Assembly (NCBI GenBank): GCA_003246895.1
Contig: QKCL01000086.1
Coordinates: forward strand, 1-37,690
From: Spirochaetota bacterium
GTDB lineage: Bacteria; Spirochaetota; UBA4802; UBA5550
Length of the DNA: 37,690 bases
Direction: 5' to 3'
Within the stretch, counting starts at the first letter, position 1; every line of letters starts with the position of its first letter. Shown here in pieces: positions 1-37,690 of the stretch. The position numbers were made by a program, and so were the translations under genes. Below the pieces are notes generated by a model. It made no database searches and had not been told where the DNA came from. It saw only the letters and a list, made by a program, of their open reading frames with translations.

Positions 1-403
1 CTTCGGGGTTCTTCTTGGAGATTATGGGAGGATCAATATCGTCCGGGAGCATGCCCTGAATTCTTGAAAGCTTTGACTGTATCTCCTGCACTGCCACGTC
101 AACATCCCTGTCAAGTGAAAGCTCAACTGTTATGCTTGCCGCACCCTGCCTTGCCGATGAACTTATCTGTGTTACACCCTCAACGCTGATTACTGCCTCT
201 TCAACAAGGTCAATTACATCTGTTTCTACAATTTCCGGGGAAGCCCCTTCATAGGAGATGTCGATTGTTACAAGGGGCAGGTCAACGTCGGGCATCTGCG
301 ATACCCCCAGTCTGCTGTATGAAATCCATCCGAAGAGAATCAGGCCCAGCATGAGCATCCATGCAAAGACAGGGTTCTTTATTGAAATATCCGACAGTGT
401 CAT
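1..403 (-). CDS. RND-family efflux pump inner-membrane subunit (N-terminal part, cut by window edge)
   Basis: The first 134 codons of an AcrB/MdtB-type RND transporter are visible and the gene runs off the left edge. The N-terminus reads MTLSDISIKNPVFAWMLMLG, the usual short cytoplasmic start and first membrane helix. It is followed by the porter-domain opening with the family phrase SRLGVSQMPDVDLP and then a region of the type VEGVTQISSSARQG. By family knowledge this is a proton-driven exporter working with a periplasmic adaptor and TolC. The ATG at 403 is preceded by GAGG. The gene starts 27 bases after the TolC-type gene on the same strand, so the two are probably cotranscribed. No adaptor gene lies inside the window. 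Substrate cannot be told from this part. Confidence 0.9.
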   Translation of the reverse strand, partial: MTLSDISIKNPVFAWMLMLGLILFGWISYSRLGVSQMPDVDLPLVTIDISYEGASPEIVETDVIDLVEEAVISVEGVTQISSSARQGAASITVELSLDRDVDVAVQEIQSKLSRIQGMLPDDIDPPIISKKNPE

Positions 404-430
404 AGGGGCCTCGTTTTATTGATGAATGTT

Positions 431-1774
431 TTAATTGCTCTTCAGTGCAGAGGATTTTTTGCCCAGAAATTCATTTGTTGCGACTCCGAGCCGTATACGG
501 TCAACGGTGAGCTGGAGCCGTCTTTTTTCATAGGCGTCTCTGGCCTGGCCCAGTTCTGTAAGTGAGTCAAATACATCAAGAATCGTTGTAAGATTGAGTC
601 TGTACTCACTCAGTACCGAATAATAGTTCCTTTCCGCCCTCTGCGCAGCCTCTCTGTATGCCTCTGTTTCAAGGGTTGAGCTTTTCCAGCTCCTGAAGGA
701 ATCCTTTATCTCCTCTTCGGCACTGGTCTTTATCTTTTCAAGTCCAAGCCTCGACTCCCTGAGTTTTGATTCGCATTCCCTGACCCTGGCGCTTGTTATG
801 CCTCCGCTGAAAATGGGGAGTTCAGCACCCAGAGTGGCGGAGTAGTCCCCGGAACCTCCGCCCTTTCTGTAGAGATAGTATGAACCCTCCAGGTATGCAG
901 AAGGGAAGTGTCCCCCCCTTGCAGCGAGAAGGCTCTTCTCTGCCATGAGTACCTCCTGCATGGAAGCCTTTACATCTGCTCTTTGTGTAAGGGAGGAGAG
1001 GAGCGGTTCTATTGTGTCTCCGGGATCCGGAAGCTTCACCTCTTCCAGAAGAGCGGCATTCTCGCCGATACCGGTCAGGGTTGCGAGGGACAGTCTGGTC
1101 CTGTTCAGTTCGTTCTCCATGGAGAGAATTTCAGCCTTGAGATTCTGTATCTGCGCCTCTGTTCTCAGAACTTCGCTTCTTCGGCTTTTGCCGAGATAAA
1201 CTCTTCGTCTGAGTTCTCCGACGATTCCATTGTAAAGTTTGAGAATGTCTTTTCTGTTTGATATGGATTTTTCAAGGAGGATGACGTTATAGAAAAAGGT
1301 GGATGTTTTTAAAAGAAGGTCCCCTGAAAAATTCAGAATGGAGTATTTTCTCATCTCTGTTTCATATGCTGCAGATTTGTATGCGGCATATTCCGAGAAA
1401 CCGGTAAAGATGTTCTGTCTCGCATAAAGGGCCAGCCCTGTTTTCTGGGACCCTGAAACATCATCGGGGAGAATTTTCTGCGCCTTCAGTGAAAGCTTTG
1501 GAAGAAATGCTCCGAAGGCCTGATTCTTCCTTTCCTTTGATTGTATTGCCCTCTCTCCTTCCATTGACATATCCTGATTTTTCTTCAGCGCAATTATGAA
1601 TACATCATAGAGGGAGTATTCTTTTTTTGCAAGGGATCTTGAGATATCTGATCCGGTAACACCATTCAGGCCCAGTACCATGTCTGATGTCTGAATGTCC
1701 TTTGCGGCTGAAGATATGATGGGGAGTAATAAGAACAGCAAGATGATAACGGATATTCTGTATAACATTTTCAT
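431..1774 (-). CDS. TolC-family outer membrane efflux protein
   Basis: This 447-residue protein starts with a Sec signal peptide (MKMLYRISVIILLFLLLPII, then SSAA). Two long alpha-helical repeats follow, typical of the outer membrane efflux protein family. They are rich in Leu, Ala, Glu and Arg with phrases such as NRTRLSLATLTG and a second-half RAERNYYSVLSEYRLNLTTILDVFDSL, the family's conserved hairpin end. It should form the trimeric outer-membrane and periplasmic duct for the RND pump encoded immediately downstream. A sigma70-like promoter lies about 25 to 50 bases upstream. Length is normal for the family. Function as an efflux duct is secure; the cargo is unknown. Confidence 0.92.
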   Translation of the reverse strand: MKMLYRISVIILLFLLLPIISSAAKDIQTSDMVLGLNGVTGSDISRSLAKKEYSLYDVFIIALKKNQDMSMEGERAIQSKERKNQAFGAFLPKLSLKAQKILPDDVSGSQKTGLALYARQNIFTGFSEYAAYKSAAYETEMRKYSILNFSGDLLLKTSTFFYNVILLEKSISNRKDILKLYNGIVGELRRRVYLGKSRRSEVLRTEAQIQNLKAEILSMENELNRTRLSLATLTGIGENAALLEEVKLPDPGDTIEPLLSSLTQRADVKASMQEVLMAEKSLLAARGGHFPSAYLEGSYYLYRKGGGSGDYSATLGAELPIFSGGITSARVRECESKLRESRLGLEKIKTSAEEEIKDSFRSWKSSTLETEAYREAAQRAERNYYSVLSEYRLNLTTILDVFDSLTELGQARDAYEKRRLQLTVDRIRLGVATNEFLGKKSSALKSN

Positions 1775-2138
1775 TTCTGCTTTATTAAAATATGTATATA
1801 TATAATTTTATTGTTGCAAACTGACAAGATCATAAAGATGCCTGCAAATTATTCAATACTTATTTTGATCATGAAAATTATTTAATTAAACAGAGTGGAA
1901 GGGGTTAGTCCATAAATGAATCTGTTAAAAAAAAGAATATTCGGAGTAAAAAAAATCCAATAAAGTGCTTGAAAAATGGTCAAAATTCTGTATGTGTGTA
2001 CTGAACGTCATATATACCCGGAATTTTAATTACACACATCCTGACCGGTTAATTTTCAATTATTGCGGAGCCGGATTTTACAGTTTTTTTTGCGGATTCA
2101 TGGAGGATTTCGGCAGAATATCATTTCAGGGGGCGAAA
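1775..2138. other. Intergenic region between divergent genes
   Basis: A+T-rich spacer of 364 bases between the divergent TolC gene and the GLUG lipoprotein gene. The left end carries the TolC promoter. An open frame running in from 1965 ahead of the lipoprotein start has no lipoprotein-like or other recognisable features, and I regard it as untranslated leader. I see nothing else in it. Confidence 0.5.
1799..1827 (-). promoter_or_regulatory. Predicted sigma70-type promoter of the TolC/RND operon
   Basis: Read on the minus strand, TTGTCA is followed after exactly 17 bases by TATATA, a good match to the -35/-10 consensus. The -10 lies about 25 bases upstream of the TolC start codon at 1774. 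This is by eye only; the surrounding A+T richness raises the chance of a fortuitous match. Confidence 0.5.
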
Positions 2139-5087
2139 GTGAAATTCATATATTTAAAATTACGCATGATCCTAAACCGGTCGTGTTTTTCTGCACTGAT
2201 GCTCTTGGCCCTGACTGGGTGCGGGGGCAGTGTGGTCGGCCCTGTCCAGAACTACAGTGAAAATCAGTCCCCCGAAATTACCGAATTTAAAAGTGATCTT
2301 GTTGTAACAACTGATCTTCTTCCCGGTACCGTTGTGACTCTTACTGTTGAAACTACAGATCCTGAAAATGACAGTCTGAAATATGAATTTTCCTCAGATG
2401 ACGGCAGTTTCGGCTCTGTTTCAACTGAACCGGGAAAGGCCACCGTTGAATTTATAATAGGGGCAGGCATAATTTCGGGGCAGACTCTTACTGTTACTGT
2501 CAGTGTAAGTGACGGACATCTTAATACAGTAAAAAAAACATTGACTGTGGGCACGGCTAAAGACGGGCCCATGGTCAGTCTGGAAGAAGACCTTCCGCCT
2601 TTCATCAGAATCACGGGACAGGAAAACTTTTCTTTCACGGCAAGTGAGACAGGGCTCTATCAGGTGCAGGTCCTTCCGCCGGGGTACTCGGATTCTTCAA
2701 TAGTATGGGATGACGCTCTGCCGCAAAGGGTTTACTATATTGGAGAAACAGTTACACTTTCTGTGGACGGCTCAACAGTGGGAGGTTCTACAGCCAGTGT
2801 TCAGATGACCGGAAGTGACGGCAGCAACAAAATAGCGGTAGTTCTGAAGAACGGATCCGGAGATGAGGCAGTGACCAGTTTTATCCTCCGGGAGGACAGC
2901 ACACCTCCTGTTCTTGATGCAATTACCCCTTCCGGTTTGGATGGAGGAACCTATAATTCTCTCGGTTCCTTTACTGTTGAATTCACAGCACGTGATTATT
3001 CCGATGACGGGACTTCAGGCTGCGGCATGGTACGTGTCAGTTATACTACAGACGGAACAGATCCGGATTTCAGCGGCAACGGCACGGTTATCACAATGAC
3101 AGATGCAGGAGGCGGACTCTATTCAGCAGCTTCTGTCATAGGGAGTACAGTAACTGGGGACTATCAGGTAAGATACAGATTTGCCGACAGCTACAGCAAT
3201 ACAGGCTCTGTATTGACAGGGAGCTACAGAATAGTAACGGAAACTGATCCTCCTTCAGATGTTTCACTGACCTTTTCCGGTGTTACCGATAACACTGTGG
3301 ATGTTAACTGGACCAATCCTCCTGAAGGCGATTTTGACCATATAACTCTTTCATGGTCAGGGGGAGGAGAATCGGGAACCACAGATATATCCGGTACACC
3401 CGGTTCTGCCGGGACTTATCATGTTTCCGGACTTAAAGACGGTGTAACCTATGTCTTTACAGCGGTAAGCTACGACAGCATTGGAAATCACACTGCAGGA
3501 TCGACCGGTTCCGTTCAAATGGCTATAACTGCTCCTGGGAAGGTGGGCATTGCTATAACAGCGATCTCCTCAACGTCGGTGAACGTGACATATACCAAGC
3601 CTTCAGATGATGACTTCAGTTATATGGTTGTCGATGTAGACGGGGTACAGACTATCTACACAGGCACAATGTCGGTAACATATTCCGAATTAACAGCTGA
3701 AACTTCACATATCATAAAAGCCACTGCCTATGACACATCGAATAATTCTTCGGGTTTGGAAACAGTAGCATTCGTTACTCCTCCAAGCGGTTCCTCTTAT
3801 TCTTCAACGCAGATTCATCTGATTAGAAACAGTTCTGATTTAAGTGGTGTTTCCGGCAATACATCAATTTATGGTGATTACTTCATGGTTCTCAATGACA
3901 TTAACATGTCTGATGTCCCAAATCATACTCCCATAGGAACATATTCTTCAAGCCCATTTACCGGTTATTTTAACGGCGGCGGGCACACCATCAGCAACTT
4001 AAAGATAAGTTCAACATCCAGAATCGGATTGTTCGGTTATGTGAGTGGAGCTGTTATCAGGGATATTAATTTTCTTGATTGTAATATATCCGGAACTTTT
4101 GTTATAGGTTGTGTTGCAGGTGATATAAGAAATTCGTCAGTAGCCGGGTGTAATGTGACATTGACCGGTACTTCCGCCATAACCGGGTCAAGCACTGATG
4201 TGGGCGGCATTGCAGGGTATACATATGGAACGGACATCGAGCATTGTTCGGTAGTGATTTCAGGTACCGGAAGTATCTCATCATCGGGTGAAAATGCAGG
4301 CGGTATTGTTGGTTGTTCTTATACCGGTTCTCATATATCATACTGTTATTTTTCCGGGAAGGTTTCGGCTGATAAAAGTGCCGGAGGCATAGCGGGCTCA
4401 TCATCTGTAACATCAATAGATCACTTGATTGTTGATAATGCTGTGATCAGCGGAAATACTGAAGTGGGGGGTATAGTTGGTTATTCCTACAATGACACAC
4501 TGGAGATTTGCAAGTTTTCCGGAACAGTAAACGGTGGAGAGTATGTTGGCGGGATAATAGGATATTGTTACTCATTATCAACGGTATCTCAGTGTGCTTT
4601 TGAGGGGAAAATTACAGTGCCCACTGCTACTTACAGCTATGGAGCTGTGGGCGGTATCGTCGGATATGGACGGGGTCTGAGTATCTCTAATTGTTACAGT
4701 GCAAACAGTGTTGCAAGTATCGTTTATAATACACCTTCAGATTCATTGAATACCGGAGGAATCATAGGTGATATGGGCGGTGCTTGGTCCCTGAGTAATT
4801 TATATGTTTATGGAGCCATTCTTGCGTCAGGTTCTAATCACGGAACCATAGTCGGGACATATGGTGGTACCATAAGTGTTAACAATGTGCTTTATCTTGG
4901 TCAGATTACATCCTACGGAACGGGATGGAATACCTATTTTGGTACTTCCAGAACTGAAGAAGAACTTAAATCCTCAACTACTGTGGAGATTCTTGGTACT
5001 GGTTTATGGGCAAGGAGTGACTTGATTAATGATGGATTGCCCTATCTTGTGAATGTTAAAGCACTTGAGGATTCATTGACTCCATAG
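2139..5087 (+). CDS. Large surface/periplasmic lipoprotein with Ig-like, fibronectin III and GLUG repeats
   Basis: I place the start at GTG 2139 because a strong Shine-Dalgarno (AGGGGG) sits 5 bases upstream. From there the product opens with a lipoprotein signal peptide: basic KFIYLKLRMILNR, hydrophobic CFSALMLLA, lipobox LTGC. The open frame extends to 1965, but that would bury the signal. The mature part (about 950 residues) has an Ig/cadherin-like region (SPEITEFKSD onward), a segment resembling chitobiase C-terminal domains (YTTDGTDPDFSG), and two fibronectin type III-like domains (DVNWTNPPEGDFDHI and VTYTKPSDDDFSYM). The C-terminal third holds at least six GLUG-type repeats (GGIVGYSYN, GGIIGYCYS, GGIVGYGRG), expected to fold as a beta-helix. 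GLUG proteins are usually exported and often involved in surface binding. No catalytic motif was seen. The gene stands alone. Confidence 0.8.
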   Translation: MKFIYLKLRMILNRSCFSALMLLALTGCGGSVVGPVQNYSENQSPEITEFKSDLVVTTDLLPGTVVTLTVETTDPENDSLKYEFSSDDGSFGSVSTEPGKATVEFIIGAGIISGQTLTVTVSVSDGHLNTVKKTLTVGTAKDGPMVSLEEDLPPFIRITGQENFSFTASETGLYQVQVLPPGYSDSSIVWDDALPQRVYYIGETVTLSVDGSTVGGSTASVQMTGSDGSNKIAVVLKNGSGDEAVTSFILREDSTPPVLDAITPSGLDGGTYNSLGSFTVEFTARDYSDDGTSGCGMVRVSYTTDGTDPDFSGNGTVITMTDAGGGLYSAASVIGSTVTGDYQVRYRFADSYSNTGSVLTGSYRIVTETDPPSDVSLTFSGVTDNTVDVNWTNPPEGDFDHITLSWSGGGESGTTDISGTPGSAGTYHVSGLKDGVTYVFTAVSYDSIGNHTAGSTGSVQMAITAPGKVGIAITAISSTSVNVTYTKPSDDDFSYMVVDVDGVQTIYTGTMSVTYSELTAETSHIIKATAYDTSNNSSGLETVAFVTPPSGSSYSSTQIHLIRNSSDLSGVSGNTSIYGDYFMVLNDINMSDVPNHTPIGTYSSSPFTGYFNGGGHTISNLKISSTSRIGLFGYVSGAVIRDINFLDCNISGTFVIGCVAGDIRNSSVAGCNVTLTGTSAITGSSTDVGGIAGYTYGTDIEHCSVVISGTGSISSSGENAGGIVGCSYTGSHISYCYFSGKVSADKSAGGIAGSSSVTSIDHLIVDNAVISGNTEVGGIVGYSYNDTLEICKFSGTVNGGEYVGGIIGYCYSLSTVSQCAFEGKITVPTATYSYGAVGGIVGYGRGLSISNCYSANSVASIVYNTPSDSLNTGGIIGDMGGAWSLSNLYVYGAILASGSNHGTIVGTYGGTISVNNVLYLGQITSYGTGWNTYFGTSRTEEELKSSTTVEILGTGLWARSDLINDGLPYLVNVKALEDSLTP

Positions 5088-5482
5088 CTGATAACAAAAA
5101 TATTAATGGGTTATTGGTGTATAATTATAGCATTTATCATACATTGTAATTCTTTTATTGCTCAACTGTTCTGTTCAGATCATTGCGTTAATGGCCAACC
5201 TGAACTTTAATCAATAACGGCTACCCATACATTTCCGGTTTTGTACCGTGACGGGAATGATGAAAGTGAACGTTGACAGATTCCAAGTTGGCAGTTAAAA
5301 TGTGCCTATCTGCCTGACTGTTATTCCGGCCTGCTGTGGAGATGGCATTCTTTATGCTTCAGTGATAATGTCAAAAATAAGAAAAACCCTTATGTCTCTT
5401 AACAGGTTTTTGTTTGACGCAATGCTCTAAATGTGTAAGTCTGCTTGCATATAAGCACTAATTGCACAGGAGTGTCATTTTC
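5088..5482. other. Intergenic region with a weak terminator-like hairpin
   Basis: No gene is apparent in these 395 bases. A 7-base inverted repeat near 5383-5409 (AAAAACC then GGTTTTT) could act as a weak terminator for the lipoprotein gene. A 6-base GTTCAG/CTGAAC pair near 5173-5205 is the only other structure I see. Confidence 0.35.
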
Positions 5483-5824
5483 ATGATAAGACATCTTGAC
5501 CTCATAAGGGACCTTCTTCTGATTATAGAGACTGAAGATGAATTTGAATTGTGGGAGCTTGTTAACCTTGGGGAGTATACCTTTGAAGAGATAACTCATC
5601 ATCTTGGAATGATATGCAGTGAAGGGTATGCAGTAAGGGCCTCCCTAGAGGGTAATGCAAACTACAGGCTCACTTCATCAGGGAAGAAATTCCTTGAGAG
5701 TGCCCGTGACTTTACTGTCTGGATTTCCGCCAAGAAGTTTGTTCTTGAAAATTATGTATCGGCATCTCTTGATGTTGTTAAAACTGTTCTGCAGCATAAG
5801 CAGAACGACAGGCTCAGGTGTTAA
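5483..5824 (+). CDS. DUF2513-like small protein
   Basis: This 113-residue cytoplasmic protein resembles DUF2513 proteins. The N-terminus (IRHLDLIRDLLLIIE), the middle EEITHHLGMICSEGY and the end LTSSGKKFLESARD match the family's compact layout, which looks like a winged-helix fold (my inference). Its molecular role is not established. I choose ATG 5483, which has AGGAG at 5468-5472; an in-frame TTG at 5462 would put the ribosome site inside the gene. Its stop codon overlaps the stop of the convergent GGDEF gene by two bases. Many DUF2513 genes sit in accessory regions, which fits the variable character of the next few kilobases. Confidence 0.75.
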   Translation: MIRHLDLIRDLLLIIETEDEFELWELVNLGEYTFEEITHHLGMICSEGYAVRASLEGNANYRLTSSGKKFLESARDFTVWISAKKFVLENYVSASLDVVKTVLQHKQNDRLRC

Positions 5825-6993
5825 ACTGTTTCAGCAGAGTCAGGTGTTCCGGCACTTTTGATAGATGAATCGTCAGTATTGATACAGTACCTGTTTCTTC
5901 CCTCCTTTTTAGCCTTGTATAACGCTTCATCTGCAATCTTGATAAGGGTATCAAGAATTTCAGGTTTTTCCTGATCTGTTACGGCAATACCGATAGATGT
6001 GGTCACATGGCCATAGGGGCTTTTTTTATGGGGAATGCTGAGTTTGTCCAGTGTTTCTATAATTCCTCCTGCAAATTTCCGTGCTGTCTCTGTATTGGTA
6101 GGAGAAAGAAGCATCAAGAACTCCTCTCCTCCATAGCGGAATACATAGTCTGTTTTGCGCCGGATATGTGAAAGGAGAACTTCCGAAAATGCGATCAATA
6201 CTTCATCCCCCTTTACATGGCCGTAGGTATCATTGTAATCCTTAAAATAATCCAGGTCTATCATTAAAAGTGCAATGGTCTGCCCTGTACGGCGGACATG
6301 TCCAATTACCTTTTTCAGGATCTGGTCCATATAATGGCGGTTATATAAACCTGTGAGTCCGTCACTGATTGCCTGTTCATTTAAATCTATCATGGCCGAT
6401 TCAAGGCGTTTCTGCAGCTTGAGACGGCTCCATTCATAGAGGTATGTCAAAAAGCATACAAAAAGATAACTGAGGAAAAAGCGTAAAATAAACTGTGATG
6501 AATATGGTTCATAATAGGGAACAGTGATAAAAGAATTAACGCTATGTATGAGGACTGGACAGAGAATCAGGATAACAGACAGAATGGTTCCCCATTTTCT
6601 TCCAAGTAGGAAAAGTGTAATAAGGGGAAATGCATAAAACCATACAAAGGCCTGCTGTCTTGCGGCACCTGTAATAAAGAGTCCTGTGAAAAACAGAAAG
6701 ACAATAAAGGTAATGAGAAAGGCTCCTTTAATATACTGTCCCGTAAAACGGATATACAGATACAGGGCAATAAGAGTCAGGGCGACTGAAAAATCGATAA
6801 TGACAAGTGTAATAAAATTCTCAAGGAAGCATATGAAAGCAAAAGTGATGATGAAGAGAATGCCCATCAGTAAAACTGAGTTTATCATTATGAGTTTTCT
6901 TCTGGAGTCGAAGTCATAATCCTGCTGTTTTTTCCCAATAAGGAAAAAAAATATTATTCTATGAACTTTTTCTGTAATGAATTTTACCTTCAT
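5821..6993 (-). CDS. Membrane-anchored diguanylate cyclase (GGDEF protein)
   Basis: A 390-residue protein with about six hydrophobic membrane segments in residues 35-195 and a C-terminal GGDEF domain (about 205-375). The domain begins with the family phrase DGLTGLYNRHYMD and contains MIDLDYFKDYNDTYGH for metal and GTP binding. The active site is GGEEF, the active form of the signature. An inhibitory I-site RKTD lies five residues before it, so product inhibition by c-di-GMP is likely. It should make c-di-GMP from two GTP at the inner membrane. The membrane part is of no sensor family I recognise. The gene is monocistronic and convergent with the DUF2513-like gene. Confidence 0.93.
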   Translation of the reverse strand: MKVKFITEKVHRIIFFFLIGKKQQDYDFDSRRKLIMINSVLLMGILFIITFAFICFLENFITLVIIDFSVALTLIALYLYIRFTGQYIKGAFLITFIVFLFFTGLFITGAARQQAFVWFYAFPLITLFLLGRKWGTILSVILILCPVLIHSVNSFITVPYYEPYSSQFILRFFLSYLFVCFLTYLYEWSRLKLQKRLESAMIDLNEQAISDGLTGLYNRHYMDQILKKVIGHVRRTGQTIALLMIDLDYFKDYNDTYGHVKGDEVLIAFSEVLLSHIRRKTDYVFRYGGEEFLMLLSPTNTETARKFAGGIIETLDKLSIPHKKSPYGHVTTSIGIAVTDQEKPEILDTLIKIADEALYKAKKEGRNRYCINTDDSSIKSAGTPDSAETV

Positions 6994-7092
6994 GTCACTA
7001 TATCCTCCCTGACAAAACAGGGCACATGAAACTTATAGTTTTCTTCTGTATATTTAATGTACAACTAAATGGGGAAGAAAGGAAAAAATTGT

Positions 7093-7380
7093 TTATTTTT
7101 CCGGGTTAAGGGGATCAGGTTCTCTCCCGAACCATACAACGGCATAGCTGCCGTAAATTCCCACTCCAATGGATCTCCATGCGGATCTGCTCCATGGGCC
7201 CCTGTCTGACCAGCTGTGCATGTTTCCAGGGCCGCAGTGGGGCCTGTTTATTTCAAGGTCACGGGCGTGAAGCTGTGCAACAAATGTCAAACTTGGTGAA
7301 AAAGGAATTGCAGGGAGACCGAGTGATTTACGGTAATCCATGATGAGGTTATAGAGTTTCTGTTCCTCTTCTGATAGTCG
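7093..7380 (-). pseudogene. Decayed CAP/SCP-domain protein gene (internal deletion, no start or signal)
   Basis: On the minus strand the frame from about 7380 reads LSEEEQKLYNLIMDYRKSLG and continues with SLTFVAQLHARDLE, NMHSWSDRGPWS, then GIYGSYAVVWFGREPDP. These are the start, first helix, HSW motif and last strand of a family of bacterial CAP-domain proteins. In that family roughly 60-80 residues normally separate the WSDKG and GIGIYG motifs; here they are joined by about 9 residues. The joint lies in an imperfect direct repeat (CATGGAGCAGATCC / CATGGAGATCC). A stop codon immediately precedes the homologous region, so the usual signal peptide is gone too. The only ATG (7341) begins inside the domain. 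I infer a pseudogene; a short expressed product of 82 residues cannot be excluded. Confidence 0.7.
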
Positions 7381-7507
7381 TTAATATGTTCTGTTATTGA
7401 GGGGATATTCTGTGATATGCTTTGAAATATGGCGAGATGTTTTTATAAAAGATGAGAGTTCTGAGCCGGTTTCGGCGGAGGGAGAGTTAATGTTTTTTAT
7501 CCCAGAT

Positions 7508-8074
7508 CTATCCTGACCACTGGCCGTTTGGGTAAAATAAAATTCCCTTCAGGCCGCGTTTCTCAACTTCGTTTTTTATCCGTTCATGGACCACTATGGC
7601 GGTGATATTCTCTGCCAGACGAAATAGCAGACGGCCGATGCATTTGTTTTCATCAATGACAAGCCTGTCAAAATCAGCATCTATCATTGTATTTTCTGAC
7701 GTACCCATAAACTCAGACTTTTTTATGTCAGCAGCGGATATGGTTTCTGTAATATTAAAGGACCTATAGTCAGTATATTCAATGTTATTTTCAAGATCGA
7801 GTATGACAGCATCATAGATCTGAATGTTATTCACGCCGCAATCAGCGAGTACATCTAACAGAGATTTATGCATTACCGGGATGGGAGCCGAGTCGTAGAG
7901 AAGTTTCAGGTTTCCCGGATGTTTGGAGTCTAAATCGTAATATATCGGCTCAGGGACTTCAAAGGTTATTGGCTCTCCGTCGATCCATAGGTCATTTTCA
8001 AGATGATTCCGATGTGTTGTGGCAATGCGGGCCGCGGGATAGACACCTTCTCCAACCATTACATAATAGGACAT
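7508..8074 (-). CDS. Imm11/DUF1629-family protein (orphan immunity-like)
   Basis: This 188-residue protein has no signal peptide. Its middle and C-terminal parts resemble the Imm11 (DUF1629) family: IPVMHKSLLDVLADCGVNNI with QIYDAVI, a central YRSFNITETISAADIKKSE, then FDRLVIDENKCIGRLLFRLAENI with a final VHERIKNEVEKRGLKG. Family members are annotated as immunity proteins of polymorphic toxin systems, but many occur without a toxin and their biochemistry is little known. No toxin gene adjoins it here. A palindrome lies just upstream in the divergent intergenic space and may control it. The family call is firm; the immunity role is only family-level inference. Confidence 0.8.
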   Translation of the reverse strand: MSYYVMVGEGVYPAARIATTHRNHLENDLWIDGEPITFEVPEPIYYDLDSKHPGNLKLLYDSAPIPVMHKSLLDVLADCGVNNIQIYDAVILDLENNIEYTDYRSFNITETISAADIKKSEFMGTSENTMIDADFDRLVIDENKCIGRLLFRLAENITAIVVHERIKNEVEKRGLKGILFYPNGQWSG

Positions 8075-8108
8075 GTCAATTTTCCTGTTTTTGTCTTTAT
8101 GAGAGCCA

Positions 8109-8155
8109 TGACTGTTTATAATTAAATTGATTATTAAATCAACTATAAACAGTCA
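8109..8155. repeat. Nested inverted repeat in the divergent promoter region
   Basis: Perfect 12-base arms TGACTGTTTATA (8109-8120) and TATAAACAGTCA (8144-8155) enclose a second perfect pair TTGATT (8127-8132) and AATCAA (8137-8142). It lies 35 bases upstream of the Imm11-like start (8074) and about 120 upstream of the cyclase gene. There is no T-run, so an operator or a cruciform is more likely than a terminator. Function is inferred. Confidence 0.6.
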
Positions 8156-8275
8156 GATCCCGCAAAAATATAAATAGAAATTTTGTTTACAAGTTATGTC
8201 CCGGCCGATATTAAAGTGCCTGTTGTAAAATAAACTGTATTAAGTTCAGGAGATTACCTGTACAGCAAGAGGTAC

Positions 8276-9732
8276 ATGATGGATCAGCAGCTGATAAAAA
8301 AGAGATTTGAAGAGATAGGCGAGTTTCCGCAATTTGCAGAGTTTCCAGTGGAATCAGAACAGCTGGATAGGTTTATCTCATATTTGCTGTCGTTGAAAGG
8401 TGAGCAGACAGTACGTATCAATCCTCTTGACTTTGCCCAGCATGCGGATATGGATTCTGCAACAGTGCTGAGCATATTTATCTACGGCTCAAAGTCCGGT
8501 CTTTTCAGCTTTGAATGGAACTTTATCTGCCCTGTCTGCGGAGGTCGTGAACACAGCTATGAAAACCTGAATCAGCTTGAGAAAACCTATTACAGGTGCA
8601 CCCTATGTGACCTCGATGTTGAAGTTGTTGCAGATTCTCATCTTGAGATATCCTTTACACTTAGATCGGATATTTCAGGCTACATGCATGATCCCTTCTT
8701 ATCTCTTGATTCATACTGGGCACACAATTTTTCTCATTCCATTATCTGGCCTGATCCTTTGCGTGAGGCCTTTGACAGTCAGCAGAATCTAAGGTTCTTC
8801 TCCCTGGACCCCGGGAAAAAAATAAGTCTTGCCTTCGGTCAAAACCGTATGAAGAGCTGGCGAATGCTCAGTTTTGACAGCCATGCAATCTGTTCGATTG
8901 ACATGGGAGATCTGAAAAATACAGACCGGGTTGAACAGGTTGGCCTGACCCATGACGCAGAGGGGTTCACTCCCGGGAAAATTGAATTCTCTTCATCTAA
9001 GGGGAAAGTAGATCTCGTAAACAACTCTGATAAAACAGCAGGTTTCATCATCGGCCAGCCTGCCAATGAGCATTTTTTTAATATGCTGAGAGAACACCCT
9101 CCATACTTTACACCATTTGTAACCGGTAAAATGATTCTCAACAATCAGCTTTTCAGGGAACTTTTCCTTGTTGATAATCTGCCCGATGATCTGTCCATGA
9201 AAATTCAGGACATTACCCTGCTTTTCACAGACCTGAAGGGGGCAACGGAACTCTATGACAAAACCGGTGATATTTATGCATACAGGCTTGTCAAAAAGCA
9301 TTTTCGTATTTTACAGAAGATCGTTAATACATATAACGGAGGGATAGTAAAAACCATGGGTGATGCAATAGTGGCGTCATTTAATGATGCCAGGTCAGGA
9401 CTTGACGCTGCAAGTGCCATGGTTAAGGAAATCAATGCCTTTAACAGTACAGCATCGAACATGGATCATTCACTGGGGCTTAAAATCGGGCTTCACCGCG
9501 GAGAGGTAATTGCTGTTAAAGCCAATCAGACTCTGGATTATTTCGACAGACTGTAAATATTGCAGCACGAATTCAGAGTCTTGCAGGCTCAGGTGAAATC
9601 TGGGTTTCCGATCAGATCTTTGAGAGTTCATCAGATCGGGAAAGGGATTTGTCCGGCTATACTCCCGTTGTTTCTAAGCAGGCGCAATTGAAGGGCGTTG
9701 GAGAAAATATAACAGTACACCGTATTTTTTGA
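8276..9732 (+). pseudogene. Class III nucleotide cyclase with N-terminal zinc ribbon (DUF5939-like), frameshifted near its end
   Basis: Residues 1-300 resemble the DUF5939 region found with adenylate cyclases, including a zinc ribbon CPVCGG (85-90) and CTLC (108-111). The catalytic domain begins at ITLLFTDLKGATELY with the first metal Asp. It continues with GGIVKTMGDAIVASF (adenine-specifying Lys and second metal Asp) and GLHRGEVIA. At LDYF the frame shifts and the protein ends with DRL at 9556. In the next frame the family continuation is intact from about 9546 to a stop at 9732: QTVNIAARIQSLAGSGEIWV and so on. One missing G at TTCGACAG (expected TTCGGACAG) explains it. The lost part holds the Asn and Arg of NxxxR, which stabilise the transition state, so the truncated product should be inactive. 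Start: ATG 8276 or 8279; AGAGG fits 8279 better. A sequencing error is possible. Confidence 0.85.
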
Positions 9733-9808
9733 AAATCTTTTCTCTCTAATAAGCAATACAACCGTCCTGCTGAAATAGCAGTAACGGTTATATTGTATGC
9801 GGTTCTTT

Positions 9809-10882
9809 TTACTTCAGGTACTCCTTAAAGAATGACTCAAGCTTGTCAAAGGGAATCATATCTGTTCTGTCGTAGAGGTCAATATGTCTTGCACCCGGTA
9901 CGATAACAAGTTCCTTGGGCTCTGAAGCCATTTTATAGGCATCCTCTGTGAAATATCTGGAGTGAGCCTTCTCACCCATGATAAACAGAATCGGTCTTGG
10001 TGAAATGGACTTGATATGAGAAAGAAGCGGAAAGTTCATGAAGTCCATTGTACTTGTAACGGTGAAGTTAGGTACAGTATTTGGATGGTGCCCGCGCTTC
10101 ATTCCGTAGTACTCAAAGAACTCACTTGTGATCGGATCAAGTCCCTTAGGTATACTTGTCTGTGCAGTTTTAGGGAATCCTTGAGGAGCTTTTGGTTTTC
10201 CATTTGCAAAGTCCTTCCATCTCTGGTCGGCAAGCTGGTCGAGAATTTTGTTTCTCTGAACTTCAGTCATTGTGTCTTTCCAGCCGTAGCGAAGAACACG
10301 GCTCATATCGTACATACTGGCAGTTGCCACGGCCTTGATTCGGCGGTCAACCTGTGCTGCTGTTAAGGAAAATGCACCGCTGCCGCATATTCCGATTGCA
10401 CCGATTCTGTTACGGTCCACAAATGGGCGTGTGCCAAGAAAGTCCACACCTGCACTGAAGTCCTCAACAAAGATTCCCGGTGAGGAAACATCCTTCGGAT
10501 CACCACCGCTTTCCCCGTTATAGGATTCATCAAATGCCACTGTAACAAAACCGCGTTCAGCAAGAGTCTGTGCGTAGATGCCGGCTCCCTGTTCCTTAAC
10601 ACCTCCGTAGGGTGTCCCTATAATAATTGCCGGGTACTTTTTGGTCTTGTCCATGTCCTTTGGTGTGTACATGTGTCCGGCAATAGTAATACCGAAACGG
10701 TTTTTATAACGTACTGACTGTACTGTTACCTTATCGCTAAGCTTGAATGTTAAATATGTATCCTTGCTCAGCGGTTTGATTTCAACCTGATTTTCGGTCT
10801 TATCACACCCTGTAACGGCCAGAAGTGCAACAGCTAAAGTTGTAAGTATTTTAATTGAGGCTTTCATGTTGCCTTTCTTCAT
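9809..10882 (-). CDS. Alpha/beta-hydrolase lipoprotein (dienelactone-hydrolase/YcjY-like)
   Basis: This 357-residue protein starts after AAGGAG with a lipoprotein signal ending in the lipobox AVTGC. The body is an alpha/beta hydrolase. The oxyanion region is IIIGTPYGGVKEQGAG, and the nucleophile elbow GICGSG carries Cys rather than Ser, as in dienelactone hydrolases and YcjY-like proteins. The phrase MGEKAHSRYF follows, and the likely catalytic His is in GARHIDLYDR near the C-terminus. Substrate is unknown; small esters or lactones are plausible from the fold. A copy of the 37-bp regulatory element lies 74 bases upstream, shared with the cupin genes and the AraC gene region. This places it in the same probable regulon as the alcohol dehydrogenase that follows on the same strand. 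Confidence 0.85.
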   Translation of the reverse strand: MKKGNMKASIKILTTLAVALLAVTGCDKTENQVEIKPLSKDTYLTFKLSDKVTVQSVRYKNRFGITIAGHMYTPKDMDKTKKYPAIIIGTPYGGVKEQGAGIYAQTLAERGFVTVAFDESYNGESGGDPKDVSSPGIFVEDFSAGVDFLGTRPFVDRNRIGAIGICGSGAFSLTAAQVDRRIKAVATASMYDMSRVLRYGWKDTMTEVQRNKILDQLADQRWKDFANGKPKAPQGFPKTAQTSIPKGLDPITSEFFEYYGMKRGHHPNTVPNFTVTSTMDFMNFPLLSHIKSISPRPILFIMGEKAHSRYFTEDAYKMASEPKELVIVPGARHIDLYDRTDMIPFDKLESFFKEYLK

Positions 10883-11210
10883 ACTTGTTCTCCTTAAATA
10901 ATGAAATACGTTTTCTCATTGAGATGTGCTGAATATAGTCTGAGAAGGCACAGGATGTAAATATCCGATCCTCTTTATAGTTGCCTGATTCTATTGTATT
11001 TGTATAAAATTAGCAAAAATATTGAAGTTTTATTGCCTTATATTGTGTGCGGTGTTAAAGCATTATTTCAGTTATATTGGAGTTTGCCGGAGAAAGCTGT
11101 TTCAGGCATATATTGACTGGCCATTGGTGTAAGGGGGAGGTTTGCCCCGGCAGGGAAGCTGCAAAACTTTTCTGCCGGGCCGGAAGACTCATTTACCGGT
11201 CATCTAAATA
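10883..11210. other. Intergenic region with regulatory element and a hairpin
   Basis: Between the alcohol dehydrogenase stop and the hydrolase start. It contains regulatory site A (10957-10993) and an inverted repeat CCCGGCAG (11146-11153) / CTGCCGGG (11172-11179). The repeat sits 32 bases after the dehydrogenase stop and is a possible, T-run-less, transcription end. No gene is apparent. Confidence 0.5.
10957..10993 (-). promoter_or_regulatory. 37-bp regulatory element, copy A (upstream of hydrolase)
   Basis: On the plus strand it runs from GTAAATATCC through TCCTCTTTATA to TTGCCTGATTCTA. It matches copy B at 34 of 37 positions by hand count. Its distance to the start codon (74 bases) resembles copies B and C. 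Read toward the gene, it contains TAGAATCAGGCAA followed by a -10-like TATAAA. A second TTGCC lies at 11033, 52 bases from the first (10981). I infer binding by the AraC-type regulator encoded at 35300-36187. Confidence 0.7.
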
Positions 11211-12374
11211 TCAGAAGCATTCCTTCAGTATACCCAGAATCTCTTCTTTGGAGAGCTTCTTGTAGCCTCCCTCAAGGACAAAACTTGATTCAGCAATTTT
11301 AGGAAGCATGTCCTCTGTTGCTCCCAGTTCTTTAAGAGAGGTTACGATGCCGCATTCCTTTGTGAAGGCTTCAAGTGCATCGAGGCCTTCCTTCGCAATA
11401 TCATCCTTTGACTTGCCTTTCGGTGAAATTCCCCATACCTCTGTTGCAAAGCGGACAAACCTGTCCAGTCCGTAGGAATAGATATGGCGGTAATAGGGAA
11501 GTGAAATTGCTGCAAGTCCCATGCCGTGGGCACAGTCTGTGTAGGCGCCGAGCTGGTGTTCAATGTGAACTTCCCAGTCCTGCGGTTTTGAAAGTCCTGT
11601 CAGGGTGTTCAGGGCTAGTGTCGCGTTCCACATGAGGTTGCTTCTTGATTCATAGTCCTCAGGATTTTTCAGGGCAGCCCTTGCGTTATCGATTGAAGAT
11701 TTTAATAATGCCTCAATCAGATAGTCAGTGGTGCTGCTGTCGTCTCCGGAAAAATACTGTTCCATGAGGTGGGACATTGTATCAAATACACCGCTTACCA
11801 TCTGGTATTGCGGAACTGAATATGTGTATTCCGGATTGAGAATTGAGAATTTTGGATAGACCTCAACTGGGAACACGCGCCCTCCCTTATACTTCATCTC
11901 TTCGTGTGTAATTACGGAACCTCCGTTCATCTCCGAACCTGTACCTACCATTGTCAGTATTGATGCAACCGGGACTACCTTGTTGGCGATGTCCTGAAAC
12001 TGTACCCAGTATTTCTGAAATGGGTCTTCATCACAGTATGCAGATACTGAGATGCCCTTTGCACAGTCTATTACAGAACCGCCGCCAACAGCCAGAATGA
12101 GGCTCACATTGTTATCACGGACGAGTCTGGCCCCCTCCATCATCTTGTCGTAGGTGGGGTTGGGCATGATGCCGGCTAATTCAATTACCTTCTTGCCTGC
12201 ATTATTCAACGCGGCCATGACCTTGTCGTAGAGTCCCATTGTCTTTATGGAGTTTCTTCCATATGCAAGAAGGACTGTATCTCCGTAGTTCTGTAATTCA
12301 TTGTCAAGACTGGCAAGTGAATCCTTTCCGAAGTAGATCCTTGTTGGATTGTAATATGTAAAGTCAAGTAACAT
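11211..12374 (-). CDS. Iron-containing alcohol dehydrogenase (YqhD/BdhA type)
   Basis: A 387-residue group III alcohol dehydrogenase. It starts with TPTRIYFGK-like YNPTRIYFGKDSL, has the nucleotide-binding AVGGGSVIDCAKG, and then a lid phrase TMVGTGSEMNGGSVI. Metal ligands are visible as Asp and His in GVFDTMSHLMEQY and two later His in HIEHQLGA and DCAHGMGLA. The YNPTRI start, PQDWEVHIEHQLGA and length agree with the NADPH-dependent YqhD/butanol dehydrogenase branch, which reduces short and reactive aldehydes. The cupin gene lies upstream on the same strand with a hairpin in the 122-base gap, so cotranscription with partial attenuation is possible. GGAAGG precedes the ATG. In E. coli yqhD is controlled by YqhC, an AraC-type regulator; a similar one occurs in this window. 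Confidence 0.93.
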   Translation of the reverse strand: MLLDFTYYNPTRIYFGKDSLASLDNELQNYGDTVLLAYGRNSIKTMGLYDKVMAALNNAGKKVIELAGIMPNPTYDKMMEGARLVRDNNVSLILAVGGGSVIDCAKGISVSAYCDEDPFQKYWVQFQDIANKVVPVASILTMVGTGSEMNGGSVITHEEMKYKGGRVFPVEVYPKFSILNPEYTYSVPQYQMVSGVFDTMSHLMEQYFSGDDSSTTDYLIEALLKSSIDNARAALKNPEDYESRSNLMWNATLALNTLTGLSKPQDWEVHIEHQLGAYTDCAHGMGLAAISLPYYRHIYSYGLDRFVRFATEVWGISPKGKSKDDIAKEGLDALEAFTKECGIVTSLKELGATEDMLPKIAESSFVLEGGYKKLSKEEILGILKECF

Positions 12375-12448
12375 GGTAAATACCTTCCTGTTGTTTTAAT
12401 CAAAATTTAAATTTATATTTGTTTCTTTAGAATGAGAGGCGTGAATAG

Positions 12449-12487
12449 GTTCCTCCCCCTCAGGGTTTTTATGTAAGAGGGAGGAAC
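12449..12487 (-). terminator. Hairpin between cupin and alcohol dehydrogenase genes
   Basis: Nine-base perfect arms GTTCCTCCC (12449-12457) and GGGAGGAAC (12479-12487) directly follow the cupin stop at 12497. No T-run follows on the minus strand, so it may be an attenuator or an mRNA-stabilising structure rather than a full terminator. Confidence 0.4.
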
Positions 12488-12496
12488 TGTCTGCTG

Positions 12497-12991
12497 TTAG
12501 TTTCCTAGATACTGCTTGTCAGTTACTTTTTCTTTCCATATTACGGCCTTGCCGTTTTTAGAACCGGTAATTACAAGATGTGTCATTGGAGCATCCTTTG
12601 TCGCTCCGTGCCAGTGGTCAACATTCACCGGGCACCATACTGTTTCACCGGTTTGAAATCTGATGATTTTACCGTCTCTGGTTCCGGTCAGTGCAATACC
12701 TGAAGTGACAATCATGTGCTGTCCTGCCGGATGATAGTGCCATGCGGTTCTTGCGCCTGGCTGGAATGTTACGTATGCACCCGAGTAGTGGGCTGTCTCA
12801 TTTGGAGGAAACAGCATGTCCACCTTGACTTCACCTGTGAAGTACTTCTCAGGCCCCATGAATGATTTCTGGGTTCCGGCCTTATAGTAGACCTGCGACT
12901 GCGGCTTCTGTTTTGCATAGGCAAAGGCGAAGCATCCTGCAGTTATTGATACTGCCATAAGCATAATGATTCTTTTCATGTTTCTGTTCAT
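12497..12991 (-). CDS. Exported cupin-domain protein
   Basis: I start this gene at ATG 12991, preceded by AAGGAG at 10 bases. A longer frame to 13060 would overlap regulatory site B. The 164-residue product has a Sec signal peptide (MKRIIMLMAVSITAGCFAFA, cleavage near AYA). It carries one cupin domain with both metal motifs: GARTAWHYHPAGQHMIV (HxH plus a later His) and CPVNVDHWHGAT. Small exported cupins of this type cluster with carboxymuconolactone decarboxylase-like proteins and alcohol dehydrogenases; some related ones are hydroxynitrile lyase-like. The reaction here is unknown. A second, cytoplasmic cupin is transcribed divergently from the same intergenic region. Confidence 0.85.
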   Translation of the reverse strand: MNRNMKRIIMLMAVSITAGCFAFAYAKQKPQSQVYYKAGTQKSFMGPEKYFTGEVKVDMLFPPNETAHYSGAYVTFQPGARTAWHYHPAGQHMIVTSGIALTGTRDGKIIRFQTGETVWCPVNVDHWHGATKDAPMTHLVITGSKNGKAVIWKEKVTDKQYLGN

Positions 12992-13048
12992 AACGATTGT
13001 TCTCCTTACACGATTATGGACAGAACAATACAGACAAAGTCCGGTAAT

Positions 13049-13085
13049 GTAAATATCCAATCCTCTTAATAATTGCCTGATTCTA
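13049..13085 (-). promoter_or_regulatory. 37-bp regulatory element, copy B (upstream of exported cupin)
   Basis: It runs GTAAATATCC, then TCCTCTTAATA, then TTGCCTGATTCTA on the plus strand, ending at 13085. It lies 57 bases upstream of the cupin start at 12991. A second TTGC lies at 13125, exactly 52 bases from the TTGC at 13073, the same spacing as in copy A. Inferred operator of the AraC-type regulator. Confidence 0.7.
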
Positions 13086-13222
13086 TCGGTGCTGAAATAA
13101 TTTATGATAAATATTGGGTATTTGTTGCATTATACTATTGATAAAACGTTGCAGTCTGATTAAAACCGGATACTTTTTTTATTCATGCTACGGTAGACTC
13201 CGGTAATAATTATCGAATTTTG

Positions 13223-13259
13223 TAGGAATGGGCAATTATATGAAGAATCAGGTATTTAC
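13223..13259 (+). promoter_or_regulatory. 37-bp regulatory element, copy D (upstream of cytoplasmic cupin operon)
   Basis: In the opposite orientation to copy B, with TAGGAATGGGCAATTATA at its left and GGTATTTAC at its right end. It matches copy C at 29 of 37 positions by hand count. It points toward the operon starting at 13424 but lies 164 bases from the start codon, about 90 more than the other copies. This implies a long leader. Confidence 0.6.
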
Positions 13260-13423
13260 TTTGTGAAACCCCTGCCGCTATATTATGCACATAATATTTG
13301 ATAAAATTAAATGGGTGAGTATCCTGTGAGTAACAGGATAAACAGTCCTGCCGAAATTTGATGAATCATTGATACTCACAGCTTTAAAATACTATATTTG
13401 TATAAAATAAGGAAGAACTAATT
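13260..13423 (+). promoter_or_regulatory. Probable structured 5' leader of the cupin-CMD operon
   Basis: Two inverted repeats share bases and so are mutually exclusive. One is GTGAGTATC (13315-13323) with GATACTCAC (13371-13379). The other is TATCCTGT (13320-13327) with ACAGGATA (13333-13340), with a 5-base loop. I match it to no known riboswitch class. Whether it is transcribed and regulates anything is inference. Confidence 0.4.
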
Positions 13424-13861
13424 ATGAAAATTGCTAACGCAGAGGAATTTGACAGAGAGAATGTTTTCGGCAAGGGCATGGATAATGTGAATTTTGCACA
13501 GTATTTTACCGGCAACTCATTTCTGAATTTCCTGACTGATCCGGGAGAGTACCCCATGCTTCTTGCCAATGTGACATTTGAGCCCGGATGCCGCAATAAC
13601 TGGCATATCCATAAAGCCGCAAAGGGCGGGGGACAGATCCTGCTCTGTACGACAGGAAGCGGATGGTATCAGGAAGAGGGGAAGGATGCAGTGAGCCTTG
13701 AACCCGGCACAGTAATCAAGATACCTGTGGGAGTCAAGCACTGGCATGGAGCAAAGGCGGACAGCTGGTTCAGCCACATTGCAGTTGAGGTTCCCGGTGA
13801 GGGATGCAGCAATGAGTGGTGTGAACCTGTCACTGATGAGGAATACTGGAAACTGAAATAA
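13424..13861 (+). CDS. Cytoplasmic cupin-domain protein
   Basis: A 145-residue protein without signal peptide. The cupin motifs are FEPGCRNNWHIHKAAKGGGQ (HxH) and PVGVKHWHGAK, preceded by LLANVTFEPG, an arrangement typical of cupins in carboxymuconolactone decarboxylase operons. An AAGGAAG ribosome site precedes the ATG by about 8 bases. It heads a plus-strand operon with two CMD-like genes, a cyclophilin-like gene and a LUD gene. The bound metal and substrate are unknown. Its leader carries regulatory site D. Confidence 0.88.
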   Translation: MKIANAEEFDRENVFGKGMDNVNFAQYFTGNSFLNFLTDPGEYPMLLANVTFEPGCRNNWHIHKAAKGGGQILLCTTGSGWYQEEGKDAVSLEPGTVIKIPVGVKHWHGAKADSWFSHIAVEVPGEGCSNEWCEPVTDEEYWKLK

Positions 13862-13893
13862 CAGGGAAATACTATATAAGTAAGGATGGAACC

Positions 13894-14602
13894 ATGAGAA
13901 GAGACTATAACAGCCTGCATACAACAGACCCGGAGTTCATGGAACGTCATGAGGCCTTTGCCCTGAAGGAAGTAGTCAATGAACCGGGGGCAGGAACTTG
14001 ATGCTGAAACCCGGTATCTTTCAATCCTTTCAGTTCTCATCGGCTGCGGAGGAGTGGATCTCTATAGGGTGGTTCTTGATGAGGCATTGGAATCGGCTCT
14101 GACTCCTGTCATGGCAAAGGAGATTGTCTATCAGGCCGTGGATTATCTGGGAATGGGAAGAGTATACCCCTTTCTTGCTGCCGCAAATGAAGTTATGTGG
14201 AACAGAAATATTGAGCTTCCCCTTGAGGGGCAGTCCACAACCACAATGGAAAACCGCCTTGAAAAGGGCACTGAAGCACAGGTTGCAATATTCGGTGAAG
14301 GAATGAAGGACTTCTGGAAGGGTGGGCATATTAACCGCTGGTTCGCGGATAACTGTTTTGGAGACTACTATACCAGAACCGGACTTGACCTCAAACAGCG
14401 TGAGCTCATAACATTCTGTTTTCTCGCAGCGCAGGGAGGCTGTGAACCACAGTTAATGAGCCATGTGACCGGAAATATAAATCTGGGCAATGACAGGGAA
14501 CTGCTGATTAAAGTTGTTTCAAACTGCCTGCCCTATATCGGCTACCCCAGAAGTCTCAATGCCATGGGCGTTATTAACAGGGCTTTAGAGCATGAGGCAT
14601 AA
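13894..14602 (+). pseudogene. Carboxymuconolactone decarboxylase-like protein, split by a +1 frameshift in a G-run
   Basis: From ATG 13894 (after AAGGA) the frame reads TTDPEFMERHEAFALKEVVN and EPG, then ends at 14001. The rest (QELDAETRYLSILSVLIG to NRALEHEA, stop 14602) is in another frame. The paralogue at 15020 reads straight through the same place: its DNA has four Gs after CC, while here there are five (13986-13990). So one extra G breaks the gene. An ATG at 13979 could restart translation and yield 207 residues covering nearly the whole CMD region. Unlike AhpD-type members it lacks a CxxC pair. The cause may be real mutation, slippage-based switching or a base-calling error in the homopolymer. 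Product family is clear; reaction unknown. Confidence 0.8.
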
Positions 14603-14626
14603 CTTAAAGTTTTCTAATATAATATT

Positions 14627-14986
14627 ATGAAGGATAAAAAATTGAACATCACTGTTAATGCCAAGGGCAAGGCCATAGTCTTTGAATTGAATGAAAGTAC
14701 AGCCTCAAAGTCTCTCTATGAGCAGCTGCCCATTGAAATAGCTGTGGAGAACTACAGCAATAATGAAAAGATATTTTACCCTGAAGGTAAACTGGATATA
14801 TCAGATACTCCCATGGCAAATGCCCGGAAGGGGACACTGGCCTATTATGCTCCATGGGGTAATGTTGTAATGTTTTATGCCGATTTTGGTTCTGCATCGG
14901 GACTATATGAACTTGGAAAAGCAGTTTCAGGAGAGGGGGGCATCTCATCCCTGTCCGGAACAGTTCAGATAGAAAAGCAGAAGTAA
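14627..14986 (+). CDS. Cyclophilin-like domain protein (cytoplasmic)
   Basis: A 119-residue protein with no signal. It matches the small cyclophilin-like beta-barrel family (cyclophilin_like) by phrases such as SLYEQLPIEIAVENYSNNEK, ARKGTLAYYAPWGNVVMFY and YELGKAVSG. The family is not shown to have isomerase activity and is frequent in operons with flavodoxins, alcohol dehydrogenases and CMD-like proteins. No good ribosome site is visible, so it may depend on translation of the preceding gene, which ends 24 bases upstream. Two exported relatives are encoded at 34150-35100. Confidence 0.85.
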   Translation: MKDKKLNITVNAKGKAIVFELNESTASKSLYEQLPIEIAVENYSNNEKIFYPEGKLDISDTPMANARKGTLAYYAPWGNVVMFYADFGSASGLYELGKAVSGEGGISSLSGTVQIEKQK

Positions 14987-15019
14987 TATATTTATACATG
15001 TGTATGCAGGAGGATGACT

Positions 15020-15808
15020 ATGAACAGGAAAACAGTATTTGTTAAAGCAGCAGCAATGCTGGCTGCCTCTCTCTTTATAATTACGGGGTGTGACAGATCA
15101 ACAAAAGCAGGAGATGCCTATGAGGAGCTCCGTAAAACAGACCCTGAATTCATGCAGCGTCACGAGGCCTTTGCCCTTAATGAAGTTGTAAACGAACCGG
15201 GGCAGAAACTTGATGAAACAACAAGGTACATGACAATACTTGCGAGTCTCATCGGGGTACAGGGGATTGACCAGTACAGGGTGACACTTCATAAAGCACT
15301 TGACGGGGCGCTGACTCCGGTAATGGCAAAGGAGATTGTCTATCAGGCTGTGGATTATCTTGGAGCAGGAAAGGTTCTTCCCTTTCTTTTTGCAACAAAT
15401 GAAGTCATGAAAGAAAAGGGAATAAAGCTTCCCCTTGAAGGACAGTCCACAACTACAATGGAGAACCGCCGTCTAAAGGGAACTGAAGCCCAGATGGCCA
15501 TCTGGGGGACGGCAATGAAGGATTACTGGAAAGGGGGCCACATAAACCGCTGGCTCGCGGCTAACTGTTTCGGAGACTACTATACCAGAAAGGGCCTTGA
15601 CCTGAAACAGCGTGAACTTATCACTTTCTGTTTTCTCTCTGCCCAGGGAGGTGCTGAGCCTCAGTTAAGGGCCCATGTAAAGGGTAATCTTAACCTTGGA
15701 AACAGCAAGGAACTTCTTATTAAGGTTGTGTCACAATCTGTACCATATCTTGGTTATCCGAGAAGTTTAAATGCAATGGCTGTTATAAATGAGGTTGCCG
15801 GTAAATAG
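15020..15808 (+). CDS. Carboxymuconolactone decarboxylase-like lipoprotein
   Basis: The ATG at 15020 is chosen because AGGAGG (15008-15013) abuts an earlier ATG at 15014 but is 6 bases from this one. The 262-residue product has a lipoprotein signal (MNRKTVFVKAAAMLAASLFI, lipobox ITGC). Two CMD-type halves follow: RYMTILASLIGVQGIDQYRVT and RELITFCFLSAQGGAEPQL, joined by the long QSTTTMENRRLKGTEAQ segment. No CxxC pair is present. It is closely similar over its length to the frameshifted CMD gene just upstream, so a tandem duplication gave one cytoplasmic and one envelope copy. Function may be a decarboxylase or isomerase-like reaction; not determinable here. Confidence 0.88.
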   Translation: MNRKTVFVKAAAMLAASLFIITGCDRSTKAGDAYEELRKTDPEFMQRHEAFALNEVVNEPGQKLDETTRYMTILASLIGVQGIDQYRVTLHKALDGALTPVMAKEIVYQAVDYLGAGKVLPFLFATNEVMKEKGIKLPLEGQSTTTMENRRLKGTEAQMAIWGTAMKDYWKGGHINRWLAANCFGDYYTRKGLDLKQRELITFCFLSAQGGAEPQLRAHVKGNLNLGNSKELLIKVVSQSVPYLGYPRSLNAMAVINEVAGK

Positions 15809-15871
15809 GGCAGCTATGTGATTTACCGCCAGCAATACCGGAATACTGAGATACTTAAACAGGAGAATAAC

Positions 15872-16513
15872 ATGGAGCAAAATGAAAAGTGGAGCTATGA
15901 AACCCTGGGGAAGAAAACCTGTGAGGAATTGAAAAAGAACTTCTTCGATGCCCAATATGTTTCAACATCAGGGGAGGCTCTGGATCTTATAAAGGAAGAA
16001 CTGAAGAAGGCGAAGAATGTAGCATTCGGCGGGTCAATGACCATCGATAATCTTGGTGTCCGTGAAGCAGCGGCTGAACTTGGAATTGAGATGATCGATC
16101 AGAGTAAGCCCGGGCTGTCCATGGAGGAGATGCTCGAAGTAATGAGGGCGGAACTCACATCGGACCTTTTTCTGGCAAGTTCAAACGCTGTAACCCTTGA
16201 CGGGAAACTGTTCAATGTAGATATGACAGGCAACCGCCTTGCAGCAATGATTTTTGGTCCGAGAAAGGTAATGCTTGTTGTAGGAGCCAACAAGATTGTC
16301 CGCGATGAGCAGGATGCCCATACAAGGCTTGAACTTGTGGCAGGACCAAGAAACAGCAAGAGGCTAGGAATGAACAATCCCTGGGCAGTAACGGGAATCT
16401 GTTCTAACTGTAATTCTGAAACCAGAATATGCCGCGCCTATCAGGTGCTCCGTAAAAAGCCCGCGGCAACTGATTTTACAGTAATAATTGTGGGAGAAGC
16501 CATGGGCCTTTAA
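15872..16513 (+). CDS. LUD-domain protein (LutC/DUF1121-like)
   Basis: ATG 15872 follows AGGAG by 6 bases; the longer frame from GTG 15818 lacks such a site. The 213-residue cytoplasmic protein has the LUD fold signature: VAFGGSMTIDNLGVREAAAE, DLFLASSNAVTLDG, MIFGPRKVMLVVGANKIVRD. The C-terminal GICSNCNSETRIC is a cysteine group typical of this branch. LutC-type proteins take part in lactate oxidation with LutA and LutB, which are absent here, so the name does not prove that role. It closes the plus-strand redox operon, 63 bases after the CMD lipoprotein. Confidence 0.88.
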   Translation: MEQNEKWSYETLGKKTCEELKKNFFDAQYVSTSGEALDLIKEELKKAKNVAFGGSMTIDNLGVREAAAELGIEMIDQSKPGLSMEEMLEVMRAELTSDLFLASSNAVTLDGKLFNVDMTGNRLAAMIFGPRKVMLVVGANKIVRDEQDAHTRLELVAGPRNSKRLGMNNPWAVTGICSNCNSETRICRAYQVLRKKPAATDFTVIIVGEAMGL

Positions 16514-16525
16514 GCGGCCTGAACT

Positions 16526-16562
16526 GTTTCCTGTTCTGCAGTGCCACTGTTGAACAGGAAAC
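16526..16562. terminator. Strong hairpin between convergent operons
   Basis: Perfect 11-base arms GTTTCCTGTTC (16526-16536) and GAACAGGAAAC (16552-16562) enclose an inner CAGT/ACTG pair. It sits between the LUD stop (16513) and the IscU stop (16609), the right place for a bidirectional terminator, though no T-run follows on either strand. Confidence 0.55.
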
Positions 16563-16608
16563 TCATAGTGACAGTTTGACCGGCATGTGGCATTGGTTTC
16601 CCTTTTTC

Positions 16609-17244
16609 TCACTCAGTAAAGTTAACCTTCACTTCATCTACATCCCAGAGGTTCTCAATCCTGTCCCTGATCTCCTCTTCAATATTCGGGGCAAACTGGT
16701 GGTTTCCGGGAAGGTCAATTCCGATGGTCACAACCCCTCCATCTACCAGAATTTCCGTCACAAGATTTGTCCTGATGAGGTCCAGTCCCTTGACCGGGTT
16801 CATCACATGTTTCAGTCTTTTCCTTATGACCTCTTCAGTGGTGGGGACTTTCTCCTTGACCAGTCCGTGTTTCTCTTCGTAGTTCTGTATTGCCTCGTGT
16901 AGCCCCTCCACAGCAAGAACCGAGCAGTGCGCCTTTATTGGGGGCAGTCCGCCCAGTTCTTCGGAAGCCTGCTGCCATGTGATATTCTTTGCTTCTTCAA
17001 TGGTTTTGTTTAATGCCAGATCTGTAATTATGGAACCGGTGGCAATGTTCGAAGCGCATCCGTAGGACTGAAACTTCATGTCTGTAATGACGGAGGTTTC
17101 TTTGTCGACCTTAAGGTAAACAGTCACCATGTCTCCGCATGCGGGAGAGCCAACAGTGGCCTTGCCGTCGGGATCATCCATTGTCCCCACATTGTGGGGA
17201 TTCTTGAAGTGAGCGAGAACTGTATCGTTATATGGAAATTTCAT
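16609..17244 (-). CDS. IscU-type Fe-S scaffold fused to a DUF59 (MIP18-like) domain
   Basis: The 211-residue protein has an IscU/NifU N-terminal domain (1-130). Its three cluster-binding Cys are in VGSPACGDMV (C36, with Asp38), FQSYGCASNIA (C63) and IKAHCSVLA (C107); LPPIK matches the chaperone-binding LPPVK motif. After a short linker, residues 135-210 (EEVIRKRLKHVMNPVKGLDL, then IGIDLPGNHQFAPNIEEEI) look like a DUF59/MIP18 Fe-S assembly domain. Standard NifU proteins carry a different C-terminal CxxC domain, so this fusion is less common. It follows the IscS-like gene by 11 bases. The scaffold residues are intact even though the partner desulfurase is not standard. Confidence 0.9.
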   Translation of the reverse strand: MKFPYNDTVLAHFKNPHNVGTMDDPDGKATVGSPACGDMVTVYLKVDKETSVITDMKFQSYGCASNIATGSIITDLALNKTIEEAKNITWQQASEELGGLPPIKAHCSVLAVEGLHEAIQNYEEKHGLVKEKVPTTEEVIRKRLKHVMNPVKGLDLIRTNLVTEILVDGGVVTIGIDLPGNHQFAPNIEEEIRDRIENLWDVDEVKVNFTE

Positions 17245-17255
17245 TTCATTCTCCT

Positions 17256-18425
17256 TTACCCGTCCCGGGGGTGGCCGAGAGGGCTTATTACTCTGAGCTG
17301 TTCCACAACATGGGAAATCTCCTCCGCAGCCCTGACTATCTGGCTTTCGTCATTGAACCTGCTTAAGCTGAACCTGATGGAGCCGTGGGCCCTTTCATGG
17401 TCTCCGCCTATTGCCATTATGACATGGCTGGCCTCCAGTGAACGGCTGAAACATGCGGACCCTGTGCTTACGGCAAATCCCCTCATGTCCATGTGGAGAG
17501 TTATTGATTCTCCCTCGACCCGGTGAAATGTGATGTTCGCGTTTTGGGGGAGGCGCAGTGTCCTGTGTCCGTTCAGTGTAACCTCTGGGACCTTTTCCTC
17601 AACCAGTTCAATGAGCCTGTTTCGAAGCACCATGAGTTTCTCATTCTCTTCGATGGTAACAAGAGAGGCGGCCCTTGCAAAGCCCACGGCACCGGGAATA
17701 TTCTCAATTCCGGGCCTTAGGTCAAATTCCTGAAAGCCTCCGCCGTAGATCTTTGAAAGTACTGTCCCTTTTTTTACAAAGAGACCGCCGATTCCTCTGG
17801 GCCCGTGTATTGTATGGGCGGAGAATGTTATGAGGTCCGCATTGATATCCTTTACATCTATGGGAACCCTCATGAATGAATGTGTGGCGTCTGTGTGGAA
17901 GAGAACCCCTCTTCCCCTGCATATTTCACCAATTGCCCTTATGTCCTGTAGAGTTCCTATCTCCTGGTTCGCATGTTGTATGGACACAAGGACAGTCTCA
18001 TCCCCTATGGCTTCCCTTAACCGGTCAGGATTCACCCTGCCGTATTCATCAACTTCCAGATATGTGACCCCGATTCCATCTCTTTCCAGATCCCTTGCCG
18101 TATGGAGTACCGGGAAGTCTTCAATTCCTGAAACAATGATATGTTTATGATTCTTCCTGCTTGCCTTGACTGTACCGCGCAGGGCAATGTTGCTGGATTC
18201 GGTACTTCCCGAGGTAAATATGATCTCTTCTGGTTCGGCCTTCAGATGTGCTGCAAGGGAAGCTCTTGCCTCATCAAGTATCTCACGTGAGTCTATTCCC
18301 ATGGAATAGCCGAATTGTGAAGTTGCCACGGCGTACTGTTCAAGGAATATTGGCTTCATGGCCTCCAGGACACGTTCATCAAGTCTTGTTACGGCGGAGT
18401 TATCAAGATAACAGTAGCTTTCCAT
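17256..18425 (-). CDS. IscS/NifS-like protein lacking the PLP-binding lysine
   Basis: A 389-residue class V aminotransferase-fold protein of IscS length. The N-terminus (YLDNSAVTRLDERVLEAMKP), FTSGSTESSNIAL and the catalytic-loop Cys in STGSACFSRSLEASHV (C325) are as in cysteine desulfurases. However, the PLP lysine of the SSHKIYGPKG motif is Thr205 (FSAHTIHGPRG). The PLP-stacking His of TEHxAVL is Asp103, the Gln of DATQS is His182, the HANNEIG Asn is Gln154 and the phosphate-contact Thr of RSGT is Ile240. So the cofactor site looks dismantled while the sulfur-carrying Cys remains. IscS of Archaeoglobus fulgidus is a known natural example without the lysine. It may act as a sulfur-transfer or assembly partner rather than a desulfurase. 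AGGAGG precedes ATG by 5 bases, overlapping the DsrE2 stop. Confidence 0.88.
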   Translation of the reverse strand: MESYCYLDNSAVTRLDERVLEAMKPIFLEQYAVATSQFGYSMGIDSREILDEARASLAAHLKAEPEEIIFTSGSTESSNIALRGTVKASRKNHKHIIVSGIEDFPVLHTARDLERDGIGVTYLEVDEYGRVNPDRLREAIGDETVLVSIQHANQEIGTLQDIRAIGEICRGRGVLFHTDATHSFMRVPIDVKDINADLITFSAHTIHGPRGIGGLFVKKGTVLSKIYGGGFQEFDLRPGIENIPGAVGFARAASLVTIEENEKLMVLRNRLIELVEEKVPEVTLNGHRTLRLPQNANITFHRVEGESITLHMDMRGFAVSTGSACFSRSLEASHVIMAIGGDHERAHGSIRFSLSRFNDESQIVRAAEEISHVVEQLRVISPLGHPRDG

Positions 18426-18434
18426 TTCTGCCTC

Positions 18435-18854
18435 CTATATGAAGAGGGTGACGGCTGAATTTCTTGCCTCCTGAACATAGGCGCCCACGGCACCGTATTC
18501 ATCAATGAGTTCCTCCATGAGGTCGGACTTCCTGATGCCCATGATATTCATTGTCATTTCACATGCTATGATTCTGCCGCCAAGTTCCCTGAAGTCCTTT
18601 AAAAGTCTCTGAAGGCTTGCCACCTTTGCTTTTCTGATTTTGGATTTAACCATGAGTTTGCCCAGTCCCAACATGTGCATTCTGGAGAGCTTTCCCTTAT
18701 CAATGCCGTTCTTCTTCAGCCTCTCAAGTCCCCAGAATGTGAAAAAGAGAGAGGCATCCATGCCCATTGAGAGGGAACCTGTTGCTATAATCAGGGCGCT
18801 GTAGATCTTGTCAAAGTCTCCGCTGTGTACTATGATTGTTGTTTTCTCTGTCAA
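18435..18854 (-). CDS. DsrE2-type sulfur carrier (DsrE/DsrF/DrsH-like)
   Basis: I choose a TTG start at 18854. AAGGAGG lies 8 bases upstream and directly after the TusA stop, whereas the ATG at 18893 would overlap tusA by 25 bases. The 139-residue product matches the DsrE2 family: TTIIVHSGDFDKIYSALIIA, DASLFFTFWGLERL, MHMLGLGKLM. The conserved Cys is in GRIIACEMTMNIMGI, presumably the persulfide carrier. Related proteins pass sulfur to or from TusA in sulfur-oxidising and other bacteria. It is packed between tusA and the IscS-like gene, supporting a sulfur relay. Low-molecular peroxiredoxin-like annotation is sometimes given to this family. Confidence 0.88.
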   Translation of the reverse strand: MTEKTTIIVHSGDFDKIYSALIIATGSLSMGMDASLFFTFWGLERLKKNGIDKGKLSRMHMLGLGKLMVKSKIRKAKVASLQRLLKDFRELGGRIIACEMTMNIMGIRKSDLMEELIDEYGAVGAYVQEARNSAVTLFI

Positions 18855-18868
18855 TTGATCCACCTCCT

Positions 18869-19090
18869 TCAGGCCTTTATTCTGATCCTCCATTCTCCGT
18901 TGTTTTCGCTTATTTCAAGCAGTGTGAGATTCATGGCTTCCACGGCCATGGGTATCTCCTTTTTCGATGCCGGGTGTGTGCCGATTATTGTTATTATTTC
19001 ACCGGGAGAGGCCTTTCTTATTGCCTTTCTTGTCTCTACGAGGGGAACCGGGCAGGTTTCACCACGAACATCTATTATCTCTTCATTCAT
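18869..19090 (-). CDS. TusA-family sulfurtransferase
   Basis: The 73-residue protein has the diagnostic DVRGETCPVPLVETRKAI with the active Cys13 in CPxP, then SPGEIITIIGTHPASKKEIP and a short C-terminal strand. TusA proteins carry a persulfide and hand sulfur to tRNA thiolation, molybdopterin or sulfur-oxidation pathways. It is the first gene of the operon TusA, DsrE2, IscS-like, IscU-DUF59. GTGAGG precedes the ATG. In well-known systems TusA takes sulfur from IscS; here the IscS-like partner seems unable to liberate it from cysteine, so sulfur probably enters otherwise. Confidence 0.93.
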   Translation of the reverse strand: MNEEIIDVRGETCPVPLVETRKAIRKASPGEIITIIGTHPASKKEIPMAVEAMNLTLLEISENNGEWRIRIKA

Positions 19091-19398
19091 GGCTGCCTCA
19101 CATTTGACGCTATTTAAAGGGCTCTAAAGACTGACAGCACAATAATAGCGTCTTATATTAATAAGTTAACAATTATGGGGAAATGTATCAATAATTATGG
19201 AAAAACTTTTTAAGGAGAGTTTAAAATCTTCATTACTGCAGGGCATATCTGTCTGTGGGGTGCTTTGTAAGGGGCCTGTTGCTGATTTAAAGTTATAAAT
19301 GCCCGAGAAGACATAGGGCTTCCCCGGAACCTTTACCAGTTCCCTTCTTTCCCGATTTATATGCAGAGTTTTTCGTTATCCGGTAATAACCCGGGCCG
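19091..19398. other. Intergenic region upstream of the sulfur-relay operon
   Basis: 308 bases without a gene. On the minus strand TTGATA, 17 bases, TAACTT (about 19163-19191) is a weak promoter candidate for tusA. A short GGAAC/GTTCC pair lies at 19326-19343. I see nothing else. Confidence 0.35.
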
Positions 19399-19860
19399 TC
19401 ACGTCACTGTATGGGACCGGACATGGCCTTCATTATAGTTGTAGACCAGCGGTAACGGAGGGGCATCGAAGCTGCAGGCTTCATGGAAAGAAGATAAAGA
19501 ATAGAAAGAGGAAAGGGGCATGGAGGAGGCTTTCTCTGGTACTGTAATGATCTGCCGTACCGGTCTTTTCTCTCTGTTCCCGGTCATGTAACTGGATATG
19601 AAGAGGTTGTATCCGCTGCAGGGATCCCCTTTCCGGGAGGCACTTCTGTTGTACCGCTCCTTCTCCTCTTCAGGAAGGGCCTGCCATGCCTTTACCGCCT
19701 CAGCAAAGAGAGAACGGTTTACTCTCTGTTTCTCCGTGTCGGGGTTGCGCGGAATTACATAACTGCGTGCACACAGCTTTTTATTGATTCTGTAAAATAC
19801 GATATTTCCCATCCTTCCCGAGAACACGGTAAACATGGGGTTCAGTTCCACCTTTGCCAT
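19399..19860 (-). CDS. Uncharacterised small basic protein
   Basis: I do not recognise a named family for this 153-residue protein. It begins MAKVELNPMFTVFSGRMGNI followed by VFYRINKKLCARSY and PRNPDTEKQRVNRSLFAEAV. It continues KAWQALPEEEKERYNRSA and GYNLFISSYM, then a low-complexity Ser/Pro-rich tail. The first 100 residues resemble short proteins seen in phage-like and accessory regions that combine an SH3-like start with an HMG-box-like helical part (weak recollection). No signal peptide or membrane segment. GGAGGGAGCC precedes the ATG. The conserved look of the first 100 residues makes it a likely real gene. It stands alone. Confidence 0.65.
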   Translation of the reverse strand: MAKVELNPMFTVFSGRMGNIVFYRINKKLCARSYVIPRNPDTEKQRVNRSLFAEAVKAWQALPEEEKERYNRSASRKGDPCSGYNLFISSYMTGNREKRPVRQIITVPEKASSMPLSSFYSLSSFHEACSFDAPPLPLVYNYNEGHVRSHTVT

Positions 19861-20090
19861 GGCTCCCTCCTTATCCTTATAACAGATATACGGTATAATG
19901 GTGTTTGAAGAAAAGCATAAAACGACTCAGGAGAGGTTTTTTTGAGAATAAACTTCAGTTTGATATATCTGCCGGTTTATATTATATCTTATATAAGTTA
20001 CTATATGTAAGAAAACAGGAAAGGCTGTTCCGGTGCAGATAATACCCGATGCGAAAACTATCCGTATAATTCATTTTCAAGGAGGGCCGG

Positions 20091-21203
20091 GTGGACAATT
20101 CATTAAAGTCAAAAGAGATGCTTCTTGAAGAAATCGAGGTTCTTAAACATAGAATTGCGGAACTTGAAAAAAACGGAACAGTTATATGTGACGGCAAAGA
20201 CTTTCACGAGGAGGACTGCAGGTGGTTCAGTTCTCTTGTTGAGGCTGCCGGAGACTGGATCTGGGAGGTAAATGCGGATTCTTTATACACATATGCCAGT
20301 CCAAGGGTGAAGGATTTTCTCGGGTACAGCCCTGAAGAAATAATAGGAAAAAATCCCTTTGACTTTATGCAGAAGGAGGATGCGGCGAGAGTTCTGCCCA
20401 TTTTTACTGAAATAGCTGACAAACGTCAGACTTTTTCCAGACTTGAAAATATAAATATTCACAAGGATGGGCACGAGGTCATCCTTGAAACAAACGGTGT
20501 GCCTTTTTTTGATAAAACAGGGAAGTACGCAGGATACCGGGGTTTTGACCGGGATATAACAGAACGTAAACGGATGCAGGAGAGTTTAAGGACTGCACAG
20601 ATCCGTTTGTCTGAAGCAATGGACCTTGCCGGAATAGTCTACTGGGATTATGATGCACAGAAAAGAGAATTTGTATTCAATGATGCTTTCTATGAATTTT
20701 ACGGCACAACTGCTGAAAAGGAAGGCAGGTACTCCATGACCGGTGAAGAGTATGCCCGGCGTTTTATTCATCCCGATGACCTCAATATTTTTTCTGAATG
20801 TATCAAGAATAATCTTTCCAGGCCCGACCTGGAATTCACGGATGACATTGAGCACAGGATTATCCGGCGCGATGGCCAGGTCCGTCATGTTCTGGCAAGG
20901 ATAATGGGCTTTAAGGATAACGCCGGAAATTTTATAAGGGCATACGGCGCTAATCAGGATATCACAGAACAGAAAAAAGCAGAGGAACAGCGTGAAAAGC
21001 TGATAGTTGAACTGAAAGACGCTGCATCCCAGATAAAAACTCTCACAGGCCTTCTGCCGGTCTGTTCATATTGCAAAAAAATACGGGATGATGAGGGGAA
21101 CTGGGAGTTAATGGAGAAGTATATACGCAGACATTCCGAAGCAGATTTTTCACATGGCGTCTGTCCTGAATGTCTTAAGAAATATTTTCCTGATATCGGA
21201 TGA
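20091..21203 (+). CDS. PAS-PAS protein with C-terminal cysteine-rich domain
   Basis: Start at GTG 20091, 5 bases after AAGGAGG. The 370-residue protein has a short N-terminal coiled coil (KEMLLEEIEVLKHRIAELEK). A first PAS domain (about 43-160, DWIWEVNADSLYTYASPRVK and closing RDITERKRMQE) and a second PAS with PAC (about 165-300, closing NQDITEQKKAEE) follow. The C-terminal block (LLPVCSYCKKIRDDEGNWEL, then FSHGVCPECLKKY) is a domain often found at the end of PAS proteins in Desulfobacterota and spirochaetes. Its four Cys (CxxC, CxxC) could hold a metal. No kinase, GGDEF or other output module is present. It precedes the kinase-like operon by 231 bases and may signal to it, but a promoter intervenes. 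Confidence 0.85.
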   Translation: MDNSLKSKEMLLEEIEVLKHRIAELEKNGTVICDGKDFHEEDCRWFSSLVEAAGDWIWEVNADSLYTYASPRVKDFLGYSPEEIIGKNPFDFMQKEDAARVLPIFTEIADKRQTFSRLENINIHKDGHEVILETNGVPFFDKTGKYAGYRGFDRDITERKRMQESLRTAQIRLSEAMDLAGIVYWDYDAQKREFVFNDAFYEFYGTTAEKEGRYSMTGEEYARRFIHPDDLNIFSECIKNNLSRPDLEFTDDIEHRIIRRDGQVRHVLARIMGFKDNAGNFIRAYGANQDITEQKKAEEQREKLIVELKDAASQIKTLTGLLPVCSYCKKIRDDEGNWELMEKYIRRHSEADFSHGVCPECLKKYFPDIG

Positions 21204-21262
21204 TTAAAGCCTTATTCCGGACTAATAGAAAACTTCCCGTAAAATTGTCAGGCGTATAACAC

Positions 21263-21291
21263 TTGACACTTCAAGGGGGATAATTTAACAT
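21263..21291 (+). promoter_or_regulatory. Predicted promoter of the kinase/MoxR/VWA operon
   Basis: TTGACA (21263-21268), a 17-base spacer and TAACAT (21286-21291), directly followed by a TATAAT. It lies about 140 bases before the start codon at 21435. A 19-codon reading frame (ATG 21390, MAISLKKNDPQEARENDPR) overlaps the start of the next gene in another frame; whether it is translated is unknown. Confidence 0.5.
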
Positions 21292-21434
21292 TATAATCCT
21301 GGGACAGTGGATTTTTGGGGCATACCCGGTTGAAAGTGTTAAATCCCCATACCTCAGGTTACAATATTATTATAGGTCTGGGTGTATCATGGCAATTTCC
21401 CTAAAAAAGAATGATCCGCAGGAGGCCCGGGAAA

Positions 21435-23057
21435 ATGATCCCCGATAATCTTTCCTCGTTAAATAAAAATGAACTGATAAATATTATTGAAAATCTGAAG
21501 GCAAAAGCGGATTTTGGAGAAGATGATCCGCTTCCATATCAGGTTGATTATTCTTCGCTTCTTGCTTCAATGTCTGACTGTGTTCTGGTTATTGATAAAA
21601 ATGGTAAATTAATATATCACAATAACGCCCTTGTGGAAATGTATCCAGACCTGAAAGACATGCCCCTTGGAGATGATTTTATTAATTATTTTCCAGATTT
21701 TGAGAAAAACAGGGCATCCCTTGTCTTTGATATGGTCTTTAAAAATGGATTTGAAGTTAGAAATGAAATGCTGAAAACACATGATGCCTCGGGGAACAAG
21801 GTATATTTTATTATTACTTCTTCTCCCCTTAAAGACGAAAACAATGAAGTTTCCGGAGTCGTCGGTATCATGAAAAATATTACCGAAAAACATCAGCTTG
21901 AAAAAGAATTAAAAAGAAATACTGCTGTGCTTGAGGAAAACGCCCGGGAATACCTGCGCCAGGCTGAAGAGCTCCGTAACCTGAAAGATCTTAACGATGA
22001 TATTGTCAGGAACGCACCAGAGGGTATTTTTGTTATGGACAATGCGGGTATTGTTATTTCGGAAAATCATGCCTTAAAAACAATATTGGGAAGAAAACCT
22101 GATGAATCGCTTGTGGGAACAAATCTTTTGGTCAATGATGCTTTTGTTGCAGGCGGTCTGGCTGACTATTATAATAAATGTCTTGAAGAAAAAAAGATAA
22201 TCAAGCTTAACCAGAAAAATTATCTCCCTATGAAAAAGGACAGGGAAATAGTTATGAATATGACCATGGTACCGCTTCCTGATCAGAATGATAATGTTGA
22301 AAAAATTATTGTTCTGGTGGATGATATGACTGAACAGGCAAAAAAAATTCAACGAATGCATAATATGGAGAAACTATCTTCTCTGGGAACCCTTGCCTCC
22401 GGGGTTGCGGTTGAACTGAAAGAAAGAATAAACAGGATTTTGATGGACCTGAATTTTATCCGCGGGAATCTTGATGAGCATAGTCCTGCCCTGGATTATA
22501 TTGACGCAGTGCAGAAACAGGTGAAAAAGATAAAATATATTTCAAAGGAGCTCTTGAGTCTTTCGTCTACGGAAGAAAATAAGAAAGTTTCCTGTGATCT
22601 GAATAAAATTGTATGCAGTCTTCCGGTTGAAAAGCTGACTCAGCGGCTCCTTGACGATGGCATCGCTGTTAATTTTAAAACAGAGGGTGTCATCCCTTTT
22701 GTCAAGGCCTCTCCCAAACAACTGGAACAGGTCATTCTGCAGTTTCTCGAAAACGCAGAAGAGGCCATGCCGGAGAAAGGTGCTATTACTATTTTGCTTC
22801 AGCAGGAAAAGGGGGATCTGGGGGACTATGCAGTTTTGACTATTTCCGATACCGGTATTGGCATATCCGAAGAAAATATTGAAAAAATATTCCAGCCTTT
22901 TTTTACTACTAAAGGTTGGCAGGCTACAGGTCTTGGACTGATGATTGTTTCCGCCATTGTTGAAAACCTCGGCGGGGCTATTGGTGTTAAAAGTGTTCCA
23001 GGCGAAGGAACTTCTTTCAGGATTGTTTTTCCTGGAGTGATCGCGGAAAATGAGTAA
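21435..23057 (+). CDS. Histidine-kinase-like sensor without phospho-acceptor His
   Basis: ATG 21435 follows AGGAGG by 9 bases; an earlier ATG at 21411 precedes that site. The 540-residue protein has PAS domain 1 (about 40-150, ending GIMKNITEKHQLE), a coiled-coil linker, PAS 2 (about 185-300), a dimerisation helix and a C-terminal HATPase domain. The ATPase motifs are intact: N box LENAEEAM (N440), G1 DTGIGI, F box FQPFFTTKG and G2 TGLGLMIV. In the dimerisation helix, however, SLGTLASGVAVELKERI has Val326 where the phosphorylated His of GVAHEINNP should be, and the NNP is lost too (GTT codon, not one base from CAT/CAC). So it should bind ATP but not autophosphorylate in the usual way. No membrane segments. 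MoxR and VWA genes follow at 6 and 11 bases. Confidence 0.88.
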   Translation: MIPDNLSSLNKNELINIIENLKAKADFGEDDPLPYQVDYSSLLASMSDCVLVIDKNGKLIYHNNALVEMYPDLKDMPLGDDFINYFPDFEKNRASLVFDMVFKNGFEVRNEMLKTHDASGNKVYFIITSSPLKDENNEVSGVVGIMKNITEKHQLEKELKRNTAVLEENAREYLRQAEELRNLKDLNDDIVRNAPEGIFVMDNAGIVISENHALKTILGRKPDESLVGTNLLVNDAFVAGGLADYYNKCLEEKKIIKLNQKNYLPMKKDREIVMNMTMVPLPDQNDNVEKIIVLVDDMTEQAKKIQRMHNMEKLSSLGTLASGVAVELKERINRILMDLNFIRGNLDEHSPALDYIDAVQKQVKKIKYISKELLSLSSTEENKKVSCDLNKIVCSLPVEKLTQRLLDDGIAVNFKTEGVIPFVKASPKQLEQVILQFLENAEEAMPEKGAITILLQQEKGDLGDYAVLTISDTGIGISEENIEKIFQPFFTTKGWQATGLGLMIVSAIVENLGGAIGVKSVPGEGTSFRIVFPGVIAENE

Positions 23058-23063
23058 AAAATT

Positions 23064-24476
23064 ATGAAGAAAGATATAGAAAAAATATTTAATGATGACG
23101 GTTTTCGTGTAGTTGTCAGCAGTCCGGATTCTGCATCAGAAGTCGATGGAACTCAGGAAATGAACAGTGCCCGGAAAGAGGTCCCGGAGCCGGGCGTAAC
23201 CCAGGAATTGAGTCAACGGGCAAAGCATGATGTTGCAACCATTGTAGAATATCTCAGGTGGCATATGGATCAGATATCACTGAAGGTGATAGGTAGAGAA
23301 GATGTCATAAAACAGGCAATTTTTTCAATTCTGACCGGGGAGCACATGCTTCTTCTGTCACGGACAGGTATGGCAAAATCATTTCTGGCAGGTTATATTT
23401 TTAAAATTTTTGAAGGTGCCAGGGTTTTTTCTTCACAGGCAAGCAAGGATCAGACTCCTGATAATTATTTTGGTCCCTACAATATTGAGGAATTCAAGAA
23501 GGGGCGGATTCATCACAATATCAAAGGGTCGATAATTGAAGCAAATTTTGTTTTTCTTGATGAATTCTTTGATGCCAGCGATGTTGTATTGCGTTCTCTT
23601 TTGTCTGTCCTGAATGAAAGAAAATTTATAAATGGATCAGAGCAAATTGATGTTGCGGTTCATTCCGCTATTGCTACAGCAAATTATATGCGTCTTAATG
23701 AGGTAACCGAAGCTGTTCTGGATCGTTTTACTTACAAGTCAATTCTTCCTGAAACAACAAACCTGTATAACCAGTTGCGTATTGATCATTCATATGCTGA
23801 AACAAAAGGTAAGGTGCATTCTCCGGAGAAAAAGATTTATTTTGATCAGATCTGTTATTTGCACGATATTATCCGTAACAATAATAAGGATGTTGTTGTG
23901 AAAGTTCCTGATATGATTTATTTTATGAAAAATGTCGTGGTGAACCGTTTTGTTTCGGAAATGCGTAAAACAGATTATAACTATTTTGTAAGCCCGCGGA
24001 AGCAGGCCAAGCTGGTTGATTTTCTTCGAGCCAGCGCAATTCTTGATAATCGCTTTGAAGTTACTACGCATGATATTGGAGAGATGTACAATGCTATTTG
24101 TACTCTTAACAGCTATATTTCTGTTCAGACTGTAGATAAATCCGAAGTTGATGTTTTTAAGAATACGTTTCAGAATGTTATGGTGCATTACGATAGAACG
24201 GGTTCTCTTGAACAGGTTGAATTCCTTCTTGACGCAGGGAGAATCCTGCAGCAGGTACGTGACTATCCTGATCAGAAGGACAAAATCCTTGCCAGCCCGA
24301 ATGTTCTTGAAAAGTTATGGGGAGTATTCAAGCGTATCTTCCCGGGAAAGAAAAAAAATGAAGAGCCTCTTACTATTGATTCATTAAAAAATAAAATCCT
24401 TTCTATACAACCATCAATTGAAGAAGTCAGAGAGCTTAAAGATGGAATTTTGCGGGATTTTCGTGATATACATTAG
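23064..24476 (+). CDS. MoxR/RavA-like AAA+ ATPase
   Basis: A 470-residue protein. After a 60-residue polar N-terminus comes an AAA+ module of the MoxR family (about 65-300). Walker A is LLLSRTGMAKSFLAG: GK[ST]-type GMAKS is kept, but the first Gly of GPPGTAKS is Ser99. Walker B FVFLDEFFDAS (D166, E167), sensor-1 region IATANYM and arginine-finger region VLDRF are intact. The phrase LNERKFINGSEQIDV matches RavA-type members. The C-terminal 200 residues have no obvious match and may contact the VWA partner. MoxR/RavA ATPases work with VWA proteins to remodel or assemble other proteins, often under stress. The gene is translationally tight with the kinase-like gene before it and the VWA gene after it. 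Confidence 0.9.
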   Translation: MKKDIEKIFNDDGFRVVVSSPDSASEVDGTQEMNSARKEVPEPGVTQELSQRAKHDVATIVEYLRWHMDQISLKVIGREDVIKQAIFSILTGEHMLLLSRTGMAKSFLAGYIFKIFEGARVFSSQASKDQTPDNYFGPYNIEEFKKGRIHHNIKGSIIEANFVFLDEFFDASDVVLRSLLSVLNERKFINGSEQIDVAVHSAIATANYMRLNEVTEAVLDRFTYKSILPETTNLYNQLRIDHSYAETKGKVHSPEKKIYFDQICYLHDIIRNNNKDVVVKVPDMIYFMKNVVVNRFVSEMRKTDYNYFVSPRKQAKLVDFLRASAILDNRFEVTTHDIGEMYNAICTLNSYISVQTVDKSEVDVFKNTFQNVMVHYDRTGSLEQVEFLLDAGRILQQVRDYPDQKDKILASPNVLEKLWGVFKRIFPGKKKNEEPLTIDSLKNKILSIQPSIEEVRELKDGILRDFRDIH

Positions 24477-24487
24477 GGCCGGTTGTA

Positions 24488-26113
24488 ATGTGTTCCCGTA
24501 AAATTATCCAGGATCCATCATCCAATGTTATGGATTATTGGGGTGATCTGGGGCTTCTTGATACTGTAGCACGGAGCCTCCCCAAAGAATTTCATATAAT
24601 TTTTGAAATCGCACGGACTATTCTTTCTGAGCAGGGGACTGATTCCAATAAAGCCCTGGAAGACCTTCTGAATGATAACTTTTCTGAAGTCCCTGACCGT
24701 GAAATGAATATTGAGATAAACCGTCTTGATAAAGATGCCCCGATCGGTGAGCGTATGGAACTGGATATGTTCCGGAATATTAATGATCTTAAACGGGCAT
24801 TACCCCGGGAACTTGCCCATGATGACGAAATATTTGATGCAAAACTCCGGACCAGGACTCTTATGGTGAGGAGATTTTATGAATCAGAAAAAGACAGTAT
24901 CAAACCAATCTCTACATGCAAAGACAATCCCGGCAGGGACGTAAACCGTTTTGAACAGAAGTGTTATGTGCTGATGGACCGGTCCCGATCAATGGATTCG
25001 CATATGCGTATTTTTTATGCCAAGTGTTTGGTGGCTGAATTTCTCAGAAAAAAAAGAGACAGCAATGCCCGCCTTTTTTACCGTCCCTTTGATACGTACC
25101 CCGGGCAGCTTTTTAAAATTGAAACGAAAAGTGATTTTCACGATCTTATTGAACGGGTGTTGTATACTGTAAGCGGGGGGAGTAGTACAAATCTGCAAAG
25201 TGCAATTTCTCAGGCGGTAAAGGATATCAATTTTGAAAAGGATATGCTGAATACAGAAATCCTTGTGGTCACTGACGGCGTTTGTGCGATTGATGTGGAA
25301 GAAATGCGCAGTGAGTTGAAGGATATCCGCTTAAATGTGCTCAAGATCGGGAAAGACATCCCTGTGCCGGATTATTTTACCATGGAAAAGCTTTTTAAAC
25401 GGTGTAACCTTCCTTTTAATCCGCAGTCTCCCTTATTGTGGAATATTCAGGAGAGCCTGAATGAATATAATGACCCGGTAAAACGGGAGAGTTTTTCTCT
25501 GGAAAAAAAAGGGATACTCCGGGGAGTCCAGAGCAACTCTGATGCAATGTATAAAGATTTGAGGGATATTTCTTATCGTTTTATTGAGATAGATGATCTA
25601 CCCAAAAATCTGGGGATTTCTGTTGATGAGGAGTCGGTCCAGCAGGTTCTTTCTCTTGTTGAACGTTGTGAAAATGATGAACCACTGATGAAAATTTTTT
25701 CTGAAAGGGAAGAGTTTTTCAAAAGAATTAATTTTCTGGCGCAGTATATTGATTTGCTCTTTGCAATGGGATATGAGAATATCCGGCCTCTTGAGACTGC
25801 ACGGGACAGGCTTGAATCCATGAAAAAGAAGATGCTTAAAGAACCAGAACTTCTGGTTCAGCTTGTGGAAAGCGGTTTTTTTGACAATGACAAAGAGCTG
25901 CTTAAACTGGCAAAAAAAGAAGCAAAACAGCTTCTCAAAGATGCGAAGCTGCAAAACCTGTCCCTTCCGCTGAAAGAACTCCGAAATGCGCAGATCATGT
26001 CTGGTGCCGGATTTGGTAAAGGGAGTATTTTCAAAATGCTTTATATTATGTTTTACAGGATATGGATGTTTATTCGTGGTGCTCTGCTGAAATTGGCGGG
26101 CAAAAAAAAATAG
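24488..26113 (+). CDS. VWA-domain protein (ViaA/CoxE-like), partner of MoxR ATPase
   Basis: A 541-residue protein with a VWA domain at about 158-330. The MIDAS is complete: DRSRS (D164, S166, S168) in YVLMDRSRSMDSHM, Thr234 in SGGSSTNLQSAI and Asp263 in VVTDGVCAID. The N-terminal 150 residues are helical and charged, as in ViaA. The C-terminal half (380-500) is helical, and the last 30 residues (SIFKMLYIMFYRIWMFIRG) form a hydrophobic or amphipathic tail with a basic end, possibly a membrane anchor. VWA proteins of this type are metal-dependent adaptors that bring clients to the MoxR ATPase. It starts 11 bases after that gene and ends the operon, followed by a large hairpin. Confidence 0.9.
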   Translation: MCSRKIIQDPSSNVMDYWGDLGLLDTVARSLPKEFHIIFEIARTILSEQGTDSNKALEDLLNDNFSEVPDREMNIEINRLDKDAPIGERMELDMFRNINDLKRALPRELAHDDEIFDAKLRTRTLMVRRFYESEKDSIKPISTCKDNPGRDVNRFEQKCYVLMDRSRSMDSHMRIFYAKCLVAEFLRKKRDSNARLFYRPFDTYPGQLFKIETKSDFHDLIERVLYTVSGGSSTNLQSAISQAVKDINFEKDMLNTEILVVTDGVCAIDVEEMRSELKDIRLNVLKIGKDIPVPDYFTMEKLFKRCNLPFNPQSPLLWNIQESLNEYNDPVKRESFSLEKKGILRGVQSNSDAMYKDLRDISYRFIEIDDLPKNLGISVDEESVQQVLSLVERCENDEPLMKIFSEREEFFKRINFLAQYIDLLFAMGYENIRPLETARDRLESMKKKMLKEPELLVQLVESGFFDNDKELLKLAKKEAKQLLKDAKLQNLSLPLKELRNAQIMSGAGFGKGSIFKMLYIMFYRIWMFIRGALLKLAGKKK

Positions 26114-26567
26114 CGGTTTATTTATTCAAATCTGGAAATTCGTAAATATATGTACAGACGCAGGGCACTGCGTCTGTACATAATAGTAAGAGGTCAGTCA
26201 CGGCAGTATCCATCAGAATCACATAAGATGCCATACCCGCTATTTGCAATCTTCATAAATTCTAATTAACTAATTCATGACAGGAAATTTACTGCAGGGA
26301 GTGGTTTTTTTTATAGGCTGTATTCTGTACTTTATCTGGTAACCGGTCACAATAACTTTATATCGTTGCCGGAGTTTCTTTTTATAAAAATTGAGTCAAT
26401 TCTGTAAATGAAGGTGCTAACTCCCTTTCTATAAAAGTATTCCTTCATTTTATTCCCCATCAGGTCATCGATAGGCTGCAAAAAAATTGCAATTGACATT
26501 CTCCTGTTTATGTGGAAGATCAAGTGAGAGAAACATTTTTTCGAATATATTTCAGGAGAATTCATAA
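26114..26567. other. Intergenic region between VWA and cytochrome c genes
   Basis: Apart from the hairpin at 26149-26182 I see no feature that stands. A minus-strand open frame at 26347-26565 has no ribosome site, signal or recognisable domain and is probably chance. TTGACA occurs at 26491-26496 without a convincing -10. Confidence 0.4.
26149..26182. terminator. Long perfect hairpin after the VWA gene
   Basis: Fifteen-base arms, perfectly complementary (26149-26163 and 26168-26182; core GTACAGACGCAG / CTGCGTCTGTAC), around a 4-base GGCA loop. It begins 35 bases after the operon's last stop. There is no downstream T-run, so it may stabilise the mRNA end or be a binding site instead. Confidence 0.5.
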
Positions 26568-26903
26568 ATGAAAAAGAAAGTTGTTATTGCGGCATTCTCT
26601 ATGGTAATTGCGGCCACGTTCGCTTTTGCCGCCTCCGGGAAAAGCAAATTTACATCTAAAGGCTGTACTGCATGTCACCACCCTTCAAAGGATCAATTGG
26701 CAATGGGCCTGGGATCCTCTCTCAAAATGATCTCCGTAAAGTACAAGGGAGATAAAGCCGGCCTGGTTGCTTTCCTTCAGGGGAAAGGGAAACCGCGTGT
26801 TGCTCCTCAAGGATACCCCATAATGCGTGGACAGCTTGCCAGACTTTCCGGCATGGGGAAATCGGACCTCAATGCCATTGCAGATTTTATCCTGAACCGG
26901 TAG
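26568..26903 (+). CDS. Small periplasmic c-type cytochrome
   Basis: A 111-residue protein with a signal peptide (KKKVVIAAFSMVIAATFAFA, cleavage near AASG) and one haem-binding site CTACH (C33-C36-H37). The likely sixth ligand is the Met of YPIMRGQLARLSGM, placed as in class I cytochromes, followed by the last helix SDLNAIADFIL. AGGAG lies 9 bases upstream. It should shuttle single electrons in the periplasm. The nearest genes give no partner, though other exported redox proteins occur at 29459-30706. Confidence 0.9.
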   Translation: MKKKVVIAAFSMVIAATFAFAASGKSKFTSKGCTACHHPSKDQLAMGLGSSLKMISVKYKGDKAGLVAFLQGKGKPRVAPQGYPIMRGQLARLSGMGKSDLNAIADFILNR

Positions 26904-27220
26904 AGATAGATTTTTTCAGGATGGGGCGGCTGTAAGATTATTCAGTGTCAGCCCCCAAGGGCGGCCTGCCTGGTACTGGCGGGGCGTCTTTTTATTTCCT
27001 GTATGTACACTCTTCACTGGCTCCTCTAAAGCTAATATATGTCCTTAATGCTTGATAGTTTTTATATTCTCTTACCGGAGTAGTTTTCTGAAAAGATAAA
27101 AATAAAATTTCAGAAATACAGTAAGAATGGAAAGTATCACGTGAAAAATTTTTCGTGATTATCAGTGATTTTATGTAAATTGATTTATCAGGGTCCGGTA
27201 ATCCCGGAGGAGGGGGGTCC
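26904..27220. other. Intergenic region with terminator
   Basis: 317 bases. The left part carries the GC-rich terminator-like structure at 26951-26994. The rest is A+T-rich with a polypurine GGAGGAGGGGGG just before the next start codon. No gene seen. Confidence 0.45.
26951..26994 (+). terminator. Rho-independent terminator after cytochrome c gene
   Basis: GCCCC (26951-26955) can pair with GGGGC (26981-26985), with further G+C-rich pairing inside. A run GTCTTTTTATTT follows. It lies about 50 bases after the cytochrome stop codon. Confidence 0.55.
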
Positions 27221-28258
27221 ATGGTACAGATGGAAAAGCTGAACTGCAGTAACTGCGGCGCTTCGCTTGAAGTGGATCCCGATGCAAAGGTCATACTGTG
27301 CAGGTTCTGCGGGACACAGCTCCTGCTTGAAACTGACACAACGGCCCCTGCTGCCACCGATATAATCGACCGGAAGCATGAGGCTGAAGTAAGGCAATGG
27401 TTTGAAAAGCTGGGGATCGGTGACAGCTTGGTCACCCTCGACTGGGTTTATGACCTTAACCTTCAGAAAAAAAAGATCATCCCATCGGACATGAAGCTTC
27501 TTGAATACCTGCCCAACATCCGTGGCCTTCAGATGCAGGATTCTGACCTGGATGACTCAGGCGCAGTATATATTAAAAGCCTGCATGAACTGCAATGGAT
27601 CTTCTTGACCAACACTGCTGTATCAGACCTCTCCTTTCTTTCGGGACTGGAGAAATTTGAAACCCTCTACGCAACCGGAACCCGGGTTAATGACCGCAGT
27701 CTTGAAGCCCTGAGCGGACTGCCTGCGCTGAAAGCACTTGACCTGCAGTTTACTCAGGTTACAGATGAGGGAATGAAGCATCTCAGCAGTATCAGAAGCC
27801 TTGAGAAAATTGATATAAGCGGCACTGCGGTCACCATTAAAGGGCTGAAGATACTGAGCGAACTGCCATCACTGGAAGATATAAGCTATCCAAAGAGTAT
27901 TAAGGATGCTCCTCTCCTGCGTGCCGGGCTTATTAGAATGCATCACGTTAAAACAGTAATAGCCCTTCCTTGTGCTAAAATAAAGGATGAGGAACTGAAA
28001 GAGCTGGGTATACTGAAGCATATTGAAATGCTCGATCTGCGGAGCAACCTGATCACAGACCCGGGGATTGCATACCTGAAGGGGCATACATTTCTGAATT
28101 ATCTCGATCTTTCCCACAATAAACTGACAGACGCCTGTATTGAAAACTTCGCAGAGTTTAGAATGCTTTCACACCTGGATCTCAGCGGCAACAGTATATC
28201 GAAAAATGGGGAGGGGGAACTCAAAAAAATCCTCCCCGGGGCAACTGTGAATACCTGA
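27221..28258 (+). CDS. Zinc-ribbon plus leucine-rich-repeat protein
   Basis: A 345-residue protein with no signal peptide. Residues 8-36 form a zinc ribbon (LNCSNCGASLEVDPDAKVIL with later CRFCG). After a helical spacer (about 50-95) come leucine-rich repeats to the end, e.g. LPALKALDLQFTQVTDEGMK, IEMLDLRSNLITDPGIAYLK, LNYLDLSHNKLTDACIENF and MLSHLDLSGNSISKNGEGEL. These are RI-like repeats of about 23-24 residues, with a degenerate stretch around 195-235. It probably works as a cytoplasmic protein-binding scaffold. ATG 27221 follows a polypurine ribosome site; ATG 27230 is also possible. No operon partner. Confidence 0.85.
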   Translation: MVQMEKLNCSNCGASLEVDPDAKVILCRFCGTQLLLETDTTAPAATDIIDRKHEAEVRQWFEKLGIGDSLVTLDWVYDLNLQKKKIIPSDMKLLEYLPNIRGLQMQDSDLDDSGAVYIKSLHELQWIFLTNTAVSDLSFLSGLEKFETLYATGTRVNDRSLEALSGLPALKALDLQFTQVTDEGMKHLSSIRSLEKIDISGTAVTIKGLKILSELPSLEDISYPKSIKDAPLLRAGLIRMHHVKTVIALPCAKIKDEELKELGILKHIEMLDLRSNLITDPGIAYLKGHTFLNYLDLSHNKLTDACIENFAEFRMLSHLDLSGNSISKNGEGELKKILPGATVNT

Positions 28259-28826
28259 TAATTTCCATAATTGTTCCGGAATCATTTCGTAGGGGTATTT
28301 TAATTCAAAGACTTTATCAAAGGTTAAGCTGTAAAAAACCTCAATGAGTTCCGGGTCGTTTCCCTTAAAGACTGATCTATGAGGCGTAAGCAGATCCTTA
28401 TGTTTTTTCGGCTCTTTTAATTACATAATCCCCTGGGCTGAACATTCTGAAAAAACAGTATTCGACAGTCCTGTGACCGTTATATATATCTTATTCATGA
28501 TAGTTTTGCAGGAACTATGTTCTTTTGTCTTAGTAGTTTCCTGTTATGCAGCCTCATTCTGTATTTTACTATTTATAAAATAAAGTATACCTGATTTCTT
28601 TTTATTCTTTAGACGGATTAAATTATGGCATGAACTTTTGAAAGTTGTGCTCATAGTATCTGTAAAAAATGAAAAGTTTTTAAGTATAAAATATTGGAAA
28701 GGGGCTTTAGGGGGGATATATTACAAAAAAGTATCTGTTTTCTGGATGTATATTACTGTTTTTGACAGGTTTTTACTCTTAGAAGCTCGATAAAACAATG
28801 TGCTATTAAAATCAAAGGAGGACGGC
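28259..28826. other. Long intergenic region, possibly with a gene remnant
   Basis: 568 bases. On the minus strand the stretch 28266-28420 is open without a start codon and reads protein-like (KDLLTPHRSVFKGNDPELIE, then VFYSLTFDKVFELKYPYEM). It is preceded by an in-frame stop and runs on into the antisense of the LRR gene. It may be a fragment of a lost gene or chance. The right part (28450-28800) is A+T-rich and I see nothing in it. Confidence 0.3.
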
Positions 28827-29297
28827 ATGAGAAAAATCGTTTATTTTAGTGCAGTACTATTAATAGCTATTTCCCTTTCATCATGTAAAACATATGATAC
28901 AAAATTCAAATCCCCGCAGGATACCATTCTTTATCTCATACGAAGTAACGGCAAACCAAATCGGGACGACAGGGTTTATTTTTACCTGAATGGTAAAAAG
29001 GTCGTGGAGATTATGCATAGAAAGTACATTGCCCTGCATCTGAAACCCGGGAAGTACAGTGCGCGCTGGGAGGTATTCTCAAAAACCGGCAAGAAACTGG
29101 CGGATCTGGATTATGGTTCTGAAGTTTTCAGTGCCGGAGTGGCCTATGGCTGCGCGATTAACTGCAGATTTAATAAATGGCGCGCCCCTTTTAAAAATTT
29201 TGATAAGAATATACAGGGGGCAATTCGTATAGAACCTGACTACGAGAAAGAAGAAATAGACCTTAGAGACTCAATAAAGCCTCAAAAAAACAAATAA
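28827..29297 (+). CDS. DUF2846-like lipoprotein
   Basis: ATG 28827 has AAGGAGG 6 bases upstream; the frame is open to 28800 but that start would bury the signal. The 156-residue product has a lipoprotein signal (MRKIVYFSAVLLIAISL, lipobox LSSC). A beta-rich domain follows: TILYLIRSN, VYFYLNGKKVVEI and HRKYIALHLKPGKYSARWE. This order of strands with NGKKV and PGKY is characteristic of DUF2846-type lipoproteins. Function unknown. A charged C-terminal tail follows. Monocistronic, with hairpins downstream. Confidence 0.78.
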   Translation: MRKIVYFSAVLLIAISLSSCKTYDTKFKSPQDTILYLIRSNGKPNRDDRVYFYLNGKKVVEIMHRKYIALHLKPGKYSARWEVFSKTGKKLADLDYGSEVFSAGVAYGCAINCRFNKWRAPFKNFDKNIQGAIRIEPDYEKEEIDLRDSIKPQKNK

Positions 29298-29306
29298 TAC
29301 AAGTGC

Positions 29307-29337
29307 AAAAAGGACCTTTTTATTATGAAAAGGTCCT
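29307..29337 (-). terminator. Hairpin terminator between convergent genes
   Basis: Perfect 10-base arms AGGACCTTTT (29311-29320) and AAAAGGTCCT (29328-29337) with a 7-base loop. On the minus strand a T-run follows, so it can end transcripts from the DUF4405 side. The position 14 bases after the lipoprotein stop suggests it also serves the plus-strand gene. Confidence 0.7.
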
Positions 29338-29419
29338 GACGGCGGATTGGACTTTCTTTTTAAAAAGAAGTTGTCCGGGACAACATACCCGGGAGGAGCT
29401 TCTTGTAAAGAAAAGAAAG

Positions 29420-29464
29420 ATAAAAAAACATGATACGACTGCTTTTGAGGTTAGTTTATCATGT
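29420..29464 (-). terminator. Terminator-like hairpin overlapping the DUF4405 stop codon
   Basis: On the minus strand ACATGATA, a 21-base loop, TATCATGT and then seven T. The stem is weak in G+C, so it probably only assists the hairpin at 29307-29337. Confidence 0.4.
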
Positions 29465-30142
29465 GTTATATTGATTCATTTTTTTAACCAGCCCTTTCTG
29501 TATCTTCAGCCAGTGATAGGTGAGAATTGCGAAAAGGAACAGTATTGACAGGTGGTCTGTGAAGAATATTACAGCGGGTTCTTCATAATTAAAGAAGGGG
29601 AACTCAGTAAGGAGAAAGAGCCTGTCCGCAACTTTTTGGGATATGAAGGCATGTATGCCGTAGCCGGCAATGGTAAATGAAAGAGCCGCATTCATGAAGA
29701 GAGGTATGCATTTTATGAATTTTGTTCTGCTCATGAATCCGAAGACCATTCCCAGATGCAGTCCCAGATGGCAGGACATCAGTATATATCCCCAGGAGGA
29801 GGATGCCATGTGCAGTTTCTGTGCAGTCATACCTCCCTGAAAATCGAAGGATGCAAAGACATCGTGGGATATGACTATGCCGCTTGCCGTTATGCTTATG
29901 ACCGAAGCCAGAAAGAGAATGTTTATAATCATATAAAGAATACGTACAGGCGAATATTTACCTTTTAAAAGGCTCAGGTACCATCTGCCGTTTATGATAT
30001 TGTGAAGTATAAATACTCCAAGTACAGCCATTCCAACCCATTCATGCCTCATGTTGCCCGTAATGTGGTATGCCATCAAAAAGAGAAATAGTACAGTCAT
30101 TGTAATATCAATGGTTATTCTCGTTATGGTTGAAATCCTCAT
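29459..30142 (-). CDS. DUF4405 integral membrane protein (probable b-type cytochrome)
   Basis: A 227-residue protein with about five to six membrane helices. Several His lie in or next to helices (MAYHITGNMRHEWVG, FILHNIINGRWY, MSCHLGLHLGMVFGF, LTYHWLKI), the pattern of haem-b ligands in DUF4405 proteins. No experimental function is assigned to the family. It starts 3 bases after the flavodoxin gene on the same strand, so the two are translationally linked. A role in passing electrons between the membrane and the exported flavodoxin is plausible inference. Confidence 0.82.
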   Translation of the reverse strand: MRISTITRITIDITMTVLFLFLMAYHITGNMRHEWVGMAVLGVFILHNIINGRWYLSLLKGKYSPVRILYMIINILFLASVISITASGIVISHDVFASFDFQGGMTAQKLHMASSSWGYILMSCHLGLHLGMVFGFMSRTKFIKCIPLFMNAALSFTIAGYGIHAFISQKVADRLFLLTEFPFFNYEEPAVIFFTDHLSILFLFAILTYHWLKIQKGLVKKMNQYNT

Positions 30143-30145
30143 GTT

Positions 30146-30706
30146 CTATTTTCCCAAACCGTTTTTTGACAGCCACCTGTCAATGTCACTGTCAAGGGAT
30201 GAACCGCCGCTGTAATGGACGGAGAGTGCTTCTCCCATTTTTGAGTCAGGAGAAAGTTTGGCTATTGCCGTAAGACTCTGGCCGAAACGGCCCCCTCCAT
30301 GACTGCAGAATGGAATAATTCTCTTGCCGGAAAGATTGTATTCTTCAAGGAATGTCGCAACGGGCATCGGTATTGAGGCCCACCAGTTCGGATATCCCAG
30401 TATTATAATATCATATTTCCTGATGTTTTTAACATGTGTCTTCAACTTCGGGCGGGCATCACTGCGCTGTTCCTTCTGAGCCTCTTTAAGAACGGTGCTG
30501 TAATCCTGTGAATATGACGAGACTGTCTTTATCTCGAACAGGTCACCACCTGTTTTTCTCTGTATCTTTTGGGCAATTCCTCTGGAGTTGCCGCTCCATG
30601 AAAAATAGGCTATGAGTATTCTCTGTTTTTTTTCAGCCTTCACTGCTGTCTCCATGGCGATGCAAAGTGTAAATAGTGTCAACATCGCGATCGTTATACG
30701 TTTCAT
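30146..30706 (-). CDS. Exported flavodoxin-like protein
   Basis: A 186-residue protein with an N-terminal signal peptide (MKRITIAMLTLFTLCIAMET) and then a flavodoxin domain. The FMN phosphate loop is YFSWSGNSRGIAQKI, the second loop LGYPNWWASIPMPVATFLEE and the third PFCSHGGGRFGQSL. Most flavodoxins are cytoplasmic; this one should sit in the periplasm or be membrane-tethered by its uncleaved signal. It is paired with the DUF4405 gene. GGGAG precedes the ATG. It follows the SUMF1-type gene by 19 bases and probably belongs to the AraC-linked minus-strand cluster. Confidence 0.88.
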   Translation of the reverse strand: MKRITIAMLTLFTLCIAMETAVKAEKKQRILIAYFSWSGNSRGIAQKIQRKTGGDLFEIKTVSSYSQDYSTVLKEAQKEQRSDARPKLKTHVKNIRKYDIIILGYPNWWASIPMPVATFLEEYNLSGKRIIPFCSHGGGRFGQSLTAIAKLSPDSKMGEALSVHYSGGSSLDSDIDRWLSKNGLGK

Positions 30707-30725
30707 TGTTAAACTCCCTGTTTAG

Positions 30726-31583
30726 TTATTCTGCGTTCCGTACAACACGGAAGCCCAAATTAAATGTCCTGCTTCCCGGAGGGTTGGAAGCCCTGTATGC
30801 GGAGCGAAGGTGTTTCGCAAAGTCATTCCATCCGCCTCCGCGGTTAACCTTCAGTGTCCCTGAGGACGGGCCCTGGGGATCAGTCTGATGGTCGGAGGGA
30901 TATTTGCCGTACCAGTCCCAGCACCATTCCCATACATTGCCGTGCATGTCATGGAGCCCCCATCTGTTCGGAGGGAAGGTGCCAACACGCACTGTCTTTT
31001 CCCTGTATTCACCGGGCCGGGTTTTGAGTTTTCTCTGCTGGAAGTAGTAGGTCTCTATCATGTAGGGATATGTGCCGTAGTAATTGGCCTCTTTGGTGCT
31101 GATAGAAGTTTCTGTGTTAAAGGGGGTAGTTGTGCCCGCACGGCAGGCGTATTCCCATTCCGCTTCTGTGGGCAGCCTGAACCCGTTTGCCTCCCTGTTC
31201 CAGGTAACACTTTCCCCCTCTATTTTATATGCCTCTGCCAGATTGTTTTTACGGCTGAGCCTGTTGCAGAACGCCGCCGCATCATACCAGCTCACGTTTT
31301 CAACAGGTAAATTGTCTCCGCGGAATCTGGAAGGATTATTACCCATCACCTGAGAGTATTCTTTTTGTGTTACTTCGAACTTCGCCATGAGGAAATTACT
31401 GATGGTTACTTGATGCTGGACCTCATCTTTCCCCCTCCATGGCTCTGACTTCGGGCTGCCCATTGTAAATGTTCCGCCCTTGATAAGTATAAGACCGGAA
31501 TCCTCTTTCTGCTCCTGGGCAGCACAGCTGATGAATGGTATAATCAGAAATAACAGTATGTTCCTCAGTTTTATTTTCTTCAT
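30726..31583 (-). CDS. SUMF1/FGE-sulfatase-domain lipoprotein
   Basis: ATG 31583 (after AGGGGGG) is the true start: the product then opens with a lipoprotein signal (MKKIKLRNILLFLIIPFISC). A frame open to 31649 reads through a remnant of another gene. The 285-residue body is a full SUMF1 domain: LILIKGGTFTMGSPKSEPWR, FEVTQKEYSQVMGNNPSRF, GFRLPTEAEWEYACRAGT, MHGNVWEWCWDWYG, VNRGGGWND and LGFRVVRN. The Cys pair of true formylglycine-generating enzymes is not seen in the C-terminal part (SAYRASNPPG), so enzyme activity of that kind is unlikely. Such lipoproteins are common in diderm genomes, with unknown roles. Confidence 0.88.
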   Translation of the reverse strand: MKKIKLRNILLFLIIPFISCAAQEQKEDSGLILIKGGTFTMGSPKSEPWRGKDEVQHQVTISNFLMAKFEVTQKEYSQVMGNNPSRFRGDNLPVENVSWYDAAAFCNRLSRKNNLAEAYKIEGESVTWNREANGFRLPTEAEWEYACRAGTTTPFNTETSISTKEANYYGTYPYMIETYYFQQRKLKTRPGEYREKTVRVGTFPPNRWGLHDMHGNVWEWCWDWYGKYPSDHQTDPQGPSSGTLKVNRGGGWNDFAKHLRSAYRASNPPGSRTFNLGFRVVRNAE

Positions 31584-31597
31584 AGTCCCCCCTGTGG

Positions 31598-31677
31598 TTA
31601 ACGTCCGGTATCCCGGAAAACGTTCATATTCCTGTTCTGCACTTTTCACACCGGTAATTATTTTACAGGAACTTTCA
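31598..31677 (-). pseudogene. Remnant of a duplicated DUF3737 3' end
   Basis: This 80-base stretch aligns with the 3' end of the DUF3737 gene (33237-33318). By hand about 59 of 72 comparable bases agree. On the minus strand it encodes SSCKII, a frame disturbed later, and EQEYERFPGYR, matching SSCKII and EEEYELCPGCR of the intact protein. Nothing else of a second DUF3737 gene remains between the propeller gene and the SUMF1 gene. Confidence 0.65.
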
Positions 31678-31724
31678 TCTCATTATCAAAAAAGAAAGCA
31701 GCTGCCGCGGGCGTTGACCTGTGC

Positions 31725-33086
31725 CTACTCAATGGTTATTCTCTGCACAACGGTCTCACCGAAATTTGTAACGGTTCTTCTTGACGCGAAGAATACACTG
31801 CCGCTCACAAACCTTATGTCCTCGCAGAGGGGAAGGTCAATGGGCAGCTTTTTCAGGGCTCCGTCTCTTTTTAATACGTAGAGGCCCGAAGAGCCGCTGC
31901 CGCTTGCGAAGACAACTGTACTGTTGTCCGGTGAGAACCGGGTCCTGATATTTTCAATATTCATTCTTCTGGAAAGGATAATTTTACCTGAGTTCAGACT
32001 TGCGATGGAAATGCTGTTCTTCCCTCCTATTGCCAGATGCCTTTCATCTTCGCTTACTGACAGGGAGTTTACATTGTCAGGCACGGCAATGATGCCCGAT
32101 GGAGACAGTTTTGTTCCGGACACTCCGAAGATCCTTACAGAGGGGTTTCCGCGCGAGCCCGCCCTGATTTCTGTGCCGCAGTAGAGATTGTCTCCTGAGG
32201 AATCAAAGGCCATTGAAGTATAGAGCATCCCCTTTTCAGGATTAAATTGCGCACCGGAAACTGAATTGTCCGTAAGGTCATGGATATAGAGGCCCCTTCC
32301 CGGTGAGTAGAGTGCAAGTCTGTTTCTGCTGCTGAAAGAGAGCAGTCTGCAGTCACCGGCCGTGCTGATTTTCTGTTTAAGCTGTAAGTCAGGGACGGAA
32401 TAGATATAAATCTCTTTACCTGAATGACCGGCCAGTGCCAGTAGATTACCGTCAGTGCTCACTGCAGAGGCCTGAATGTTCATTCCCATATCAGCCTTTT
32501 TGTAGGGCTCCATTGTTTCCCTGTCAAAGAGGACAATTTCCCCTCCGCCGTGTATCATGATTATATATTTCCCGTATCTGCCCGATGCCAGACTGTATTT
32601 CCCTGTTTTATAGGCCTTGTATCCCCGGAGCTGTTTCTGACTTTCATTCATTGAAGGGTATCTGTTAAGCTTCAGTTCTGAGTTTGCATACCTCTTTACA
32701 CTCTCCCCATTCCATGTGAATGCGACTATGGAGTGGTCAGGGCCGTCTGTGCGTACAATCCATGCACGGACCATGTAGCCGCCTTTATTGACAAGGACTT
32801 CGTCATTGGCCTTAAATGCGGCGGAAGTTCCGTTTCTGTCTATTCCTCCGGGTGTCCCGAGTAGTTTACAGAAATTTTCAGTTGTCCACTCTTTGTCTCC
32901 GTCATCATAGTGAATCAGGATTCTATTACCATCCACGGAGGCAACCTTTCCTTTGTAGTATGTTCCGCGGTTCTTCCAGTTGCATGAGACCCTGTCTCCG
33001 GGAGAGAGGGCATATAGTGAAATAACGGCAGTGAAAAACAGTATTGCTGTAAAGAAGGAGGTACAGAGGGTTTTTGATTTTTTCAT
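31725..33086 (-). CDS. Exported Tudor-like plus beta-propeller protein
   Basis: A 453-residue protein with a signal peptide (TLCTSFFTAILFFTAVISLY, cleavage near ALS). Residues 28-80 form a Tudor/Agenet-like barrel (PGDRVSCNWKNRGTYYKGKV, then IHYDDGDKEWTTENF). A second similar unit may lie at 90-145 (ANDEVLVNKGGYMVRAWIV). From about 160 on there are WD40-like propeller blades (SAVSTDGNLLALAGHSGKEI, SMAFDSSGDNLYCGTEI, SLSVSEDERHLAIGGKNSI, FSPDNSTVVFASGSG). Tudor folds in exported bacterial proteins are unusual, and the ligand is unknown. The gene lies between the DUF3737 gene and the SUMF1 gene on the same strand. Confidence 0.78.
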   Translation of the reverse strand: MKKSKTLCTSFFTAILFFTAVISLYALSPGDRVSCNWKNRGTYYKGKVASVDGNRILIHYDDGDKEWTTENFCKLLGTPGGIDRNGTSAAFKANDEVLVNKGGYMVRAWIVRTDGPDHSIVAFTWNGESVKRYANSELKLNRYPSMNESQKQLRGYKAYKTGKYSLASGRYGKYIIMIHGGGEIVLFDRETMEPYKKADMGMNIQASAVSTDGNLLALAGHSGKEIYIYSVPDLQLKQKISTAGDCRLLSFSSRNRLALYSPGRGLYIHDLTDNSVSGAQFNPEKGMLYTSMAFDSSGDNLYCGTEIRAGSRGNPSVRIFGVSGTKLSPSGIIAVPDNVNSLSVSEDERHLAIGGKNSISIASLNSGKIILSRRMNIENIRTRFSPDNSTVVFASGSGSSGLYVLKRDGALKKLPIDLPLCEDIRFVSGSVFFASRRTVTNFGETVVQRITIE

Positions 33087-33234
33087 TGTAATTTTCCTGA
33101 GTGTTATCTGTTAAATATTATATATTTAACTATATGCATGTTTAATAACAAGCAGTTTAAAAATTTAAAGTCAGTTGTCCAGGCTGTTTCAGTTCGCAGG
33201 GCTTAATTACCTGTATGTTCATATTCCCCCATGG

Positions 33235-34128
33235 TTAACTTAATACAGGCCGGCATCCCGGACAGAGTTCATATTCCTCTTCAGCCTTTTTCTCATTGGT
33301 TATTATTTTACAGGAACTCTCTGCATCATCGTCATATATGATTTCCCCGATGCTATCCGCCGAAACAGAACCGCTCAGTGGATTTTTTACACTGTCAATT
33401 GAACCTTTCACAACTGCATTTACATGGCTTTTCTCAAATGCAAGGTCACAGTGAATCATCTCACAGTCTTCCAGAATGAGGTTATCTGCATAGCATAGCG
33501 GCTGTGTGCCGATAATTCTGCACCTGATCAGTTTCAGATTCTCAGAATACCATCCGAGATACTCTCCCTTAACTATACTGTCGGTTACAGTAACGTTTTT
33601 TGAATGCCAGAATGCGTCCTTTGTGTCGAGAAATGATTTCTCAATTTGAACATCCTTCACATACTGGAATGAGTATTTCCCGTGAAGTGTGAAATTATTA
33701 AAATAGAGTCCGGAACTGAACAGGAATGGATACTCTGAATTCAGGACAGTGTCGGTTATGTCTATTTTCCGTGAGAGCCATCCGAACTCCGGTGATTCTA
33801 TTCTGCAGTTTTGGATTGTGATATCTGTGCATTCCCGTACTGCCTTGATTCCGTTCATGATGGAATTTTTTATTGTTATTTCATTGTCATACCACAGTGC
33901 GGCACGGCAGTTCTCTGTCATTCTGCAGTTGTCAATGAGCCCTCTTTCTACATGCCAGAGCGGGTAGCGCAGGTTAAAGTCACAGCCGGTTAAATCTATG
34001 TTCCTGCTTTCCTTTAGTGCGGATTCACCGTCCAGTGGCCCGTCAAATCTGCAATTCTGAATAACTGCATCACTGACTCCGTATAGGGCTCTCTCTTCGT
34101 CAAGTGTCATGTTTTTATATACAGTCAA
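33235..34128 (-). CDS. DUF3737-family right-handed beta-helix-like protein
   Basis: A 297-residue protein without signal, matching DUF3737 over its length: DEERALYGVSDAVIQNCRFD, GPLDGESALKESRNI and repeated units such as ITIKNSIMNGIKAVRECTDI, VTVTDSIVKGEYLGWYSENL and LILEDCEMIHCDLAFE. The units of about 20 residues suggest a right-handed beta-helix. DUF3737 genes recur beside YqhC-type regulators, flavodoxins and cyclophilin-like genes in many bacteria (recollection), which fits the cluster here. Biochemical role unknown. It lies 21 bases downstream of a cyclophilin-like gene. The C-terminal tail is partly duplicated at 31598-31677. Confidence 0.88.
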   Translation of the reverse strand: MTVYKNMTLDEERALYGVSDAVIQNCRFDGPLDGESALKESRNIDLTGCDFNLRYPLWHVERGLIDNCRMTENCRAALWYDNEITIKNSIMNGIKAVRECTDITIQNCRIESPEFGWLSRKIDITDTVLNSEYPFLFSSGLYFNNFTLHGKYSFQYVKDVQIEKSFLDTKDAFWHSKNVTVTDSIVKGEYLGWYSENLKLIRCRIIGTQPLCYADNLILEDCEMIHCDLAFEKSHVNAVVKGSIDSVKNPLSGSVSADSIGEIIYDDDAESSCKIITNEKKAEEEYELCPGCRPVLS

Positions 34129-34149
34129 ATTTATCCCTCTTAAATTATA

Positions 34150-34602
34150 CTAGTTTTGTTTTATATCCATTAGTTCAATGCGTACTTTTTTTGATCCCTT
34201 CCAGTTTTCAAGGAAACCGGCACCTGAATCTATTCTGCCTAAAATAATCAGTCCCCCGGCGTAGCCGAAGTCTCTATAGAAAATTGCAAGATTTCCCCAG
34301 GGGGAGTAGTATGTAATATCACCCACGGATGGATTACTTCCGGCAGGTGTGTTTTTTGTTGAGAGCCTTCTGGGAAGCTGACTTACCTTTTCTGTGGCTG
34401 CATAGTCATCCAGTGTCAGTTCCAATGGCAGCAGGGATAGAAAGTCTCTTGCAGTTGGTGTATCGTTCATTGTTGCTGTAAGAGTTCTCTCCTGAAATAT
34501 GAGCTTTATTTTTATACTCTTTGCCTCTGTGTTTTTCTGAAGATAAGATGTTGAGCAGACTGCAAGTATGATGATTGATAGAATCCATTTTCGGTTTGTC
34601 AT
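34150..34602 (-). CDS. Exported cyclophilin-like protein
   Basis: A 150-residue protein with a signal peptide (RKWILSIIILAVCSTSYLQ) and a cyclophilin-like barrel: IKLIFQERTLTATMNDTPTA, RDFLSLLPLELTLDDYAATE, PSVGDITYYSPWGNLAIFY. It shares GDITYYSPWGNLAIFY with the cytoplasmic relative at 14627 (GTLAYYAPWGNVVMFY). The signal lacks a firm lipobox. It follows another cyclophilin-like gene by 45 bases and precedes the DUF3737 gene; the three are probably cotranscribed from the divergent promoter beside the AraC gene. Confidence 0.83.
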   Translation of the reverse strand: MTNRKWILSIIILAVCSTSYLQKNTEAKSIKIKLIFQERTLTATMNDTPTARDFLSLLPLELTLDDYAATEKVSQLPRRLSTKNTPAGSNPSVGDITYYSPWGNLAIFYRDFGYAGGLIILGRIDSGAGFLENWKGSKKVRIELMDIKQN

Positions 34603-34647
34603 GGGCCGTCTCCTGCAAAAATATATTTTAAACTATTACCGGACAGG

Positions 34648-35100
34648 CTAATCCTTTATCAGTTCAAAGCGGATGTCTGTCTGTTCTATGTTTTCAAAAA
34701 TACCGACATCACCGTCAATGTACCCCATGCTCTGCATGCTGAATCTTTCACCGTTCTGTTTATACATGATAACAAAACTGTGAAGAGGAGGGTAATAAAT
34801 GATCTCTCCGACCTTATATCCCCGGAATGATGCTTCTTCTGCAGGCAGCGGATCAGGGAAGCGGTAGACCATTTCTCTTCCGTAGATATTTCTCATGTTA
34901 AGGGTGAGAGGGAGCTTCCCTATAAAGTTTCTGTTTGTTGCATTATTGTACAGTTTTGCACTACGAACAGTATTGTTGAATGTCATTTTTATCCTGAAGT
35001 ATCCTGTTTTGCCGCTGGTTTTCAGAGGGTTCTCCTCCCTCTGTACTGCAGTGAATGCAAAGAGGATTGATGTAAGAAATATCAATAGTCTGTTTTTCAT
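34648..35100 (-). CDS. Exported cyclophilin-like protein, first gene of cluster
   Basis: I start at ATG 35100, which opens a signal peptide (MKNRLLIFLTSILFAFTAV); the frame runs to 35136. The 150-residue product has a cyclophilin-like domain (MTFNNTVRSAKLYNNATNRN, LPLTLNMRNIYGREMVYRF, VGEIIYYPPLHSFVIMYKQ). It diverges from its neighbour, with PPLHS in place of SPWGN. The ribosome site is weak (GAAGT). Regulatory site C lies 78 bases upstream, in the same relation as copies A and B to their genes, so this gene and the cluster behind it are likely controlled by the divergent AraC-type regulator. Confidence 0.78.
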   Translation of the reverse strand: MKNRLLIFLTSILFAFTAVQREENPLKTSGKTGYFRIKMTFNNTVRSAKLYNNATNRNFIGKLPLTLNMRNIYGREMVYRFPDPLPAEEASFRGYKVGEIIYYPPLHSFVIMYKQNGERFSMQSMGYIDGDVGIFENIEQTDIRFELIKD

Positions 35101-35178
35101 GTTATACTTCTTTTCTGTTTTAATAGATTCAGTCAAATATTCACTGTATGGCTGAATTATAATGAGGAATTCAGTCCG

Positions 35179-35215
35179 GTAAATACCTGTTTCTCTTTAT
35201 AATTGCCTGATTCTA
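35179..35215. promoter_or_regulatory. 37-bp regulatory element, copy C (between cyclophilin-like and AraC genes)
   Basis: GTAAATACCTG, then TTCTCTTTATA, then TTGCCTGATTCTA. It matches copy B at 31 of 37 positions by hand count. It lies 78 bases from the start at 35100 and 84 from the AraC start at 35300, suggesting control of the cluster and autoregulation. A second TTGC is at 35235, 32 bases from the TTGC at 35203, against 52 in copies A and B, so about two helical turns less. Confidence 0.72.
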
Positions 35216-35299
35216 CAAGTTCGTGATTTAATTGTTGCATAACCTCGTATTTTATTGTATATATATACAGAAATAAGGAATATGTGTGGAGAGATAATA

Positions 35300-36187
35300 A
35301 TGAAAGGTAACAGAATGGTTGAACTTCTCAGTAATCTTGTGCCGGAAGAGGGTGTGAGGCAGGACGTTATTGACAGGGTTGATTTGTTCCGCATAACCGG
35401 TTCCTCGCCCAGGACTCCCCAGACATATGATCCGGGAATAATCATTCTTGCCCAGGGAGAAAAGGAGATCTTTATCGGAGATGACTTTTATACCTACGGT
35501 CCCGGTAACTATCTGGTTCTGTCCGTGCCCCTTCCTCTTGAATGTAAAACCTCTGCGAGTGAGGAGAAACCGCTTCTCGGGTTTAAAGTAAAGGTGGATC
35601 CTGCAATTGTGGGTGAAATACTTTTACAGTCAGATAATGCGGGTGACAAGTTTAATTCGCTGCTTAAGGGTATCGGTTCCGCCCGCCTTGACAGCGGCAT
35701 GCTCGATGCGTCGGAGAGACTCCTTGAGGCAATATCTCAATCAGAGGGTAACTGTTATCTCGGGTCACTCATAGTTAAGGAGATCATATACAGGGTTCTG
35801 ACCGGTGAAAAGGGTGATCTGCTGCGGGCCCTGGCTTACCGTAATCAGCGTTTTTTCCGTATAGCCCATGTGCTCGATAAAATTCACGAGTCATACAACA
35901 GCAAACTTGATATGAATCTTCTGGCACTGGAGGCGGGAATGAGTATATCGGCCTTTCATTCAAGTTTTAAAGCCGTGACAAACAGTTCGCCACTTCAATA
36001 TATAAAGAATGTACGCCTCCACAAGGCGCGGATGCTCATGATTGAGGAGGGTATCAGTGCATATAATGCAGCAATTCATGTGGGGTACGAGAGCCCTTCA
36101 CAGTTTAACAGGGAATACAAGCGTCTTTTCGGCCTGACACCGGGCAGGGACGCCGGCAGCAATGAGAGCAGGATTGACCTCATGTAG
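35300..36187 (+). CDS. AraC-family transcriptional regulator (YqhC type)
   Basis: ATG 35300 follows GGAGAG by 6 bases; the frame extends to 35255. The 295-residue protein has the AraC_N cupin-like sensor domain (YDPGIIILAQGEKEIFIGDD, YGPGNYLVLSVPLPLECKT) and two C-terminal helix-turn-helix units. The first is MNLLALEAGMSISAFHSSFK and the second AIHVGYESPSQFNREYKRLF, followed by the family ending GLTP. AraC_N regulators such as YqhC activate aldehyde-reductase genes in response to reactive aldehydes. The divergent gene cluster and the alcohol dehydrogenase cluster 20 kb away share a DNA element with this gene's own promoter region, so it is the best candidate to bind it. Confidence 0.92.
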   Translation: MKGNRMVELLSNLVPEEGVRQDVIDRVDLFRITGSSPRTPQTYDPGIIILAQGEKEIFIGDDFYTYGPGNYLVLSVPLPLECKTSASEEKPLLGFKVKVDPAIVGEILLQSDNAGDKFNSLLKGIGSARLDSGMLDASERLLEAISQSEGNCYLGSLIVKEIIYRVLTGEKGDLLRALAYRNQRFFRIAHVLDKIHESYNSKLDMNLLALEAGMSISAFHSSFKAVTNSSPLQYIKNVRLHKARMLMIEEGISAYNAAIHVGYESPSQFNREYKRLFGLTPGRDAGSNESRIDLM

Positions 36188-36256
36188 ATTCCGGACTTAA
36201 TTGTCAGATAAATGAGCCGCGTTGCCGTGCTGTAAAATGAAAATATTGGTGATGAT

Positions 36257-37435
36257 ATGAAATTGAAAATAAAGAGAAGATATTTTATAGCGGGGGCCAT
36301 GCTGATTCTTGGAGCCGGAAGTTTTCTTCTTTCAAGCTGTTCAACATTCGGAACTCCCCCGGAAGTAAAAGTTTCGGGCAGCATTGAACGTTCTCTCAAT
36401 TATGATAAGCAGCGGGGGCAGTTCGTAAACCGCAGGCCCGATATCATCGAGCAGCATATGAAGGAGAATCTCAAATTCATGGACAGGCTGGAGTGGTTCC
36501 GGTCAAGGCCTTCAGGTACTCCGGCTAAGGCTCTGCCGCAGGTAAAGCCGAATCTGAGTGAATTTGTAAAGAAATCGGATAGTCCCAGGGTCATATGGTT
36601 CGGCCATTCATCTCTGCTGATTAATCTTGAAGGGAAGATTATTCTTATTGATCCGGTTTTCTCAGGCTCTGCTTCACCATTCAGTTTTATGGTAAAGAGA
36701 TTTCAGAAACCTGTTCTGCAACTGACTGAACTGCCTGAAATAGATTATATCGTAATATCCCATGATCATTACGATCATCTGGATATTGATACCATAAAAT
36801 TTTTCAAGGATAAAAAGTGTGAATTTCTTGTTCCTCTGGGGGTGGGGTCGCACCTGAAAGGCTGGGGAATCGATAGTAAAAGGATTACAGAACTTGACTG
36901 GTGGAGCAATGTTAAAAAGGGCGGAATTGAATTTGTTTCGACACCTGCACAGCATTTTTCAGGGAGGAGTTTTCTTCAGAAGAATAAAACTCTGTGGAGT
37001 TCATGGGTTATCAGAACTGCAAAGTCAAAGCTGTTCTTCAGCGGCGATTCGGGATATGATGTTCATTTTAAGGAGATAGGCAAAAGGTACGGCCCCTTTG
37101 ATATCGCTTTCATGGAAACGGGGCAGTATAATAAAAGATGGAAACCTGTGCATATGCTGCCACATGAGGCGGCAAAGGCTTGTCTTGAGCTTAATGCAAA
37201 AAGGTATTTTCCGGTTCATTGGGGAATGTTTGAACTTGCCTTTCATACATGGTATGATCCGGCCCTTGACATCTCTCATGAACTGGATCTGAACATGGTA
37301 AGCCTCCTTACTCCTAAACTTGGTGAAATTCTTGAAATAAACAGTAAGGCTAAAACCTCAAAATGGTGGGAACCCATTGTGGCAGAAATCAAAAGCAGGA
37401 AGCAGAATAAGACCGGCCAGCTGTCAATGAAGTGA
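36257..37435 (+). CDS. MBL-fold metallo-hydrolase lipoprotein (NAPE-PLD/UlaG-like)
   Basis: A 392-residue protein with a lipoprotein signal (KLKIKRRYFIAGAMLILGAG, then the lipobox LSSC). The metallo-beta-lactamase fold starts at VIWFGHSSLLINLEGKIILI with D in IDPVF. It has the metal motif SHDHYDHLD, a His in PAQHFSGR, FSGDSGYD and a last His in FPVHWGMFELA. The FGHSS and GDSGY phrases place it with the NAPE-phospholipase-D/UlaG branch, acting on phosphodiesters or lactones. No clear Shine-Dalgarno is seen. It lies 69 bases after the AraC gene and could be cotranscribed with it; its substrate is unknown. Confidence 0.9.
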   Translation: MKLKIKRRYFIAGAMLILGAGSFLLSSCSTFGTPPEVKVSGSIERSLNYDKQRGQFVNRRPDIIEQHMKENLKFMDRLEWFRSRPSGTPAKALPQVKPNLSEFVKKSDSPRVIWFGHSSLLINLEGKIILIDPVFSGSASPFSFMVKRFQKPVLQLTELPEIDYIVISHDHYDHLDIDTIKFFKDKKCEFLVPLGVGSHLKGWGIDSKRITELDWWSNVKKGGIEFVSTPAQHFSGRSFLQKNKTLWSSWVIRTAKSKLFFSGDSGYDVHFKEIGKRYGPFDIAFMETGQYNKRWKPVHMLPHEAAKACLELNAKRYFPVHWGMFELAFHTWYDPALDISHELDLNMVSLLTPKLGEILEINSKAKTSKWWEPIVAEIKSRKQNKTGQLSMK

Positions 37436-37486
37436 GACGCCTGAAATATTCCATTTTTAAAAACCCCGTATTCTGTATCCAGGCAC

Positions 37487-37512
37487 AAAAAAGCCCTGAA
37501 ATAATCAGGGCT
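37487..37512 (-). terminator. Rho-independent terminator of tRNA-Ala
   Basis: On the minus strand AGCCCTGA, loop TTATT, TCAGGGCT, then a run of five T. It begins 4 bases after the tRNA 3' end. On the plus strand it also lies after the MBL-fold gene. Confidence 0.85.
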
Positions 37513-37516
37513 GATC

Positions 37517-37589
37517 TGGAGATGAGGGGGATCGAACCCCTGGCCTCATGAATGCCATTCATGCGCTCTCCCAGCTGAGCTACACCCCC
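37517..37589 (-). tRNA. tRNA-Ala (anticodon GGC)
   Basis: The minus strand folds as a complete cloverleaf of 73 bases. The acceptor GGGGGTG pairs with CATCTCC with two G-U pairs. The D arm is GCTC/GAGC, the anticodon stem CATGA/TCATG with loop ATGGCAT gives anticodon GGC, and the T arm is AGGGG/CCCCT around TTCGATC. The discriminator is A and no CCA is encoded, so CCA must be added after transcription. Confidence 0.95.
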
Positions 37590-37599
37590 GGGATATTCC

Positions 37600-37630
37600 T
37601 CTATATTTTTTTTAATGAAAATTTTGTCAA
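37600..37630 (-). promoter_or_regulatory. Predicted promoter of tRNA-Ala
   Basis: On the minus strand a perfect -35 TTGACA (37630-37625) is followed by AATATA after 17 bases or TATAGA after 19, ending about 10 bases before the tRNA. The -10 choice is uncertain. Confidence 0.55.
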
Positions 37631-37690
37631 TAAAATAAATTCTATTATATTGATAATTCATGCATTATTTGAGTTTTTTAAATGGCTTGC

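Follow-up and report, generated by a model that had tools for sequence, protein, structure and literature searches.

Cysteine cleavage by IscS requires PLP bound via a lysine; TusA and proteins of the DsrE type carry sulfur in the form of a persulfide. In the E. coli complexes of IscS with TusA (3LVJ) and with IscU (3LVL), IscS is the donor, and it is IscS that loads TusA. The IscS of A. fulgidus has Asp in place of the lysine; according to PMC7585200, which refers to Marinoni 2012 and Pagnier 2014, this protein is inactive, and its cysteine is a ligand to the cluster on IscU. M. acetivorans IscS1 (MA0808), with the motif STGSACFS, is also without the catalytic lysine. Its gene and that of the 24.2 kDa IscU1 (MA0807) lie in a cluster with four others whose function is unknown; IscS1 formed inclusion bodies in E. 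coli and was not characterized, and a role like that of the A. fulgidus protein was suggested for it (PMC7585200). Deletion of iscSU2 in M. acetivorans causes a cysteine-specific defect, and suf mutants have no sulfide-specific defect (PMC10500019). Two further systems need to be considered. MIS (MisS–MisU) is a minimal IscS and IscU pair of archaea and anaerobes, with a working, lysine-containing cysteine desulfurase according to PMC12192291 and PMC12442378. SMS (SmsC–SmsB), according to PMC12192291, assembles Fe–S clusters from sulfide without a cysteine desulfurase, but on an unrelated, SufBC-type scaffold.

The window analyzed here is a 37,690-nucleotide stretch of Spirochaetota bacterium DNA (contig QKCL01000086.1, positions 1 to 37,690). 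It contains four tightly packed genes on the minus strand, running from 19090 down to 16609; a preliminary description of the DNA had placed them so, and ORF coordinates and Pfam matches agree with it. The genes encode, in order, a TusA-like sulfur carrier of 73 aa with Cys13 in a CPVP motif (18869..19090; Pfam TusA, 1.3e-22); a DsrE2-like sulfur carrier of 152 aa with Cys111 (18435..18893; DrsE_2, 1e-33); an IscS-like protein of fold-type I, 389 aa long, with Thr205 in place of the Schiff-base lysine (17256..18425; Aminotran_5, 4.3e-62); and an IscU of 211 aa with a C-terminal DUF59 (FeS_assembly_P) domain (16609..17244; NifU_N, 3.4e-41; FeS_assembly_P, 1.2e-11). The TusA and DsrE2 genes overlap by 25 nt, and gaps of 9 nt and 11 nt separate the IscS-like gene from DsrE2 and from IscU-DUF59, respectively. 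Genes downstream of the unit lie in the opposite orientation; a promoter and terminator scan gave no usable evidence. The functional cysteines are those of the respective families. TusA Cys13 is present in 83/83 aligned relatives, and DsrE2 Cys111 in 81/81, although the window's DsrE2 scores under the NCBIfam DsrE2 equivalog cut-off. IscU-DUF59 has an LPPIK motif and the make-up of an IscU scaffold, namely three cluster cysteines (Cys36, Cys63 and Cys107, present in 87, 86 and 83 of 87 relatives) and the Asp of ACGD, within a conserved GSPACGDMV. Compared with MIS, the operon lacks the lysine, and so falls outside that class, and it adds TusA, DsrE2 and the DUF59 fusion.

The IscS-like protein aligns over its full length with IscS/NifS structures. 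The best PDB matches of its AlphaFold model (mean pLDDT 82, pTM 0.84) are IscS/NFS1, at TM 0.86–0.90; E. coli IscS–TusA, E. coli IscS–IscU and A. fulgidus IscS–IscU are all among the matches, the two E. coli complexes, which have the same partners and fold, at 0.86–0.88. Confidence in the model is low at 31–40, 228–240, 324–333 and 341–346, stretches that take in residue 240 as well as the Cys loop. The protein scores under the NCBIfam equivalog cut-offs for both NifS (413 bits versus 531) and IscS (348 versus 643). Of the features that define IscS/NifS desulfurases, it has the aminotransferase class V fold and the mobile-loop cysteine, C325, but not the Schiff-base lysine for PLP. Very likely, it can no longer form an internal PLP aldimine and, judged by its residues, has lost cysteine desulfurase activity.

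The lysine is not the only residue to have changed. We compared an 84-member 'Thr clade', a 7-member 'early clade' and 50 canonical relatives (codons are on the minus strand). Position 205 (17811..17813) is Thr in 80 members of the Thr clade, Leu in three, Ser in one and Lys in none; it is Lys in 50/50 canonical proteins. The PLP-stacking His (50/50 canonical) is replaced by Asp103 (18117..18119; Asp in 84/84), Asn (50/50) by Gln154 (17964..17966; Gln in 82 and His in 2 of 84), and Gln (50/50) by His182 (17880..17882; His in 84/84). Ile240 replaces the phosphate-contact Thr, a position filled by variable hydrophobic residues. Cys325 (17451..17453), in TGSACFSRSLEASH, the sulfur-carrying or cluster-ligand cysteine, is invariant in the Thr clade (84/84), the early clade (7/7) and canonical proteins (50/50). 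All of these residues, and an intact reading frame, had been read correctly in the preliminary description; alignment adds a further change in a pocket strand, M150Q, with Q150 in 84/84 of the Thr clade.

That description went too far, however, in calling the PLP site 'dismantled'. The changes are real, but several PLP contacts have survived and the residues brought in are themselves nearly invariant, and so 'rebuilt' is the better term. D179 (84/84), H204 (82/84) and T75 (74/84) are kept, positions that in IscS contact the PLP ring and phosphate; of the ring contacts, Asp remains, while His, Gln and Asn have become Asp, His and Gln. D103, Q150, Q154, H182 and T205 are each 95–100% fixed in the Thr clade, and the sites fixed differently there and in canonical proteins are largely these pocket positions, with others at 33–38, 105, 110, 181 and 246. 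The A. fulgidus structures (IscS2–IscU; 4EB5/4EB7/4HVK) offer a close likeness—an IscS fold without the Schiff-base lysine, its cysteine kept, partnered by IscU—and serve, with M. acetivorans IscS1/IscU1, as a precedent. The A. fulgidus protein shares Q150 with the Thr clade, but has Asp rather than Thr, retains the stacking His and the Asn, and carries Ala in place of Gln and Asn in place of His204. It falls outside the operon family, and its placement as sister is weakly supported (78/65).

Relatives in the window's own phylum are few: a search of 393 genomes found a handful, ~46–48% identical, with Leu, Met or Lys at the lysine position and the same operon. A species-level genome collection contained 267 relatives, the best 80 of which were fetched (61–68% identity). 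Among these best 80 of 267, the bacterial hosts are Chloroflexota, Bacillota (Acetobacterium, Dethiosulfatibacter), Desulfobacterota-type MAGs and WOR-3; the methanogen hosts are Methanosarcina, Methanolobus, Methanohalophilus, Methanothrix and Methanofastidiosum; and the other archaeal hosts are Altiarchaeales, Thermoplasmata and Heimdallarchaeota. The operon is common to many oxygen-avoiding bacteria and archaea, from methanogens, acetogens, Dehalococcoidia and Syntrophales to Asgard archaea. M. acetivorans IscS1/IscU1 almost certainly belong here too, a placement made from published features only; the 24.2 kDa of IscU1 matches the size of the IscU-DUF59 fusion. Another member of the genus, Methanosarcina sp. 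KYL-1, carries the family operon with Thr205.

In the tree, the operon family is monophyletic (support 100/100) and comprises two branches, the Thr clade (100/99) and the early clade (96/89). The seven early-clade members have K, L or M at the lysine position, and their pocket sites vary (H/D/A, H/Q, Y/A/I). Four keep the lysine; the Gln and the Asn are gone in all four of these, and the Asp in one. By parsimony, three changes between Lys and non-Lys account for the whole larger tree, and the most economical account puts the operon and some of the pocket changes first, followed by loss of the lysine on more than one occasion. Recent loss of the lysine in the window's lineage is ruled out, since the Thr clade spans domains and three changes suffice. 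That coordinated changes argue against accidental loss, as first proposed, is borne out by the identical residues across phyla and domains. When the same genomes are compared pairwise, Thr-type sequences are more alike than the canonical IscS/NifS ones in 65/66 genome pairs (mean 69% versus 57%); part of that gap may stem from gene transfer and from canonical genes that belong to different subgroups.

Gene order has been kept along with the residues. TusA–DsrE2–IscS-like–IscU-DUF59 is the order in 71/88 loci; in 8/88, some Anaerolineae among them, the pairs are swapped (IscS-like–IscU-DUF59–TusA–DsrE2). The remaining 9/88 loci have parts of the operon, some at contig ends. Both of the searches suggested at the outset, for homologues with Thr at the lysine position and for the same four-gene order, therefore gave positive results, and the residues lend strong support to the view that a conserved, apparent non-desulfurase shares one operon with TusA, DsrE2 and IscU-DUF59. 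Beyond the four genes, nothing is common to more than a minority of the 88 loci (large 'shadow' ORFs were left out of this comparison). A wider conserved neighborhood that might reveal a target pathway was sought and rejected; the one recurrent cluster, of ABC ATPases, is scattered and generic. IscR/Rrf2-type regulators adjoin 4/7 early-clade operons, a link to Fe–S that was counted in favor of an Fe–S assembly module.

What, then, might such an operon do? The reading that we favor, at somewhat better than even chances, is a desulfurase-independent module for Fe–S cluster assembly, in which sulfur would pass from TusA/DsrE2 to Cys325 of the IscS-like protein and on to IscU-DUF59. The sulfane sulfur on TusA and DsrE2 would have a source other than cysteine cleavage within the complex—perhaps the sulfide or polysulfide of anoxic, sulfidic habitats—and would be passed to Cys325. 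The IscS-like protein, non-enzymatic but with its fold, its mobile Cys loop and, by homology, its docking surfaces intact, would present either a persulfide or, in the manner of A. fulgidus IscS–IscU, Cys325 itself as a cluster ligand. The cluster would be built on IscU-DUF59, and the DUF59 domain would help to hand it on. Whereas E. coli IscS loads TusA, the protein described here probably cannot generate persulfide, and so the flow would be reversed, or the sulfur would come from elsewhere. The sulfur route and its direction, the loading of TusA/DsrE2 and what the rebuilt pocket is for are all matters that we infer; TusA/DsrE2 could remove sulfur instead of bringing it and, since a canonical IscS/NifS accompanies the operon in most genomes, the window's own included, they could there be loaded in trans by that enzyme.

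The strongest competitor, which we judge unlikely yet worth keeping in mind, makes the IscS-like protein purely structural: free sulfide would enter IscU-DUF59 directly, Cys325 would do nothing but ligate the cluster, and TusA/DsrE2 would belong to a separate route for sulfur or selenium. Sulfide use is known in methanogens, and the operon's hosts live in anoxic habitats. The A. fulgidus protein, inactive but a ligand to the IscU cluster, sets an example of this kind (PMC7585200), and the swapped pairs of some Anaerolineae, together with five TusA-containing loci where DsrE2 was not found nearby, also count in its favor. Set against this is the company that the genes keep: TusA and DsrE2 accompany the other two in 79/88 loci, in both domains. 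TusA's known partnership with IscS (3LVJ) speaks, moreover, for a physical path for the sulfur.

Less probable again is that the rebuilt pocket retains a chemistry or a ligand, be it PLP or PMP held without lysine, some other phosphorylated compound, or a metal, for instance Fe(II), on Asp/His/Gln, in which case the protein would be an active enzyme, or a sensor of iron or a ligand, of a new kind. Enzymes that use PMP with a residue other than Lys at the Schiff-base position do exist (ColD), and the substitutions here, 95–100% fixed around a retained D179, H204 and T75, are not random. The replacement of Thr240 by variable hydrophobics, the Leu205 of some Thr-clade members and the variability of the early clade fit this reading poorly, however, and the retention of Cys325 points to the handling of sulfur, instead.

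A third possibility, and an improbable one, is that the IscS-like protein depends on a canonical desulfurase: IscS/NifS would make the persulfide, TusA–DsrE2 would shuttle it, and the IscS-like protein with IscU-DUF59 would form a dedicated branch. A further NifS/IscS-type gene is indeed present in 19/24 operon-bearing genomes, and the window's own genome has, on contig 53, a NifS–NifU pair in which the canonical paralogue has all standard residues. No further NifS/IscS-type gene was found in the other 5/24, two of which have a SufS-like gene. Against this dependence, the Thr-type protein is the only IscS/NifS/SufS homologue in 5/6 operon-bearing Methanofastidiosaceae genomes, and also in a Methanothrix harundinacea MAG and a WOR-3 MAG. 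In four of these genomes (two Methanofastidiosum MAGs and the Methanothrix harundinacea and WOR-3 MAGs) the class-V matches were classified, and the others proved to be AGXT/PhnW-like aminotransferases, SepCysS, MfnA and GcvPB; one further, weak match is a class-I aminotransferase. The sole-homologue genomes are drafts for which completeness is not given, and single absences could therefore be gaps, but five concordant absences in Methanofastidiosaceae that have the operon make this unlikely. The original proposal that clusters are assembled without cysteine thus finds support in these genomes, while for the sulfur source and the direction of transfer we infer from what is known of the families. 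A SufB/SmsB gene is present in all sole-homologue genomes, and a SufB-type gene accompanies the operon in 8/10 genomes checked, the window's own having none; this co-occurrence, the retention of D179, H204 and T75, and the lysine of four early-clade members were counted against the module reading. That the gene is decaying or mis-sequenced, as loss of a catalytic lysine in a single genome could have suggested, is refuted by its intact frame, by identical residues across phyla and domains at 61–68% identity, and by conservation above that of canonical homologues.

The module, the rebuilt pocket and their distribution are likely newly described here. A literature search for a TusA–DsrE2–IscS–IscU operon, which left most subscription papers outside its reach, found none; the searchable text of the MIS and SMS papers does not describe the module; and neither DsrE nor TusA appears in one Methanosarcina proteome paper on mineral sulfur. 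The paper that reports M. acetivorans IscS1/IscU1 (PMC7585200) is silent on TusA/DsrE2, on the DUF59 fusion, on the rebuilding of the pocket and on the distribution.

How sulfur enters Fe–S clusters in anaerobes, without cysteine desulfurases or beside them, is an open question. Our broader proposal, tentative and somewhat short of an even chance, is of an ancient and widespread Fe–S system in which the IscS fold has become a docking and ligand platform for sulfur relay, its rebuilt pocket binding a ligand; in some archaea this would be the sole IscS-type protein, and the system would run on sulfur derived from sulfide or polysulfide via TusA and DsrE2. IscS-like genes of this kind should not be annotated as cysteine desulfurases. 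Within one conserved operon, an enzyme fold has been reused repeatedly without its cofactor lysine, and this operon offers a specific candidate for the sulfide or relay route that is missing, in a family that includes the genetically tractable Methanosarcina.

Two genes for CMD-domain (carboxymuconolactone decarboxylase-like) proteins, one on either side of a gene for a cyclophilin-like protein, lie convergent with the operon of IscS*, the IscS-like protein with Thr205 for the Schiff-base Lys (window 13979-15808); the second CMD-domain protein has a lipoprotein-like start. Elsewhere, the window encodes a DUF5939 domain fused to an adenylate/guanylate cyclase domain (8276-9556), a MoxR-vWA-beta-propeller-type MoxR ATPase (PF20030) and, directly after it in the list of genes, a protein of 541 aa without any Pfam match (23064-26113), and a beta-propeller protein (31725-33086).

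At L054, the early-clade IscS-like protein keeps the Lys, yet has Asp103, His154, Ala182 and Asn179; next to its operon lie two regulators of the Rrf2/IscR type and another IscS gene, this one canonical (L054:6391-8527 and 9970-12290). At L134, from Altiarchaeales WOR_SM1_SCG, a second IscS-IscU pair directly follows the Thr-type operon on the same strand (IscU, L134 9884-10369).

SUFBD_core (SufB/SufD) has no match anywhere in the window's own assembly, which is 96% complete; the same search matched in all 14 control genomes. A NifS-NifU pair is present on contig 53, and Fe-S assembly in this genome would depend on that pair together with the window's TusA-DsrE2-IscS*-IscU-DUF59 operon.
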